The translations under genes were made by a program, and so were the position numbers. This document shows positions 1 to 64,000 of a stretch of 64,000 nucleotides of DNA, piece after piece. The notes beneath the pieces are model-generated. The model saw only the letters and a list, made by a program, of their open reading frames with translations, was not told the origin of the DNA and searched no databases. Position 1 is the stretch's first letter; each line of letters starts with the position of its first letter. The DNA is from Phyllobacterium endophyticum (lineage in GTDB: Bacteria; Pseudomonadota; Alphaproteobacteria; Rhizobiales; Rhizobiaceae). Where the stretch lies: contig NZ_PGGN01000001.1 in assembly GCF_003010935.1 (NCBI RefSeq), forward strand, positions 310,001-374,000, written 5' to 3'.

Positions 1-1
1 G

Positions 2-844
2 AAGGCCTTTGTCACTGGAAGTCCAATACGTCACTCGCGTTCGCCATTGATACATAATTACTGGTTGAGGAAATACGGGCTGCAAGGATCATACGAGGCG
101 ATCGAGACTGTACCCTCCGACTTCACCGACTTCGTTCGAGGGATGCGCTCGAATGGCTATGTCGGCGGCAATGTCACACTGCCGCACAAGGAAGTAGTCT
201 TCTTGTTAAGCGAAAAACATGATGCCGCCGCTGAGGAAATCGGTGCGGTCAACACACTTTGGTTTGAAGACGGCGTGCTATGGGGCGGCAATACCGACGC
301 ACAAGGTTTCCTTGCAAATTTGGATTCTGCCATTCCCGGTTGGGATCAGCGTAAAACCGCACTGGTGTTAGGGGCAGGTGGTGCAAGCCGCGCGGTGGTT
401 TACGGGCTGAAGCAGCGCGGATTTGGTGCAATCCGGGTCGTTAACCGTACAGTCGAACGGGCACAGGACCTGGCCGACCGGTTTGGGCGGGGCGTCAGCG
501 CGCATGACTGGCAGGCAGTGCCCGATTTGCTGCACGACTCCACACTCCTCGTCAACACGACGTCCCTCGGCATGGAGGGCAAGGATGAACTGGCCATGGA
601 TCTGTCCGGCGTCGACCGGCGAACGCTGGTCACTGACGTCGTCTACATACCGTTGGAAACCCCGCTTTTGAAAGCATCCCGCGAATACGGACTGTCCACC
701 GTGGACGGCCTCGGCATGCTCCTGCACCAGGCAGTGCCGGCCTTTGAACGTTGGTTCGGTATACGGCCGGAAGTCACCCCAGAACTTCGGGAACTCATCC
801 TGGCGGACATGGCCCGTTCTTCTGCAATAGGGAAGACAAAATGA
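2..844 (+). CDS. aroE: Shikimate dehydrogenase (NADP+), 5' end outside window
   Basis: Reduces 3-dehydroshikimate to shikimate with NADPH in the cytoplasmic chorismate pathway. Translation is open from base 2 and gives 280 residues; family proteins are about 270-290, so only around ten N-terminal residues are missing. The shikimate-binding motif SPIRHSRSP lies at the visible N-terminus. NVTLPHKE with the catalytic Lys and GGNTDAQGF with the partner Asp follow. The NADP Rossmann loop GAGGASRA and the NRTVER phosphate-binding motif come later. A TTG at 47 would cut into the substrate motif, so I reject it as a start. The stop overlaps the coaE start (ATGA), so the two are translationally coupled. 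Confidence 0.97.
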
Positions 845-1434
845 TCGTTCTTGGCCTGACCGGTTCCATCGGGATGGGCAAATCGACTGCGGCTCAGATG
901 TTCATCGATGAAGGCATTCCGGTCCATTCATCGGATGAAGCGGTTCATCGGCTATATTCGGGCGTTGCGGCTCCCTTGATCGAAGAGGCTTTTCCCGGCA
1001 CAACGATTGACGGGAAAGTCGACCGGGTTAAACTTTCCACCTTCGTTATTGGCAATCCCGAAGCGCTGAGAAAACTGGAACGGATCGTCCATCCGCTCGT
1101 GCTTGAAGAGGAAAACAGGTTTCGGCAAGAGGCGCTGCGTAGCGGCGAGAAACTCGTGGTCTTCGACATTCCGCTGCTTTTCGAAACCGGGGCAGAGAAA
1201 CGTGTCGACAAGGTACTCGTCGTCTCGGCGCCCGAAGATGTCCAGCGCAAGCGTGTTCTCGGTCGGCCCGGTATGACACCGGCTAAACTCGATGCCATTC
1301 TTGCACGCCAGACCCCGGACGCAGAGAAACGGAGGCGGGCGGATTACGTCATCGACACCCGCTATGATCTTGATGTCACCAGAAGCGAAGTGCGCAAGAT
1401 CATTCATTCACTGGTGGATATGCGGCAGCGGTAA
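841..1434 (+). CDS. coaE: Dephospho-CoA kinase
   Basis: Phosphorylates the ribose 3'-OH of dephospho-CoA, the last step of coenzyme A synthesis. The product has 197 residues, the usual size. It opens with [16 protein letters not shown], placing the P-loop at residues 8-16. The CoA-binding lid region and the conserved DIPLLFE motif follow. I chose the ATG at 841, overlapping the aroE stop, because an upstream in-frame start at 751 would add residues read from inside aroE. The order aroE-coaE-dnaQ is common in rhizobia. Confidence 0.97.
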
Positions 1435-1490
1435 AGGTCTTCAACGCTCAACCGCTTGCATCGGCAAGCCGATGCGCTAAAGGTGATTCC

Positions 1491-2201
1491 ATGCGCGAAA
1501 TCATCTTCGATACGGAAACGACGGGTCTGGACCGGCTTGATGACCGGGTTATCGAGATCGGCGGCGTAGAGCTGATCAACCGATTTCCGACCGGAAGGAC
1601 ATTTCATGTCTACATCAATCCGGAAGGCAAGATAATCCACCCGGATGCGCTGGCGGTGCATGGCATCACAAACGAGCAACTTGCGGACAAGCCGCTCTTT
1701 GCCGGAGTCCTGCATGACTTTCTGGATTTTATCGACGGTGCCAGGCTCATTGCCCACAATGCCACGTTCGATATGGGATTTATCAATGCAGAACTCAACC
1801 GCCTCGGTCACCCGCCCATTCACAATGACCGAGTTGTGGATACTCTGGCGCTCGCACGCCGCAAACATCCGATGGGGCCAAATTCACTTGATGCGCTCTG
1901 CCGCCGCTACGGCATCGACAATAGTCACCGCACCATGCACGGGGCCCTGCTGGACTCGCAGCTTCTTGCAGAAGTCTACATTGAACTGATCGGCGGCAAA
2001 CAGGCCGCCCTCGGCCTTACGATTGCCGAACAGGCCAGCAACCAACGAACTGGCGACGCGGATTTGATCGTCATACCAAGCCGGCCGCTACCGCTTCGGC
2101 CCCGCCTGACCGAGTCGGAAAGAATGGCGCACGCGCGGCTCGTGGAAAGGCTTGGTGACAATGCGATCTGGAATGATCGAATGGCGGCGTTTGTCGCTTG
2201 A
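1491..2201 (+). CDS. dnaQ: DNA polymerase III epsilon subunit (3'-5' proofreading exonuclease)
   Basis: Proofreading subunit of the replicative polymerase, acting with alpha (DnaE) and theta-like partners. The DEDDh exonuclease motifs are all present: Exo I DTETTGLD at residues 7-14 (Asp7, Glu9), Exo II around HNATFDMGF, and Exo III HRTMHGALLDSQ. The C-terminal segment is the linker that binds the polymerase clamp and alpha subunit. At 236 residues it has the usual alphaproteobacterial length. It follows coaE by 56 bp and ends just before a bidirectional terminator shared with secB. Confidence 0.97.
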   Translation: MREIIFDTETTGLDRLDDRVIEIGGVELINRFPTGRTFHVYINPEGKIIHPDALAVHGITNEQLADKPLFAGVLHDFLDFIDGARLIAHNATFDMGFINAELNRLGHPPIHNDRVVDTLALARRKHPMGPNSLDALCRRYGIDNSHRTMHGALLDSQLLAEVYIELIGGKQAALGLTIAEQASNQRTGDADLIVIPSRPLPLRPRLTESERMAHARLVERLGDNAIWNDRMAAFVA

Positions 2202-2204
2202 ACG

Positions 2205-2236
2205 AAAAAACCCGGGCAAGTAGCCCGGGTCTTTTC
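2205..2236. terminator. Bidirectional Rho-independent terminator between dnaQ and secB
   Basis: An 8-bp perfect stem ACCCGGGC (2210-2217) and GCCCGGGT (2223-2230) closes a 5-nt AAGTA loop. An A-run (2205-2210) on the left gives a U-tract for minus-strand transcripts. CTTTTC on the right serves the plus strand. It sits between convergent dnaQ and secB. Confidence 0.9.
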
Positions 2237-2252
2237 GAAGCTAAAGCGTGGC

Positions 2253-2759
2253 TTAGCTTACTTTCGCCTTGGCCTGTTCTTCGGCCATGCGCTGCTGGAA
2301 CATCTGCGCAAAATCAATCGGGTCGATCATCAGGGGCGGGAAACCGCCATTGCGGGTAGCTTCCGCAATGATCTGACGCGCGAACGGGAAGAGCAGGCGC
2401 GGGCATTCGATGAACAGCAACGGAAGAAGGTGTTCCTGCGGAAAGCCCACGAGACGGAAAACGCCGCCGTAAACGAGCTCGGCATTGAAGAGAACATCCT
2501 TGCCTTCGCTCGCTTTTGCGGAAAGCGTGAGAACGACATCAAAATCGTTCTCGGCAATCGGGTTGGCGTTGACGTTCACATTGATACTGATACCTGGCGC
2601 GTTTTCGCGTGGACGCAACGATAAGGGTGCCCCCGGACTTTCGAAGGAAAGGTCCTTTACATATTGGGCCAGAATATTCAGCGTCTGTTGCTGTACGGAA
2701 CCATTGCCATTTGTCGCTTCACTGCCGTTCTCGGCCTTTTCATCAGGCTTTTGAGCCAT
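2253..2759 (-). CDS. secB: Protein-export chaperone SecB
   Basis: Tetrameric cytosolic chaperone that keeps preproteins unfolded and delivers them to SecA. The 168-residue product has a charged, low-complexity N-terminus of about 22 residues. The conserved SecB fold follows, including [11 protein letters not shown] and the region [13 protein letters not shown]. The late motif [19 protein letters not shown] matches the family's C-terminal helix region. It is convergent with dnaQ and lies downstream of fxsA on the same strand with a 120-bp gap. Confidence 0.97.
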
Positions 2760-2830
2760 TGTCTGGAAACCTTCTTCTGTTGCGTCCGCTTGTACGGTCT
2801 ACCCATTGGATGGAGGCTCGCTAGCATGTG

Positions 2831-2845
2831 TGCCTCAGCGAGGCA
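2831..2845 (-). other. Hairpin in the fxsA-secB intergenic gap
   Basis: TGCCTC (2831-2836) pairs with GAGGCA (2840-2845) around a 3-nt loop, and a weaker outer CTAGC/GCTAG pair (2821-2825 with 2856-2860) encloses it. There is no T-tract, so this is not a clear terminator. It may be an RNA-stability or processing structure between two minus-strand genes. Confidence 0.35.
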
Positions 2846-2879
2846 AGGCGCCACCGCTAGTCCTATAGTACCGGAGCCC

Positions 2880-3362
2880 CTATCGCTTCGGGTTCCAGGG
2901 CGAGTTCGGGTCACGCTTGCTCGAATAGTCTTCCGGGTCAAGTTCGATCACGCGATCCTTGGTCCTCGGCGAGTCCGGGCGGCCCGGGCGCCGTCTCGCT
3001 GAATCGACAACGACCACGCGATCGCTGATACAGCGCCACCCGATGTCGCGCACCGCCGGGATGAAAAGCAGGAGGCCGATAATATCGGTCAAAAAGCCAG
3101 GAATGATCAAAAGGAAGGCCGCAAAAACCAGCATCACGCCGTGTACCAGCTCGCGCTTCGGCGTCCGGCCTGCAGAAGTTTCTTCGCGAATTCTTTGAAT
3201 CAAACCTAGTCCCTGGAAGCGCAGCAGGAAGAAACCCATGAACACTGACAGCACGATTAGTCCGAGCGTCGCCAAAACGCCGATCTTGCTGCCTACAACG
3301 ATAAAACCGGCAATTTCAACGAATGGCAAAGCCAAGAGGAAAAGGGGCACAAGCGATCGCAA
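2880..3362 (-). CDS. fxsA: FxsA family inner-membrane protein
   Basis: FxsA is a small membrane protein whose overproduction in E. coli relieves F-exclusion of phage T7; its normal role is unclear. The 160-residue product has three hydrophobic segments, at about residues 4-20, 26-48 and 72-95. The family's conserved RFQGLGLIQRIREE comes between the second and third. The C-terminal 55 residues are charged and cytoplasmic. The start used is a TTG; no ATG lies in frame ahead of the first membrane segment. It is divergent from timA. Confidence 0.85.
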   Translation of the reverse strand: MRSLVPLFLLALPFVEIAGFIVVGSKIGVLATLGLIVLSVFMGFFLLRFQGLGLIQRIREETSAGRTPKRELVHGVMLVFAAFLLIIPGFLTDIIGLLLFIPAVRDIGWRCISDRVVVVDSARRRPGRPDSPRTKDRVIELDPEDYSSKRDPNSPWNPKR

Positions 3363-3384
3363 ACTAATTTACCTTTCGAAGGTC

Positions 3385-3396
3385 ATATCCGGATAT
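3385..3396. promoter_or_regulatory. 12-bp perfect palindrome in the fxsA/timA divergent region
   Basis: ATATCCGGATAT is a perfect dyad in the 165-bp gap between fxsA and timA, 23 bp upstream of the fxsA start. Its position suits an operator or promoter element. No regulator can be assigned. Confidence 0.3.
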
Positions 3397-3527
3397 TATC
3401 CATAGCCGGTGTCAATTTCATGCCTATATAGGATAGCGTGAAGAGAATTTGTATGATTGCTCTTGGCAATCTATATGTTTCCGGTATTTCGACGGAAGAT
3501 TAAAGCCGCAAACGTACAATAGGATGA

Positions 3528-4235
3528 ATGGCAGGCGACATGGAATATCTGGACTTCGGAACAATTTTTTTCTTCGTGGCAGCAGTGGTCATTTTCCTGC
3601 AGCTGCGAAAAGTTCTCGGTCGCCGCACTGGCAGCGAACGTCCGCCATTCAATCCATATACGCGCACTGCCGAGGTCGATGACAAATCGAAGTCCAGCGA
3701 CAACGTCGTTTCCCTGCCCCGCCGCGGCGAGGTGAAGGAGAGCAGCTTCGAAAAAATCGATGCGGTCTCCAAACCGGGGACCCCACTGAATGACGGCCTG
3801 CGCGCTATCCAGAATGCCGATCCGACATTCGAACCTGCGAAATTCCTCGAAGGGTCCAAAATGGCCTACGAGATGATCGTCATGTCGTTTGCCGATGGCG
3901 ATCGCAAAACGCTGAAATCCTTGTTATCGCGGGAGGTCTACGATGGCTTTGTTTCCGCTATCGCCGATCGCGAATCCCGCGGCGAAAAAGTGCAATCGTC
4001 ATTCGTGGGCATAAACAAGGCCGAAATTATCGGTGCGGAGATGAAGGGTACGGAGTCGCACGTCACCGTGCGCATAATCAGTGAGCTGATATCCGCTACG
4101 CTCGACAAGGACGGCGTTGTGATCGATGGCGACAAGGAAGCCGTCGCAGAGGTCAAGGATGTGTGGACCTTCGCCCGTGATACCCGTTCGAAAGATCCGA
4201 ACTGGAAGCTGGTCGCTACCGAAGCCGAAGATTAA
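3528..4235 (+). CDS. timA: Tim44-domain membrane-associated protein
   Basis: Bacterial homologue of the Tim44 C-terminal domain, TimA in alphaproteobacteria. The bacterial role is not settled; it is thought to be membrane-associated. One N-terminal membrane segment spans about residues 11-25. A variable charged linker follows to about residue 95, and then the Tim44-like alpha+beta domain (from KFLEGSKMAYEMIV to the C-terminus). ATG 3528 has an AGGA close upstream; the ATG at 3540 (MEYLDFG) is an equally plausible start. It is followed after 13 bp by mltA, suggesting co-transcription. Confidence 0.85.
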   Translation: MAGDMEYLDFGTIFFFVAAVVIFLQLRKVLGRRTGSERPPFNPYTRTAEVDDKSKSSDNVVSLPRRGEVKESSFEKIDAVSKPGTPLNDGLRAIQNADPTFEPAKFLEGSKMAYEMIVMSFADGDRKTLKSLLSREVYDGFVSAIADRESRGEKVQSSFVGINKAEIIGAEMKGTESHVTVRIISELISATLDKDGVVIDGDKEAVAEVKDVWTFARDTRSKDPNWKLVATEAED

Positions 4236-4248
4236 GACGCTTACGAGC

Positions 4249-5352
4249 ATGCTTTCGCCCCTGTTCAAGCCGGTGGATTTTTCTGACTGCCCGGGTTGGC
4301 GGGCCGACAGGCAGATCGAGGCTTTCCGCGCCTTCCTCCGGTCCGCAGAGCGGGTTCGGGAGAGGCCATATAAGTCCGGCTCACTTGGCATCAGTTTTGA
4401 GGCTCTTGAACCGATTTTCGCTGATTCACGTGAAACAATCGTTGAATCCAACGAGGCCGCCCGGTCGTTTTTCGAGAAGTGGTTCCGTCCTGCGCTGATC
4501 GAAACTACGGATGCTGCGCCTGGTTTCGTGACCGGCTTCTACGAACCGGAGGTGATTGCTTCGCCGGTTCGGTCTGCGGAGTTCCACGTGCCGTTTTTTC
4601 GGCGTCCGCATGATCTGGTCGACGTTGACGAGAGCAACCGGCCTGACGGTTTCGATCCATACTTCGCCTTTGCCCGGCAGACGCCGGCAGGTCTTGTGGA
4701 ATATTTTGACCGGCCCGCCATCGAAAGTGGTGCCCTTGAAGGCCAAGGCCTTGAAATCGCCTACGTCGCAAGCCCGGTCGATGCGTTCTTTATCCATGTC
4801 CAAGGCGCAGCTCGGCTGAAAATGACCGACGGGCGCCTGCGCCGCATCACCTATGCTGCGAAGACCGGACACAGGTTCACCGGCATTGGCAAGATCCTGC
4901 TTGAGGGCGGCGAGATCGCGCCGGACGCAATGTCCATGCAATCTATCCGCGCCTGGCTAGCGGCCAATCCGGACAAGGCCCGGGCGCTCATGTGGAACAA
5001 TCGCTCTTATATATTTTTCCGCGAAGCAGGTGTTGAAGACGAAACCCTTGGCCCGATCGCAGCGGCGAAAGTTCCCTTGTCAGGTGGGCGATCGCTTGCC
5101 GTGGATCGCTTGCTGCATACGTTCGGAACTCCGTTCTTCATTCACTCGCCCGAGCTCAGAGCCTTTGGCGGCGAGCATTTCTCCCGGCTGATGATTGCAC
5201 AGGATACGGGTTCAGCCATTGTCGGGCCCGCGCGCGGCGATCTTTTCGCCGGTTCTGGCGACGCAGCGGGCGAGATCGCAGGGGGTATCCGTCACAATGC
5301 CGATTTCTACGCGCTCGTCCCGCGGGTACTTCTGCCGGAAGCGGATCAATGA
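4249..5352 (+). CDS. mltA: MltA-type lytic murein transglycosylase
   Basis: Cleaves the beta-1,4 MurNAc-GlcNAc bond of peptidoglycan with 1,6-anhydro-MurNAc formation (GH102). The 367-residue product has the MltA domain with FYEPEV and the VQGAARL stretch. A C-terminal 3D domain includes AQDTGSAIVGPARGD, carrying the conserved Asp residues. I chose ATG 4249, just after timA, because a longer reading start at 4126 lies inside timA. I see no signal peptide or lipobox, unlike E. coli MltA, so export is unexplained. The stop overlaps the next start (ATGA). Confidence 0.93.
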   Translation: MLSPLFKPVDFSDCPGWRADRQIEAFRAFLRSAERVRERPYKSGSLGISFEALEPIFADSRETIVESNEAARSFFEKWFRPALIETTDAAPGFVTGFYEPEVIASPVRSAEFHVPFFRRPHDLVDVDESNRPDGFDPYFAFARQTPAGLVEYFDRPAIESGALEGQGLEIAYVASPVDAFFIHVQGAARLKMTDGRLRRITYAAKTGHRFTGIGKILLEGGEIAPDAMSMQSIRAWLAANPDKARALMWNNRSYIFFREAGVEDETLGPIAAAKVPLSGGRSLAVDRLLHTFGTPFFIHSPELRAFGGEHFSRLMIAQDTGSAIVGPARGDLFAGSGDAAGEIAGGIRHNADFYALVPRVLLPEADQ

Positions 5353-5903
5353 AGAAGAAAGCCGCGAAGGACGAATTCGCCACTCTGGAGGATCGCATCC
5401 TGTGGGAGACAGTGGCAAGGACAGCTCGCCCGCTCAAGGGCAGGGACAAGCCTGTTTTCCTGATTGATACACCCGATGCGCAGGTTTCGATTTCTCCATC
5501 CGCACCGTTGAATCCCAAACCACTGGCGACCAAGCAAGAGACGAAACCCATTGCATCGCCCCGCCTGCATCCGATTGATCGCCCGACCCATAAAAAGATC
5601 GCCAAGGGGCGGGTCGATATAGAAGCCAGGATCGATCTGCACGGCCTGACCCAGAGCGAGGCATATGGTTTGCTGCTTGGATTTTTGCGACGCGCCCATT
5701 TGCGCAAGCTCAGGCATGTCCTGGTGATTACAGGCAAAGGCTCGTCGATGGGTAGCGATGGCGTGCTTCGCCAGGCTGTTCCCATGTGGTTCATGACGCC
5801 GCCGTTTCGCATTCTGGTCAATGGTTACGAGGATGCAGCACGCAACCACGGCGGCACCGGAGCGATCTATGCGCGAATGCGGCGTCAGCCGGAGGCGCCA
5901 TGA
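5349..5903 (+). CDS. Smr/MutS2-domain protein
   Basis: Smr domains are nucleic-acid-binding or nicking modules. Stand-alone bacterial versions include the E. coli ribosome-collision nuclease SmrB, but I cannot tell whether this protein shares that job. The 184-residue product has a variable N-terminal half, and the Smr domain begins near residue 95. Visible motifs are DLHGLTQSEA, VITGKG and GGTGAIYARMRR near the end. It overlaps mltA upstream and the XRE gene downstream by 4 nt each. Confidence 0.9.
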   Translation: MKKKAAKDEFATLEDRILWETVARTARPLKGRDKPVFLIDTPDAQVSISPSAPLNPKPLATKQETKPIASPRLHPIDRPTHKKIAKGRVDIEARIDLHGLTQSEAYGLLLGFLRRAHLRKLRHVLVITGKGSSMGSDGVLRQAVPMWFMTPPFRILVNGYEDAARNHGGTGAIYARMRRQPEAP

Positions 5904-6271
5904 CCCCTTTTGGCGAAAAGTTGCGCGACCTGCGCGCGGAGCGGGGCATCTCCCAGAAGGATATGGCCAAGGCCATCGGCGTATCTGCGGCCTATCTGTC
6001 TGCCCTCGAACACGGCCGTCGCGGTCAGCCTACCTGGGACAAGCTGCAGCGCATCATTCAATATTTCAATATCATCTGGGATGACGCCGAAGAACTGCAA
6101 CGACTGGCGATGATCTCACACCCGCGCGTCGTCATCGATACGGCGGGGCTTCCGCCCGCGGCGACCGAACTCGCCAATCTTCTTGCCGCAAGGATTGCTG
6201 ATCTGGATGAAGCGACGACAGGGTTGCTGATCCGGAAATTGGAATCGGTACCGGAAAAGCGCAAACGCTAA
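5900..6271 (+). CDS. XRE-family helix-turn-helix regulator
   Basis: Small DNA-binding protein of 123 residues with a Cro/C1-type HTH at about residues 5-60 (LRDLRAERGISQKDMAKAI and GVSAAYLSALEHG). The short C-terminal region is of unknown function. The ATG at 5900 overlaps the Smr-gene stop, which fixes the start; reading further upstream would run into the Smr gene. Overlap with mltA and smr suggests one transcript, but the targets are unknown. It converges on the DUF1402 gene with a 4-nt overlap of stops. Confidence 0.9.
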   Translation: MTPFGEKLRDLRAERGISQKDMAKAIGVSAAYLSALEHGRRGQPTWDKLQRIIQYFNIIWDDAEELQRLAMISHPRVVIDTAGLPPAATELANLLAARIADLDEATTGLLIRKLESVPEKRKR

Positions 6272-7236
6272 AATAGCGCCCGAAGCTGGTCGATCTTGTC
6301 ATTCACCAGCCAGCCATAATAATTCTCTTCGGGTAGTTGCGGCTGTTCGCCATTGGCCAGACGTGCCGCATTGGAATCGGCAAGCGCATGCGCCCGGCTG
6401 TCGGCACCGCCTGTGTTGTACAGGGTCGCAGTGATGCCGGGGTTTGCGGAAATGTCGAAATCGGCAACGCGGCGGTACACGTCGATCGAGTGTTTCAGCG
6501 TCGCGGCCATGTAGGGCAGGGTCAGGTCAGGGTCCATTATCGTCTTGTAGACATCGGCTGCGTGATCGGCATGGAGCTTCGGCAGGCCTGAATAGCGATT
6601 GACCATGTCGGTCATCTGTAGCGCTATCAAAGGGCTCAGTTGCCCCAGCCCAAAACTTTGCCCCGCATAAAATGGCTGAAAAAATACGGCGCTGAAACGA
6701 TTGTTTGGAAATTGTTTGCCACTGACCGACTTGCCGCGGAAGTCCTGTTCCCAGACGTCCTCTCGGCATGTCCAAAGTCGCAAACTGTCCTTGAACTGTG
6801 CGCAGGAGGAGAATTGCGGACGCTTGACGAAATCGCCAATCGTCTCTCCCTCGTAGTCGAAACTCAGGCCCTGCTTCACATAGGCAATGGCTTTGACATA
6901 ATAGGTCTGGAGCCGGTCATAGGCATCGACATTATAGGTGTGTTCGCCAATGAGTGCGCCAACGATGTGAACAGGATCGATGCCATAGGTGCGTGCGACA
7001 CTGACGATTTTCGAACGTAGTTTCGAGTCGCTTTTTATCAGCTTGTAGATCTTCTGGTACTTGGCCTCGTACGTGGTGTTCAGTTCCCGCGTTCGCTTGG
7101 CCGATGCGGCGGGAACACCGGGCTGACTTATGTTACGATTGCCCTCGGGAACGAGGGTCACAGCGCCAGCCGGATGCAAGGCAAACAGCATAAGCCAAAG
7201 ACAGTTCGTCGCGAACAGGAACAGATGGCGGGTCAT
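6268..7236 (-). CDS. DUF1402 family exported protein
   Basis: I recognise this as the DUF1402 family found mainly in Hyphomicrobiales; its function is unknown. The 322-residue product begins with a signal peptide (hydrophobic core about residues 5-22, cleavage near HPAGA). The mature part contains TYGIDPVHIVGALIGEHTYN, GQSFGLGQLSPLIALQMTD and NPGITATLYNTGG. That Glu-His, then GxGQ, then ATLYNxGG order resembles lysozyme-fold transglycosylases (inference). It is the first minus-strand gene after the mltA cluster and overlaps the XRE stop by 4 nt. Confidence 0.8.
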   Translation of the reverse strand: MTRHLFLFATNCLWLMLFALHPAGAVTLVPEGNRNISQPGVPAASAKRTRELNTTYEAKYQKIYKLIKSDSKLRSKIVSVARTYGIDPVHIVGALIGEHTYNVDAYDRLQTYYVKAIAYVKQGLSFDYEGETIGDFVKRPQFSSCAQFKDSLRLWTCREDVWEQDFRGKSVSGKQFPNNRFSAVFFQPFYAGQSFGLGQLSPLIALQMTDMVNRYSGLPKLHADHAADVYKTIMDPDLTLPYMAATLKHSIDVYRRVADFDISANPGITATLYNTGGADSRAHALADSNAARLANGEQPQLPEENYYGWLVNDKIDQLRALF

Positions 7237-7323
7237 CGTCGGTCCATATTATTGGTTGGTCGCCCGCAATAGCGCCTCGAACTCTCTAAATCCAGAAAAA
7301 CCTCTGTTCCTGTGACGCTTGGT

Positions 7324-7743
7324 CTATTGCGCGGGCACGGGACAGCTCAAATCACCTTCCTCGCAACCTAGATAGTTCTTCAACTCGTCGATCCGCCTGG
7401 TCGTCAGTCCTTCCAGGCAAATTGCTTGCGTCATCGGGTAAATACTGCCTTCGGCGCTAGCGGATGTCGAGAAGTTGCACTCCGCGTCTCGAAACGCGAT
7501 CCAAGCCTTTTGGGCGGCAACCAGCAGTTTGGCTGTTGCTGGTCTGTCTTTCAGGCGCTCATTTATTTGTTTGTAGATCGCGTTAAGTTCTGAATCGGCC
7601 TTCTTATAGGCTTTGCCGTAGCATTCGTTCAGGTCCGCCTGGCTGCTGCTGCTCTTGTCACAGGTCTCCGCGGCGTTCACGCTCCTTCCGCTTGGACCGG
7701 CTGCAAGAACAACCGTTACTAGCACAACAGGTAAAACACGCAT
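7324..7743 (-). CDS. LprI-like (DUF1311) periplasmic protein
   Basis: 139-residue exported protein. A signal peptide covers about residues 1-26 (MRVLPVVLVTVVLAA core, ending near VNAAE). An LprI N-terminal (DUF1311) domain follows with conserved AQKAWIAFRDAEC and several Cys that could form disulfides. The family includes the mycobacterial lysozyme inhibitor LprI, but most members are uncharacterised. The ATG at 7743 is preceded by CGGAG at a good distance; a longer start at 7839 would spoil the signal peptide and overlap the hslU terminator. Confidence 0.83.
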   Translation of the reverse strand: MRVLPVVLVTVVLAAGPSGRSVNAAETCDKSSSSQADLNECYGKAYKKADSELNAIYKQINERLKDRPATAKLLVAAQKAWIAFRDAECNFSTSASAEGSIYPMTQAICLEGLTTRRIDELKNYLGCEEGDLSCPVPAQ

Positions 7744-7787
7744 GCGAATGCTCCGTTCATTATGCAAATCGGAGCCATTAAACAAGA

Positions 7788-7815
7788 AATCCAGGCAAAA
7801 ACCAGTGCCTGGATT
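7788..7815 (-). terminator. Rho-independent terminator after hslU
   Basis: A 10-bp perfect stem, AATCCAGGCA (7788-7797) and TGCCTGGATT (7806-7815), with an 8-nt loop. On the minus strand it is followed by TTCTTGTTT. It ends the hslV-GNAT-hslU unit. Confidence 0.85.
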
Positions 7816-7847
7816 ACTCTTGTCATTCGAAACCTTCACCGCTTCCG

Positions 7848-9155
7848 TTATAGAATAAAGCGTGAGAGATCCGCGTTCTTGGCCAGGTCTCCGACAGTCT
7901 CACGCACATATTTCGCATCGATCGTGTGTTCGGCGCCGGATTTGTCCGGGGCATTGAACGAAATATCGTCGAGCACCCGCTCCATGACCGTTTGCAGGCG
8001 CCGCGCTCCGATATTTTCCACCGTCGAGTTCAAATCGACTGCAATGTCCGCCAAGGCATCTATCGCATCGTCAGTGATATCTAGCCTGACCTCTTCCGTC
8101 GCCATCAACGCGATGTACTGCTTGATCAGGCTGGCTTCCGGTTCTGTGAGAATGCGGCGCATATCATCGCGTGTCAGGGCGCTAAGTTCCACACGGATCG
8201 GCAGGCGGCCCTGCAGTTCCGGCAGAAGGTCGGAGGGCTTCGAAACATGAAACGCACCCGAAGCAATGAACAGGATATGATCTGTCTTGATCGGGCCGTA
8301 TTTGGTGGCGACCGTCGTGCCTTCGACGAGCGGCAGCAAGTCCCGCTGCACGCCTTCCCGTGAAACACCGGCACCCATGCCGCCATCGCGAGCAGCGATC
8401 TTGTCGATCTCGTCCAGGAAAACGATACCGTCATCCTCGGCAGACCGTAGGGCCTCCTGGGTAATCTGATCCTGATCGAGGAGCTTGTCGGATTCGTCAT
8501 TGATAAGGACGCCGTATGACTCTTTTACGGTAGTCTTAACGGTTTTGGTACGGCCACCCATGGCTTTACCCAGCATGTCGCTGAGATTGAGCACCCCTAT
8601 ATTCGCCCCGGGCATGCCCGGCAGCTCGAAATTGGGCATGCCAGATCCGGTATCGGCAACCTCGACTTCGATTTCCTTGTCGTCGATCAAGCCATCGCGC
8701 AGCTTCTTGCGAAAGCTGTCGCGCGTTGCTGGGCTCGCTGTCTTGCCCACCAGTGCATCGAGAACGCGTTCTTCCGCGTTCATGTGCGCCTTTGCCTTCA
8801 CATCCTCGCGTTTCTTTTCGCGCACCAGACCGATGGCGACTTCGACGAGATCGCGGATGATCTGCTCGACATCGCGTCCCACATAGCCGACCTCGGTAAA
8901 CTTGGTTGCTTCGACCTTTATGAACGGCGCGCCGGCAAGCTTGGCGAGACGGCGGGATATCTCCGTTTTGCCGACACCGGTCGGTCCGATCATCAGAATG
9001 TTTTTCGGCATGACCTCTTCGCGCATCTGGCCTTCCAGCTGCTGGCGGCGCCAGCGATTGCGCAGGGCGATAGCGACAGCGCGTTTGGCGTCGTTCTGGC
9101 CGATAATGTAGCGGTCTAGTTCGGAGACGATCTCGCGAGGGGAAAATGTTGTCAT
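7848..9155 (-). CDS. hslU: HslU (ClpY), ATPase subunit of the HslUV protease
   Basis: AAA+ unfoldase that feeds substrates into the HslV peptidase. The 435-residue length is normal. Walker A is GPTGVGKTE at residues 57-65; the I domain is about residues 110-240; Walker B is [11 protein letters not shown]. The C-terminal tail ends LSRFIL, the peptide that docks into HslV and activates it. The start overlaps the stop of the preceding GNAT gene by 4 nt, so all three genes of the unit are probably co-translated. Confidence 0.98.
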
Positions 9156-9709
9156 TGTAATCTCGTTTCCTGCCCTTCTTCGGGCGATTGTTCGGACGCA
9201 AGGTCAGGGTTGTCCCGCGCCATCATGAGGGCTGGCCCGTAAATGGACGTCCGGGTGTCGAACGCAACGAAGCCCGCTTTTTCATAGGCTCTGATTGCCT
9301 GGGTGTTGGCGGGATCCGGGTCGACGATCACGCGCGGCACGCCCTCTTCGAATAGAAGTGACACGAACTCATCAAGCAGACGGGGGCCGTGGCCCTGGCC
9401 GATCAAATATGACTCTCCGATAAATTGGTCGAGGCCCAATGTCCCGGTCGGCTGGTCTTGATAGGGGTGGTCATCCTCGAGGTGCGGGTCATAGGTTTGC
9501 AGATAGCCGATCGCTTCGTCCCCGAGCATGATGATGAACGGCTCCACGGACACGCTGTCCATGTGGTGCGCGATCAGTGCCATCTCTTCTTCAGGGTTGC
9601 CGTCCCACCATGTCGCGACATGTGGTTCCGCCAGCCATTCCGAGATCATGTTCAGATGACGGGGCTCCACTGGTACGAAGCGGTAACGATAGGCCGGTTT
9701 ATCCGGCAT
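9152..9709 (-). CDS. GNAT acetyltransferase, AAC(6')-like, embedded in the hslVU operon
   Basis: 185-residue GNAT-fold protein similar to aminoglycoside 6'-N-acetyltransferases. Seen are [32 protein letters not shown] (acetyl-CoA loop region) and [20 protein letters not shown] (motif B). These are hallmarks of the AAC(6')/IucB-type subfamily. The real substrate is not known, and resistance should not be assumed. It overlaps hslV by 11 nt and hslU by 4 nt. Sinorhizobium meliloti, as I recall, has the same arrangement, so linkage to hslUV is old. Confidence 0.88.
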
Positions 9710-10253
9710 CTAGCGTCTCGAGTGTGATGCTCGTGTTCGTGTAGATGCAAATATCGGCAGCGATTTGCATGGCGCGGCGGGCGATCTCTTCGGCGTTCAA
9801 TTCAGTATCGGCAAGCGCGCGGGCAGCCGCGAGCGCATAATTACCGCCGGAGCCGATTGCCATGACGCCATGCTCGGGCTCAAGCACGTCACCGGTTCCT
9901 GTAAGCGCAAGCGTGACGGACTTGTCAGCCACGAGCATCATGGCTTCGAGGCGGCGGAGATAGCGGTCTGTGCGCCAATCCTTGGCGAGTTCGACGCAGG
10001 CGCGCATCAATTGATCGGGATATTGTTCGAGCTTGCTTTCAAGCCGCTCGAGCAGCGTGAAGGCGTCGGCGGTTGCTCCGGCGAAGCCAGCGATAACGTT
10101 GCCTTTGCCGATGCGGCGCACTTTGCGCGCGTTGCCTTTCATCACCGTATTGCCGAGGCTGACCTGCCCGTCACCGGCTATGACCACCTTGCCGTCCTTG
10201 CGGACAGTGACGATCGTGGTTCCGTACATAGTTGAGGGATTGTGTTCTTGCAT
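9699..10253 (-). CDS. hslV: HslV (ClpQ), peptidase subunit of the HslUV protease
   Basis: Threonine peptidase forming the double-hexamer core of HslUV. The 184-residue product carries an 11-residue propeptide-like N-terminus before [18 protein letters not shown]; the first Thr should be the nucleophile after maturation. [19 protein letters not shown] and [17 protein letters not shown] match the family closely. The ATG at 10253 is used; a second ATG at 10229 (MYGTTIV) is possible. A GC hairpin lies just upstream of the start. Confidence 0.97.
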
Positions 10254-10267
10254 GCTAAAGCCCTTTC

Positions 10268-10282
10268 CGGCCCGATGGGCCG
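10268..10282 (-). promoter_or_regulatory. GC-rich hairpin in the hslV 5' leader
   Basis: CGGCCC (10268-10273) pairs with GGGCCG (10277-10282) around a GAT loop, ending 15 nt upstream of the hslV ATG and next to its purine-rich GGAAAGGGC. It could influence initiation or mRNA stability. The rest of the 236-bp hslV/hisB gap shows no site I can name, and I did not find a convincing RpoH promoter for hslV. Confidence 0.35.
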
Positions 10283-10489
10283 TCGTTCAAGCAGGTTCGC
10301 CTATGCCCCAAATGGCAACATATCGAACCCCTTCTGCTCCACTTATGTATGAACCTGTCCCCGAATTGCAAACCCTGTGTGTTGCACAACCTTAGTATGC
10401 GCCATCAAAGCATTTGGAGATTCGCTATTCGTGTTTTAGAAGGCCTCATTTGGAACGGCTTTTGTACGAAGCTATGGCGGGAAACAGCA

Positions 10490-11098
10490 ATGACAGGCGT
10501 TAATACGCGCACCGCAAAGATCGAGCGTAGCACAAAGGAAACCAGCATTGCCGTCTCGGTCAATCTGGATGGTACTGGCACGTTCGACATTTCTACTGGC
10601 GTGGGTTTTTTCGACCATATGCTGGAACAGCTCTCGCGCCACTCTCTGATCGACATGAACATCAAGGCAAAGGGTGATCTGCATATTGATGATCACCACA
10701 CGGTCGAGGACACGGGCATTGCCATCGGCCAGGCCATTGCCAAGGCCTTGGGCGATCGGCGCGGTATCACCCGTTACGCCTCGCTGGACCTTGCGATGGA
10801 CGAAACGCTCACCCGCGCCGCGCTCGATGTCTCAGGCCGCCCGTTTCTTGTCTGGCAGGTGGAGTTTTCTGCACCGAAGATCGGCACCTTCGACACGGAG
10901 CTGGTACGCGAATTCTTTCAGGCACTGGTGCAGAATGCCGGCATCACACTGCACGTGACAGGTTTATACGGTGCGAACAATCACCATGTGGCGGAGACTT
11001 GCTTCAAGGCTGTCGCTCGCACGTTACGGCACGCCATCGAAACCGATCCACGACAGAAGGATGTCGTGCCATCCACCAAGGGTACTTTGAAAGGCTAG
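10490..11098 (+). CDS. hisB: Imidazoleglycerol-phosphate dehydratase
   Basis: Dehydrates imidazole-glycerol phosphate to imidazole-acetol phosphate (histidine step 6). The 202-residue monofunctional type lacks the N-terminal phosphatase of E. coli HisB. Manganese-binding His clusters are clear: [11 protein letters not shown] in the first repeat and [12 protein letters not shown] in the second. [14 protein letters not shown] is also conserved. I chose ATG 10490 because it precedes the conserved [13 protein letters not shown] start; upstream frames add unrelated residues. First gene of the his cluster. Confidence 0.97.
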
Positions 11099-11101
11099 AA
11101 C

Positions 11102-11584
11102 ATGGCCAGTTTCGTTGTCTTGGCACCTCAACAGGATGGCCAGCGTAACGATGACAGAACCGTTTTCATCAGAGACGGGTTTGCCTTCCTTGCGCTCGTC
11201 TTCACTATTCCCTGGCTGTTGGTGAATCGACTATGGTTTGAAGCAGCGGCTGTTTTCGGATTGATGATCGCGCTTTCGACGGTAGGCTCCTATACAGGTC
11301 GTGAAGACATGGCCGCAGTGATCACCGCGTTGCTTTCGCTTCTTGTGGCTTTTGAAGGAAATAACTGGCGCGTCGCAGCGCTCGAACGCCGGGGCTTTGA
11401 CGCACTCGGTGTCGTCGATGCGCGCAATACGAGCGATGCTGAAACGGCCTGGTTCCTCGGTGACAACATCGTTTCGCCGCCTGCCGTACCGGTGATCACC
11501 CGCCCTGCGCCTCCAGCACAAGTCAGCCATAAACCGGCGCTTGGCGGCAGGATCGGGCTTGTTGGCCTTCGCGGAGAAAATTGA
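11102..11584 (+). CDS. DUF2628 membrane protein in the his operon
   Basis: 160-residue protein with a DUF2628 region; function unknown. After about 25 polar residues, two adjacent hydrophobic segments span roughly residues 26-42 and 46-62, followed by a weaker one near 70-84. The C-terminal 45 residues are Pro-rich and probably cytoplasmic. It lies 3 bp after hisB and its stop sits 2 bp before the hisH ATG. It is therefore within the histidine operon although no histidine role is evident. Confidence 0.8.
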
Positions 11585-11586
11585 GC

Positions 11587-12237
11587 ATGCGCGTCGCCAT
11601 CATAGATTATGGCTCGGGAAATCTCCGTTCGGCCACGAAGGCATTCGAGCGTGCCGCACGGGAGAGTGGCATCGACGCGTCCATCGATCTGACGGCCGAC
11701 GCGGAGAGGGTCCGTTCGGCCGATCGCATCGTCCTGCCGGGCGTCGGAGCCTTTGCCGATTGCAGACGTGGCCTGCATGCCGTGGAAGGCATGGTTGAGG
11801 CAATCCACGAAGTAGCGGTCGAAAGGGCGAGGCCATTCCTGGGCATCTGTGTGGGAATGCAGTTGATGTCGACACGCGGCTTGGAAAAAACCGTTTCTAC
11901 CGGCTTTGACTGGATCAAGGGCGATGTACGCGAAATGGTGCCTTCAGATCCGGCACTGAAAATTCCGCAGATAGGCTGGAACACTATCCGCCTCACGCGC
12001 CCCCATCCCCTCTTCGATGGGATCGAGACCGGTCAGAAAGGCCTCCACGCCTACTTCGTCCATTCATATTTCCTCGACGCAGCCGTTGAAAATGACGTGC
12101 TGGCAGTCACTGATTATGGTGGGCCGGTTACCGCTGCAGTCGCCAACGACAACATGGCCGGAACTCAGTTCCACCCCGAAAAAAGCCAGGCTCTGGGCTT
12201 GGCTTTGATCGCCAACTTTCTGAGGTGGGCACCGTGA
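11587..12237 (+). CDS. hisH: Imidazole glycerol phosphate synthase, glutaminase subunit
   Basis: Class I glutamine amidotransferase that supplies ammonia to HisF. The 216-residue product starts [15 protein letters not shown]. The nucleophile Cys is in [10 protein letters not shown], and the catalytic His-Glu pair is in [10 protein letters not shown]. The ATG at 11587 is preferred over a TTG two codons earlier that overlaps the DUF2628 stop. The end overlaps the hisA GTG start (GTGA). Confidence 0.97.
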
Positions 12238-12977
12238 TCTTGTTTCCAGCAATTGATCTGAAGGATGGTCATTGTGTCCGGCTCAAGCTGGGCGACATGG
12301 ATCAGGCAACGATCTATAACGCCGATCCCGCTGCGCAGGCCAAGGCCTTCGAAGATCAAGGCTTCGAGTGGTTGCATGTGGTCGATCTCAACGGCGCTTT
12401 TGCTGGCCAGTCGGTGAATGGTGCCGCGGTAGAGGCGATCCTCAAGGCCACGTCAAATCCTGTCCAGCTTGGCGGTGGTATCCGAACTCTCGATCACATT
12501 GAAACTTGGCTGGCGAAGGGTCTGTCGCGGGTCATTCTCGGCACGGTTGCGGTACGCGATCCCGCGCTGGTGATCGAGGCGTGCAAGCGCAACCCAGGCA
12601 AGATCGCCGTCGGAATCGATGCGAAGGGCGGCAAGGTTGCGGTCGAAGGCTGGGCGGAAGCTTCCAGCCTTGGAGTTGTCGAACTGGCGAAGAAGTTCGA
12701 AGGCGCTGGTGTCGCGGCTATCATTTATACGGATATCGATCGTGATGGCATTCTTGCGGGCATCAACTGGGAAGCGACGCTGGAACTGGCTGAGGCGGTT
12801 TCCATTCCGGTCATTGCATCCGGCGGCCTTGCCTCCATCGCCGACGTTGTCCGCATGACCATGCCCGACGCACGAAAGCTCGAGGGCGCCATCTCCGGTC
12901 GCGCACTCTATGATGGCCGCATTGATCCTGCGGAAGCGCTGCAAGTGCTTCGCGATGCAAGGGAGCGTGCCGCATGA
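12234..12977 (+). CDS. hisA: ProFAR isomerase
   Basis: (Beta-alpha)8-barrel enzyme that isomerises ProFAR to PRFAR by an Amadori rearrangement. The 247-residue product starts at a GTG overlapping the hisH stop and begins [18 protein letters not shown], with the first catalytic Asp in AIDLKDG. The second Asp is in [10 protein letters not shown]. Phosphate loops QLGGGIRT and ASGGLAS are present. A GTG three codons upstream is possible but would break the usual MILFPAID start. Confidence 0.96.
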
Positions 12978-13759
12978 CGCTGAAAGCCCGTGTAATTCCC
13001 TGCCTCGACGTCAAGGATGGCCGCGTTGTCAAGGGCGTCAACTTCGTCGATCTCGTCGATGCCGGCGATCCCGTCGAGGCGGCGAAAGCCTATGACGCCG
13101 CGGGAGCTGACGAACTCTGTTTTCTCGACATCACGGCCTCCTCCGACAACCGCGAAACGATTTTCGACGTGGTGGCTCGCACCGCCGAGCAGTGCTTCAT
13201 GCCGTTGACCGTGGGCGGCGGCGTGCGTGCCCTCGCCGATATCCGCAAGCTGCTGCTGGCAGGGGCCGACAAGGTTTCGATCAACACCGCCGCAGTCGAC
13301 AATCCGAATTTTATTGCCGAGGCCGCGGACAAGTTCGGTAACCAGTGCATAGTCGTCGCCATCGATGCCAAGAAGGTTTCCAGCGGAGGCGAAGCCGATC
13401 GCTGGGAAATCTTCACCCATGGCGGCAGACGGGCAACCGGCATCGATGCGCTCGATTTTGCCCGTAAAGTAGTCGATCTGGGGGCAGGGGAGATCCTCCT
13501 GACGTCGATGGATCGCGATGGATCGAAGATCGGCTATGACCTGCCGGTCACGCGCGCCATCGCTGATGCCGTCCGCGTCCCGGTAATCGCTTCCGGCGGC
13601 GTTGGAAATCTGGATCACATGGTCGATGGTATTCTTGAGGGCCACGCTTCGGCGGTGTTGGCTGCATCGATCTTTCACTTTGGCATCTATACGATCGCAC
13701 AAGCAAAAGCCCATATGGCAGCGGCAGGGATTCCCATGCGCCTCGACCCTGTGCGTTGA
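12974..13759 (+). CDS. hisF: Imidazole glycerol phosphate synthase, cyclase subunit
   Basis: (Beta-alpha)8-barrel subunit that combines PRFAR with ammonia from HisH to give imidazole-glycerol phosphate and AICAR. The 261-residue product starts [17 protein letters not shown], with the catalytic Asp in CLDVKDG and the second in VVAIDAKK. Phosphate loops VGGGVRAL and [10 protein letters not shown] are intact. It overlaps hisA by 4 nt. Confidence 0.98.
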
Positions 13760-13771
13760 CTGGAGAACTGG

Positions 13772-14095
13772 ATGACGTCATTCACCCTTGCTGATCTCGA
13801 ACGCATCGTGATGGAACGGGCCAGCGTCGCCGACGGCAAATCCTACACGGCGAGCCTCTATGCCAAGGGTATCGGCAAGGCAAGCCAGAAGCTGGGGGAG
13901 GAGGCAGTTGAAACTGTTATCGCCGCCGTCTCCAGGGACAGGCAAGGCGTTATTTCAGAAAGCGCCGATTTGCTTTATCATCTTATTGTCGTCCTCGGCA
14001 TATCCGGCATAGGCCTCGATGACGTGCTGGAGGAACTGGAGCGTAGAACGACACAGACCGGCCTCGAAGAAAAAGCCGCGCGAGGACATGACTGA
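13772..14095 (+). CDS. hisE: Phosphoribosyl-ATP pyrophosphatase
   Basis: Second step of histidine synthesis, hydrolysing PR-ATP to PR-AMP. The 107-residue all-helical MazG-like protein shows [11 protein letters not shown] and [11 protein letters not shown], the metal-binding acidic helices. It is a stand-alone HisE, not fused to HisI. It lies 12 bp after hisF and 2 bp before coaA. Confidence 0.96.
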
Positions 14096-14097
14096 CC

Positions 14098-15111
14098 ATG
14101 TTCAAAGCACCGGCGATCGAGCGGCATAGGGCCAAAGGGACTGAAAGCGAAGTCGTGGATCAATTGGCACCCAGCGAGTTTTCGCCGTACCGGTTTTACA
14201 CCGCCGAGAAGTGGGCGGAATTTCGCGCGGATACGCCGCTCACATTGACCTACGACGAAGTCAAGCGGTTGCGCTCGCTCGGCGATCCGATCGATCTTGA
14301 CGAAGTTAGCAGAATTTATCTGTCGCTATCGCGGCTTTTGTCGGCACATGTGGAGGCAAGCCAGCTACTATTCTATCAGCGCCGCCAATTTCTCAACACC
14401 GGCGATGCGCTCAAAACTCCCTTCATTATCGGCATTGCCGGATCGGTTGCAGTTGGCAAATCGACCACCGCGCGCGTCCTGAAGGAATTGCTTGCCCGCT
14501 GGCCATCCAGCCCCAAGGTGGATCTCGTAACCACGGACGGCTTTCTTTACCCCAACGACGTTTTGCGTGCCAAAGGTCTGATGGAGCGCAAAGGTTTCCC
14601 TGAAAGCTATGATGTCGGCATGGTGTTGCGATTTTTATCGCAGATAAAGGCGGGCCAGCGTAACGTCAACGCGCCACTTTATTCCCATCTGACCTATGAT
14701 GTGCTTCCCGGCCGCTATCAGACCGTCGATGCACCGGACATTCTGATTTTTGAGGGGATCAACGTGCTCCAGGTTCGCGATTTGCCCGAAGACGGTAAAA
14801 TGGTGCCGTTTGTCTCCGATTTCTTCGATTTCTCGATCTATATCGATGCGGATGAAGAACAGATACACAAATGGTACATCAGCCGCTTCATGCGGCTGCG
14901 CGAGACGGCATTCAAGGATCCGAGCTCATTCTTCCATCGCTACTCGACCATCTCCGATGATTCAGCGCTGGCGATCGGCGAGAGCCTTTGGGCGAACATC
15001 AACTTGAGGAACTTGCGGGAAAATATTCTGCCCACAAGACCGCGCGCCGATCTTATCCTGCGCAAGGGCGACAATCATCTGGTCGAGGAAGTCGCGCTCA
15101 GGAAGCTGTGA
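14098..15111 (+). CDS. coaA: Type I pantothenate kinase
   Basis: Phosphorylates pantothenate, the first and usually rate-limiting step of coenzyme A synthesis; the E. coli enzyme is feedback-inhibited by CoA. The 337-residue product has P-loop [17 protein letters not shown] near residue 115, the [10 protein letters not shown] motif and a conserved RKGFPESYD segment. It follows hisE by 2 bp, so it is read with the his operon. Its last 14 bp overlap the convergent AlkB-like gene. Confidence 0.97.
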
Positions 15112-15715
15112 CCCGTCTGAGGGTCAAATTTATGCGACCCGGGCTCTTCAAGAGCGTCGAGGTCTCTGGATAAATGCGATCGACGCCGTGAAACGCCAAT
15201 CGGCCTTCGCCGCCAAGCACGACCACATCGCCGCTTGAAAGCCTTAGTGATCGGGTTTTGTCTTGGCGGTTCGTTCCGCCGAAGCGGAACAGGCAAGCGT
15301 CTCCCAAAGATACGGAAACGACGGGCGCTCGAAATTCCTGCTCGTCACGGTCCTGGTGCAAGCCCATCTTGGCCGTTTCCGAATAGAAGTTGACGAGGCA
15401 GGCTTGCGGACCATGCGGGAAATCACCGACTTCCCGCCAGAGATCAAGCAAGCGCCTTGGGATAGGCGGCCAGGTTTTCCCGGTCACAGGATGGACGGCT
15501 TGATAGCGGTAGCCACGCTCTTTGTCCGTCACCCATCCAAGCTCGCCGCAATTGGTCATACGCACGCTCATTTCCTTGCCGGTCTTCGGCATGGCCGGGA
15601 CATAGAGCGGTGCTTCCATCACAACGGTGCGTATGTCCTCAACCAGTGCGGCCTGTGCGGCAGGATCAAAATGCTGGGGGAAATAGCGAATGCCGGGTGC
15701 AAGCAGGAGCATCAA
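15098..15715 (-). CDS. alkB: AlkB-family Fe(II)/2-oxoglutarate dioxygenase
   Basis: Predicted oxidative demethylase of alkylated nucleic-acid bases. The 205-residue product has [17 protein letters not shown] with the HxD iron ligands and a distal His in [19 protein letters not shown] follows and matches the RxNxTxR 2-oxoglutarate signature. These residues argue for an active enzyme, although the alkylated substrate cannot be told. It lies downstream of the LysM gene on the same strand, after a terminator. Confidence 0.93.
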
Positions 15716-15734
15716 CTGTCCAGATGATAAACAG

Positions 15735-15758
15735 GGCCCGGCCGCATGATGCCGGGCC
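15735..15758 (-). terminator. Rho-independent terminator after the LysM gene
   Basis: An 8-bp perfect stem, GGCCCGGC (15735-15742) and GCCGGGCC (15751-15758), with an 8-nt loop; on the minus strand it is followed by CTGTTTATC. It lies between the LysM gene and alkB. Confidence 0.75.
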
Positions 15759-15773
15759 GCTTAGCCGTTTGAG

Positions 15774-16232
15774 TTAGCCGAGCTCGGGGATCCTCAGCAC
15801 CTGGCCAGGATAAATCTTGTCCGGGTGGGTCAGCATCGGCTTGTTGGCCTCGAATATCAGCGTGTTTTTGGCACCCTTGCCCTTGCCATACTGCGACTCG
15901 GCAATTTTCCAGAGATTGTCACCCTTCTTTACCGTATAGAATTTGGGTTCTTTGGCGACGGAGCCGGTGGTAACCTCGTCCACCTTCAACCCCTCGGTCT
16001 CGACCTTGGATATGCCGAGTGAATTGCCGACGGCGATAATCGCCTTTTCCAGAATTTCCTGATTGGTGACATTGCCTTTCAGAACTGCCTTGTCGCCTTC
16101 AACCACGACCTGAACGTTCTCGGTACCGAGTTTGTGGGAATCGAGTTCTTTTTTCAGCGCATCGGCGCTTGGCTCGTCGTCACCAATACCTATTTTCTTG
16201 CCCACGGATTTAACGAAATCAAATAGTCCCAT
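15774..16232 (-). CDS. LysM/BON-domain peptidoglycan-binding protein (YgaU/Kbp-like)
   Basis: 152-residue protein with a BON domain at about residues 25-90 and a LysM domain at about 100-150 (FYTVKKGDNLWKIAESQYG and YPGQVLRIPELG). E. coli YgaU (Kbp), of the same architecture, senses potassium. No signal peptide is visible. I chose the ATG at 16232 (MGLFDFVKSVGKKIG) with AGGAG upstream; the longer start at 16277 lacks a good ribosome site. Confidence 0.93.
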   Translation of the reverse strand: MGLFDFVKSVGKKIGIGDDEPSADALKKELDSHKLGTENVQVVVEGDKAVLKGNVTNQEILEKAIIAVGNSLGISKVETEGLKVDEVTTGSVAKEPKFYTVKKGDNLWKIAESQYGKGKGAKNTLIFEANKPMLTHPDKIYPGQVLRIPELG

Positions 16233-16325
16233 GTCTGGCTCCTGTTGATTGTTCAAACCGAAACAGTGTTGTGGCATTCTGCGAAGCGCTTGAAAAGCCG
16301 AGATTTATACATGCGGTCAATACCG

Positions 16326-16763
16326 CTAATCTCCTTTTACCTTGCCGCGCATCTTTTTAAGATCGGCACGGCCGGATTTTTCCTTGAGCCGACGCTCGAT
16401 CGACCCCTTTGTTGGTCTGGTTTTCTTGCGTGGGGGCGGAGGCGGTACCGCTGCCTTGGCAATCAGCGCAATCATGCGTTCGCGCGCGTCCTGCCGATTG
16501 CGCTCCTGCGTACGAAAACGGTTGGCCTCGATAAGCACGTCGCCGTCCTTGGTTGCCCTTTGGCCGGCGAGCTTGAGAAGGCGCGAGAAAACGTCGTCGG
16601 GCAGACCCGCGCGCACCGCGAAAAAACGCAGTTGAACTGCAGTCGATACCTTGTTGACATTTTGCCCGCCGGGACCCGCAGAGCGAATGAAGCTCTCCTC
16701 CAGATCGCTCTCGCCGATCGAGATTCGGTCGTTTATTCTGATCCGGCTACGGCTCTCTTCCAT
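16326..16763 (-). CDS. arfB: ArfB, alternative ribosome-rescue peptidyl-tRNA hydrolase
   Basis: Rescues ribosomes stalled without a stop codon by hydrolysing peptidyl-tRNA in a codon-independent way. The 145-residue product carries the release-factor GGQ motif in SAGPGGQNVNKVST. A basic, Pro/Lys/Arg-rich tail of about 40 residues follows, the tail that probes the empty mRNA channel. The ATG at 16763 gives the typical length; a start at 16829 lies inside the pckA terminator. Confidence 0.92.
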   Translation of the reverse strand: MEESRSRIRINDRISIGESDLEESFIRSAGPGGQNVNKVSTAVQLRFFAVRAGLPDDVFSRLLKLAGQRATKDGDVLIEANRFRTQERNRQDARERMIALIAKAAVPPPPPRKKTRPTKGSIERRLKEKSGRADLKKMRGKVKGD

Positions 16764-16827
16764 CAGGGATTGGTACTTCAATCTCTGATTCGCTGGAAGC
16801 GCCTTTGTATGCGCCTGTGAACGCAGC

Positions 16828-16854
16828 AAATCCCGCTGAATGCCAGCGGGATTT
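16828..16854 (-). terminator. Hairpin terminator after pckA
   Basis: An 11-bp perfect stem, AAATCCCGCTG (16828-16838) and CAGCGGGATTT (16844-16854), with a 5-nt loop. The T-tract on the minus strand is short (ATTTGC), so termination may be partial. Confidence 0.7.
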
Positions 16855-16876
16855 CTTGAAGAGTCACAGTCGACAG

Positions 16877-18490
16877 CTATTCCGCTGCGACCGGCGTGTG
16901 CGGCGCTGCCGCCCTTACATCGCCATCGACGTGGCCTTCGAACTTGCCGAAGTTTCGGATGAACATGTCGACAAGCTTTGTCGCTTGCCGGTCATAGCCG
17001 ACTTTATCCGCCCATGTGGAGCGTGGATCGAGGATAGTGTCGTCCACGCCGGGCACTGAAACCGGAACGGCGAAACCGAAATTCGGATCTGTGCGGAACT
17101 CGGCGTTTTTCAACGAACCGTCGAGAGCCGCGGCGAGCAGGGACCGCGTCACCTTGATCGGCATGCGATTTCCTGTTCCATATGCTCCGCCCGTCCAGCC
17201 TGTGTTTACGAGCCAGCAATCGACATTGTGATCGGCGATGAGTTGGCGCAGGAGATTGCCGTATTCCGAGGGGTGACGTGGCATGAAGGGGGAGCCGAAG
17301 CAGGTCGAGAACGTCGCTTCTGGTTCGGTTACGCCGCGTTCGGTTCCTGCCACCTTGGCCGTGTAGCCCGAGAGGAAATGGTACATGGCTTGCGCCGGCG
17401 TCAGCTTGGCAATGGGGGGCATCACGCCGAATGCATCGGCTGTCAGCATTATGATGTTTCGCGGATGACCTGCCTTCCCGGATTTCGATGCATTCGGGAT
17501 GAAATCGAGAGGATAGGCGCAGCGCGTATTTTCTGTCAAAGTGCCATCGTTGAAATCCGGTTCCCGATTCTCGTCAAGAACGAGGTTTTCAAGCACTGTG
17601 CCAAAACGCTGGGTCGTGGCATAGATTTCCGGTTCGGCCTCGGCGGAAAGCCGAATAGTCTTGGCGTAGCAACCACCCTCGAAGTTGAAAACACCATGTT
17701 CGCCCCAGCCGTGCTCGTCATCGCCGATCAGAGTACGGGTGGGATCGGCGGAGAGGGTAGTCTTGCCGGTACCTGAAAGTCCAAAGAATACGGCAGTGTC
17801 ACCCTCCGGACCTTCGTTGGCCGAGCAGTGCATCGGCATGACGCCCTTTGCCGGCAGTATATAATTGAGTGCCGTGAACACGGATTTTTTCATCTCGCCG
17901 GCATAGGCCGATCCGCCAATCAGAACGATCATGCGGGAAAGGTCGACTGCAATTACTGTTTCCGTGCGCGTGCCATGTCTCGCAGGATCTGCGCGGAAGG
18001 AGGGCAGGTCGATGATGGTCATCTGCGGCACGAAGCTGGAAAGAGCGTCGCGTTTCGGGCGGATGAGCAGGTTGCGGATAAACAGCGAATGCCAGGCAAA
18101 TTCTGTGATCACACGGGTGTTCAGCTTGTAGGTCTCGTCGGCTCCGCCAATCAGGTCCTGGACAAATAGCTCCTTGCCCTTGGCCTGTTCGATGAAATCC
18201 GCGTGCAGCAGGTCGAAAGCTTCAGGCGACATCGGCGCATTGTTATCCCACCACACGTGCGCGTCGGTCGAGGCGTCGCGGACCACAAACTTGTCTTTCG
18301 GCGAGCGGCCGGTATGCTGCCCGGTACGCGCAACGAGTGCGCCCTGGGCCGTCAGCTCCGCTTCTTCCCGGCGCAATGTCTCTTCGTACAGTTCTGCGAC
18401 TCCAAGATTGTAGTAGACTGCCGCAACATCCTTCAGGCCTGAGGTGCCGAGCGCGATGGCCGCGTTATGTAGACCGGTCTCTCTTGTCAT
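16877..18490 (-). CDS. pckA: Phosphoenolpyruvate carboxykinase (ATP)
   Basis: Gluconeogenic enzyme converting oxaloacetate and ATP to PEP, ADP and CO2. The 537-residue product has [14 protein letters not shown] (kinase-1a P-loop), [18 protein letters not shown] (kinase-2) and [10 protein letters not shown] chose the ATG at 18490 ([11 protein letters not shown]) because GGCGGA precedes it at a good distance; an upstream start at 18526 adds 12 unconserved residues. It is divergent from chvI across a 336-bp region with two dyads. Confidence 0.97.
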
Positions 18491-18615
18491 GTGTCCGCCA
18501 TTGTTTAGAAATCCGTTGAAGCTCAAGTGGAATCATTCCCAACCTGCATGTTGCAGCGGAATGAGGCTCCCTTATGCTGAAAAGCAGAAATATTGAATAG
18601 TATCAAACGTTTAAT

Positions 18616-18646
18616 CGATTTAAAGAATTTAAAAAAATTTAAATCG
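18616..18646. promoter_or_regulatory. AT-rich inverted repeat between pckA and chvI
   Basis: CGATTTAAA (18616-18624) and TTTAAATCG (18638-18646) are perfect 9-bp arms with a 13-bp A/T spacer, in an unusually AT-rich block (about 18600-18657). The flanks AAACGTTTAATCG and AAATCGTTTTAAA echo the same motif. It could be an operator or bent-DNA element for pckA or chvI. Confidence 0.45.
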
Positions 18647-18667
18647 TTTTAAATAAAGGGAATTCGC

Positions 18668-18695
18668 ATCGCTCTTCCGTAAGCGTAAGAGCGAT
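18668..18695. promoter_or_regulatory. Second inverted repeat between pckA and chvI
   Basis: ATCGCTCTT (18668-18676) and AAGAGCGAT (18687-18695) are perfect 9-bp arms with a 10-bp spacer, about 130 bp upstream of chvI. There is no T-tract, so an operator or leader hairpin is more likely than a terminator. The rest of the 336-bp gap shows nothing I can name. Confidence 0.4.
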
Positions 18696-18826
18696 CGACA
18701 GACGTTGGGATGACACGACCTGCAATCTGTGCCACATTTTGTACCTAATTTGTCCGGCACAAGCGCACCACTTGCACACTGTTCTAATGACACAATGAAA
18801 GGCAGGGCATGAGGGAAGTACCCGCA

Positions 18827-19528
18827 ATGCAGACTATTGCGCTCGTCGATGACGATCGCAACATTCTAACCTCCGTATCGATCGCTCTGGAGTCCGAGGG
18901 TTACCGCGTCGAGACTTACACCGATGGCGCGTCCGCGCTCGACGGTTTGATGGCCCGCCCGCCAAACCTTGCCATCTTCGACATCAAGATGCCCCGCATG
19001 GATGGTATGGAGCTTCTGCGGCGTTTGCGGCAGAAGTCTGACCTTCCGGTTATCTTTCTTACCTCCAAGGATGACGAAATCGATGAGTTGTTCGGGTTGA
19101 AGATGGGCGCGGATGATTTCATCACCAAGCCATTTTCGCAGCGCCTGCTCGTAGAACGCGTTAAAGCGGTGCTGCGCCGGGTAGCTGCACGGGAAAGTGC
19201 GGCAAAGCCGGGAAGCCCCCAGACCAAGTCGCTCGAACGCGGGCAGCTCGTCATGGACCAGGAGCGCCATACCTGCACCTGGATGGGCGAACCCGTGACC
19301 CTGACCGTAACCGAATTCCTGATTTTGCACTCGCTGGCGCAGCGCCCCGGCGTTGTCAAAAGTCGCGATGCCCTCATGGATGCAGCCTATGATGAGCAAG
19401 TCTATGTGGACGATCGCACCATAGACAGCCATATCAAGCGGCTCCGCAAGAAGTTCAAGGTCGTCGACGATGATTTCGACATGATCGAGACCCTCTACGG
19501 GGTGGGTTATCGCTTCCGGGAAACCTGA
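18827..19528 (+). CDS. chvI: ChvI response regulator (OmpR/PhoB type)
   Basis: Response regulator of the ChvG-ChvI (ExoS-ChvI) system, which in rhizobia and Agrobacterium controls acid/envelope response, exopolysaccharide and motility genes. The 233-residue product has acidic-pocket DDD at residues 8-10, phospho-acceptor Asp52 in [10 protein letters not shown], Thr/Lys switch residues, and a C-terminal winged helix ([17 protein letters not shown]). I chose ATG 18827 ([11 protein letters not shown]), the start matching rhizobial ChvI as I recall it; ATG 18809 is an alternative. chvG follows after 142 bp. Confidence 0.95.
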
Positions 19529-19670
19529 GACCGCCACTCGGTTTCCGAAGCGTCTTGGTGCAAAAGAATCCCTGCGCTTTCAAACCCGCGTGATCCACTG
19601 TAAAACAAGGTTGTCTCGCCGCTGCATGAATGCGATGAGGCAACCGAATTCATGATGGTCTGAGGCAAAA

Positions 19671-21473
19671 ATGGTGGCCGAACTGCAAGGCGGCGATATT
19701 ACGCGCCAAAGCATTGTGCGCAAGACCGCCGTCATGCGCCGCAAGCGTTCGATAGCCTTGAGGCGCTTCTTCCGCCCGCTGAACAGGGTATTTGGAAACT
19801 ACCTGTTTTCCAGCCTGACCCGGCGGATTCTCTTTCTGAACCTGGCCGGCCTTGCGGTTTTGTTGTCCGGCATAATGTATCTCAATCAATTCCGCGATGG
19901 CCTGATCGATGCAAGGGTCGAGAGCCTGATGACTCAGGGCCAGATCATCGCCGGCGCAATCGCATCATCGGCGACGGTGGATACAAATTCCATTACAATC
20001 GACCCCGAGAAGCTGCTGGAACTCCAGGCAGGACAAAGCATCACGCCGACCCCCGATGTGCTGGATAATCTGGACTTTCCCATCAATCCGGAGCGTGTGG
20101 CACCGGTATTACGCAGGCTGATATCACCGACGAGTACCCGCGCCCGCATTTACGACAGGGATTCCAACCTGCTTCTGGATTCGCGCCATCTTTATTCACG
20201 CGGTCAGGTACTGCGCTACGAACTTCCACCAATCGATAGCGAGGAGCCGAGCTTTTTCGAGCGTCTGACAAATCGCATGTCACGGCTCCTGCGCCGCAGC
20301 GATTTGCCGATCTATCAGGAACAGCCCGGCGGCAATGGATCGTCCTACCCCGAGATCATGAAAGCCCTCACCGGTTCTCCGGATAGAGTGGTTCGCATGA
20401 CTGAAAAGGGCGAGCAGATCGTTTCCGTCGCTGTGCCGATACAGCGCTTTCGAGCCGTGCTCGGCGTGCTGCTCCTTTCCACCGAAGGCGGCGATATCGA
20501 CAAGATCGTTCAAGGCGAGCGCTATGCGATCATCCGTGTCTTCACGGTCGCCGCGCTGGTCATGGCGATCCTGTCGCTGTTCCTTGCTTCGACAATCGCC
20601 AATCCGCTGCGCCGTCTGGCGGCCGCCGCCGACCGTGTCCGGCACGGTGTGAAGAACCGCGAGGAAATCCCGGATTTCTCAGAGCGGCAGGATGAGATCG
20701 GACACCTTTCGACGTCGTTGCGTGACATGACGAATGCTCTCTATGCGCGTATCGAGTCGATAGAGAGTTTCGCGGCCGATGTGAGCCATGAACTGAAGAA
20801 CCCGCTGACGTCGCTGCGCAGTGCCGTGGAGACTTTGCCGCTCGCCAAGAATGAAGAGTCGAAGAAGCGGCTGATGGACGTGATCCAGCACGACGTGCGC
20901 CGCCTTGACCGTCTGATTACCGATATCTCAGACGCTTCGCGCCTCGACGCAGAACTCGCGCGTGAAGATTCCGAGCATGTCGATTTGAAATATTTGCTTG
21001 GCAACCTTGTCATTGCCGCGCGTGAGGTCAGGCGCAACAAGAAGGACACCCGCATCGAGTTCGTGGTGGGCAGGCTTCCGAACAACAAGAAGGGCTTCTA
21101 TGTTGCCGGGCACGACCTTCGTCTCGGTCAGGTTGTATCCAATCTCATCGAGAATGCCCGGTCCTTCGTGCCGGTGGAAGACGGCGTCATCACCGTCATT
21201 CTCGAGCATCTTGGCGACCGCATCCGCATCACCGTCGAAGACAATGGTCCAGGCATCAGGGTTGAGCAGATCGATCGCATTTTCGAGCGGTTTTATACCG
21301 ATCGCCCCTCCGGTGAAGCTTTCGGCCAAAACTCCGGTCTGGGCCTCTCCATCAGCCGCCAGATCATCGAAGCCCATGGCGGCACGTTGAATGCCGAGAA
21401 CATCAAGGATCCGAAAGATCCCGACAACTACCTTGGTGCGCGATTTGTTGCCATTATTCCGGTCGAAGGCTGA
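19671..21473 (+). CDS. chvG: ChvG/ExoS sensor histidine kinase
   Basis: Inner-membrane sensor kinase that phosphorylates ChvI; in rhizobia it is held in check by periplasmic ExoR. The 600-residue product has a basic N-terminus, a first TM at about 46-67, a periplasmic domain of about 210 residues and a second TM near 285-307. HAMP follows, then HisKA with phospho-His in DVSHELKNPLTSL and HATPase_c with NLIENARSF and DNGPGIR. exoR is not in this window. The stop overlaps the hprK start by 1 nt (TGATG). Confidence 0.95.
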   Translation: MVAELQGGDITRQSIVRKTAVMRRKRSIALRRFFRPLNRVFGNYLFSSLTRRILFLNLAGLAVLLSGIMYLNQFRDGLIDARVESLMTQGQIIAGAIASSATVDTNSITIDPEKLLELQAGQSITPTPDVLDNLDFPINPERVAPVLRRLISPTSTRARIYDRDSNLLLDSRHLYSRGQVLRYELPPIDSEEPSFFERLTNRMSRLLRRSDLPIYQEQPGGNGSSYPEIMKALTGSPDRVVRMTEKGEQIVSVAVPIQRFRAVLGVLLLSTEGGDIDKIVQGERYAIIRVFTVAALVMAILSLFLASTIANPLRRLAAAADRVRHGVKNREEIPDFSERQDEIGHLSTSLRDMTNALYARIESIESFAADVSHELKNPLTSLRSAVETLPLAKNEESKKRLMDVIQHDVRRLDRLITDISDASRLDAELAREDSEHVDLKYLLGNLVIAAREVRRNKKDTRIEFVVGRLPNNKKGFYVAGHDLRLGQVVSNLIENARSFVPVEDGVITVILEHLGDRIRITVEDNGPGIRVEQIDRIFERFYTDRPSGEAFGQNSGLGLSISRQIIEAHGGTLNAENIKDPKDPDNYLGARFVAIIPVEG

Positions 21474-21931
21474 TGCTGGATGAGCCGACCGAAAGCGTGC
21501 ATGCAACCGCGGTCCTCGTGGAGGATCGCGGCATTCTGATTTCAGGAAGTTCCGGAGCGGGAAAATCATCCATTGCCAATGAACTGATGCAGCGGGCAGC
21601 TGCCAGGGGCGGGTTCGCCGCTTTGATCAGTGACGACCGGTGTGTCTTGCGCGCTGCCTCGGGGCGCCTTATCTGCAATGGTCCGAATTCCTTGCAAGGA
21701 GGGCTGGAGGTTCGTGGCTCAGGTTTGCATAGGGTTGATTGCGAACCCGCTGGGGTAATACATCTGGTGGTTGAACTTGTTGACAGCTCGCAGGCGATCC
21801 GATTTGCCGACGATACGAAAACCGTGATTGCCGGGATATCTGTCCCAAGCCTGGTTTTGCCGGAACGGGCTGTTGAAGCGGTTTGCAGAGCGGTCGAGGC
21901 AAGGCTATTCAGCGAGCACTGGCAGAAATGA
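21473..21931 (+). CDS. hprK: HPr kinase/phosphorylase, short alphaproteobacterial form
   Basis: Phosphorylates HPr on a regulatory Ser. The 152-residue product corresponds to the C-terminal catalytic half of Firmicutes HprK (about 310 residues). P-loop GSSGAGKSS lies at residues 24-32, SDDR follows, and the HPrK signature-like GGLEVRGSG is present. The short size is normal in alphaproteobacteria. Its one-base overlap with chvG suggests co-translation, tying the regulatory PTS to ChvGI. Confidence 0.93.
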   Translation: MLDEPTESVHATAVLVEDRGILISGSSGAGKSSIANELMQRAAARGGFAALISDDRCVLRAASGRLICNGPNSLQGGLEVRGSGLHRVDCEPAGVIHLVVELVDSSQAIRFADDTKTVIAGISVPSLVLPERAVEAVCRAVEARLFSEHWQK

Positions 21932-22115
21932 CGAAGGCTTTTCAAGTAGTTGCATTGCTGCACTGCGATAAAATGACTGACTGTCGACGTTATGCCGTTT
22001 TTCCGCTTGCCTTCGCGATTCGTCCTGCCAAAATGCGACACCTGCCAAACGGGGCATTCAATGCGCATCGAAAAGCTCAAACCCAAGGGGCTGGCGCAAC
22101 AGGAGCAGTTTCAGA

Positions 22116-22517
22116 ATGATCGGACTCGTGCTTGTGACGCACGGAAGACTGGCTGAAGAGTTTCATCATGCCGTCGAGCATGTTGTTGGCCAGCAGGAAT
22201 ATTTGGAAACCGTCTCGATCGGAGCGGATGATGATATGGAGCAGCGGCGACGCGACATTGTCGATGCCGTGGCTCGTGCCGATAACGGTTCTGGCGTCAT
22301 TATCCTGACGGACATGTTTGGCGGTACTCCTTCCAATCTGGCAATCTCGGTCATGGAATCCGGCAGAATCGAAGTCATTGCCGGCGTAAATCTCCCGATG
22401 CTTATCAAGCTCTCCAGCGTGCGTGTCACCAACGACATGGCGGCGTCATTGCGCGAAGGTCAGGACGCCGGACGAAAATACATCAATGTGGCCAGCCAGG
22501 TGCTGACAGCCAAATAG
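22116..22517 (+). CDS. manX: PTS mannose-type EIIA protein
   Basis: Cytosolic EIIA of the mannose family, phosphorylated by HPr. The 133-residue product has phospho-acceptor His9 in VLVTHGRLAEEF and the conserved TDMFGGTPSN loop. No EIIB, EIIC or EIID permease is nearby, so in this lineage the protein is probably regulatory rather than transporting (inference from family and context). CAGGAG precedes the ATG. The 184 bp after hprK hold no gene I can support. Confidence 0.93.
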   Translation: MIGLVLVTHGRLAEEFHHAVEHVVGQQEYLETVSIGADDDMEQRRRDIVDAVARADNGSGVIILTDMFGGTPSNLAISVMESGRIEVIAGVNLPMLIKLSSVRVTNDMAASLREGQDAGRKYINVASQVLTAK

Positions 22518-22542
22518 GGGTTAAGCCCCACAGAGGGAATAG

Positions 22543-22857
22543 ATGCGCCTGACTGCCGAAACGACTGGTACGTTCGACCCGGACAAAGCGCTTGTGGAGG
22601 AATTCGAGATTGTCAACCGGCGTGGTCTGCACGCGCGGGCGTCGGCCAAGTTTGTCCAGCTGGTTGACGGCTATGATGTTCACGTTCGGGTGGAAAAGGA
22701 CGGCATGACGGTTGGCGGCACCTCCATCATGGGTCTGATGATGCTCGCGGCTTCTCCGGGCTGCTGCATAAAGGTCAGCGCCTCCGGCGTACAGGCCGCC
22801 GAATTGATGAAGGCCCTCGGGGCGCTTATTGCGAACAAGTTCGGTGAAGAAGCTTGA
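22543..22857 (+). CDS. ptsH: HPr phosphocarrier protein
   Basis: Phosphocarrier between Enzyme I and EIIA, and HprK substrate. The 104-residue product has an N-terminal extension of about 15 residues. Catalytic His30 is in NRRGLHARASAKF. Ser61 lies in GGTSIMGLM exactly 31 residues later, the same spacing as His15-Ser46 in classical HPr, so both phosphorylation sites are kept. It follows manX by 25 bp with AGAGGGA as ribosome site. Confidence 0.95.
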   Translation: MRLTAETTGTFDPDKALVEEFEIVNRRGLHARASAKFVQLVDGYDVHVRVEKDGMTVGGTSIMGLMMLAASPGCCIKVSASGVQAAELMKALGALIANKFGEEA

Positions 22858-22875
22858 TCGACTACGATATGCACG

Positions 22876-22893
22876 CATAAGGATTTCTTTATA
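22876..22893. promoter_or_regulatory. Candidate SahR-type operator upstream of ahcY
   Basis: CATAAGGATTTCTTTATA contains an imperfect 16-bp palindrome (ATAAGGAT and TTCTTTAT arms, two mismatched pairs), 103 bp upstream of ahcY. SahR, an ArsR-family regulator sensing S-adenosylhomocysteine, is known to control ahcY in several proteobacteria through an AT-rich palindrome of similar look. No sahR gene lies in this window and the consensus is from memory. Confidence 0.35.
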
Positions 22894-22995
22894 TCCCATT
22901 GTGCAGCGATGCCTAATCTGCTAGTCAACTCCATCTCCGGCCGCCCGATCAACAGTTGCGCGGCCAAATGAACAACACAGACGGAGCTGACGCCT

Positions 22996-24396
22996 ATGGC
23001 CGACACACAGGATTACATCGTCAAGGACCTTGAGCTCGCCGCATGGGGCCGCAAGGAAATGGACATTGCTGAAACCGAGATGCCGGGGTTGATGGCGAGC
23101 CGCGAAGAATTCGGCAGGTCGCAGCCGCTCAAGGGCGCCCGGATCACCGGCTCGCTGCATATGACCATCCAGACGGCAGTTCTGATCGAGACTCTGCAGG
23201 CACTTGGCGCAAAGGTCCGCTGGGCCTCCTGCAATATTTTCTCGACGCAGGACCATGCAGCCGCAGCCATCGCCGCAACCGGAACGCCCGTTTTCGCTGT
23301 TAAGGGTGAGTCGCTTGAAGAATATTGGACCTACACGGACAAGATCTTCCAGTGGCCGGACAATCAGCCTTCAAACATGATTCTCGACGACGGCGGCGAC
23401 GCCACGATGTATATTCTGATCGGCGCCCGCGCCGAAGCAGGCGAAGATGTCCTGTCGAAGCCCGAGAGTGAAGAAGAGGAAATTCTCTTCGCACAGATCA
23501 AGAAGCGCATGAAGGAAACGCCGGGCTTCTTTACAAGGCAGCGCGATGCGATCAAGGGCGTGACCGAAGAGACGACGACCGGCGTCAATCGCCTTTACCA
23601 GTTGCAGAAGAAGGGCCTGCTGCCTTTTCCCGCCATCAACGTCAATGACAGCGTCACCAAGTCGAAGTTCGACAATAAGTACGGCTGCAAGGAATCGCTG
23701 GTCGATGGTATCAGGCGCGCCACGGACGTCATGATGGCCGGTAAGGTTGCTGTCGTTTGTGGTTATGGCGATGTCGGTAAGGGTTCCGCTGCTTCGCTGC
23801 TCGGCGCCGGTGCTCGCGTCAAGGTAACGGAGGTCGATCCGATCTGCGCATTGCAGGCTGCGATGGATGGTTTTGAAGTTGTAACGCTGGAGGACGCGGC
23901 GCCGACAGCGGACATCATCATCACCACGACCGGCAACAAGGACGTCATCACCATCGAGCACATGCGCAAGATGAAGGACATGGTGATCGTCGGCAATATC
24001 GGGCACTTCGACAACGAGATCCAGGTCTCCGCCCTGCGCAACCTCAAGTGGAACAACATCAAGCCCCAGGTCGACATGATCTCGTTCTCGGATGGCAAGC
24101 GCCTGCTTCTCCTCTCAGAGGGCCGTCTCCTGAACCTCGGGAATGCAACGGGTCACCCAAGCTTCGTCATGTCTGCCTCGTTCACAAATCAGGTACTGGC
24201 GCAAATCGAGCTTTATAGCCGCGGCGAGCAGTACAAGAACGAAGTCTACGTCTTGCCGAAGCACCTCGACGAAAAGGTTGCCAGGCTGCATCTCGACAAG
24301 CTTGGTGCGAAATTGTCAGTACTTTCGGAAGAACAGGCTGCCTATATCGGCGTGACACCAACGGGCCCGTTCAAGTCGGACCACTACAGATATTAG
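22996..24396 (+). CDS. ahcY: Adenosylhomocysteinase (S-adenosylhomocysteine hydrolase)
   Basis: Reversibly hydrolyses S-adenosylhomocysteine to adenosine and homocysteine, sustaining methylation. The 466-residue product has the NAD-binding loop [10 protein letters not shown] near residue 257. The substrate site shows the [15 protein letters not shown] region, SKFDNKYGC and a C-terminal KSDHYRY that reaches the neighbouring subunit's cofactor. Length and insert fit the proteobacterial form. A clear terminator follows. Confidence 0.98.
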
Positions 24397-24423
24397 CCCG
24401 AGTAGTATTGACCACAACATATA

Positions 24424-24461
24424 GAAACCGAGGGATTGACAAATCCTTCGGTTTCTTTTTT
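24424..24461 (+). terminator. Rho-independent terminator after ahcY
   Basis: A 14-bp stem, GAAACCGAGGGATT (24424-24437) and AATCCTTCGGTTTC (24442-24455), with one G-U pair, a GACA loop and TTTTTT (24456-24461). Confidence 0.95.
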
Positions 24462-24601
24462 GCGCCTAGTTCTTCCCGTCGATTCGCTCAAGGTTTATTG
24501 TAGTGATTCGGGATGTCGTTGTTCCAGGTGGGCCAACCGGTTGAAAAATCGAATGGATGTGAACAATCGGCATTCGTCTGGATGGGGCAGCGACGGTTGA
24601 A

Positions 24602-27127
24602 ATGAATATTGGTGAAGCTCGCAGGAAGAATGCAGCGCACGACAGATCGATGCTGAAGAAACTGCGGATGATGCTTGCGAGCGGTGGCTCCGCACTGTCG
24701 ATCCTGCTTCTCTCTCACCTGCCCGCCCATGCTCAGGATGCGCTCGGCAAGATCACGACACCCTTTGGCGTTGAGGTAGGCACATTCGAAGTCGTGCAGT
24801 TTGCCATGTTCCTTGGCGCGATGGGCGCTGCGCTACTCTCCGCCGGCTGGCTCATCCGCGAACGCAGCCGTATCGCCCATGAAAACAGGCGGTTGCGAGA
24901 CAAGGTCGCCGATCTCAACCTGACAGTTCAACGCAATGAAGCCCTGCTCAATCTCAAGGATCAGCGCGTCATCGTATGGGAAGGGGCTTCGAGCACGCCA
25001 AATGTGATCGGCAGTCTGCCGCCCGAAATCGGAGTTCCGGAAGCCCGGGCTCTGTTCCTGGCATTCGGCCGTTGGCTGCGTATCGATTCAGTTACGCTTC
25101 TTGATCGTTCCATTGCGGCCCTGCGCGAGAAGGCGCGGCCGTTCGACATTGCTGTCGAAACATCGAAGGGTGCGCCACTGGAAGTTCAGGGCCGCACCTC
25201 CGGCGGCTATGCCATCGTGCGGTTTATCAATCTGGGCGAGTCGCGTGCCGCACAGGCAATGCTGAAATCTGAGAACTACCAGCTGAACGAAGCTGTCACC
25301 ACTTTGCGCGGATTACTGGAATCGGTCGAAATGCCCGTGTGGAGCCGTGATGGCGACGGCGGGCTCAACTGGGTCAATAACGCCTATGCAAGGGCTGTCG
25401 ATGTTCGCGACCCTCAAATTGCGATCCGCGACGGCCGTGAATTGTTTGGTGCACAGGCACGGGAGAGAATTGAGCGCGAGAAGGCAACAAACAGGCGTTT
25501 TCAGGATCAACTCTCGACCGTGGTCGGTGGCGATCGTCGCATATTCCGGGTAACGGACGTTGCCGGCAGCGCAGGATCCGCCGGTATCGCGACGGACATC
25601 AGCGAAATCGAGCTTATCCGCGAAGAGTTCAAGCGTACCGTGATCAATCATTCCGACACGCTGGACCAGCTGACAACGGCCGTTGCAATGTTCGACGGCA
25701 ATCGCAAACTGCAGTTTTTCAATCAGGCGTTCCTCAAGTTATGGGGTCTGGACACTGCCTTTCTTGAAAGCAGTCCCGACAACGCAATGCTGCTCGACCG
25801 TTTCCGCAGCGATGGGATCCTTCCCGAGCAGCAGGACTGGCGGCGTTGGAAGGAAACCGTCCTGTCGGCCTATCATTCGGTCGAGTCCCAGGAACATGTC
25901 TGGTATCTGACCGACGGACGAACGCTACGTGTAGTCGTCAACCCTCAGCCAAAGGGCGGTGTCACCTGGGTCTTTGAAAACCTCACAGAAAAGCTCGAGC
26001 TGCAAAGCCGCTACAACACGCTGATCAAGGTCCAGGGCCAGACACTCGACCACCTGGCGGAAGGCGTCGCAGTGTTCGGGTCCGATGGAAAGATCCGCCT
26101 CTCCAATCCGGCTTTCTCTTCCCTATGGTCGCTCAAGCGCGAGCAGATTGCCGAAGGGATGCACATTTCCGCCATTCGCCGCCTATGCGAACCGGTCTCG
26201 GACGCCGCCCACTGGGAGACCTTCGTGACCACGGTCACCGGTTTTGACGATGAGCGCCAGTCACTCTCCGGCCATATAGAACTCAGCACTGGCAAAATTC
26301 TCTATTACGCTACGGCGCCGCTGCCAAACGGCCAGACCATGCTCACCTTCGTGGATGTCACCGATTCGGTGCAGGTGGAGCGGGCGTTAAAGGAGAAGAA
26401 TGAAGCGTTGGAGCGTACGGACGAGCTGAAGAACGATTTCGTGCAGCATGTTTCGTACGAATTGCGTTCGCCGTTGACCAACATCATCGGCTTTACCGAG
26501 CTTCTGCAGACACCCATGACAGGGCCTCTGAACGACCGCCAGCGCGATTATCTGGATCATATCGGCACGTCATCTTCGGTGCTTTTGACGATCGTCAATG
26601 ACATTCTCGACCTCGCCACCGTCGACGCGGGCATAATGGAGCTCGATATCAGCGACGTGTCAGTCACCGAGGCCATCGCCACTGCATCCGAAAAGGTGGC
26701 GGGCCGCTTCAAGGAGCACAATATTCTGCTCGATATCCGGGTCTCGCCGGGCACGGGCTCATTCCGGGCCGATGCGAGCAGGGTCAAGCAGGTTCTCTCC
26801 AATCTCCTCAGCAATGCCGCCAACTATGCCCCGGAAGGCAGCACCGTAACCCTTGCATGCTGGCGCGAACAGGCTGACATGGTCTTCAGTGTCAAGGACA
26901 GCGGACCTGGCATGCCGGACTACGTTCTCGACAGCATTTTCAAGCGCTTCCAACCCTACCCGAACGGCGGGCGCAAACGCGGTGCCGGTCTCGGGCTTTC
27001 CATCGTCAAGGGTTTTGTCGAGTTGCACGGCGGCACAGTGGACATCGCCAGCGGTGCAGGCAAGGGCACGCTGGTGACCTGCCGGTTCCCGCTGGAGGCG
27101 CGGACATTCAGCATCGCTGCCGAATAG
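24602..27127 (+). CDS. divL: DivL-type PAS histidine-kinase homologue with Tyr in place of the phospho-His
   Basis: Cell-cycle signalling protein: Caulobacter DivL binds DivK and controls CckA. The 841-residue product has a signal/anchor-like segment at about 22-45, a TM at about 66-84 and a coiled stretch near 88-115. PAS-like regions cover about 230-600, with a HisKA helix at about 605-665 and HATPase_c to the end. The phospho-acceptor position in HVSYELRSPLTN is Tyr619 (codon 26456-26458), as in DivL, while ATPase motifs SNLLSNAANY and DSGPGMP remain. ATG 24650 is an alternative start. No obvious CtrA site was seen in the 205-bp gap upstream. Confidence 0.88.
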   Translation: MNIGEARRKNAAHDRSMLKKLRMMLASGGSALSILLLSHLPAHAQDALGKITTPFGVEVGTFEVVQFAMFLGAMGAALLSAGWLIRERSRIAHENRRLRDKVADLNLTVQRNEALLNLKDQRVIVWEGASSTPNVIGSLPPEIGVPEARALFLAFGRWLRIDSVTLLDRSIAALREKARPFDIAVETSKGAPLEVQGRTSGGYAIVRFINLGESRAAQAMLKSENYQLNEAVTTLRGLLESVEMPVWSRDGDGGLNWVNNAYARAVDVRDPQIAIRDGRELFGAQARERIEREKATNRRFQDQLSTVVGGDRRIFRVTDVAGSAGSAGIATDISEIELIREEFKRTVINHSDTLDQLTTAVAMFDGNRKLQFFNQAFLKLWGLDTAFLESSPDNAMLLDRFRSDGILPEQQDWRRWKETVLSAYHSVESQEHVWYLTDGRTLRVVVNPQPKGGVTWVFENLTEKLELQSRYNTLIKVQGQTLDHLAEGVAVFGSDGKIRLSNPAFSSLWSLKREQIAEGMHISAIRRLCEPVSDAAHWETFVTTVTGFDDERQSLSGHIELSTGKILYYATAPLPNGQTMLTFVDVTDSVQVERALKEKNEALERTDELKNDFVQHVSYELRSPLTNIIGFTELLQTPMTGPLNDRQRDYLDHIGTSSSVLLTIVNDILDLATVDAGIMELDISDVSVTEAIATASEKVAGRFKEHNILLDIRVSPGTGSFRADASRVKQVLSNLLSNAANYAPEGSTVTLACWREQADMVFSVKDSGPGMPDYVLDSIFKRFQPYPNGGRKRGAGLGLSIVKGFVELHGGTVDIASGAGKGTLVTCRFPLEARTFSIAAE

Positions 27128-27134
27128 CTGCACC

Positions 27135-28643
27135 ATGACAGCAACGATTATCCATCTCGCGACACCGGAAGACACGGTAAGGCTCGGTCAGGATCTCGGC
27201 TTGGCGCTACGCAAGGGCGACCTCGTTCTCCTGTCAGGCGATCTGGGCGCCGGGAAGTCGACGCTGGCGCGCGGACTGATCCGCACGATTGCCGACGACA
27301 GGGACTATGAGGTGCCGAGTCCAACCTTCACCATAGTGCAATCCTATCCGGACCTGCGCTTGCCCATCAGTCATGTCGATCTATATCGCCTGTCATCAGC
27401 CGATGAAGTGGACGAGCTCGGTCTCGACGAGGCGCTGATGGAAGGCGCTGTTGTTGTGGAGTGGCCGGAACGGGCGGAGGGTGCATTGGCGCGGCCAAGT
27501 CTGAGCGTAGCGCTCGTGAGTGATGGTGAAGGCCGCAAGGCATTGATAGATGGCGAAACCGCCGCGCTGGCACGGCTGCAACGCTCCCTCGCCATCAGGG
27601 AGTTCCTTGCCGCTTCCGGTCTTGCACAGGCCGAACGCCGCTACCTTCTTGGCGACGCCTCGGCTCGCGGCTATGAGACAGTTGCGGCGGGCACGGAGCA
27701 GCCACTTATTCTCATGAATTCGCCATTCAATCCCGGCGGGCCAGTTCTTCGGGACGGCAAAACCTACATGCAGATAGCGCATCTGTCACAATCGGTGAGT
27801 GCATTTGTTGCGCTCGACAGGCTTTTGTCATCGCGGAATTATACAGTTCCAAAAATCCACGCCGGCGATTTGGAAAACGGGTTTCTTCTTCTGGAGCACC
27901 TTGGCGGTGACGGGGTGCTCGACGCAGATGGCGCGCCGATCATCGAACGCTACGAAGAAACGATCCGTCTCCTGGCAAACATCCATCAGCAGGCGTGGCC
28001 CCATGAGGCCGAGGTCGGCGACGGAACCATGCACCATATCCATGAGTTCGATCGCGACGCAATGATGATCGAGGTCGAGCTATTATCGGATTGGTATGTC
28101 CGGCGCATAAGCGGAATTGAACTCGATGGCGTTCAAAAGGCTGCTTACGTCGCTGCTTGGGATGCTGTCATTAACCAGCTAAATGGTTGCGAGACTAGTC
28201 TGTTGCTGCGAGACGTGCACTCGCCCAATATCCTGTGGCGTCGCAACGAGGTCGGCATCAGACGTGTTGGTCTCATCGACTTTCAGGATGCGATGATCGG
28301 GCCATCGGCATATGACGTCGCGTCGCTGATCTTCGATGCGCGGGTGACGATCTCTCCCTACCTTCAGGACCACTTGCTCGGTGTCTATATTCACGAGCGG
28401 AATTCAGCAGGCTCTGACTTCGATGAACCGGATTTCCGCAAGGCTCTGGCGATCATGGCGGCACAGCGCAATGCCAAGATACTCGGCATCTTCATTCGGC
28501 TGGACGAGCGCGACGGCAAATCCTACTATCTAAAGCACCTGCCTCGCATCCAGACCTATTTCGATCGTGTCGTTCGCCATCCTGCACTGGCGCCGGTCAG
28601 GGAATGGTGCGAAAAGGCGGGTATATTTTCCCCGGAGAGTTAA
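27135..28643 (+). CDS. Fusion of TsaE (tRNA t6A ATPase) with an AmgK-type sugar kinase
   Basis: 502-residue two-domain protein. The N-terminal 150 residues are TsaE, needed for t6A37 in tRNA, with P-loop GDLGAGKST at 35-43, PSPTFTIV and HVDLYRL. From about 155 on it is an aminoglycoside-phosphotransferase-fold kinase like AmgK (anomeric MurNAc/GlcNAc kinase): catalytic loop LRDVHSPNILW with Asp and Asn, then IDFQDAMIG for metal. The first residue of the usual HRD is Leu here. It lies 7 bp after divL and 3 bp before murU, matching an AmgK-MurU pair. Confidence 0.9.
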   Translation: MTATIIHLATPEDTVRLGQDLGLALRKGDLVLLSGDLGAGKSTLARGLIRTIADDRDYEVPSPTFTIVQSYPDLRLPISHVDLYRLSSADEVDELGLDEALMEGAVVVEWPERAEGALARPSLSVALVSDGEGRKALIDGETAALARLQRSLAIREFLAASGLAQAERRYLLGDASARGYETVAAGTEQPLILMNSPFNPGGPVLRDGKTYMQIAHLSQSVSAFVALDRLLSSRNYTVPKIHAGDLENGFLLLEHLGGDGVLDADGAPIIERYEETIRLLANIHQQAWPHEAEVGDGTMHHIHEFDRDAMMIEVELLSDWYVRRISGIELDGVQKAAYVAAWDAVINQLNGCETSLLLRDVHSPNILWRRNEVGIRRVGLIDFQDAMIGPSAYDVASLIFDARVTISPYLQDHLLGVYIHERNSAGSDFDEPDFRKALAIMAAQRNAKILGIFIRLDERDGKSYYLKHLPRIQTYFDRVVRHPALAPVREWCEKAGIFSPES

Positions 28644-28646
28644 TTC

Positions 28647-29372
28647 ATGGCAGGTCCGAATACGGCAATGGTTCTCGCAGCCGGCCTTGGCAAACGCATG
28701 GCGCCTATAACAGATACGATTCCAAAGCCTCTGGTAAGGGTAGCCGGCAAACCATTGCTTGATTGGGGGCTGGATGCATTGGTTGCAGCAGGCGTCGAGC
28801 GCGCAATCGTCAATGTTCATTATCTCGCAGATCAACTCGATGCTCATCTGGCGGGGCGGGAAGCGCCAACCATCCTTATTTCCGATGAACGCAAGGAGCT
28901 TCTGGATTCTGCCGGCGGCATCGTGAACGCACTCGCAAATATTGGGCCCGAGCCCTTTTTCATAATCAACGCCGACACATTTTGGGTGGACGGAGCCCGG
29001 CCAAATCTTGTCCTTCTGGCGGAAGGGTGGGATGATGCCCGCATGGATATCCTTCTCATGATCGCCACCAAGGATCAGGCGACGGGCTACGATGGACGTG
29101 GCGATTTCCAGATGGGCGATGATGGCCGGCTGCGCCGCCTCGGCGGCGGCGAGACATCACCCTATATCTATGCAGGTGCCGCTATCGTCCATCCGCGCAT
29201 CTTTGCCGGAGCAAAGGCGGGAAAGTCCTCGCTCAATCGTTATTTCGATGCAGCTATCGCCGAGAATCGGCTCTACGGCCTTCGCATGGAGGGGCTGTGG
29301 CTGACCGTCGGAACACCGGAAGCGATCGGTGCTGCGGAAGCAGCCATCGCCAGACAGATGGTCAATGGTTGA
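28647..29372 (+). CDS. murU: Nucleotidyltransferase, MurNAc-1-phosphate uridylyltransferase (MurU-like)
   Basis: Predicted to make UDP-MurNAc from MurNAc-alpha-1-phosphate supplied by AmgK, a recycling route that bypasses MurA and can lower fosfomycin sensitivity. The 241-residue Rossmann-like product has MVLAAGLGKRMAPITD, PKPLVRVAGKPL and FFIINADTFW with the metal Asp. Closest alternatives are other sugar-1-phosphate nucleotidyltransferases; the neighbouring AmgK domain favours MurU. The last 8 bp overlap addB. Confidence 0.88.
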   Translation: MAGPNTAMVLAAGLGKRMAPITDTIPKPLVRVAGKPLLDWGLDALVAAGVERAIVNVHYLADQLDAHLAGREAPTILISDERKELLDSAGGIVNALANIGPEPFFIINADTFWVDGARPNLVLLAEGWDDARMDILLMIATKDQATGYDGRGDFQMGDDGRLRRLGGGETSPYIYAGAAIVHPRIFAGAKAGKSSLNRYFDAAIAENRLYGLRMEGLWLTVGTPEAIGAAEAAIARQMVNG

Positions 29373-32300
29373 GCACGGGCATCCGCGGATATTCTCCATA
29401 GCGCCGGGCCTGCCGTTTCTGCCAGCTCTAGTGGAAGCGTTGCAATCGGGCGCGCTCATTCCCTTCTATCCAGCCGACCCGTCTGACCCGATGGCACTGG
29501 CCACGGCCACGATCTATGTACCAACGCGGCGCGCAGCACGGACGTTGCGCTCCCTGCTGGTCGAGAAGAGCCCCGTCAAATCTGCAATTCTTCCTGTCAT
29601 CCGCCCCCTTGGCGACGTGGATGAGGATGCGGCCATGTTCGACATGGGATCGGACGCTTTTTTTGATCTTTTGCCGCCGATAGGCTCGACGGAGCGCCTC
29701 CTGCTCCTCGCGCGACTTGTGCGGCCATGGCGCGAGCGCCTTCCCGATCATGTGCGGGCACTCTTCGGCAACGAGGAGATCGCCATTCCGGCTACGACTG
29801 CCGATGCCGTATGGCTTGCGCGCGACCTTGCAAGCTTGATGGATCAGGTGGAAACAGAAGCCATGGGCTGGTCCACCCTCGCCAACATCGTTTCGGAGGA
29901 ACTGCCGAACTGGTGGCAGGTGACCCTGGATTTTCTGGGAATCGTCACGAGTCTTTGGCCGGCGATCCTTGCTGAGCGTCATCGCTCGAATCCGGCAGCG
30001 CACCGCAACCGCCTCATCGAACTCGAAGCGGAGCGCCTGTTGCGCAACCCGCCTGTGGGCCCGGTCATCGCCGCTGGTTCCACGGGTTCGATTCCTGCCA
30101 CGGCGCGCCTGCTGGCGGCTATCGCTTCTCTCCCGCAAGGAGCGCTCGTCCTGCCCGGTCTCGACCGCGACATGGATGCTGCCAGCTGGGATATCCTGGC
30201 ACATACCGATGACAACCCGTCCATCTTCGGCCACCCGCAATATGGTCTCAGGAAACTGTTGGGTGACCTCGGCACGCTGCGCGATGATGTTGCACGGTTG
30301 GGAAACGTCACGCCGCAAAAACGTGCGCGTGAAACTCTCCTGGCAGAGGCTATGCGGCCAGCGGAGACAAGCGAAGCCTGGGCCAAGATCGACCGGGGTG
30401 ATGGATGCTTCTCGTCGGCTGTCGAAACGGTCGCGCTTGTGGAGGCGGCGAACGAGGGCGAAGAGGCGCTCGTGATTGCCGTAGCCCTTCGTGAGGCCAT
30501 TGATCAGCCAGGCCAGACGGCAGCCTTGATCACAGCAGATCGCGATCTGGCGCGACGCGTCTCGACCGAGCTCGCACGCTTCAATATCGTCGCGGATGAT
30601 TCGGGAGGTTATCCCCTGCGCGAGACGCAGCCGGCAACGCTGATGCGGCTGGCGCTCGAGACCGTTTTTAACCCCGGCGATCCGGTGGCATTGCTGGCAC
30701 TGCTGAAGCACCCGCTGACGCGGCTCGGGCTCGATCGTGCCGCGGTCCGGGAAGCCGCTGAGACGATTGAGCTCGTGTCACTTCGAGGTGGTACCGGACG
30801 GGCCACCCTTTCCGGTCTTGCTGAGTTCTTCGAGGAGCGCCTGGTTCACGCCGGCGCCACTCCGTATGAACCCGCCTGGCTCCGGCAGGTCACCGTCGCC
30901 CGCATCGATACGGCCGGTTTAGCCTGCAGGGCGCTGACGCAAAGCATGCTACCGCTCGCCGCCTTTGCGGGAAGGGTGGATCGGGTGGAAATACCGGAGA
31001 TCATTCGCGCCACGGTCGCCAGTCTGGAGAATCTCGTCCGGGACGATCAGCGCGATATCTCGGCGCTATATTCCGGTGCGGCGGGCGAACAATTTGCTGC
31101 CTTTCTCCGCGATCTGGTTTCCGCCGATGCAGGTCTCGATTTTCACCCCGGCGAATGGCCCGCAGTGATGGAATCGCTGGTCTCGGGCGAGGTGGTCAAA
31201 CCAAAGGCGGGCGCCCATCCGCGCCTCTTCATATGGGGTGCTCTCGAGGCCCGCCTGCAGACTGTGGACACCGTCATCATCGGCGGACTCAACGAAGGCT
31301 CATGGCCGGGCAAGACCCGCAATGACCCCTTCATGTCACGGCCGATGAAGTCGATCATAAATCTTGAGCCGCCGGAGCGCCGAACCGGCCTCGCTGCGCA
31401 TGATTTCCAAATGGCCATGGGAATGGATCGCGTCATCCTCACCCGTTCGCAGCGCGCTGACAATGCACCGACCGTCGCCTCCCGCTGGCTGCAGCGGCTG
31501 GAAACCGTGCTGGGCAAGACCGCCGCCGTTGACCTGCGCACTCGCGGGCAAAAATATCTGGACTGGGCTCGGCAGATCGATACCGCACCCGACGAAGATT
31601 TTGTCAGAAGGCCCGACCCGAAACCGCCGCTTCTTGCCCGGCCAAAGCACTTTTCGGTCACGGAAATCGAGACACTCAGACGTGATCCCTACGCGATCTT
31701 CGCGCGGCGAATCCTGCGACTGCGTCCCATCGAGCCGCTCATACGCGATCCCGACGTTGCGGAGCGCGGCTCGCTTTTTCACAACATTCTGGCGGCATTC
31801 ACCAGCGAGGAGGTCGATCCTGCTCGTCAGGATGCCTCTCGGCGCCTTCTGGAAATCGGCCGGCGCTGTTTCGATGAGGTCGCGCTGCCCGAAGAAATCG
31901 ATGCGGTCTGGTGGCCACGCTTCAAGTCGCTGGTTCCGCAGTACATTCAGTGGGAGCGCGAGCGCGCCCACCTAATCGACAAACGTTATCCGGAAATCGC
32001 TTCGAAGAAGATTTCCGTCGAGGCGACGGGCGTCACCCTTTCCGGCCGTGCAGACCGGGTGGACCTCCGGCGCGACGGCGCTGTGGAGGTCATCGATTTC
32101 AAGACCGGATCGACGCCGTCCAAGCGGCAGGCGCACGTGCTCCTCTCGCCGCAGCTGGCGCTGGAGGCGGCGCTGCTTGCACGTGGCGCATTCCATGAGG
32201 TCGGAACCCGCAATGCCGCCGACCTGCTCTATGTGCGATTACGCCCCAACGGTCGTGTCGAGCCGGAATCGATTCTCCGAATTGGCAGCTCGGCCAATGG

Positions 32301-32505
32301 CAGCTCGAAGACCGCTCCGGAACTGGGTGAACTCTCGTGGCGCCGTTTGACGGAGTTGCTGATGGCCTACCGTGATCCGCAGAACGGATATCTGTCACGT
32401 GCGCTGCCCTTTAGGGAAACCGACCTTACCGGAGACTACGATCATCTGGCTCGCGTGCTGGAATGGTCGGCGGGGGGTGCCGATGATGGCGGTAACGGCG
32501 AATGA
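29365..32505 (+). CDS. addB: AddB, subunit of the AddAB helicase-nuclease
   Basis: Partner of AddA in processing double-strand ends for RecA-dependent repair. The 1046-residue product has an inactivated helicase-like core. A C-terminal RecB-type nuclease domain begins near RRDPYAIFARRILRLRP, with catalytic GRADRVDLRRDG and VIDFKTGSTPS. No Walker A is seen, as expected for alphaproteobacterial AddB. I chose ATG 29365 (MVEHGHPRIFS), overlapping murU; a start at 29329 reads residues from murU. It overlaps addA by 4 nt. Confidence 0.95.
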   Translation: MVEHGHPRIFSIAPGLPFLPALVEALQSGALIPFYPADPSDPMALATATIYVPTRRAARTLRSLLVEKSPVKSAILPVIRPLGDVDEDAAMFDMGSDAFFDLLPPIGSTERLLLLARLVRPWRERLPDHVRALFGNEEIAIPATTADAVWLARDLASLMDQVETEAMGWSTLANIVSEELPNWWQVTLDFLGIVTSLWPAILAERHRSNPAAHRNRLIELEAERLLRNPPVGPVIAAGSTGSIPATARLLAAIASLPQGALVLPGLDRDMDAASWDILAHTDDNPSIFGHPQYGLRKLLGDLGTLRDDVARLGNVTPQKRARETLLAEAMRPAETSEAWAKIDRGDGCFSSAVETVALVEAANEGEEALVIAVALREAIDQPGQTAALITADRDLARRVSTELARFNIVADDSGGYPLRETQPATLMRLALETVFNPGDPVALLALLKHPLTRLGLDRAAVREAAETIELVSLRGGTGRATLSGLAEFFEERLVHAGATPYEPAWLRQVTVARIDTAGLACRALTQSMLPLAAFAGRVDRVEIPEIIRATVASLENLVRDDQRDISALYSGAAGEQFAAFLRDLVSADAGLDFHPGEWPAVMESLVSGEVVKPKAGAHPRLFIWGALEARLQTVDTVIIGGLNEGSWPGKTRNDPFMSRPMKSIINLEPPERRTGLAAHDFQMAMGMDRVILTRSQRADNAPTVASRWLQRLETVLGKTAAVDLRTRGQKYLDWARQIDTAPDEDFVRRPDPKPPLLARPKHFSVTEIETLRRDPYAIFARRILRLRPIEPLIRDPDVAERGSLFHNILAAFTSEEVDPARQDASRRLLEIGRRCFDEVALPEEIDAVWWPRFKSLVPQYIQWERERAHLIDKRYPEIASKKISVEATGVTLSGRADRVDLRRDGAVEVIDFKTGSTPSKRQAHVLLSPQLALEAALLARGAFHEVGTRNAADLLYVRLRPNGRVEPESILRIGSSANGSSKTAPELGELSWRRLTELLMAYRDPQNGYLSRALPFRETDLTGDYDHLARVLEWSAGGADDGGNGE

Positions 32506-35500
32506 AACAGCCGCGCATCATACCGAGAGAAACGATCGCCAATCAGAACAAGGCAGCTGATCCGCGGGACTCCGTCTGGGTTTCGGCCAATGCCGGATCG
32601 GGAAAGACCCACGTTCTCACCGAACGGGTCATTCGCCTCCTGCTGGACGGGACCGACCCGTCGAAGATACTTTGCCTTACCTATACCAAGGCAGCGGCGG
32701 CCGTCATGCAGAACCGGGTTTTCTCCAGGCTCTCTGAATGGGCGACGATGAATGACGAGGCTTTGGCAAAGACCATCGAAGACATTGACCGCAAGGTTCC
32801 AGGTCAGGGGCGATTGGCGGAGGCACGGCGTCTTTTTGCACGCGCGCTGGAAACGCCCGGCGGTCTGAAAATCCAGACAATCCATGCGTTCTGCGAAGCA
32901 ATTCTCCATCAGTTCCCGCTAGAGGCCAATATTGCCGGCCATTTCGAGCTGATGGATGACATGATGCAGGTCGCGCTGGTTGGTGAGGCGCGCCGCCAGT
33001 TGCTGCAGGCCGCACGGCTCGATCAAAACGCGCAACTTGCGGCGGCCTTTGCCGATGTGCTCGACGCCGCTGGCGAGTTTGGCCTGCAGCAATTGCTCGA
33101 TGAAGCGGTAAACAAGCGGCACGATCTGATCAGGTTTATCGCTGAAATCGGTCACGACGGTTTGCGCCGCCAAGCGTTCTATTCGCATTTTGGCTTCTCT
33201 TGTAGCGAAACGGAAGACAGTATTCTGGCCACTCTGTGGCCGGTGCGGGGCTTCGACGAACCAACACTCTCCGCCATGCTTTCGATCGAGAAGGGCGCTG
33301 TAAAGGCGCAGGAATTTGCGCTCGTACTCCTGCACGCCAGGTTCAATGAAGACATCGATCAGCGGGAGGAAGCGCTGCGAACGGCGTTTCTTAAAGCGGG
33401 AGGCGAGCCGAGAAGCGCCTCGGTTCTTGCCACGAAGGCAGTGCTTGAGCACTTTCCCGATTTCGTCGATCTTTATGAGCAGGCGGCGCAGGACGTCTTT
33501 CAGGGGCTGGACCGTCTCAAGCAGTTACGTTTGATCCGGCTCACCCTCTCGGCACTTGCTCTGGTGGATGATCTGATCGCCCGCTACCAGCAGATGAAGA
33601 GAACACATGGCCTTCTGGATTTCGACGATCTTATCATCCGGACCGTGAATCTGCTGGCGCGCCAGGACGCAGGGCCGTGGGTTCAGTACAAGCTCGACAA
33701 AGGCATCGATCACATTCTGGTCGATGAGGCGCAGGACACCAGCCCCAATCAATGGCGGGTCATCCGCCTGCTCAGCGAGGAATTCTTTTCCGGCAGATCG
33801 GCGCGCGATACTCGCCGGACGCTGTTTGCAGTGGGCGACGAGAAGCAGTCGATCTATTCGTTTCAAGGAGCCATCCCTGAAGATTTTGCTGCGCATGGCA
33901 GGGCAACCGCACGCAATGCAGAGCAAGCCGAGTTGAGTTTTTCCCGCGTAAACCTCAACTTTTCCTTCCGCTCGACGCCGGATGTCCTGTCTGCCGTCGA
34001 CAAGGTGTTTGAGCGTCCGGAAGCCCATCGTGGTTTTGGCGGCAATGGTCCGACTGTGCACACGGCAATCCGCGATCATGATCCGGGCGAAGTCCAAATC
34101 TGGGACATGCTGACACCGGAAACCACTCCGGAGGAGGACGACTGGCGCAAGCCTGTCGATAGTTTGCCTGCTCCTCCTGTGCGGCTGGCCGAGCAGATCG
34201 CCAGCACGATTGATCATTGGCTCAAGAATGGTGAGATCATAGAAGGGAAGAGCCGGCGGCTCGAGGCGCGTGACATCATGGTGCTCGTGCGCAAGCGCGA
34301 TCAGTTCATGCCCGCGCTTTCGCGCGAGCTGAAGAAGCGGCACGTGCCTGTCGCCGGTGCGGACAGGTTGAAGCTCACCGACCACATTGCCATCAAGGAT
34401 CTTATCGCGCTCGGCCGCTTCATGCTTTTACCGTCCGATGACCTGTCACTGGCTGCATTGTTGAAAAGCCCGCTGTTCAAGTGGGATGACGAGCAGCTCT
34501 TCGATCTCGCGCATGGCCGGGCCGAGTACGAAACGCTTTATCATAGGCTGAAGGCTCGAGCCGAAGACGATCTGATCCTGCGAGCGACCGCGCAGCGATT
34601 GCAAACATGGCGCAATCGCGCCGACACAGTCCCGGTATTCGAATTTTACGCGGAGATACTTGGACCGGGTGGCGCGCGCCGCGATCTTCTGGCGAGGCTT
34701 GGGCACGAAGCAGGCGACGTGATCGATGAGTTCCAGAATTACGCCGTCGCGACGGAGAAAACGGGCTTGCCGGGTCTGCAGGCATTTCTTGAGACACTCG
34801 ATGCGGCGACGCCCGAGATCAAGCGCGAACTTGATCAGAGCCGCAATGAAGTGCGGATCATGACAGTACACGCGGCCAAGGGGCTGGAGGCAGCCGTCGT
34901 CTTTCTCATCGACTCCGGTAGCGCGGCGTCATCTGGAGGACGTATGCCGAACCTTCTGTCCTTTGACATGAAGGAGAAGGATGGCTGGGAAGGTCAAGGG
35001 TTCCTGTTCGTCCCTGCAAAGGCTTACGCCACCGAATTCACCCGGAGGATCATAGACGGCCTGAAAATTCGCTCCGAGGAGGAGTATCGGCGGTTGCTTT
35101 ATGTTGGCATGACGCGCGCTGAGGATCGCCTGATCGTTTGTGGTTATCGCGGACTTCGACAACCGCCGGATACCTGGCAGGGCCTGGTGGATGCGGCTTT
35201 GGGCGAACTCAGCGAACCGTTCCGGCATCCGGTCGAAAGCGTCGTTGCCAGGCGCTATCGCGTTACGGAACGCATATCTATTCCAGTCGATGAACCCGTA
35301 GCAATCGAAAATAAGCTATCGCGACCATTTCCGGCCGCCTACAGGACGCCAATGCCGCGCGAGGCCGGCCTGCCGCGGCCCCTCGCGCCGTCCGGTGTTT
35401 CAGTCCTGATCGAACCGGAAAACGAGGCACCGTTGGTTACCGGGTCGCCCGTCCTGACCGCCGATGGCAGCGATCCCTCGTTTGCCATTCGCCGCGGCAC

Positions 35501-35996
35501 CATTATCCACGCCCTTCTGCAGATGCTGCCCAACCTGCCGGATGGACAAAGGCTGCCTGCCGCCGAACGCTATATGTCGCGAGCGGCTTTCGACTGGCCT
35601 GCGCCGGAAATCGAAGCTGCTGTCCAATCCGTGCTCCGCGTTATGAACGACCAACGTTTCGCGCCGGTCTTCGCTGCCGGATCACTGTCGGAAATCGCGG
35701 TCATGGGGACGTTGCATCTGCGCGGCAAGGACCATGCCGTATCCGGTGTCATCGACCGGCTGGCGGTCAATGAAAGCCGCGTTCTCATCGTCGACTACAA
35801 GACTAACCGGCCCGCGCCACTCGCCCTGGACAGCGTACCGGCAGCCTATGTGGCGCAGCTCGGGCTTTATCGGCGACTGCTGGAGCCGCTCTATCCCGGC
35901 AAGGCAGTCGAAGCGGCACTGCTTTACACCGAAGGTCCGCATCTCATCGACATACCCCCTGACGCTATGCAAGATGCCCTGACCAGACTGGGGTGA
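32502..35996 (+). CDS. addA: AddA, helicase-nuclease subunit of AddAB
   Basis: UvrD-like superfamily 1 helicase with a C-terminal nuclease, working with AddB. The 1164-residue product has Walker A SANAGSGKT at residues 28-36 and CLTYTKAAA (motif Ia). Motif II is HILVDEAQDTSP; motif III is VGDEKQSIYSFQGA; motifs V/VI are VHAAKGLEA and LLYVGMTRAEDRL. The nuclease motif is VLIVDYKTNRP near residue 1090. Its coupling to addB fits the standard alphaproteobacterial order. Confidence 0.97.
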   Translation: MKQPRIIPRETIANQNKAADPRDSVWVSANAGSGKTHVLTERVIRLLLDGTDPSKILCLTYTKAAAAVMQNRVFSRLSEWATMNDEALAKTIEDIDRKVPGQGRLAEARRLFARALETPGGLKIQTIHAFCEAILHQFPLEANIAGHFELMDDMMQVALVGEARRQLLQAARLDQNAQLAAAFADVLDAAGEFGLQQLLDEAVNKRHDLIRFIAEIGHDGLRRQAFYSHFGFSCSETEDSILATLWPVRGFDEPTLSAMLSIEKGAVKAQEFALVLLHARFNEDIDQREEALRTAFLKAGGEPRSASVLATKAVLEHFPDFVDLYEQAAQDVFQGLDRLKQLRLIRLTLSALALVDDLIARYQQMKRTHGLLDFDDLIIRTVNLLARQDAGPWVQYKLDKGIDHILVDEAQDTSPNQWRVIRLLSEEFFSGRSARDTRRTLFAVGDEKQSIYSFQGAIPEDFAAHGRATARNAEQAELSFSRVNLNFSFRSTPDVLSAVDKVFERPEAHRGFGGNGPTVHTAIRDHDPGEVQIWDMLTPETTPEEDDWRKPVDSLPAPPVRLAEQIASTIDHWLKNGEIIEGKSRRLEARDIMVLVRKRDQFMPALSRELKKRHVPVAGADRLKLTDHIAIKDLIALGRFMLLPSDDLSLAALLKSPLFKWDDEQLFDLAHGRAEYETLYHRLKARAEDDLILRATAQRLQTWRNRADTVPVFEFYAEILGPGGARRDLLARLGHEAGDVIDEFQNYAVATEKTGLPGLQAFLETLDAATPEIKRELDQSRNEVRIMTVHAAKGLEAAVVFLIDSGSAASSGGRMPNLLSFDMKEKDGWEGQGFLFVPAKAYATEFTRRIIDGLKIRSEEEYRRLLYVGMTRAEDRLIVCGYRGLRQPPDTWQGLVDAALGELSEPFRHPVESVVARRYRVTERISIPVDEPVAIENKLSRPFPAAYRTPMPREAGLPRPLAPSGVSVLIEPENEAPLVTGSPVLTADGSDPSFAIRRGTIIHALLQMLPNLPDGQRLPAAERYMSRAAFDWPAPEIEAAVQSVLRVMNDQRFAPVFAAGSLSEIAVMGTLHLRGKDHAVSGVIDRLAVNESRVLIVDYKTNRPAPLALDSVPAAYVAQLGLYRRLLEPLYPGKAVEAALLYTEGPHLIDIPPDAMQDALTRLG

Positions 35997-36011
35997 AGCA
36001 AAGACAGGAAC

Positions 36012-36048
36012 TGCGGCCTGTTGCGCCAAGCTGCAACGCAGGGCCGCA
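36012..36048 (+). other. Long imperfect hairpin between addA and trxA
   Basis: TGCGGCC (36012-36018) pairs with GGCCGCA (36042-36048), and nested TTGC/GCAA arms (36021-36024 with 36033-36036) close an 8-nt loop. No T-tract follows, so it may be a weak terminator or a processing site before trxA. The remaining 100 bp up to trxA carry no other feature I can name. Confidence 0.35.
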
Positions 36049-36156
36049 AGCTCTCTCGGCTGTTTGCACTGAATCGTGACAATACCAAGCTTGACGAGTG
36101 CGAGCCGACTCACCACATGATGCGCAACACAGTCACAAACATACAAGGAAAAGCCA

Positions 36157-36480
36157 ATGGCTACCCTCAAGATCGACACCAGCAATTTCCAGTCGGACGT
36201 TATTCAGGCAGGCCAGCCGGTGGTCGTCGATTTTTGGGCGGAATGGTGTGGTCCCTGCAAGATGATCGCGCCCGCCCTTGAAGAAATCGCTTCCGAGATG
36301 GAAGGCAAGGTTACCATCGCCAAGGTCAATATCGACGAAAATCCGGAACTGGCTGCCCAGTTCGGCGTACGTTCTATCCCTACTTTGCTGATGTTCAAGG
36401 ACGGCGAGCTCGCCGCCAACCTGATTGGCGCTGCTCCAAAGAGCAAGCTGTCGGACTGGATCAAGAATTCCGCCGCCTGA
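36157..36480 (+). CDS. trxA: Thioredoxin
   Basis: Small cytoplasmic dithiol reductase. The 107-residue product has active site WCGPCK (Cys31, Cys34), the buried Asp in VVVDFWAEW, and the cis-Pro loop RSIPTLLMF. It lies 160 bp after addA and is followed by its own terminator; it is convergent with folC. Confidence 0.98.
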
Positions 36481-36503
36481 TCGGTTCGAAAGACCAGTAC
36501 TGC

Positions 36504-36530
36504 AAAGCCCGGCTCCATGCAGGGCTTTTT
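36504..36530 (+). terminator. Rho-independent terminator after trxA
   Basis: AAAGCCC (36504-36510) pairs with GGGCTTT (36522-36528), followed by further T. The loop is 11 nt. It lies between trxA and convergent folC. Confidence 0.8.
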
Positions 36531-37862
36531 CTACTGTGGCGGGGTGCCATTGTCGGCAAGGACTTCGCCGGCAAGATAGAGCGATCCGCCGATAAGAATG
36601 CGCGGTGCGGGTTCCGATGCATCCCAGCTGTCACGCAGTATCTTCAGCGCATTCTCTACGGAATGGACGGGCTCAGCGGAAAGCCCGGCTTCAGTGGCAG
36701 CAAGCGCCAGTTCGTCGTGGGGTATGCCCGCACCGCTCGAACGGATTGGGACAGTATAGACGTGCCGCGCCATGCCGGTGAACGCCTGGAAATAGCCGAC
36801 CGGGTCCTTGGTGTTGATCATGCCGGTGATTAGGAACAGCGGCCGTTGATTGCGGTCTTCCAAGGTGGCGACAGCTTCGGCTATCACCAGGCCCGCGCCA
36901 GGATTATGGCCCCCGTCAAGCCATATCTCGGATCCCGGAACCGCCATGTCCACCAGCTTGCCCTTGACGAGGCGCTGCATGCGTGCCGGCCACTCCACAG
37001 CGGTCATGGCTTTTTCGACCGCCTGTTCCGGCACCTTGAATCCGGCACTTCTGACCGCCTGGATGGCCGCAGCGGCATTCGCCAGTTGATGACGCCCGGG
37101 CAGGGCAGGCAGAGGAAGATCCATCAATCCCCTGTTATCCTGGTAGACCATGCGGCCGCGTTCTTCGTAGCTGAGGAAATCCTGACCATATACTGTGAAG
37201 GGGCAATCGCGTCGCTCGGCGGTCTCGATCAGGACCATACGCGCCGCCTCCTCCTCCTGTGCCCCGATGACAACAGGGCAACGCGCCTTGATTATTCCGG
37301 CTTTCTCCGCGGCAATCAGTTCTACCCGGTCTCCGAGATAGGGCTGGTGATCCAGTGAAATGGGCATGATGACGCTGACGGCCGGCTCCGGGATGACATT
37401 GGTAGCGTCAAATCGCCCGCCGAGACCAACCTCGAGGATGACAGCGTCCGCCGGGTGTTCCGAAAACAGGACAAAAGTGACAGCGGTCAGAATTTCGAAA
37501 ACGGTGATTGCCTGTCCGGCATTGGCCTCGGCAACCCGCTTGACCGCATCCGCCAGCACCTCGTCCTCGACGATTCTGCCGCCCCCCTCCTGTCCCAGAC
37601 GATAACGCTCGTGCCATCGCACCAGATGTGGGGACGTGTGGACATGGACCCTGTAGCCGGCAGTTTCCAGCAGGGCACGCGAGAAGGCAACGGCGGATCC
37701 TTTGCCGTTCGTGCCCGCCACGTGAATAACGGGCGGGAGTTTCAGATGCGGATTGCCAAGGGTGTCCAGCAGACGCGTAACGCGTCCAAGCGAAAGATCG
37801 AAGCCCTTGGGGTGTAGCCCCAAAAGACGGTCTATTTCCTCTTCAGCGAGCGATGGCATCAT
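36531..37862 (-). CDS. folC: Bifunctional folylpolyglutamate/dihydrofolate synthase
   Basis: ATP-dependent ligase that adds Glu to dihydropteroate and to folates. The 443-residue product has P-loop GTNGKGSAVAFS at residues 50-61, Mur-ligase central motif DAVILEVGLGGRFDATN and the phosphate-binding SLDHQPYLGD. The C-terminal domain includes WLDGGHNPG. Two adjacent ATGs (37862, 37859) are possible starts. Last gene of trpF-trpB-trpA-accD-folC; the 27-bp gap to accD implies co-transcription. Confidence 0.96.
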   Translation of the reverse strand: MMPSLAEEEIDRLLGLHPKGFDLSLGRVTRLLDTLGNPHLKLPPVIHVAGTNGKGSAVAFSRALLETAGYRVHVHTSPHLVRWHERYRLGQEGGGRIVEDEVLADAVKRVAEANAGQAITVFEILTAVTFVLFSEHPADAVILEVGLGGRFDATNVIPEPAVSVIMPISLDHQPYLGDRVELIAAEKAGIIKARCPVVIGAQEEEAARMVLIETAERRDCPFTVYGQDFLSYEERGRMVYQDNRGLMDLPLPALPGRHQLANAAAAIQAVRSAGFKVPEQAVEKAMTAVEWPARMQRLVKGKLVDMAVPGSEIWLDGGHNPGAGLVIAEAVATLEDRNQRPLFLITGMINTKDPVGYFQAFTGMARHVYTVPIRSSGAGIPHDELALAATEAGLSAEPVHSVENALKILRDSWDASEPAPRILIGGSLYLAGEVLADNGTPPQ

Positions 37863-37889
37863 ACAGCCGGTTTGAACGCATTATGTTGA

Positions 37890-38813
37890 TCAAGCTCGCG
37901 CTTCGGCTGGTACAGGCAAGACGACGGCCTGCTCGACGGGGGGTTCTTCAGGGACTTCCGTCGCTGCCTCGCCCATCAGCATTTTCAACAATCGTGCAAT
38001 GGTCGCTTTCAGTTCGGTGCGCGGCACCACCATGTCCACCATACCGTGCGCTTTCAGATACTCGGCGCGCTGAAAGCCTTCCGGCAACTTTTCGCGGATG
38101 GTCTGCTCTATTACCCGCTGGCCGGCAAAACCGATCAATGCACCTGGCTCGGCAATGTGAATGTCGCCGAGCATCGCGTATGAGGCGGAAACGCCTCCAG
38201 TGGTCGGATTTGTCAAAACCACGATATACGGAAGACCTGCTTCCTTCAGCATTTCGACAGCGACAGTCGTACGCGGCAATTGCATGAGGGAAAGAATTCC
38301 TTCCTGCATGCGAGCACCACCGGAGGCAGCAAACAGCACCAGCGGTTTCTTCTGGGCGATCGCCGTTTCGAAGCCTTTGATGATTGCTTCGCCAGCGGCC
38401 ATGCCGAGCGATCCGCCCATGAAGCTGAAATCATGAATGGTCACGACGATTGGCAGGCCTTCGATCGTGCCGAGGGCGTTTATGATGGCATCGTCCTGGC
38501 CGGTCTTGGCGCGATGTTCCTTCAGCCTGTCGACGTAGCGCTTTTCGTCGCGGAACTTCAGCGGATCAATCGTGACTTTCGGCTGTTCGAGTACTTCGAA
38601 AGCGCCATCGTCGAAGAAGAACTTCAGCCGGTCCTTGGCAGGTATGCGCATATGGTGCCCTGACGATGGCACCACCCACTGGTTCTTTTCCAGATCCGTA
38701 TGGAAAACCATCTCGCCGGATTCAGGATCCTTGATCCACAGGTTCTCCGGCATTTCACGGCGGCCAAGCATCGAATTGATCTTTGGCCGGACGTAATTCG
38801 TAATCCAGTTCAT
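37890..38813 (-). CDS. accD: Acetyl-CoA carboxylase carboxyltransferase beta subunit
   Basis: With AccA transfers CO2 from carboxybiotin to acetyl-CoA, giving malonyl-CoA. The 307-residue crotonase-fold product has [27 protein letters not shown] and [15 protein letters not shown]. The N-terminal region that in E. coli holds a four-Cys zinc ribbon reads [11 protein letters not shown] and [10 protein letters not shown], so all four Cys are replaced (Asp, Ser, Val, Ser by alignment). The core residues remain, so the enzyme is probably active. It follows trpA by 41 bp. Confidence 0.95.
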
Positions 38814-38854
38814 GATCGGTCCTGTTCTTCTAACAAACGGTTGACTTGGGAACT

Positions 38855-39697
38855 TTACTCGGCGGCAGCAAAACTTGCGCTCGATGCACGCACGCCGCTG
38901 GAAAGGCCTTTCACCATCGTGGCAACGGCCTCGGCGGGATCGGCCACCAGGGAATCGTCGGGGTTGATTGTATTGGCAACCGCATTGACGATTGCGGTAC
39001 CGACGACGACACCGTCAGCCGCAGATCCGATGATCTTGGCCTGTTCGGCAGTCTTCACGCCAAAGCCGACCACCACGGGCAGCCTGGTATGCTTCTTGAT
39101 GCGCTGAACAGCTGCCGCAACCCTGCTCGTATCGGGAAGGGCCGAGCCGGTAATGCCATTCATCGAAACGTAATAGACGAAGCCCGACGTGTTCTGCAGA
39201 ACCTTGGGCAGGCGCTTGTCGTCCGTGGTCGGCGTGGCCAGGCGGATGAAGTTGATACCGGCCCTGATCGCCGGAATGCACAGTTCCGTGTCCATTTCCG
39301 GCGGCAGGTCGACGATGATAAGACCATCGATTCCCGAAGCGACGGCATCTTTGAGGAAGCGCTCGACGCCATAGATGTAGATGGGATTGTAATAGCCCAT
39401 CAATACGATTGGCGTCGTATCGTCGCCCTGCCGGAAGCGGGCGGCGAGATCCAGGGTCTTTGTCAGCGACATGCCCTTTTTGAGCGCACGCAAGCCGGCA
39501 GCTTGGATTGCAGGACCATCGGCCATGGGGTCGGAGAACGGCACCCCGAGTTCGATAATGTCAGAACCCGCCTCGGGCAGCGCCTTCATGATCTTCAGCG
39601 ATGTGTCGAAATCCGGGTCCCCGCCCATGAAGTAGGTCACGAGCGCCGGGCGCCCCTCCGCCTTCAATGCCGCGAATTTTGCGTCGATACGTGTCAT
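38855..39697 (-). CDS. trpA: Tryptophan synthase alpha subunit
   Basis: Cleaves indole-3-glycerol phosphate to indole and glyceraldehyde-3-phosphate; indole is channelled to TrpB. The 280-residue TIM-barrel product has catalytic Glu49 and Asp60 in [14 protein letters not shown], the same numbers as the Salmonella enzyme, and phosphate-binding [11 protein letters not shown]. It starts 2 bp after trpB. Confidence 0.98.
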
Positions 39698-39699
39698 GA

Positions 39700-40950
39700 T
39701 CAGATGTCCATTCCAAGAAGCTGCCCGACCGTGTGCACATCCTTGTCGCCGCGGCCGGAGAGATTGACGATCATGATCTTGTCCTGCGCCATTTTGGGCG
39801 CGATCTTAACCGCATGCGCGATAGCATGGGCGGATTCAAGTGCTGGAATAATGCCTTCGGTGCGCGTCGTCAGCGTAAAAGCGTCCAGGGCCTCATTATC
39901 GAGAACAGGAACATATGAAACGCGCCCCGTATCGCGCAACCACGAATGTTCAGGTCCGACGCCCGGGTAATCGAGCCCGGCCGAGACGGAATGGCCGTCG
40001 AGTATCTGGCCGTCCTTGTTCTGCAGCAGGTAAGTCCGGTTGCCATGCAGCACACCCGGTCTGCCTGCGCTCATCGACGCGCAGTGCTCTTCGCCATCGA
40101 GCCCGCGGCCGCCGGCTTCGATGCCGATGATCTCCACCTGCCTGTCATCGAGGAATGGATGGAACAGGCCAATCGCATTGGACCCCCCACCCACAGCTGC
40201 AACAATGGTATCCGGCAGCCTGCCTTCGCGTTCGAGGATCTGCTCGCGCGCTTCCGTGCCGATCACGGCCTGGAAATCCCGCACCATTTCGGGGTAGGGA
40301 TGTGGGCCAGCGGCAGTACCGATCAGATAATAGGTATCCTCGACATTCGAAACCCAGTCGCGCAGCGCCTCGTTCATCGCGTCCTTGAGCGTCCCGTGCC
40401 CGGAGGATACCGGCTTGACCTCGGCACCAAGCAGCTTCATGCGGAAAACGTTCGGCTTCTGCCGCTCGACATCGGTTGCGCCCATATACACGACGCAAGG
40501 CAGGCCGAAACGCGCCGACACTGTGGCGGAGGCCACGCCATGCTGGCCAGCGCCGGTCTCGGCGATGATGCGGGTCTTGCCCATTCGCCTCGCAAGCAGG
40601 ATCTGGCCAAGACAATTGTTGATCTTGTGGCTGCCGGTGTGGTTCAGATCCTCACGCTTGAAATAAATCTTCGCGCCGCCATCCAGGCCCTGTTCTCTGG
40701 CAAGCTGGCGAACGTGCCGCGTCAGTCCTTCGGCGTAATACAGCTTGGACGGCCGGCCCGCATAATGCGTAGAAAGGGCCTGAAGCTCTGCCTTGAAAGC
40801 CGGATCGTTTTTCGCATCGTCATAGGCCTGTTGCAGTTCAAGGATCAGCGGCATGAGGGTTTCGGCGACGAAGCGTCCGCCGAAAATGCCGAACATGCCC
40901 TCTTCGTCGGGCCCGGTCTTGAATGAATTGGGCTGAATAACCGTGTTCAC
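39700..40950 (-). CDS. trpB: Tryptophan synthase beta subunit
   Basis: PLP enzyme joining indole and serine to tryptophan. The 416-residue product has the Schiff-base Lys109 in [19 protein letters not shown] for the PLP phosphate and [11 protein letters not shown]. The start is GTG at 40950, with GGAG eight bases upstream; an ATG just before it is out of frame. The 56-bp gap to trpF and 2-bp gap to trpA fit one operon. Confidence 0.98.
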
Positions 40951-41006
40951 TGCATCACTCCACTATTGAGATCCCGGCGCTTGCCGAACGACCGTCTCTC
41001 TTGTTT

Positions 41007-41666
41007 TCAGGCGGCAGCGGCGCCCTTCGCAACACCTGCCGCCCGGAAAAATTCTTTGATCAGGCTGACATCCTTGAGGCCAGGAGCCGACTCGACGCCA
41101 GAAGAAATATCGATTCCGCGCGCGTTCGTCGCTCGCAACGCCTCGGCGATGTTTCCCGCGTTGAGACCACCGGAAAGCATGTAATCTATGGAGGCGTCAA
41201 GCGCACCGAGGAGCTTCCAGTCAAAAGAAACACCATTTCCGCCCGGCAGGTCGGACCCGGCGGGGGGCTTGGCATCCAGAAGCAACCGATCTGCAACGCC
41301 AGAATAAGGACCGATCTGATCCAGATCGGCGCGGTCTCGAAGCGACAATGCCTTCAATACCGGCAAGCCATAGCGCGCCTTGATCTCGAGAACCCGTCCC
41401 ACGCTCTCATGTCCATGCAATTGCAGCATATCCGGTTGCATAGCCGCGACAATGCCGTCGAGCGTGACGTCGTCCGCATCGACAGTCACGGCAACGGCTT
41501 TGGCGCGACCCTTGGCGGCGCGGCGCAGATAGCCAGCCAGGGCAGGATCGATATTGCGCGGACTTTTTGGAAAGAAGATGAAGCCGATATGCGTTGCGCC
41601 GCCGTCCAGTGCTGCAGCAACTGTCTCGGCGGTTTTCAACCCGCATATCTTGATATCAAGGCTCAT
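41007..41666 (-). CDS. trpF: Phosphoribosylanthranilate isomerase
   Basis: Amadori isomerase of tryptophan synthesis. The 219-residue barrel protein has catalytic Cys8 in IKICGLKT, the second acid in LLLDAKPPAGSD, and phosphate loop MLSGGLNAGN. It is a stand-alone TrpF, not fused to TrpC. First gene of the trpF-trpB-trpA-accD-folC run. Confidence 0.97.
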   Translation of the reverse strand: MSLDIKICGLKTAETVAAALDGGATHIGFIFFPKSPRNIDPALAGYLRRAAKGRAKAVAVTVDADDVTLDGIVAAMQPDMLQLHGHESVGRVLEIKARYGLPVLKALSLRDRADLDQIGPYSGVADRLLLDAKPPAGSDLPGGNGVSFDWKLLGALDASIDYMLSGGLNAGNIAEALRATNARGIDISSGVESAPGLKDVSLIKEFFRAAGVAKGAAAA

Positions 41667-41726
41667 ATGCCGCCACTCGCATGAAAATGCGTCAAAGTCG
41701 AGGATATTGCACGTTTCACTCTGACA

Positions 41727-42368
41727 TCACAGATGGTGGTCATACCCGGCTTTCACAAGCAACTCATACGCATCCGCGACAGATCGTGGGATGGATTGCG
41801 CAATCTGAAATCCTTTTGCCGGATATTCGACCATGCGCTGTACATCCCCGACCATTTCGTGAATGAGGCTCTGCAGTGGATAGGCCTCGACCGGCTGGTC
41901 CTCGAACCTCGTCAAAGGAGCCGTTACAAGCGCCGGTACTTCAGGCCATTGGGCCCGGACCGTCGCATAGGCGCGCCTTTGCGTTTGCGGCTTGGTGACG
42001 ATGATGATGCGGCGAATATTGTCTCCGGCCATGGCGCGCGAAAAGCGGATGTTCTCGCCGATATTGGTGGCCTCCGGCTCGATCAGCATGGCCCCATCAG
42101 GGACACCGCCTTTGCCGGCGCGGGCAGCGAACGCCTCCGCCTCACTGCCGTCATAGAGCTTCTTCGTCCAATTGCCGGATTTGCCGGTGAAGAGCAGTTG
42201 CGTCGCCCACCCCTCGTGAAAAAGTTCGGCGCACCGATCGGCAACGCGCAGGTCGTAGCTGCCGAGACCAATGATAAGATCCGCCTCCGCGAGATCGTCA
42301 TAGACGAGATGAAAATCCCACAGCGTGCGGGCGGCCGCGAGTACGTCAGGCGAGAGCGGCAACCGCAT
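41727..42368 (-). CDS. YdcF-family (DUF218) protein
   Basis: 213-residue cytoplasmic protein with the DUF218/YdcF fold: LIIGLGSYDLRVADRCAEL, LLFTGKSGNW, EPEATNIGENIRFS and IIIVTKPQTQRRA. E. coli YdcF binds S-adenosylmethionine, but the role here is unknown. It has no membrane segment, unlike the SanA/ElyC branch. It overlaps the YgjP-like gene by 1 nt, so the two are coupled. Confidence 0.88.
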   Translation of the reverse strand: MRLPLSPDVLAAARTLWDFHLVYDDLAEADLIIGLGSYDLRVADRCAELFHEGWATQLLFTGKSGNWTKKLYDGSEAEAFAARAGKGGVPDGAMLIEPEATNIGENIRFSRAMAGDNIRRIIIVTKPQTQRRAYATVRAQWPEVPALVTAPLTRFEDQPVEAYPLQSLIHEMVGDVQRMVEYPAKGFQIAQSIPRSVADAYELLVKAGYDHHL

Positions 42369-43126
42369 CAGCTGAAGTCAATCGCCTGCAGCGCGCCGCC
42401 ATTGCGTTTCAGCCACGCCTTGCAGCGCTCCGTATCGGGGCAGAGCTCACTGCACAATTTCCAGAATTTAGGTCCGTGATTCATTTCCTTCAGGTGCGCC
42501 ACCTCATGCGCGACGAGATAGTCGATGACTGGTTGCGGCGCCATCATGATACGCCACGAGAATGAAAGCGTTCCGTCCGAGGTGCACGAACCCCAGCGGC
42601 TCTTCGTATCCTTCAGCCGAACGGCTTTCGCCCTTCTTCCGACAGCCGTAGTGTGCCGTGCGACGAGCATTTCGAGGTCGCGGCGCGCCTCCCGCTTGAG
42701 AAAATCGCCGACGCGCCTGGAGAGGTGCGGGCGATCGCCATAGACAATCAATCTCGGGCCCTCTGCTCCGTTTTCCTGCCGCACCGTTCCGCGCTTTGCC
42801 GGTTCGTGCACGATGAGGTGCGGCACGCCTCGAATGGGAAGCTTTATCCCCGGTCGCACTTTGGGCTGGTCCGGCATCTTGGTAATGCGTGTTTCGATCC
42901 AGCCTTCGTGCCTGGCGAGGAACTTGTCGACTTCGCGTGCCGGCATCCCGGGCGGTACCGTGATCCGAAGGCCTTTGCCGCCCGCGTCGATCCGCAGCGT
43001 CAATCTTGTCGCTCGCGGGTTCTCCATCACCAGCAATGGCAACACGCGGCCTGCAACTTCGTATATCCGCTCGGCTTTAAGCGTCGCGGACTTTTTCGGC
43101 GGGCTCCGGAACAGGGACAGGATCAT
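42368..43126 (-). CDS. YgjP-type (DUF45) zinc metallopeptidase
   Basis: 252-residue protein with a C-terminal zinc protease motif VAHEVAHLKEMNHGPKFW (HExxH plus downstream His). WGSCTSDGTLSFSWRIMMAP, typical of the M48/YgjP-like WrbQ group, precedes it. There is no signal peptide or TM, so it acts in the cytoplasm. Substrate unknown. It is coupled to the YdcF gene downstream. Confidence 0.9.
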   Translation of the reverse strand: MILSLFRSPPKKSATLKAERIYEVAGRVLPLLVMENPRATRLTLRIDAGGKGLRITVPPGMPAREVDKFLARHEGWIETRITKMPDQPKVRPGIKLPIRGVPHLIVHEPAKRGTVRQENGAEGPRLIVYGDRPHLSRRVGDFLKREARRDLEMLVARHTTAVGRRAKAVRLKDTKSRWGSCTSDGTLSFSWRIMMAPQPVIDYLVAHEVAHLKEMNHGPKFWKLCSELCPDTERCKAWLKRNGGALQAIDFS

Positions 43127-43171
43127 GAAGACACATTAATTGATTCGAACAAGACGGGTGAGACAAAAACA

Positions 43172-43197
43172 CAAGCGGCGCCGGAAGGCGCCGCTTG
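43172..43197 (-). terminator. Rho-independent terminator after the DUF2852 gene
   Basis: A perfect 11-bp stem, CAAGCGGCGCC (43172-43182) and GGCGCCGCTTG (43187-43197), with a 4-nt loop; on the minus strand TGTTTTTGTC follows. Confidence 0.88.
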
Positions 43198-43227
43198 CAA
43201 GGTCAGAAAGGAAGTGACCGCAAGTCG

Positions 43228-43659
43228 CTATCCTTCGTTGGTATCCGAAGACGTCTTGGGCGCTGCATTGCGCTCGGCCATGAAGCGATCGAATTCCTCC
43301 CGGTCCTTGGCGCGGCGAAGCTCGCGTGCGTAGTCTTCGAATTCGGTCCGCATCTCTTCCAGCTTGCGGCGTTCTTCGTCGAGACGCTGCAGTTCTTTCT
43401 CGCGCCATTCGTCGAAAGCAACGTTGCCCGTGCCGAATGGACCGCGGCCGAAATGCTGCGAACGCCGGTGACGGCGGAACGCGCCACAGACATTGTCAGC
43501 CGCATTGTTCATTTCATGCTTGAAACCACCGAAACGATTGCCCCAGACAATATAGGCGAGCATTGCCAGGCCGAGCGGCCAGAATAGCATGAAACCTATA
43601 ATCATCAGGGCGATGGTCGCCGGGGACCAGCCTGGACGGATCAAAGCAGAAGTGTTCAT
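43228..43659 (-). CDS. DUF2852 membrane protein
   Basis: 143-residue protein of the DUF2852 family, seen mainly in Hyphomicrobiales; function unknown. One hydrophobic segment lies at about residues 12-35 (IALMIIGFMLFWPLGLAML). The C-terminal half is a charged coiled-coil (about 80-125, rich in Glu, Arg and Leu). I chose the ATG at 43659 (MNTSALIRPGWSP), preceded by GGGAAGGGC; the longer start at 43728 adds 23 unconserved residues. Confidence 0.85.
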   Translation of the reverse strand: MNTSALIRPGWSPATIALMIIGFMLFWPLGLAMLAYIVWGNRFGGFKHEMNNAADNVCGAFRRHRRSQHFGRGPFGTGNVAFDEWREKELQRLDEERRKLEEMRTEFEDYARELRRAKDREEFDRFMAERNAAPKTSSDTNEG

Positions 43660-43833
43660 CGAAAGCCCTTCCCTATCAAGAAGCCCGACCCGCACATGAC
43701 CCCAAAAGTCGGAATGGCTTTTGGACAAGGATCATGTGCCAACACAATAATTACTGCGTCCTTGTGCGCCAAGCGCGGGAAACAGTAACTGGCCGATTGA
43801 TATCGACATGGGAAAGACTTTGCGGCTTTTCAA

Positions 43834-43847
43834 GAAACCATGGTTTC
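43834..43847. promoter_or_regulatory. 14-bp perfect palindrome between DUF2852 and benE genes
   Basis: GAAACCATGGTTTC is a perfect dyad 21 bp downstream of the BenE stop and in the 209-bp gap upstream of the DUF2852 gene. It could be an operator, or a poor terminator for benE (CATG loop, then TTGAAAA on the minus strand). Confidence 0.3.
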
Positions 43848-43868
43848 GAATACGCCAAATGCTTGGAA

Positions 43869-45014
43869 TCAGAACCGTTTCTTTGCGTGATCGAGGCCAA
43901 TGACGAGAAGCCCCGCCGCCAGCGCCCAGAAGGCCGAACCTATTCCGGCGATAGTGATGCCGGATGCCGTGACGGCAAACGTAACGATCGCTGCCAGTCG
44001 TTCGTGCTCGATCGTCAGGGCAAGCGTAAGGGCATTGATGAAGGCGCCGATCAGGGCGAGCCCGGCGACGAGGGCGATCAGCGGCGGGGGCAATACGGCG
44101 AACAGCGCAACCAGAGACGCGCCGAATATGGCGAAGATCAGGTAGGAAAGTGCGTAGAAAGGACCGGTCAGCCAGCGTTTTGCCGGATCGGGATGCGCGT
44201 CCGGGCCGGTGCAGATCGCGGCGGAGATTGCCGCCATATTGCTGGTGTGAGCGCCGAAGGGAGCGGTGATCAGCGATACGAGCCCGGTCACCTGTAGCGC
44301 CGCCGCCGTTGGCGGCTCGTAACCCGCTGCACGAAGCACCGCGAAGCCCGGCAGGTTTTGCGATGCCATCGTCACCAGATAAAGCGGCAAGGCGAGACCG
44401 ATCATGGCGCGCATGTCGAAGACCGGCACAATCATCGTCAGGGTGGAAAGCTCGATGCCGGGGACACTCTCGACCCGTCCGCTGACAAACGCATAGATCA
44501 CTCCGCCGAAAAGTACGGCAAGCACGGCCATGGCGGGATTGAACAGCCGGATGACAAAGAACAATAGAATGAGCGGAAGGACAAATAGCGGATCTATCGG
44601 GATCGTCCGCGCTGCGGCGGCGACAAACGCGAAGAGAACGCCGGCCAGCATGCCGGAGGCGATGGATGCCGGGATCCTCGATACGAATGCTGAAACCGGC
44701 TTGATCAATCCGGTGAGAATGATCGCTATCGCGGTTACAATGAATGCCCCGGTTGCCTGGGGCATGGTGAAACCGATAGAACTGCCGATGAGCGCCAGTC
44801 CGGGTGTGGACCAGGCTGTTATAACAGGCATCTTGTAGCGCCAGCTCAGGTAACCGGTCGCTGCGAACATCGCGAGGCAGACCGCGGTTACCCAGCTTGC
44901 GGTCTGCTCCTGCGTTGCGCCGAGCGCCTGCGCCGCTGCGATGATAAGCGCAAGCGTGCCGCCAAAGCCGACAACAGCAGCGACGACGGCGGAAGCAATC
45001 ACGGAAGGGCGCAT
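43869..45014 (-). CDS. benE: BenE-family (benzoate/H+ symporter-like) transporter
   Basis: Inner-membrane protein of 381 residues with about 11-12 hydrophobic segments and the BenE motif ITAWSTPGLALIGSS. ASQNLPGFAVLRAAGYEPP and APFGAHTSNMAAISAAICTG match the NCS2-like fold of this family. Substrate is assigned by family only; no benzoate catabolic genes are close. It follows an alpha/beta hydrolase by 21 bp, so the two may be co-transcribed. Confidence 0.88.
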   Translation of the reverse strand: MRPSVIASAVVAAVVGFGGTLALIIAAAQALGATQEQTASWVTAVCLAMFAATGYLSWRYKMPVITAWSTPGLALIGSSIGFTMPQATGAFIVTAIAIILTGLIKPVSAFVSRIPASIASGMLAGVLFAFVAAAARTIPIDPLFVLPLILLFFVIRLFNPAMAVLAVLFGGVIYAFVSGRVESVPGIELSTLTMIVPVFDMRAMIGLALPLYLVTMASQNLPGFAVLRAAGYEPPTAAALQVTGLVSLITAPFGAHTSNMAAISAAICTGPDAHPDPAKRWLTGPFYALSYLIFAIFGASLVALFAVLPPPLIALVAGLALIGAFINALTLALTIEHERLAAIVTFAVTASGITIAGIGSAFWALAAGLLVIGLDHAKKRF

Positions 45015-45035
45015 GGGAACCTGAGGTTGGAAGGC

Positions 45036-45821
45036 CTATTGGACGGAAGAAGCGATTCGATCGATCAGTGAAGACACGGTCCGGGTCAAAAGTTCAAGAT
45101 CCTGCGGACGCGACAGGCGGTGATCCCCATCGCGCACCAGTGTAATCGTCACATCGTCGACGGGCAAGTGATCCACCAATCGCAGCGCGTGCGTATAGGG
45201 CACGTCCTTGTCCTTCATGCCTTGCAGGATATGGACCGGGCAATCGGTCTGGATCACACCCTTCAGCACCTGGTTGGCCCTGCCATCCTCGAGCAGGGCC
45301 TTGGTGTATATGTAAGGCACGGATGAGTAGTCGGATGGTTCTTCCATATATCCGCGCTGTGCTATCTGCCGCCGCTGATTATTGGTCAATTGCGGCTCGA
45401 CAAGCTCCGAGGTGAAATCGGGTGCGGGCGCGATCAGCACGAGACCAGCCACGCGCCCACCTTCGCCAAGTTTCTGCAATTCCTCGATCAGCCGCAAGGC
45501 GATCCACCCGCCCATGGATGAGCCGACGACAATCTGCGGACCGTGGGAAAACTTGCGAAAAACCGCAAGGCTCTGCTCAAGCCATAAGGAGATGGTGCCG
45601 TCGCGGAATTCGCCGCCCGATTCGCCGTGACCGGAATAGTCGTGCCGGAGGAAGGCGAGGCCGCGTTCGGATGCCCACTGGTCGAGCCATTGCGCTTTGC
45701 TGCCGAGCATGTCCGAGTAATAGCCCCCCAGCCAGACGATTCCCGGAGCACGCCCCTCGCGCCGACGCAATGCAATGTCCACGCCTTTGACGTCCAGGAA
45801 CTGTGGTGGGGATGCGTCCAT
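45036..45821 (-). CDS. Alpha/beta hydrolase
   Basis: 261-residue cytoplasmic alpha/beta hydrolase. The nucleophile Ser is in VVGSSMGGWIA, the acid is probably in KDKDVPYTHA, and the His is in RDGDHRLSRPQDL. DYSGHGESGG is the oxyanion-loop region seen in BEM46/palmitoyl-thioesterase-like members. Substrate unknown. I chose ATG 45821, with GGAG nine bases upstream, over a TTG one codon before it. Confidence 0.88.
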   Translation of the reverse strand: MDASPPQFLDVKGVDIALRRREGRAPGIVWLGGYYSDMLGSKAQWLDQWASERGLAFLRHDYSGHGESGGEFRDGTISLWLEQSLAVFRKFSHGPQIVVGSSMGGWIALRLIEELQKLGEGGRVAGLVLIAPAPDFTSELVEPQLTNNQRRQIAQRGYMEEPSDYSSVPYIYTKALLEDGRANQVLKGVIQTDCPVHILQGMKDKDVPYTHALRLVDHLPVDDVTITLVRDGDHRLSRPQDLELLTRTVSSLIDRIASSVQ

Positions 45822-46034
45822 CAAGCTTGCTCCATTGGTTGATCTGCTGTCTCGACGCTAAACAGAACGTGGGAAGCCCGCAACATTTGCATAAATCCTC
45901 GACAAGCCTATATTGGTTTCGAGTGATTTATCCCGAAAAAACTGCTATTGCCATTCGCCTGCGCACAGAAGCATTGCGGCTCCGGCCTGACGGTGCTATT
46001 TGCGGTTCCGAAATAATTCAAGGAGACTACTGCC

Positions 46035-46571
46035 ATTCGCCGACCCTTTAGAGCCCAGGCGGTCCAGAAAGATGGACCTCGTTCCAACCGCGATATCCGC
46101 GTACCTCAGGTACAGCTTATCGATGCCGAAGGTGAAAACCACGGGATCGTAACCATCCAGGCAGCATTGGCGATGGCCGATGAGGCGGGGCTTGATCTCG
46201 TCGAGATCGTACCCAATGCCGAACCGCCAGTCTGCAAGATCGTTGATCTTGGTAAGCTGAAATACCAGGGCCAGAAGAAGGCCGCGGAAGCGCGCAAGAA
46301 GCAGAAGACGGTCGAGATCAAAGAAATCAAGATGCGCCCGAATATCGACACGCATGATTATGACGTGAAGATGAAGGCGATCAAGCGCTTCTTTGAAGAG
46401 GGTGACAAGGTCAAGGTTACGTTGCGGTTCCGCGGCCGCGAAATGGCCCACCAGGAACTCGGCATGCGCCTCTTGGACAAGGTCAAGGAAGATACGCTGG
46501 AAATTTCCAAGGTCGAGGCCGAACCTCGGCTTGAGGGCCGCCAGATGATGATGGTTCTGGCGCCGCGCTGA
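46035..46571 (+). CDS. infC: Translation initiation factor IF-3, ATT start codon
   Basis: Binds the 30S subunit and checks start-codon and initiator tRNA. The 178-residue product begins (I/M)[19 protein letters not shown], the usual rhizobial N-terminus. The N domain includes [12 protein letters not shown], and the C domain [19 protein letters not shown]. The start is ATT at 46035, nine bases after AGGAG. An in-frame TAA sits at 46014, and the first in-frame ATG (46167) is inside the N domain. ATT is the known autoregulated infC start in E. coli. Confidence 0.95.
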
Positions 46572-46590
46572 AAACAACATAGCTTCATAG

Positions 46591-46614
46591 AAAAGCCGCC
46601 TTCGGGCGGCTTTT
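46591..46614 (+). terminator. Rho-independent terminator after infC
   Basis: Perfect 10-bp arms AAAAGCCGCC (46591-46600) and GGCGGCTTTT (46605-46614) with a TTCG tetraloop, ending in T residues. Confidence 0.93.
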
Positions 46615-46621
46615 CCTTTGG

Positions 46622-47266
46622 ATGCTCACAATTCGAAAGCCCATGATGGCACTGAACTCTCTGCGGGACATGTCCCGGTTCCAGCACCGCAGGCGCATTG
46701 CAGTTGCTCTCCTCGTCGGTCTGATCCTGATTGCCCTTCTGACCATACGATCGGCCTGGGCGGGCGAAGTCCATGAGTATATCGAGGATTTCGGCATCGG
46801 CGTGATCGTCCTGACGATCCTCGGACGCATGTGGTGCACGCTCTATATCGGCGGACGTAAAAGTTCGGAAATTGTTCGCACAGGTCCTTATTCCATAAGC
46901 CGTAACCCGCTTTACGTCTTCAGCACGCTCGGTGCGGCAGGTATAGGCATGATGACAGGCAGCCTGATCGTTTCGCTGGCACTTTCCGTCATCTGCTACA
47001 TCGCCTTCCGCTTTGTCATCGCTGCCGAAGAAGGTTATCTCGAAAAGGTTTTCGGCGAGGTCTATGCCGTTTACAAGCGCGAGGTACCCCGATTTTTCCC
47101 CAAGCTCTCCCTCTACCGGGAGACTGAGGTGCTGACGGTAAAGTCTTCGATGCTTTACCGGACATTTACCGATGGACTGGTTTTCTTTGTTGCCTGTCCG
47201 TTGCTGGAGTTCGTCGAATATTTGCAGTCTGTCCACGTTCTGCCGGTCCTGTTGAGGCTCTACTAA
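46622..47266 (+). CDS. Isoprenylcysteine carboxyl methyltransferase-like membrane protein
   Basis: 214-residue integral membrane protein of the ICMT/phospholipid methyltransferase superfamily. TMs are at about 28-44, 58-75, 98-122 and a C-terminal segment near 182-200. The SAM-binding signature is RTGPYSISRNPLYV followed by EEGYLEKVFGEVYAVYKREV. Bacterial members often have unknown substrates. The start is uncertain: ATG 46622, 46643 or 46646. A terminator follows, separating it from rpmI. Confidence 0.82.
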   Translation: MLTIRKPMMALNSLRDMSRFQHRRRIAVALLVGLILIALLTIRSAWAGEVHEYIEDFGIGVIVLTILGRMWCTLYIGGRKSSEIVRTGPYSISRNPLYVFSTLGAAGIGMMTGSLIVSLALSVICYIAFRFVIAAEEGYLEKVFGEVYAVYKREVPRFFPKLSLYRETEVLTVKSSMLYRTFTDGLVFFVACPLLEFVEYLQSVHVLPVLLRLY

Positions 47267-47333
47267 GCTTTTCGCCGGCTCACGCGATTCAACTGTTGCG
47301 CTTTTCCAAGCTTCTGGTAATAAGCACCCGTTC

Positions 47334-47366
47334 AAACCGCCCGGCAGGGCATGCCGTGGCGGTTTT
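47334..47366 (+). terminator. Terminator after the ICMT-like gene
   Basis: AAACCGCC (47334-47341) pairs with GGCGGTTT (47358-47365), with an inner GGCA/TGCC pair and one more T. This isolates the rpmI transcript start region. Confidence 0.75.
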
Positions 47367-47404
47367 GTATGCTTTCAGGCTTTGGTCGGCCTGAAGTTAA
47401 CAAC

Positions 47405-47440
47405 AGAGGCGGTTATTTCGCAGAAATGACAGGGCCCTCA
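47405..47440 (+). repeat. Hairpin repeat copy 1, rpmI leader
   Basis: GAGGCGGTTATTTC (47406-47419), GCA loop, GAAATGAC (47423-47430), then GCCCTC (47434-47439). The 8-bp inner stem has one G-U pair and the outer GAGG/CCTC arms close the element. The same unit recurs before rplT and pheS. The start codon is 63 nt downstream. Confidence 0.75.
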
Positions 47441-47451
47441 AACAGAAAAGA

Positions 47452-47486
47452 GGCGCAGCGTGCCGAAGGCACGACAGGAAAGCGCC
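47452..47486 (+). promoter_or_regulatory. Second hairpin of the rpmI leader
   Basis: CGTGCC (47459-47464) and GGCACG (47468-47473) form a 6-bp stem with a GAA loop. Outer GGCGC (47452-47456) and GCGCC (47482-47486) arms can enclose it. It ends just before the AAGGAG ribosome site of rpmI, suggesting a translation-control leader. Confidence 0.5.
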
Positions 47487-47502
47487 AATAAGGAGTAGCA
47501 AA

Positions 47503-47703
47503 ATGCCCAAGATGAAGACCAAATCTGCTGCCAAGAAACGGTTCAAGATTACCGGGACTGGCAAAGTCAAAGCCGCCGCCGCTGGCAAACGCCATGGCAT
47601 GATCAAACGTTCGAACAAATTCATTCGTGATGCACGCGGGACGATGGTCCTGGCTGATGCCGATGCGAAAATCGTGAAGAAGTTCCTGCCAAACGGTCTT
47701 TGA
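47503..47703 (+). CDS. rpmI: 50S ribosomal protein L35
   Basis: 66-residue, very basic ribosomal protein, [20 protein letters not shown] at the N-terminus and [17 protein letters not shown] later, as in the bacterial L35 family. AAGGAG lies seven bases upstream of the ATG. It is followed by rplT after 79 bp that contain hairpin repeat copy 2, so expression of L20 may be separately tuned. Confidence 0.98.
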
Positions 47704-47726
47704 TCGGGCAAACGTTATCCATCCCA

Positions 47727-47764
47727 GGAGGCGGTCATTTCGGAAGAAATGGCAACGAGCCTCG
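47727..47764 (+). repeat. Hairpin repeat copy 2, rpmI-rplT intergenic
   Basis: GAGGCGGTCATTTC (47728-47741), GGAA loop, GAAATGGC (47746-47753), then GCCTC (47759-47763). The inner stem is 8 bp with one G-U pair and the outer stem GAGGC/GCCTC is 5 bp. It ends 19 nt before the rplT start. Confidence 0.8.
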
Positions 47765-47782
47765 AGTTAAGGAGATCATATC

Positions 47783-48187
47783 ATGGCACGTGTAAAACGG
47801 GGCGTTACGTCCCACGCCAAGCATAAAAAAGTTCTGAAGCAGGCTGAGGGTTTCCGTGGCCGCCGCAAGAACACGATCAAGACCGCCAAGGCTGCTGTCG
47901 ATCGTTCGAAGCAATATGCCTATCGCGATCGCAAGAACAAGAAGCGCACTTTCCGCGCGCTCTGGACCCAGCGCATCAACGCTGCTGTTCGCGAACATGG
48001 CTTGACCTATAGCCGCTTCATCGACGGTCTGTCGAAGTCCGGCATCGAGGTTGACCGCAAGGTTCTGTCGGATCTCGCGATCCATGAGCCGGAAGCATTC
48101 GGTGCGCTCGTGGCTTCTGCAAAGAAGGCTCTCGAGTACCTGAAGAACACCACACCGAACGCTTTCGAAGGCGCTGTACACGCTTAG
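47783..48187 (+). CDS. rplT: 50S ribosomal protein L20
   Basis: 134-residue basic protein needed for early 50S assembly. In E. coli and Bacillus, L20 represses its own operon by binding leader RNA that mimics its rRNA site. [40 protein letters not shown] and [20 protein letters not shown] are typical. AAGGAG lies upstream. Hairpin copy 2 abuts this ribosome site, and a terminator follows the gene. Confidence 0.98.
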
Positions 48188-48225
48188 TCAGCCGCTCCCA
48201 AAGCATTCACGAAACTAGATTTGGG

Positions 48226-48258
48226 AAACCCGCGCTGGCTCGGCTGGCGCGGGTTTTT
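48226..48258 (+). terminator. Rho-independent terminator after rplT
   Basis: Perfect 10-bp arms AAACCCGCGC (48226-48235) and GCGCGGGTTT (48247-48256) with an 11-nt loop and TT after. It lies upstream of pheS, so pheST needs its own promoter or read-through. Confidence 0.88.
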
Positions 48259-48280
48259 CGATTTTCTGTATGGACGAGCA

Positions 48281-48314
48281 AGAGGCGGTCATTTCGTGGA
48301 AATGACGGGATCCT
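48281..48314 (+). repeat. Hairpin repeat copy 3, pheS leader
   Basis: GAGGCGGTCATTTC (48282-48295), GTG loop, GAAATGAC (48299-48306), then GGGATCCT (48307-48314). The inner 8-bp stem is perfect and the outer pairing is about 3 bp. It ends 18 nt before the pheS ATG, at nearly the same distance as copy 2 from rplT. Confidence 0.8.
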
Positions 48315-48331
48315 AGCAACAGGTGAGAACG

Positions 48332-49414
48332 ATGGATGACCTGATACAACTGGAAAGCGTGCTTGCCGCGCAGATCGAGTCAGCAAATGACGAAGCTGCC
48401 ATAGAGGCGGTCCGCATCGCTGCGCTCGGCAAGAAGGGTTCGATTTCAGAGAAGCTCAAGTCGCTCGGCTCCATGTCGCCGGAAGAGCGGCAGCTCCAGG
48501 GCCCTGCGATCAACGGGCTGAAGAATCGGATTGCGGAAGCGCTGACCGCCCGCAGGAATGCGCTCAGGGACGCTGCTATCAGCTCGCGCCTTGAAACTGA
48601 GAAGGTGGATATCACGCTTCCCGTGCGCGCTGCGCCGGCAGAACGCGGGCGCATTCATCCCATCAGCCAGGTTGTCGATGAAATCACTGCGATCTTCGCC
48701 GACATGGGCTTCTCCATCGCCGAAGGTCCCGACGTCGAGACCGACTATTATAACTTCACCGCGCTCAATTTCCCCGAAGGCCATCCGGCGCGTGAGATGC
48801 ATGACACCTTCTTCTTCAATCCGGACGAGAATGGCGAGCGGCGGGTGTTGCGTACGCATACGAGCCCGGTCCAGATTCGCACGATGGAAAACCAGAAGCC
48901 GCCTATTCGCATCGTCATTCCCGGCAAGACTTACCGTATGGACAGCGATGCCACCCACTCGCCCATGTTCCATCAGGTGGAGGGACTGGTCATCGACAAA
49001 ACTGCCAACGTCGCCAATATGAAATGGGTGCTGGAGGAGTTCTGCAAGGCATTTTTCGAAGTGCCGTCGCTGAAGATGCGCTTCCGTCCATCCTACTTCC
49101 CCTTCACCGAGCCTTCGCTGGAAGTGGATATCCAGTGCGACCGTTCCGGCAGGGAAGTCAGGTTTGGCGAAGGCACCGACTGGATGGAAATTCTCGGCTG
49201 CGGCATGGTTCATCCGAATGTGCTGCGCGCCGGTGGTCTCGATCCGGACGAATATCAGGGCTTTGCCTGGGGCATGGGGATCGATCGCATAGCCATGCTG
49301 AAATACGGCATGCCGGACCTGCGCGCCTTCTTCGACGCCGACGTTCGCTGGCTGCAGCATTACGGCTTCCGTCCGCTCGACATCCCGACATTGTTTGGCG
49401 GCCTGAGCGCCTGA
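48332..49414 (+). CDS. pheS: Phenylalanine-tRNA ligase alpha subunit
   Basis: Catalytic subunit of the (alpha-beta)2 class II synthetase. The 360-residue product has an N-terminal coiled coil (about 1-85), motif 2 near [10 protein letters not shown], and motif 3 [18 protein letters not shown] chose ATG 48332 with AGGTGAG upstream; a GTG at 48323 is an alternative. pheT follows after 63 bp without the hairpin repeat. I found no Phe-rich leader peptide, so attenuation of the E. coli kind is not supported. Confidence 0.97.
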
Positions 49415-49477
49415 CATCAAGGAAACGACGCGGCTTGCCGATGTCTCGTAATTCAAACTTTCGAAACGGGTGAAATC

Positions 49478-51892
49478 ATGAAATTCACACTCTCCTGGCT
49501 GAAAGATCATCTAGAGACTGACGCATCGCTGGATCAGATCGTCGAGACGCTCACCATGATCGGTCTCGAGGTCGAGTCCCTCGACGACAAGTCGGCGCTT
49601 AAGCCCTTTGTCATCGCCAAGGTGCTGACGGCTGCGCGCCACCCGGACGCCGACAAGTTGCAGGTACTCACCGTCGATACGGGCGATGGCAAGCCGCTGC
49701 AAGTCGTGTGCGGAGCTCCCAATGCGCGCGCTGGCCTCATTGGTGCATTCGCCGCGCCGGGCGCCTATGTTCCAGGCATCGATATCACGCTTTCCGTCGG
49801 CAAGATCCGGGGTGTCGAAAGCCATGGCATGATGTGCTCGGAACGCGAGCTGCAGATGTCGGATGAGCACAATGGCATCATCGACCTCCCGGCGGATGCG
49901 CCGGTCGGAACGAGTTTTGCCGCCTATGCCGGTCTCGACGATCCGGTCATCGAGATCAATCTGACGCCGAACCGGCCGGATTGCACCAGTGTCCACGGTA
50001 TTGCCCGGGATCTCGCCGCAGCCGGCCTTGGCACGCTCCGCAAAAAGCCGGTCGAATCCGTCGCGGGTGCCGGCGAGCCGCAGGTCAACGTGACCCTCGA
50101 TCTCAAGGATGAGCCCGGCTTGTGTCCGGGGTTTGCATGGCGCACGATCAAGGGCGTCAAGAACGGCCCCGCCCCGAAATGGCTGCAGCAGCGTCTGATA
50201 GCGATCGGGCTGCGCCCGATCAATGCGCTGGTCGATATCACCAACTATGTCACGTTCGACCGGGGTCGTCCCCTGCACGTCTTCGACGCGGACAAGGTCA
50301 ATGGCAATCTTACCGTGCGTCGCGCAATTGATGGCGAAAAGATTCTTGGCCTCAACGGCAAGGAATATACGCTCCGTTGGGACAATGTCGTCATTGCCGA
50401 TGCGGACGGCGTGGAGTCGATTGCTGGCATCATGGGCGGCGAACATTCCGGCTGCGATGAGAACACCACCAACGTCGTCATCGAATCTGCACTCTGGGAT
50501 GCGTTGAATGTCGCCCGCACAGGTCGAGACCTCGGGATCATAACCGATGCGCGGTATCGGTTCGAACGGGGTGTCGACCCCGAATTCATGATCCCCGGAC
50601 TGGAGCTCGCGACGCAGCTGGTTCTTGAATTCTGTGGTGGTGCCCCATCGCGGACGCAGGTGGCCGGTTACAAGGGTCACAACTCCAGGATCGTCCGGTT
50701 CCCGGCATCGGAAGTCAAGCGGCTCACCGGCATCGATGTTCCGGCTGAGAAGAGCCTCGAGATCCTGTCCCGCCTCGGCTTCAAACCGCAAGGAAGCGGC
50801 GAAGTGGTCGATGTCGCGGTTCCTTCCTGGCGTCCAGATGTCGACGGCAAGGCAGATCTCGTCGAAGAAGTCATGCGCATCCACGGTGTCGACCGTATCG
50901 AGCCGCAACCGCTGGTCAGCCACGCCGCGGTCAACGGCAAGATACTGACGACGCTGCAGATACGCACCCGCAACGCTCGCCGGGCGCTTGCCTCGCGCGG
51001 CATGATGGAGGCCGTTACCTGGTCATTCATCCCGGAATCATCGGCCAGGGCTTTTGGCGGCGGCCAGAGCGAGTTGAAGCTTGCCAATCCTATCGCCGCC
51101 GACATGTCGGACATGCGCCCCTCGTTGCTGCCGGGCCTGCTGGCTGCTGCCCAGCGTAATGCCGATCGCGGCTTCAGTGATCTGGCGCTGTTCGAAGTCT
51201 CCGGCACATACGAGGGCAACACGCCGGAAGCGCAGCGGCGCGTCGCCGGTGGTGTTCGCCGTGGTACGGCCAAGCTTGAAGGCTCCGGCCGTCACTGGTC
51301 GGGCAATGCTGGCCCGGTTGGTGTATTCGACGCCAAGGCCGACGCGCTTGCAGTGCTCGAGGCCTGCGGAGCGCCGGTGGAAAAGCTGCAGATCGAAAGC
51401 GGCGGTCCCGCCTGGTATCATCTAGGACGTTCGGGCACGATCAAGCTCGGGCCCAAGGTGATCCTAGGAACCTTCGGCGAATTCCATCCGAAGACGCTGG
51501 AAACGCTCGACGTCGCGGGTGCCCTGTGCGGTTTTGAAGTTTTCATCGACGCCATTCCGGAACCGAAGCAGAAGCCGACACGCACCAAACCCGCGCTCAA
51601 CCTTTCGGATTTCCAGACAGTGCGCCGCGACTTTGCGTTTGTCGTCGACAAGTCCGTGGAAGCGGGTGCGATCCTGCGGGCGGCGCTAGCCAGCGACAAG
51701 AAACTGATCACCGGCGTTCAGGTCTTCGATCTGTTCGAAGGTGCGTCGCTGGGTGCCGGCAAGAAGTCGGTCGCGATCGAAGTGGCTATCCAGCCGCTCG
51801 AGCGGACGTTGACCGACGAGGATCTCGACACGCTGACCAAGCGCATTGTCGAGAGCGTCGGCAAACAGACCGGCGGCGTTCTGCGTGGCTGA
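49478..51892 (+). CDS. pheT: Phenylalanine-tRNA ligase beta subunit
   Basis: Beta subunit with editing and tRNA-binding roles. The 804-residue product has an N-terminal OB-fold tRNA-binding domain at about 40-150 ([17 protein letters not shown]), then the B3/B4 editing domain at about 210-390 ([22 protein letters not shown]). B5 follows near 400-475 and a catalytic-like module after that. The C-terminal FDX-ACB anticodon domain includes [16 protein letters not shown]. Standard length. Confidence 0.97.
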
Positions 51893-51907
51893 CATATTCT
51901 GGATGTG

Positions 51908-51944
51908 AGGGCGCCGAAGGGGTGGGCAACGCCTGCGGCGCCCT
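51908..51944 (+). terminator. Hairpin after pheT, weak terminator
   Basis: Perfect 9-bp arms AGGGCGCCG (51908-51916) and CGGCGCCCT (51936-51944) with a 19-nt loop; no T-tract follows. It lies between pheT and the convergent substrate-binding protein gene. Confidence 0.5.
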
Positions 51945-52040
51945 AGTTGCGATTCCAGCAAGCGGGCGAAGCTTGAAATGCTGAAATCGCAAGAGAGGGG
52001 ATCGCGATGGCTGAATCCCCTTTTCCAGAGCTGGAGGACT

Positions 52041-53045
52041 CTAGAATTTGAACTCGGCAAGATTTGCCGGTGTGACGATTTTCGCCGGGCCGAGGATCAG
52101 TTCGCCTGCTGCGCCGATGGTGTATTCGCCCAGGCGGCCGGCGGTAAACTTGTCGCCTTCCTTTCCTTCTATCTTGCACTGCGCCAGCGCCTGTGCTGCG
52201 TGATAGGTCAGGTATCCAAGGTCAGAAACATTCCACCAGATATCCTGGGCGCTGCCATTCTTGATATATTTTGAAATCAGCGTTGCCGGTGCAAGCCCCG
52301 TCAGCTTCACCTTGCCGGTCAGGCCGGCCTCTTCGAGCGCGCGGGCGGCGGCAGGCAGGCCGATACCGGCGGGCACGATGATCGCTTTCAGGTCGGGAAA
52401 TGCCTGAACGAGCGCCAGCGCCTGCTGCTGGTTGACCTGCTCGCTTTCTTCGCCATAGGCAACCTGCATCAGCTTCAGTTCGGCGTACTTCGGATCGCTC
52501 GCCAGCTTGTCCTTGATGAACTCGATCCAGGTGTTCTGGTTTGTCGCGGTTGGCGTCGAAGAAAGAATGGCAAATTCCCCCTTGCCGCCGGTCAGATCAT
52601 AGGCGCTCTGCAACATCATCTCGGCCAAGCTGTCACCCTTCGCCTGGTTCACGAAAATCGACCGTGCCCCGGCCGCAACATCTGAATCGTAGGATATGAC
52701 CCGAACGCCCTGTTTGGCGGCACGCTTCAATGCTGGCGCAACTGCATTGGCGTCATTGCCGGAAATGGCGATGACGCCGACTTTTTGTGACACCAGACTA
52801 TTGATGAATTCGATCTGTGCCTCGGCGGTGCCCTGTGACGGCGCAACCTGAATGAGCGTTCCCCCGATTTCCTTTTGCGCTTCCTCGGCGCCTGTTTTGG
52901 CAACCTGGAAATAGGGATCCGTATCGAGCTTGGGCAAAAAACCGACGGTAACGGGCTCTTTGGCGCATTCCTGCGCAAGCGCCATACCCGTTAGCGGCCC
53001 GCTGGCGAATATACCCGCTAACAAAACCTGTCTAAGCAACTGCAT
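52041..53045 (-). CDS. Sugar ABC transporter periplasmic binding protein (RhaS/LsrB-like)
   Basis: Type I periplasmic sugar-binding protein of 334 residues. The signal peptide is at about 1-24 (cleavage near GMALAQ). VGFLPKLDTDPYFQVAKTGA is typical of the rhamnose (RhaS) and autoinducer-2 (LsrB) groups. Later parts hold IAISGNDANAVAPAL and the hinge region DVAAGARSIFVNQ. The ligand cannot be fixed: no rhaD, rhaI or lsr catabolic genes are nearby. It is the last gene of a minus-strand transport operon. Confidence 0.88.
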   Translation of the reverse strand: MQLLRQVLLAGIFASGPLTGMALAQECAKEPVTVGFLPKLDTDPYFQVAKTGAEEAQKEIGGTLIQVAPSQGTAEAQIEFINSLVSQKVGVIAISGNDANAVAPALKRAAKQGVRVISYDSDVAAGARSIFVNQAKGDSLAEMMLQSAYDLTGGKGEFAILSSTPTATNQNTWIEFIKDKLASDPKYAELKLMQVAYGEESEQVNQQQALALVQAFPDLKAIIVPAGIGLPAAARALEEAGLTGKVKLTGLAPATLISKYIKNGSAQDIWWNVSDLGYLTYHAAQALAQCKIEGKEGDKFTAGRLGEYTIGAAGELILGPAKIVTPANLAEFKF

Positions 53046-53099
53046 GATCTCCTCCTTTACCTGAACACCGGAAAAATTGTTTGAGCAAGGGGCCCGGTT

Positions 53100-54089
53100 T
53101 CACCCTTTGCTTTTGCGCGGATGCGGCAAGGCAATGAACCAGTTCAACAGGGGCGCCGAATAGTTGCCGAACAGCAGTGAACCGATCAGGAGCAGCCCGA
53201 TCACCATGCCTTGGGCATCGCCGCCGATCTGGTTCAGCGCCAGAAGATTGCGTATGACCGAAAGCAGCACGAGCGCCAAGAGAACGCCGGTAAGCTTGCC
53301 TTTGCCACCGAATACGCTGACGCCGCCGAGCAGGACGATGGTAATTACGTCGAGTTCCATGCCAAGTGCATTATTGGCGCGCGCATTGGCAAGCCGGGCG
53401 GTGTAGACAATTCCTGCAATCGCACAAATGATCCCCGTCGACACGAAGAGAGCTGCCGTGATCCGTTTCACGGCAATTCCTGAATAAAGCGCAGCGAGCG
53501 GATTGCCGCCCAACGCATAGATGCGTTTGCCGGTCGAGGTCTTCTGGAGAACGACAGCGAAAACCGGCGCAAGGATCAGAAATGGCAGGATAGTCTGAGG
53601 GATACTGGTCCCAGGCACATTGTCGATGCCAAAATTCAACAGCGGGTCGGGCAGGATATTGATCGACCCGGTGCCGAGCAAGATATACCCGATACCACGA
53701 TACATCGCCATCGTACCAAGTGTGACCACAAGCGAAGGCAGTCCGAGATAGGCGACGAAATAGCCGTTGAAGGCTCCCAGAATGCCGCCGGCCAGCAACG
53801 TGAGCGGCAATGCCAGGGAGAGCGGCACTGAAGCTTGGACCATCAATCCGAACAGAACGCTGGTCAGCGCCAAAATGGAGGCAACCGACAGATCGATCTC
53901 GCGGACAATGATCAAGAGCGCCATGGGAAGCACCAGCAATGCTTTTTCCGAAGCACTCGCTGCCAGTTGCGACAGATTGAAAGCGGAAAAGAAGTTGGGA
54001 ACGAAGACGATGCCGTAGCCGATCACGGCAATTGACGCTGCCAGCAGCAACAGATCCCAAAATTCCAGCCGTCGAATGAAGTTGGTCAT
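53100..54089 (-). CDS. Sugar ABC transporter permease
   Basis: 329-residue permease of the ribose/rhamnose type with about 8-10 TM segments. Conserved IIVREIDLSVASILALTSVL and AFNGYFVAYLGLPSLVVTLGTM, the EAA-like loop region of this family, are visible. It lies 5 bp after the fused ATPase-permease gene and would pair with the permease half of that protein. Confidence 0.92.
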   Translation of the reverse strand: MTNFIRRLEFWDLLLLAASIAVIGYGIVFVPNFFSAFNLSQLAASASEKALLVLPMALLIIVREIDLSVASILALTSVLFGLMVQASVPLSLALPLTLLAGGILGAFNGYFVAYLGLPSLVVTLGTMAMYRGIGYILLGTGSINILPDPLLNFGIDNVPGTSIPQTILPFLILAPVFAVVLQKTSTGKRIYALGGNPLAALYSGIAVKRITAALFVSTGIICAIAGIVYTARLANARANNALGMELDVITIVLLGGVSVFGGKGKLTGVLLALVLLSVIRNLLALNQIGGDAQGMVIGLLLIGSLLFGNYSAPLLNWFIALPHPRKSKG

Positions 54090-54094
54090 GATGT

Positions 54095-56671
54095 TTACCT
54101 TGCGCGTTGTTGGGCATGCGCCGCCCGGCGCGTGACAATCGCATCAATCCCGATCGCAAGCAGGATCACGAGGCCGTAGACGCCCTGCAGCCACAGTGGA
54201 TCGACCCGCACCAGCGTCAAACCATTCTTGATGACGAGAAGCGTCATCGCTCCAAGAGCGACGCCGAGGATGGTACCGGCGCCACCGCGTATGGCGACGC
54301 CGCCGACAACCGAGGCAGCGATGACCGTCAGCTCGAATCCGCTGGCAACGCGGGCATCTACGGTCGCATAGCGCGAGGCCCAGAGTGCGCCGCAAATGCC
54401 GGCAAGCAGCCCGGCAAGCGTGAAGGCAAGCACGACACGCCGCTTTTGCGGAATGCCGATCATGTCGGCTCCGTCGGGGTTGGAGCCCGTGGCGAAAAGC
54501 TCGCGTCCAAGCGCCGTGCGTTTCAGCAGAAATGCCGAAAGTACAAGAATTGCCAGTGTGATAACGACGATCAGCGGTATGCCGGCAAGCTTGTAACCCG
54601 TCATGTCGAGCCATGCCTGCGGTACCTCGTCGGCACTCACCTGATCGCCGGCCGCCCACAGGCTGTTGAATCCCCGATAGATCGACAAGGTGCCGAGCGT
54701 CGCGACGATCGCAGGAATGCGCCCGAGCGTCACAATGCTCCCATTGATGAGACCGGCTGCAATGCCAACGGAACAGGCAACGGCGAGGCCGCCTGCAACA
54801 CCAAGCTCCGGAAAGGCCGAAAGCGTGCTCGCCGATGCATAGGCGGCAAGCCCGATGATGGCTGCAACCGACAGATCTATGTTGCGGGTGATCATGACGA
54901 GCATCTGACCAAGCGCAGCAACCATCAAAAGCGCAACGTCCATCGAGACAGCCGTGATATTCGCACTGCTGAAAATGCGTGGATTGACGAGCGCGACAGG
55001 AATCACCACGGCCGCCATTGCAGCCGCTAGGCCGAATTCGCGATGCTCCAGCATCCGGCTCCAGACGCTGCGGCGTCCAGCGTCACCAGCATCCACACCC
55101 GTGCGGTCCTCCAGCTCATGTGTCGCGGCTTTCAGCACGAGCTGCTGTGTTGCCTCTGCCTTGGAAAATTCGGCGGTTTTTTCCCTTTCGCGCAGGACGA
55201 CAATCCGGTCGCTCATCCCGAGCAATTCCGGCAGTTCAGAGGAAATCAGAATAATCGCCATGCCCTGTGTTGCAAGATCTGCAATCATCGCGTGGATTTC
55301 GGCCTTGGTATTGACGTCGATGCCCTGGGTTGGTTCGTCAAGGATCAGGATCGATGGCCTGGTCGCCAGCCATTTCGAGATCACCACCTTTTGCTGATTC
55401 CCGCCGGAGAGCTGCTTGATCGGCTGGTGATAGTCCTTGAACCGCAGTTTCAGCCGCTTGAGCTCGTCACCGACGATGTCGATGGCGCTTTGCGGGCGGT
55501 AAATCCCGTTGCGGCTGGCCTTTGCCAGCACCGTCAGTGCCGCATTGTCGAGGATGGCGAAGTCCATCACCAGACTCTGTCCCATACGGTCTTCAGACAC
55601 ATAGGCTATGCCGGCATTCATCGCATCGCGCGGCGAGCGGAATTCTACGGGTTTGCCGTCGACCAGTATCTGGCCGCTGCGCGGCCTGTCGACGCCGAAA
55701 ATCGCACGGGCGATTTCCGTGCGGCCACTTCCCACCAGGCCGCCAATTCCGAGAATTTCGCCTTTGCGGACATGAAGGTCGATTTCGCTGTCGGTCCCCT
55801 CGACCACGAGCTTTCTGAGTTCCAGTGCAACCGGCAAAAGCGAGGCTTGGCGCTGTGGATAGAGCATGGTGATTTCGCGCCCGACCATCATATGTATCGC
55901 GCGTTCGCGGCTGAGCGAAGACGCCGGCTCGACACCCACCATCTGCCCGTCACGCAAAACCGCAATGCGATCGGCGATGCGGAAAATTTCGTCCATACGA
56001 TGGCCGACAAACATCATGGCGACGCCATGCGCACGCAAATCCTCGACCACTTTGAATAGCCGCTCGACTTCGCGCTGCGACAGGGCTGCCGTCGGCTCGT
56101 CCATGATCAAGACCCGGGCCTTCAGCGAAAGCGCCCGGGCAATTTCCACGAGTTGCTGCTCGGAGGTGCGCAACAGACCAAGTTTTGTCGTGGCGGAAAC
56201 CGCAAGGCCCACAGTGTCGAGGACGGCCCTGGCCTGGGCATGCATCGCCTCCACATCGATCAATCCCGCACTGTTTAGCGGCATATGCCCAAGGAAGATG
56301 TTTTCGGCAATCGACAGGTCGGGAAACAGGCCCGGATGCTGGTGCATCACGGCAATGCCGGCATTTTGTGCATCGGCAGGCGACGCGAAAACCACCGGTA
56401 CGCCGTCGATCTCCACGCTACCCTGTGTCGGTTGGTAGACCCCGGCCAGAAGCTTGACGCAGGTGCTTTTCCCGGCGCCATTTTCGCCGAGCAGCGCCAG
56501 CACCTCACCACGCCGCAAATCAAACGATGCCTCTTTGAGGGCAACCGTTCCGGGAAACGTCTTGACGACTTTGTTCAGGCGTATCGGCGCAACTGAACCG
56601 CTGTCAACGGCAACGTTCTGCATGCTATTCAACAGTGCCTCCTCCCGGCCGAAAACCCTGCCGCCCAACAT
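54095..56671 (-). CDS. Fused sugar ABC ATPase (two domains) and permease
   Basis: 858-residue fusion. ABC domain 1 (about 30-265) has Walker A GENGAGKST and IMDEPTAALS; ABC domain 2 (about 285-525) has degenerate GSGRTE but intact LSGGNQQKV and ILDEPTQGID, as in RbsA/RhaT. From about 545 to the end it is a permease (ITRNIDLSVAAIIGLAAY, GRIPAIVATLGTLS). With the second permease it forms a heterodimeric channel. ATG 56671 has GGGAGAGG close upstream; ATG 56623 (MQNVAVDSGSV) is an alternative. Confidence 0.92.
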   Translation of the reverse strand: MLGGRVFGREEALLNSMQNVAVDSGSVAPIRLNKVVKTFPGTVALKEASFDLRRGEVLALLGENGAGKSTCVKLLAGVYQPTQGSVEIDGVPVVFASPADAQNAGIAVMHQHPGLFPDLSIAENIFLGHMPLNSAGLIDVEAMHAQARAVLDTVGLAVSATTKLGLLRTSEQQLVEIARALSLKARVLIMDEPTAALSQREVERLFKVVEDLRAHGVAMMFVGHRMDEIFRIADRIAVLRDGQMVGVEPASSLSRERAIHMMVGREITMLYPQRQASLLPVALELRKLVVEGTDSEIDLHVRKGEILGIGGLVGSGRTEIARAIFGVDRPRSGQILVDGKPVEFRSPRDAMNAGIAYVSEDRMGQSLVMDFAILDNAALTVLAKASRNGIYRPQSAIDIVGDELKRLKLRFKDYHQPIKQLSGGNQQKVVISKWLATRPSILILDEPTQGIDVNTKAEIHAMIADLATQGMAIILISSELPELLGMSDRIVVLREREKTAEFSKAEATQQLVLKAATHELEDRTGVDAGDAGRRSVWSRMLEHREFGLAAAMAAVVIPVALVNPRIFSSANITAVSMDVALLMVAALGQMLVMITRNIDLSVAAIIGLAAYASASTLSAFPELGVAGGLAVACSVGIAAGLINGSIVTLGRIPAIVATLGTLSIYRGFNSLWAAGDQVSADEVPQAWLDMTGYKLAGIPLIVVITLAILVLSAFLLKRTALGRELFATGSNPDGADMIGIPQKRRVVLAFTLAGLLAGICGALWASRYATVDARVASGFELTVIAASVVGGVAIRGGAGTILGVALGAMTLLVIKNGLTLVRVDPLWLQGVYGLVILLAIGIDAIVTRRAAHAQQRAR

Positions 56672-56693
56672 ACGCCTCTCCCGCGTATATTAA

Positions 56694-56704
56694 AGCAATT
56701 TGCT
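56694..56704. promoter_or_regulatory. Palindrome AGCAATTTGCT, candidate ROK operator
   Basis: A perfect dyad about a central T, within TTAAAGCAATTTGCTAAAA, 23 bp upstream of the transporter start and in the 204-bp gap shared with the ROK regulator. ROK regulators in alphaproteobacteria bind similar GCAA-type palindromes, which makes it a likely operator. Confidence 0.5.
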
Positions 56705-56875
56705 AAAAGAATTGCCGCGCGGGGTCAAGCGGAAAGTTTGACATTGGCCCTCGAAACGGGCAGTTTCGACTAAAGGCGCACGAGCTTTGCTGGGTGAGAG
56801 CGGCGCTCGTTGCGCCCACGACAATGGATCCACAAGTGAGTATAGATGCCGCAAAAGCGCTGGAAATGAGAGATA

Positions 56876-58129
56876 ATGGCCGGAAAAGGCAGTAATTCTG
56901 TTCAAGTGCGGCACTATAACGAACGCGTCGTACTGGAATCGATCCGAAGGTTGAAAGACGCTTCCAAGGCGGATATTGCCCGCTACGCCAACTTGACACC
57001 GGCGGCCATCGCGACGATTGTCGATGGGCTGGAGGCCTCGGGATTCGTAAAGCAAATTGGCAAACGTTTCGGGCAGCGGGGTCAACCCTCGATCATGTAC
57101 CGGCTTGTGCCTGAGAGCGCATACTCCATCGGAATACGCATAGGGCGGCGGGCATTGGACGCCGTTCTGCTCGATTTTGCCGGCGACATCCGCGCTCAGG
57201 AATCGCACGAGTACCGGTTTCCCGAACCTGCGGATGTCAAACGCTTCGGCGATCATGCAGTCGCATCCTTCAAGACATTTCTCGGCGCTGCCGCACAGTC
57301 GAGGATCGTCGGGGTCGGCATAGCTTCGCCTTATTTTTTCGGAGGGTGGGGCGAGGAACTAGGCTTCCCGGAGGCCTTGAGTTCCCGTTGGGAGAATGTC
57401 GATCTCACCACTTTATTCTCCATTGCCGCCGCTACGCCCGTCTATATCGAGAATGACGGATCGGCAGCCGGGCTGGCCGAACTTGTCAGCGGCAATGGAT
57501 CCCGGTTCGAAGATTTCATGCACGTATCGATCGATACGCTCATTGGCGGCGGACTGGTGCAGAAGGGCCAGTTGCAGACCGGACCGAATGGCAATACGGC
57601 GGCGCTTGGCCCGTTTCCGGTATCGAGATCCGATCTCTTTTCCGCAAAGCCATCGACCAGCCCGTTCGATATCTTGCTGCACCGGGCCTCGGTCTATGTC
57701 CTCGTTAATCATCTTCGTGCCAACGGCATCGATATATTTCGCGTGCGAGAGCTGGATCCGCTGCCCGTTGCCGCGCGTACGCCGCTGCTTGAGTGGCAGA
57801 CCGACTGTGCCGATGCGCTGGCGCAGGCGATCGTTGGTATCGTCGCGGTCGTTGATATCGATGCGGTGATCATCGACAGTATTCTGCCGCGTGCCATTCT
57901 TCAGGATATTGTTGCGAAGGTGCAGCAACGGCTGGGCGAGATTATCCCGGTTGGCTTGCTCGGACCGGAAATCATCGCTGGATCGCTCGGCCATCTAGGA
58001 TCGGCCATAGGCGCTGCTATGCTGCCGATCTACGCACTTTTCGCCCCGGACAGCAGCGTCCTTCTGAAGAAGGACCAGCCTCGCAAGCCGCTGCTCATTG
58101 GAAACAGAACTGATCTTATCCAGACATGA
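56876..58129 (+). CDS. ROK-family transcriptional regulator
   Basis: 417-residue NagC/XylR-type regulator. A winged HTH lies at about 12-75 (RRLKDASKADIARYANL, TPAAIATIVDGLEASGF). A ROK sugar-kinase-like domain follows to the end (VYIENDGSAAGLAELVSGNG). The typical ROK zinc-motif Cys cluster is not visible. It is divergent from the ABC transporter operon, so probably represses it and responds to its sugar (inference). It is convergent with the LpxO-like gene, with a 5-bp gap. Confidence 0.9.
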   Translation: MAGKGSNSVQVRHYNERVVLESIRRLKDASKADIARYANLTPAAIATIVDGLEASGFVKQIGKRFGQRGQPSIMYRLVPESAYSIGIRIGRRALDAVLLDFAGDIRAQESHEYRFPEPADVKRFGDHAVASFKTFLGAAAQSRIVGVGIASPYFFGGWGEELGFPEALSSRWENVDLTTLFSIAAATPVYIENDGSAAGLAELVSGNGSRFEDFMHVSIDTLIGGGLVQKGQLQTGPNGNTAALGPFPVSRSDLFSAKPSTSPFDILLHRASVYVLVNHLRANGIDIFRVRELDPLPVAARTPLLEWQTDCADALAQAIVGIVAVVDIDAVIIDSILPRAILQDIVAKVQQRLGEIIPVGLLGPEIIAGSLGHLGSAIGAAMLPIYALFAPDSSVLLKKDQPRKPLLIGNRTDLIQT

Positions 58130-58134
58130 AGGCT

Positions 58135-58947
58135 CTACTTCTGGATGACTTTCCAGTTCTTGTAGAAGATTGAATTGCTGCCCTTCAGGATAACGCCCAT
58201 GAACGAAACAATCGCGGCAAACAGGCCGGGCAGATAGGACGGGCGCAGAATATCGACGAACAGGCAATAGCGTGTCTGGTCGGTCTGGTTGACGGACTGA
58301 TGCATCAGCGTGTCATCGAAGATGAACAGCTTGTCGTCTTTCCAATAGCTCGTCGTGTCGCCGCACCAGATATAGGCCGTGCGATCGTTCATGTCGTTGA
58401 TGTTGTAAAGAACGCGGATCGTCGCCCGGATAGGCCCGAAATGTTTTGAAGTCGAGTTCTTCTTGTTGAAAACGGAGACACCGATCGTCTTCACGAAATT
58501 GTACTTTTCATAGAAGGACGGCACATTGGCGAAGCTCGGCTGATCCTTGCCGTACCATTTGAAAAAGAACATGCTGCGCGCCTGCTGTTCGGCGCGTGCC
58601 TGCAATTGCCCGACGATGTTTTCCTTCTGCGTCGCGGTTATCAGGCGCTTCACCTCCGCCTGGTAATCCGCGGGAAGGTCCTGCAGCTTGTAAACTCCCT
58701 TGTTGACGTAAGGCAGTGACAATATGTCGAGAAGAATATTGAGCGGCGACAGGATCCAGGTGAACATTCCATTGCCAAAGAAATATTGCTCGACAACCTG
58801 CAGGTTCAAATTCTTGTTGCGCGACAGATCGTAAAGGCCGCAGATCAGGTAGAAGATCACCAGATACGGGACGAAATAGGCGAGGATTGCCAGAAGAACC
58901 AATCCGACAGTCCAACGCCGAATGGACTTTTTCGTTGCTTTTTCCAT
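58135..58947 (-). CDS. LpxO-like aspartyl/asparaginyl beta-hydroxylase family protein
   Basis: 270-residue membrane-anchored Fe(II)/2-oxoglutarate oxygenase. A hydrophobic segment at about 12-38 comes first and a second, weaker one lies near 62-76. The AspH-type core has first metal His in SKHFGPIRATIRVLYNI and second in FIFDDTLMHQSVNQT, with RYCLFVDILRP after. LpxO uses this fold to 2-hydroxylate lipid A acyl chains; Arg of RYC would bind 2-oxoglutarate. Substrate not shown. Confidence 0.85.
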   Translation of the reverse strand: MEKATKKSIRRWTVGLVLLAILAYFVPYLVIFYLICGLYDLSRNKNLNLQVVEQYFFGNGMFTWILSPLNILLDILSLPYVNKGVYKLQDLPADYQAEVKRLITATQKENIVGQLQARAEQQARSMFFFKWYGKDQPSFANVPSFYEKYNFVKTIGVSVFNKKNSTSKHFGPIRATIRVLYNINDMNDRTAYIWCGDTTSYWKDDKLFIFDDTLMHQSVNQTDQTRYCLFVDILRPSYLPGLFAAIVSFMGVILKGSNSIFYKNWKVIQK

Positions 58948-59102
58948 GGTATTCCAGGTTTCGGCGCCAGCGATGACAGACGAGGTGGCGCGGCTTGTTG
59001 AGACAAATCGATCTAGCGCGATATACAGCCGCCGGAACGTTTTTAAAAGTGGCCCGTGGCGGTCAGGAATAGGCCCACGTCATTTCCTCTGTCAAGAGCA
59101 CC

Positions 59103-59125
59103 AAAAAGAGCGGCTCCGTAGCCGC
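59103..59125 (-). terminator. Rho-independent terminator after the aldo/keto reductase
   Basis: GCGGCT (59110-59115) and AGCCGC (59120-59125) form a 6-bp stem with a CCGT loop; on the minus strand CTCTTTTTGG follows. The rest of the 204-bp gap between 58948 and 59151 shows no gene. Confidence 0.82.
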
Positions 59126-59151
59126 CCCTTTCTATTGGTCCGCCCTGGTTG

Positions 59152-60147
<996 letters not shown>

Positions 60148-60244
60148 CACCGATCTCCTTGTGTGTGATTGGTGGAAGATAGGATGTGGAGCAGTGTTCG
60201 ATAATTGACTTATAATTTCACAGCTTGGTCTATATGTTAGATCA

Positions 60245-61135
60245 ATGGATCGTTCCCGGCTTCCCCAACTGGCAATCTTTGCGACGGTCGCCGAGAGTGG
60301 CGGCTTCCGTGGTGCTGCCAGGGAACTCGGCATTGCGCCATCCGCCGTCAGTCATGCCATTTCCAGTCTGGAGCAGAGCCTGGGCGTCAGGCTCCTTGCC
60401 AGGACGACGCGTAGTGTCGCCGTGACCGAGGAGGGGGCGCTGCTGCTCAAGCGGCTTCGTCCGGCTCTGGGTGAGATCGACCTGGCGCTGGATGCCGTCA
60501 GGGAGGCAAATAATCGTGTCGCCGGAAATCTGCGCCTCAGCGTTCCGCCTTTTGCGGCCCACTGGCTTCTGGCGCCGCGTCTGGCTGCGTTCAGCGCAAA
60601 CTACCCTGGTGTCACGCTGGAATTGCGCGTCGAGGAGAAATTCAATGACATCGTTGCGACCGGCGTCGATGCCGGCATGCGGCTCGGTGAGAGTCTCGAG
60701 CCGGACATGATCGCCGTACCCATGAGTAGTCCGATCAGGGCGAGCATCGTTGCTGCGCCAGCCTATCTCGAAAAACATGGAGTGCCGAGGCACCCGCGCG
60801 ATCTTCTCGATCATCTTTGCATCCGCCGCCGCTTTGCCAGTGGTCAGGTGTATCGCTGGGAGTTCGAAAAGGATGGCGAGGCCATCGTTCTTGATGTCAG
60901 CGGTCCGCTCATTCTCGGCGACGACCGGCTCGTGGTCGAAGCGGCGGTCGGGGGCGCGGGAATTGCGTTCCTGCTGCATCACATGGCGCCGCAAGCGATT
61001 GCGAAAGGAGACTTGATCTCCATGCTCGAGGACTGGTGCGCGCCTTTTCCCGGCGTCTATCTATATTATCCGAGCCGCCGTCAGATGCGTCCGGCACTGC
61101 GTGCCTTCATTGATTTCTTCAAGTTTACACCCTAG
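60245..61135 (+). CDS. LysR-family transcriptional regulator
   Basis: 296-residue LTTR. The N-terminal HTH is at about 6-65 (FRGAARELGIAPSAVSHAIS). The effector domain is at about 90-290, of the CrgA/DsdC-like type (PGVTLELRVEEKFNDIVATG). It is divergent from the aldo/keto reductase across 97 bp containing two ATAATT half sites, so control of that gene is likely (inference). Confidence 0.92.
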   Translation: MDRSRLPQLAIFATVAESGGFRGAARELGIAPSAVSHAISSLEQSLGVRLLARTTRSVAVTEEGALLLKRLRPALGEIDLALDAVREANNRVAGNLRLSVPPFAAHWLLAPRLAAFSANYPGVTLELRVEEKFNDIVATGVDAGMRLGESLEPDMIAVPMSSPIRASIVAAPAYLEKHGVPRHPRDLLDHLCIRRRFASGQVYRWEFEKDGEAIVLDVSGPLILGDDRLVVEAAVGGAGIAFLLHHMAPQAIAKGDLISMLEDWCAPFPGVYLYYPSRRQMRPALRAFIDFFKFTP

Positions 61136-61285
61136 GAATTGTGGAGATTCATGTCAGGGCGAGACGAAAACGGTGGTTTTCGAGCACCGGAGCGCAGCGT
61201 ACATTCTGGTACGTGAGCACCGGACGCAGAAAAATCCCGTTGCAGGCTGCCATGGCGTGGATATCGACGCAAAGGAGAGGTCATC

Positions 61286-62272
61286 ATGTTTCGTTGGGGT
61301 GTTCTATCGACGGCAAAAATCGGGGTCACGCTGGTTATTCCAGCAATATGCAACGCGGAAAATTCCGTGCTCGCCGCTATTTCCAGCCGCGACCTGTCGA
61401 AGGCCCGTGCGATCGCTGACCGCTTCGGCGCCCCGCTTGCCTTCGGTTCCTACGAGGAGATGCTGGCGTCCGACGAAATTGACGGGGTCTATATTCCGCT
61501 GCCTACCTCGCAGCATGTGGAATGGTCGTTGAAAGCGGCGGAGGCTGGCAAGCACGTCCTGTGCGAAAAACCGATCTCCCTCCACGCCAGTGAGATCGCG
61601 GCCCTGCAGCGCGCACGCGATACGAATGGCGTGCTGATTTCGGAAGCCTTCATGGTGACCTATCATCCGCAATGGCTGAAAGTTCGCGAACTGATCGCCC
61701 AGGGAGCAATCGGACAGTTGCGTCAGGTACAGTCGGCGTTCACCTATTTCAACAAGGATGCTACCAACATGCGCAACCAGCTCTCGCTGGGCGGCGGCGC
61801 CTTGCCCGATATCGGTGTTTACCCGACCGTGGTGACGCGCTTCGTGACCGGCAAGGAGCCTGTCCGTGTGATGGCAAGCATCGAACGCGATCCCGATTTC
61901 GGGACCGACCGCTACGCCAGCGTGCGTGCCGACTTTGAAGACTTCGAGTTGAACTTCTATGTCGCGACGCAGCTCGCCGCGCGCCAGTCGATCGCTTTCC
62001 ACGGGGACAAGGGCTATATCGAGGTGCTCGCACCATTCAATACCGGCAAATACGATCACGCCAAGATCACCTTGCACGACGCAAGCCATGGCAGCGCGAC
62101 CGAATACAATTTCGGCAATGTGGATCATTACTGCCTCGAGATCGAAGCCTTCGCCCGTGCCGCGCAGGGTGAGGATGCAAAGGTGTTTACGCTCGAAGAC
62201 TCGGTTTGCAATCAGAAGCTGATCGACGCTGTCTATCGTGCTGGCGACAGCGGACACTGGGAAACGGTTTGA
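61286..62272 (+). CDS. Gfo/Idh/MocA family NAD(P)-dependent oxidoreductase
   Basis: 328-residue sugar or inositol-type dehydrogenase. The Rossmann region is [13 protein letters not shown], with catalytic/structural [11 protein letters not shown] near residue 95. The C-terminal GFO_IDH domain has [16 protein letters not shown] with the usual His replaced by Tyr or Val nearby. Substrate unknown. AAAGGAGAG precedes the ATG. It is convergent with the HtpX-like gene, with a 10-bp gap. Confidence 0.9.
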
Positions 62273-62282
62273 CCGCCGTAAC

Positions 62283-63428
62283 CTACCAATAAACCCCACC
62301 GCGAACGACATGAATGCGAGGCTTGCCGTCCGGCCTGTTGAGGCTCTGGGCGCATGCCTCGCATTCCGCTTCGCTGTCCTGCACGACGGGATGGGTCGCT
62401 TGCGTGTTTATCAGCGACAGAATTTCCAGGTTGTTGGAGTTCCAGCGTCCATATTGCTGGCCGATCTGCGGGACTGATCTTGGCCGCGTGCGGATATGCT
62501 CCAGCGGCTGCAGCTCCAGATCCGTCAAGATATCGCCGCGAGCGGCCATATCGCAGGCTTCTTTCAACGCGTTCAGCCGGGCGACGCGAATTTCCGTCAG
62601 CGGGTGCGTTCGCAGGATCGAAGGGTCCGGGATGCGTCCGCCCGGGAGAACGAGCGTCTCCCATATCTTGCCTTGAGCCTTCTCGAGCTTCGTCAGAGCG
62701 CTGGCGAGACCATCCGGATCGCCCGTCAGCATCGCGGCGCCCAGATCGGCGTCGAACTCGCGGGTTCTGGAAAGCGCCATCTGCAGCAGCCCGCCCATGG
62801 TAGGCGCAAACAGCAGCACAATAACGCCGAGCCATGGTATCTGCGCCTCGGACCCGCTCGCCATCCAGGTGACGTTGAACAGGAGTGAAACAATGCCGAC
62901 GGTGGACATGAGGGAGGTAAAACGCGACACCGTATCGGCAAGCGCCATGACCTTGAGGTCTTCGTTGCGAATATGGCTGATTTCATGCGCCAGAACACCG
63001 GTGAGTTCGCGCGCAGTCAGCGACCGGATGAGCTGGTCGGTGACGGCAACGACTGAATTGTCCTTCCGTCCGACAGCGAAGGCATTCATCATGCGTGAGG
63101 GGATGACATGCAGCTCCGGGGGCCTGGGCAGGCCCGCCCGTTTGGCGAGTTCTTCGACGATCGCCAGGCCTTGCGGGAATTCGGCGCGTGTAACGGGCCT
63201 TGCCTTATACATCGCCAGCACCATTTGAGGACTTACGCGCCTGATGGCGTAAAGGCTGATCCCGCCGAAAACCAACGCGTAGACCACCCCGGCAGGCCCC
63301 GCCAGCGTGAAGGCGCAAACGATGAGCAAGAGCAGGCTTCCGGCCAGAAGCAGCCAGGTGTGCAGCCTGTTGATCAGCCTGCTCCGGCGATGTGAAGGCA
63401 GGGGGAGAGGGAAAGAACTGTCGGTCAT
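62283..63428 (-). CDS. htpX: HtpX-like M48 zinc metalloprotease with a C-terminal extension
   Basis: Membrane protease of 381 residues. TMs are at about 24-42 and 46-62, then 168-190 and 197-217. The zinc motif is LAHEISHIRNED (His148, Glu149, His152), with the third ligand Glu in SRTREFDADLGAA. Classical HtpX is about 290-325 residues; here about 80 residues follow the protease core, including EAECEACAQ with a CxxC. Probably acts in membrane-protein quality control. Confidence 0.88.
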   Translation of the reverse strand: MTDSSFPLPLPSHRRSRLINRLHTWLLLAGSLLLLIVCAFTLAGPAGVVYALVFGGISLYAIRRVSPQMVLAMYKARPVTRAEFPQGLAIVEELAKRAGLPRPPELHVIPSRMMNAFAVGRKDNSVVAVTDQLIRSLTARELTGVLAHEISHIRNEDLKVMALADTVSRFTSLMSTVGIVSLLFNVTWMASGSEAQIPWLGVIVLLFAPTMGGLLQMALSRTREFDADLGAAMLTGDPDGLASALTKLEKAQGKIWETLVLPGGRIPDPSILRTHPLTEIRVARLNALKEACDMAARGDILTDLELQPLEHIRTRPRSVPQIGQQYGRWNSNNLEILSLINTQATHPVVQDSEAECEACAQSLNRPDGKPRIHVVRGGVYW

Positions 63429-63506
63429 GGACGATTATATGGAGAGAAAAAGCTGTTTTGCCGAGTCTTTTAAGGTGATTATGCATGTAAATGCTGCGCC
63501 TTCTGT

Positions 63507-63535
63507 CTTGCATGGCAATTTGACCCTTCTTATAT
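63507..63535 (+). promoter_or_regulatory. Candidate RpoH (heat-shock) promoter of dnaK
   Basis: CTTG (63507-63510), 18-bp spacer, CTTATAT (63529-63535), which fits the alphaproteobacterial sigma-32 pattern CTTG then CYTATNT. It would give a leader of about 210 nt before dnaK. Confidence 0.5.
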
Positions 63536-63601
63536 AGCCAGCAACCTACTGCGCCGTGCGGAACCTCGCGTATGCACAATGTCGCCGTAGAACTTGTACG
63601 A

Positions 63602-63646
63602 CGCATAATCATTTCCAAAAACGGTTTCTGTTTTTGGGGTTATGCG
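63602..63646 (+). promoter_or_regulatory. Extended hairpin in the dnaK leader
   Basis: Outer arms CGCATAA (63602-63608) and TTATGCG (63640-63646). An asymmetric internal loop (TCATTT against GG) follows, then inner arms CCAAAAAC (63615-63622) and GTTTTTGG (63630-63637) around a 7-nt loop. It lies about 100 nt upstream of the start and does not cover the ribosome site. A CCCCTAGGGG palindrome follows at 63686-63695. Confidence 0.55.
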
Positions 63647-63752
63647 GTAAAGAACTGCCCGCGCCGCAGTCCTGATTTTGTTAACCCCCTAGGGGCTGCC
63701 CGTATGGAACGCTCGGCAGAGGTCCCGGCAGCCTGCTGAATGGAGAAGAGTA

Positions 63753-64000
63753 ATGGCTAAAGTTATCGGTATTGATCTGGGAACGACCAATTCCTGCGTT
63801 GCCGTCATGGACGGGAAGAACGCAAAGGTTATTGAAAATGCGGAAGGTGCAAGGACGACGCCTTCGATCATCGCTTTTACGGATAGCGATGAGCGCCTCG
63901 CTGGCCAGCCGGCCAAGCGCCAGGCTGTTACAAATCCGGAAGGGACCGTGTTTGCGGTCAAGCGCCTCATAGGCCGCCGCTTTGACGATCCGACCGTCGA
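63753..64000 (+). CDS. dnaK: Chaperone DnaK (Hsp70), 3' end outside window
   Basis: Only the first 82 codons are inside the window. The N-terminus is [20 protein letters not shown], the phosphate-1 motif of the Hsp70 ATPase domain. [10 protein letters not shown] and [13 protein letters not shown] follow, as in all DnaK. The start has GGAGAAGAG upstream. It has a candidate heat-shock promoter and a 324-bp upstream region with a long hairpin. Confidence 0.98.

Follow-up and report, generated by a model that had tools for sequence, protein, structure and literature searches.

The hairpins that precede rpmI, rplT and pheS in Phyllobacterium endophyticum are most probably copies of a palindromic insertion element, some 36-45 bp in length and low in copy number, that has spread through the Rhizobiaceae; we put the probability of this reading at roughly 0.7. 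Its core comprises a constant 5' box (CAAGAGGCGUGGAG), a stem of 4-5 bp that is free in sequence but complementary, and a constant 3' box (CGACAGGGA), with an outer GAGG/CCUC stem that sometimes closes it. Copies are found both in the 5' gaps of housekeeping operons and within ORFs, in all three reading frames; their presence differs between near relatives, some stand in tandem, and some appear to have decayed. An insertion element of the Rickettsia palindromic element (RPE) type fits these hairpins better than an operator does, because copies are inserted in frame, occur in tandem, are patchily present and lie at unrelated host genes. The element is presumably mobile, and most of its copies are probably tolerated passengers. 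Together, our results indicate that the repeat is real and more widespread than first reported, and that a role at the RNA level is possible.

The repeated hairpin at the rpmI-rplT-pheS locus

The 64,000-nt stretch of DNA that we analysed (the window) carries on its forward strand an ORF at 47503-47700, which we take to be rpmI (L35) and whose relatives occupy the same position in tblastn searches, followed by rplT (L20; 47783-48184; TIGR01032) and pheS (48332-49411; TIGR00468). By L20 sequence, the closest named records are Phyllobacterium, at 98-99% identity. On the same strand, copy 1 of the palindromic element lies in the rpmI leader (47406-47439), copy 2 in the rpmI-rplT gap (47728-47763), and copy 3 in the rplT-pheS gap (48282-48315), after a terminator-like hairpin behind rplT (48221-48261). 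Model R1 scores these copies at 52.4, 39.2 and 46.5 bits, copies 1 and 3 being part of its seed and copy 2 not; model R2 calls copy 3 in the window with an E-value of 0.0043 and leaves copy 2 uncalled.

The initial annotation had described three repeated hairpins at these positions, and this description is borne out: counted over both strands, the motif ATTTC-N3-4-GAAATG matches five times in the window, where 0.07 matches are expected, the five coming from the three copies, of which two are palindromic. Moreover, the exact 5' arm, GAGGCGGTYATTTC, occurs three times in the whole 5.5-Mb genome, all at rpmI, rplT and pheS, and the nine places elsewhere in the genome with one mismatch to this arm are, by eye, without the hairpin. 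The inner stems (GUUAUUUC/GAAAUGAC in copy 1, GUCAUUUC/GAAAUGGC in copy 2 and GUCAUUUC/GAAAUGAC in copy 3) are all fully pairable, and the two substitutions within them produce U-G pairs, as had been proposed. The outer arm is CCTC in copies 1 and 2, and CCTA, with one pair broken, in copy 3. Folding of the three copies is modestly better than that of shuffled sequences (z of -1.94, -2.25 and -0.96, respectively). The distance of 18-19 nt first given between copies 2 and 3 and their start codons holds for copy 2 (19 nt from the rplT ATG at 47783) and not for copy 3, which ends 16 nt upstream of the conserved ATG of pheS at 48332.

The count of three, correct for these hairpins, had missed copy 1b, a second element in the rpmI leader (47446-47487, + strand) with a different stem, GTGCC/GGCAC, and a fold z of -4.71. 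Copy 1b is the sole R2 match in its own genome at E<=0.1, and a weak one (E 0.0275, over 47446-47480); within the window, R2 ranks it first, copy 3 second and copy 1 fourth. Two further R2 matches, at 46459 and at 1125 inside an ORF that is presumably dephospho-CoA kinase, were judged to be chance. A tentative, decayed copy, recognised from its sequence, lies in the trpF-trpB gap (40968-41000, - strand); its fold z is -1.80, with 10 of 200 shuffles equally good, and neither R1 nor R2 calls it in the window. In genome G455 (locus L118), the trpF-trpB gap contains a strong R1 match and a weak one.

Constant boxes enclose a covarying stem

In other Rhizobiaceae, the element takes the form CAAGAGGCGUGGAG-stem-CGACAGGGA, and its stem varies yet stays paired. 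A pattern that fixes just the two boxes matched 21 sites in 17 of 247 family genomes, representing 10 of 109 genera, and was absent from the other 230 genomes. Across 20 distinct copies, 97.9% of stem cells are paired, compared with 77.1% after shuffling, and double-change cells number 26 versus 7.6; two of five covariation measures in this set fail to beat the shuffles (pairs with a double change, 280/500; pair types, 317/500). For 30 copies, pairing reaches 99.5% and double-change cells 37 versus 7.3, and in two of these copies a G-C pair within the boxes is replaced by C-G. The constancy of the boxes is partly imposed by the search patterns, which leave the pairing of the stem unconstrained. 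The boxes could stack a GGAG/CGAC tandem G-A step onto the stem. At some sites, copies stand in tandem.

In sister genera, forms at or near AACAAGAGGCGTGGAG-stem-CGACAGGGA precede rpmI: these are Brucella daejeonensis (L198), Falsochrobactrum (L197), a Brucellaceae metagenome-assembled genome (L196) and Mesorhizobium (L216), and in B. daejeonensis and Falsochrobactrum the family form precedes pheS as well. The Phyllobacterium variant, GAGGCGGUCAUUUC-loop-GAAAUGACAGGGA-CCUC, is found at rpmI, rplT, pheS, pnp and trpB. It is linked to the family form by the boxes and positions that the two have in common, by two rpmI copies in Phyllobacterium that take the family form, and by R2 scores that are weak and leave copy 2 uncalled, a link that we count as a weakness of our reading. 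The E-values of all models come from a short calibration.

Presence of the element differs among Phyllobacterium species

Model R1 was trained on alignment A3, which holds 12 copies, 11 of them taken from genus loci that the model goes on to match; these are 12 of the 23 rows of alignment A2, the remaining rows, with 3' ends shifted by MAFFT, having been left out. At E<=1, with 150 candidates scored per genome, R1 matched 22 times, in 11 of the 19 congeneric genomes; assigned by position, these matches are eight before rpmI, five before rplT, six before pheS, two before pnp and one before trpB. The view that one repeated, RNA-like element is concentrated at rpmI, rplT and pheS is thus supported by 19 of the 22 matches, and a search of the genus loci with R1 repeats the counts for these three genes. 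Because R1 was trained largely on these loci, many of its matches in the genus are expected, and the information of the search is the absence of matches elsewhere. The Phyllobacterium-type hairpin pattern occurred in two of 297 genomes from the family, each of them congeneric, and within the genus in 8 of 20. Covariation is weak among the 12 mostly Phyllobacterium copies of A3; the strong signal is that of the family-wide copies.

Near relatives differ in which copies they carry. Of 19 congeners, 5 carry the element in the rplT gap and 14 lack it there, this gap being 73-79 nt long with the element versus 19-42 nt without; in the pheS gap, 6 of the 19 carry it and 13 lack it. A tree of rpmI, rplT and pheS combined, built on 1677 columns and with stars on 7 of its 16 inner branches, shows five changes of state at rplT and one at pheS. 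Gains and losses look alike on this tree, and the common rplT site also allows one old insertion followed by several losses.

Beyond the genus, R1 (E<=1) matched 2 of 60 order-level loci, both of them rpmI leaders from the same family that carry the family form (L048 and L050, the L048 copy being an R1 seed), and 9 of 80 named loci on the + strand at the same threshold. The initial annotation had named two observations that would weigh against its proposal. One, that leaders of related genera lack the stem, largely describes what we found; the other, that the element is a dispersed repeat, does so in part, as the element is dispersed but in low copy.

Other hairpins were also seen in these gaps. 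A second type, near GAGGCCCGAAACTC-loop-GAGCGAACGGG, occurs in some Phyllobacterium rpmI leaders (L152, L154, L156, L160, L161 and L162), sometimes beside the first. The pheS gap of genome G211 carries a 7-bp hairpin of different sequence, which we excluded as a copy. A loose pattern, GAGGN{12,34}ACAGGN{1,5}CCTC, gave 184 matches in the 19 genomes, compared with 130 when read backwards, and these were set aside as mostly chance.

Copies precede translation genes and enter ORFs, almost always in sense orientation

Of the 21 sites matched by the strict box pattern, 16 precede rplC (5), pheS (5), rpmI (5) or ffh (1); three lie inside ORFs, and two are downstream of an apparent sdhB (the names sdhA and sdhB at these sites are our assumption). 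Four of the five rplC contexts were scanned, and the fifth shares the same start. We then applied R2 to 24 genomes picked by hand, most of which had matches already. This yielded 46 matches at E<=0.1, 0-5 per genome with 150 candidates scored in each; 36 have E-values below 1e-5, and 10 are weak (E >0.001) and unclassified except for those in the window, a pheS tandem (G391) and one in genome G446. Contexts found by R2 beyond the strict pattern are glyQ (twice), hisS, mutS and further uvrB copies.

We found copies inserted in frame in uvrB, glyQ, hisS and mutS, and also in a gene whose match to a mobile-pair protein is weak and falls below the cut-off; these in-ORF copies are read in all three phases. 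In GlyQ, the element forms a 15-residue insertion without counterpart in a solved homologue; in uvrB, the copies are located in the C-terminal tail, past the family profile. Three further observations concern individual loci. The HisS of G151 (L356, 1478-3412) is much longer than the profile and contains two tandem element-like peptides. At L357 (1850-2180), a tandem pair of elements downstream of the apparent sdhB is flanked by a seemingly duplicated sdhB 3' end. In Brucella-type pheS gaps (L304-L307, L197 and L198), one to three tandem copies are present, and AGGGA from the 3' box, 7-8 nt upstream of the ATG, may serve as a ribosome-binding site.

We found that 35 of the 36 R2 matches with E <1e-5 are sense to the gene that they precede or enter, the single antisense copy being one behind sdhB; all ten listed in-ORF copies are sense, and the weak match in G446 is antisense to an apparent ORF. 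Several copies are non-independent (the same site in related genera), and we therefore give this bias without a probability. The 30 copies contain few stop codons in any of the six frames; since these frames are mostly open, stop codons fail to explain the bias. The sense bias suggests that the element is under selection, or acts, as RNA. Together with the bias to translation genes, it is the main result against a plain passenger; plain DNA mobility does not predict a sense bias. Also counted against the insertion reading are the very low copy number (0-5 per genome in the 24 chosen genomes) and the fact that no transposase or clean target duplication was noticed in an unsystematic look.

Shared translational control or RNase processing by the hairpin is possible. 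The hairpin could be a shared post-transcriptional control site through which one RNA-binding protein, other than L20, co-controls translation genes, with the in-ORF copies as strays. The predominance of sense copies in largely open sequence, even with many of them non-independent, would fit such a site, as would the bias to rpmI, rplT, pheS, rplC, ffh and pnp, the near-constant boxes with their possible G-A step (partly fixed by the patterns), and the placement of AGGGA before pheS. However, copies also reside in uvrB, mutS and the mobile-type gene and downstream of the apparent sdhB, and the element is missing from most congeneric rplT and pheS gaps (14 and 13 of 19) and, in its strict form, from 230 of 247 family genomes; we consider a shared control site unlikely. 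A bolder version, to which we give similarly low odds, is that the hairpin is a transposing cis-regulatory RNA, kept almost wholly sense, that ties the ribosomal-protein, tRNA-synthetase, SRP and PNPase messages of the Rhizobiaceae to one RNA-binding factor and is read as peptide inside ORFs. We regard it as distinctly improbable that the hairpins serve RNase processing or mRNA stability: they stand between cistrons, and hairpins of MITE type in transcripts can be RNase III or RNase E sites (PMC10969869, in excerpt), but the in-ORF copies would then cut essential messages.

A conserved leader, unrelated to the repeat, precedes rpmI

Upstream of copy 1 lies a second structure, which we term leader A (47334-47374) and which is unrelated to the repeat. 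Its P1, an ACCGCC-type helix, pairs 47334-47341 with 47358-47365, and its P2 is an invariant CGGC/GCCG helix (47342-47345 with 47353-47356) closing the loop AGGGCAU. A possible pseudoknot (47347-47374) would pair GGGCAU (47347-47352) with AUGCUU (47369-47374); this helix has 6 bp in 39 of 69 leaders and is shorter in the others, with a mean longest helix of 5.22 versus 4.33 after shuffling.

The core of leader A, GGGC(A)UGCC, is present in 72 of 79 leaders (60 from the order and 19 from the genus) and in 80 of 80 named loci. A slightly looser pattern found it in 23 of 30 class-level loci, the 30 best-scoring L20 matches from 113 genomes, compared with 0.55 expected in shuffles. As controls, 174 of 189 leaders contain the core, versus 0 after one shuffle of each and 3 within the first 320 nt of rplT. 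In an alignment of 48 sequences (A4: 47 leaders and the window, with CGGC-GGGC spacing of <=9 nt and duplicates removed), 95.3% of cells are paired, compared with 86.8% after shuffling and 35-55% when slid, and double-change cells number 49 versus 13.3. Model R3 matches the window, one of its own seeds, at 47334-47365 (+ strand) with E 1.3e-15. It also matches 19 of 19 chosen named loci and, at class level, 8 of 30 loci at E<=0.01 and 12 of 30 at E<=1; it has no match in the E. coli rpmI locus.

Leader A has no match in Rfam 15. L20 leaders have been reported for Gammaproteobacteria, Firmicutes and Deltaproteobacteria, and the table of new leaders in the same source, as excerpted, has no alphaproteobacterial entry for L20 (PMC7247131). 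Among the literature matches listed, we recognised no description of the hairpin element or of an alphaproteobacterial L20 leader. Like the L20 r-leaders of E. coli, B. subtilis and Deltaproteobacteria, leader A is a structured, conserved and covarying RNA before the L20 genes, and it may hold a pseudoknot; unlike them, it is without an Rfam 15 match. The E. coli L20 leader holds a pseudoknot. By eye on A4, leader A contains G-C pairs and no clear AA dimer. From its position, leader A is a candidate L20 r-leader.

L20 feedback, if present, is more likely to act via leader A than via the repeat hairpin, which had been proposed as an L20-binding site. It is very improbable that the hairpin is an L20 operator, repeated along the operon and mimicking 23S rRNA: there are eight copies before rpmI and five before rplT in the genus, and in some copies GGGAA lies beside a paired CC, resembling E. 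coli 23S GGGAAGGCC, but this likeness is loose and unkept across copies, the AA beside CC is not kept in the window copies (GGGCCC, AACGAGCC and GGGATCC), the element also precedes pnp, trpB, rplC and ffh and enters uvrB, glyQ, hisS and mutS in frame, and the structure conserved at rpmI is leader A. Other L20 leaders keep an AA dimer beside two G-C pairs (PMC7247131, in part), a feature that is, by eye, unconserved in the window copies of the hairpin. The 23S rRNA of the P. endophyticum assembly was not found by a family search.

Between leader A and copy 1 we observed another small hairpin, CAGGC-UUUGGUCG-GCCUG (47376-47393, + strand). By eye and uncounted, its loop UUUGGUCG is kept in relatives while its stem changes (CAGGC/GCCUG, CGGGC/GCCCG and CAGAC/GUCUG), and related forms are also present in Mesorhizobium, Brucella and Bartonella leaders.

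Comparison with known palindromic repeats

The insertion element that we propose is comparable to the RPEs by description, and we have not filed it as an RPE. RPEs are palindromic, and many lie in frame within alphaproteobacterial ORFs (excerpts of PMC10969869 and PMC3733652), as do copies of this element. In contrast, RPEs measure 95-150 bp (PMC10969869 and PMC2267715, both in part), whereas the element measures about 41-45 bp, has few copies per genome, and has a stem that covaries between constant boxes.

The GTAG/CGTC-tagged REPs are likewise palindromic repeats, of 20-40 bp, and are found in Alphaproteobacteria among others, CGTC repeats being missing in Brucellaceae (PMC3733652, as excerpted). 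Unlike REPs, which are high copy, the element lacks a terminal GTAG/CGTC tag, by eye on alignment A6. Bru-RS, the palindromic repeats of the sister genus Brucella, are 103-118 bp long, with 222 sequences listed in the available part of PMC2267715; by that description, they are set apart from the element.

Implications

Palindromic insertions that code for protein have been reported for Rickettsia; these findings would extend them to the Rhizobiaceae, in a form with a stem that covaries between constant boxes and an orientation that is nearly always sense. Whether such an element is a selfish repeat or a mobile RNA module becomes a testable question. In addition, leader A represents a widely conserved alphaproteobacterial rpmI leader unmatched by Rfam 15.
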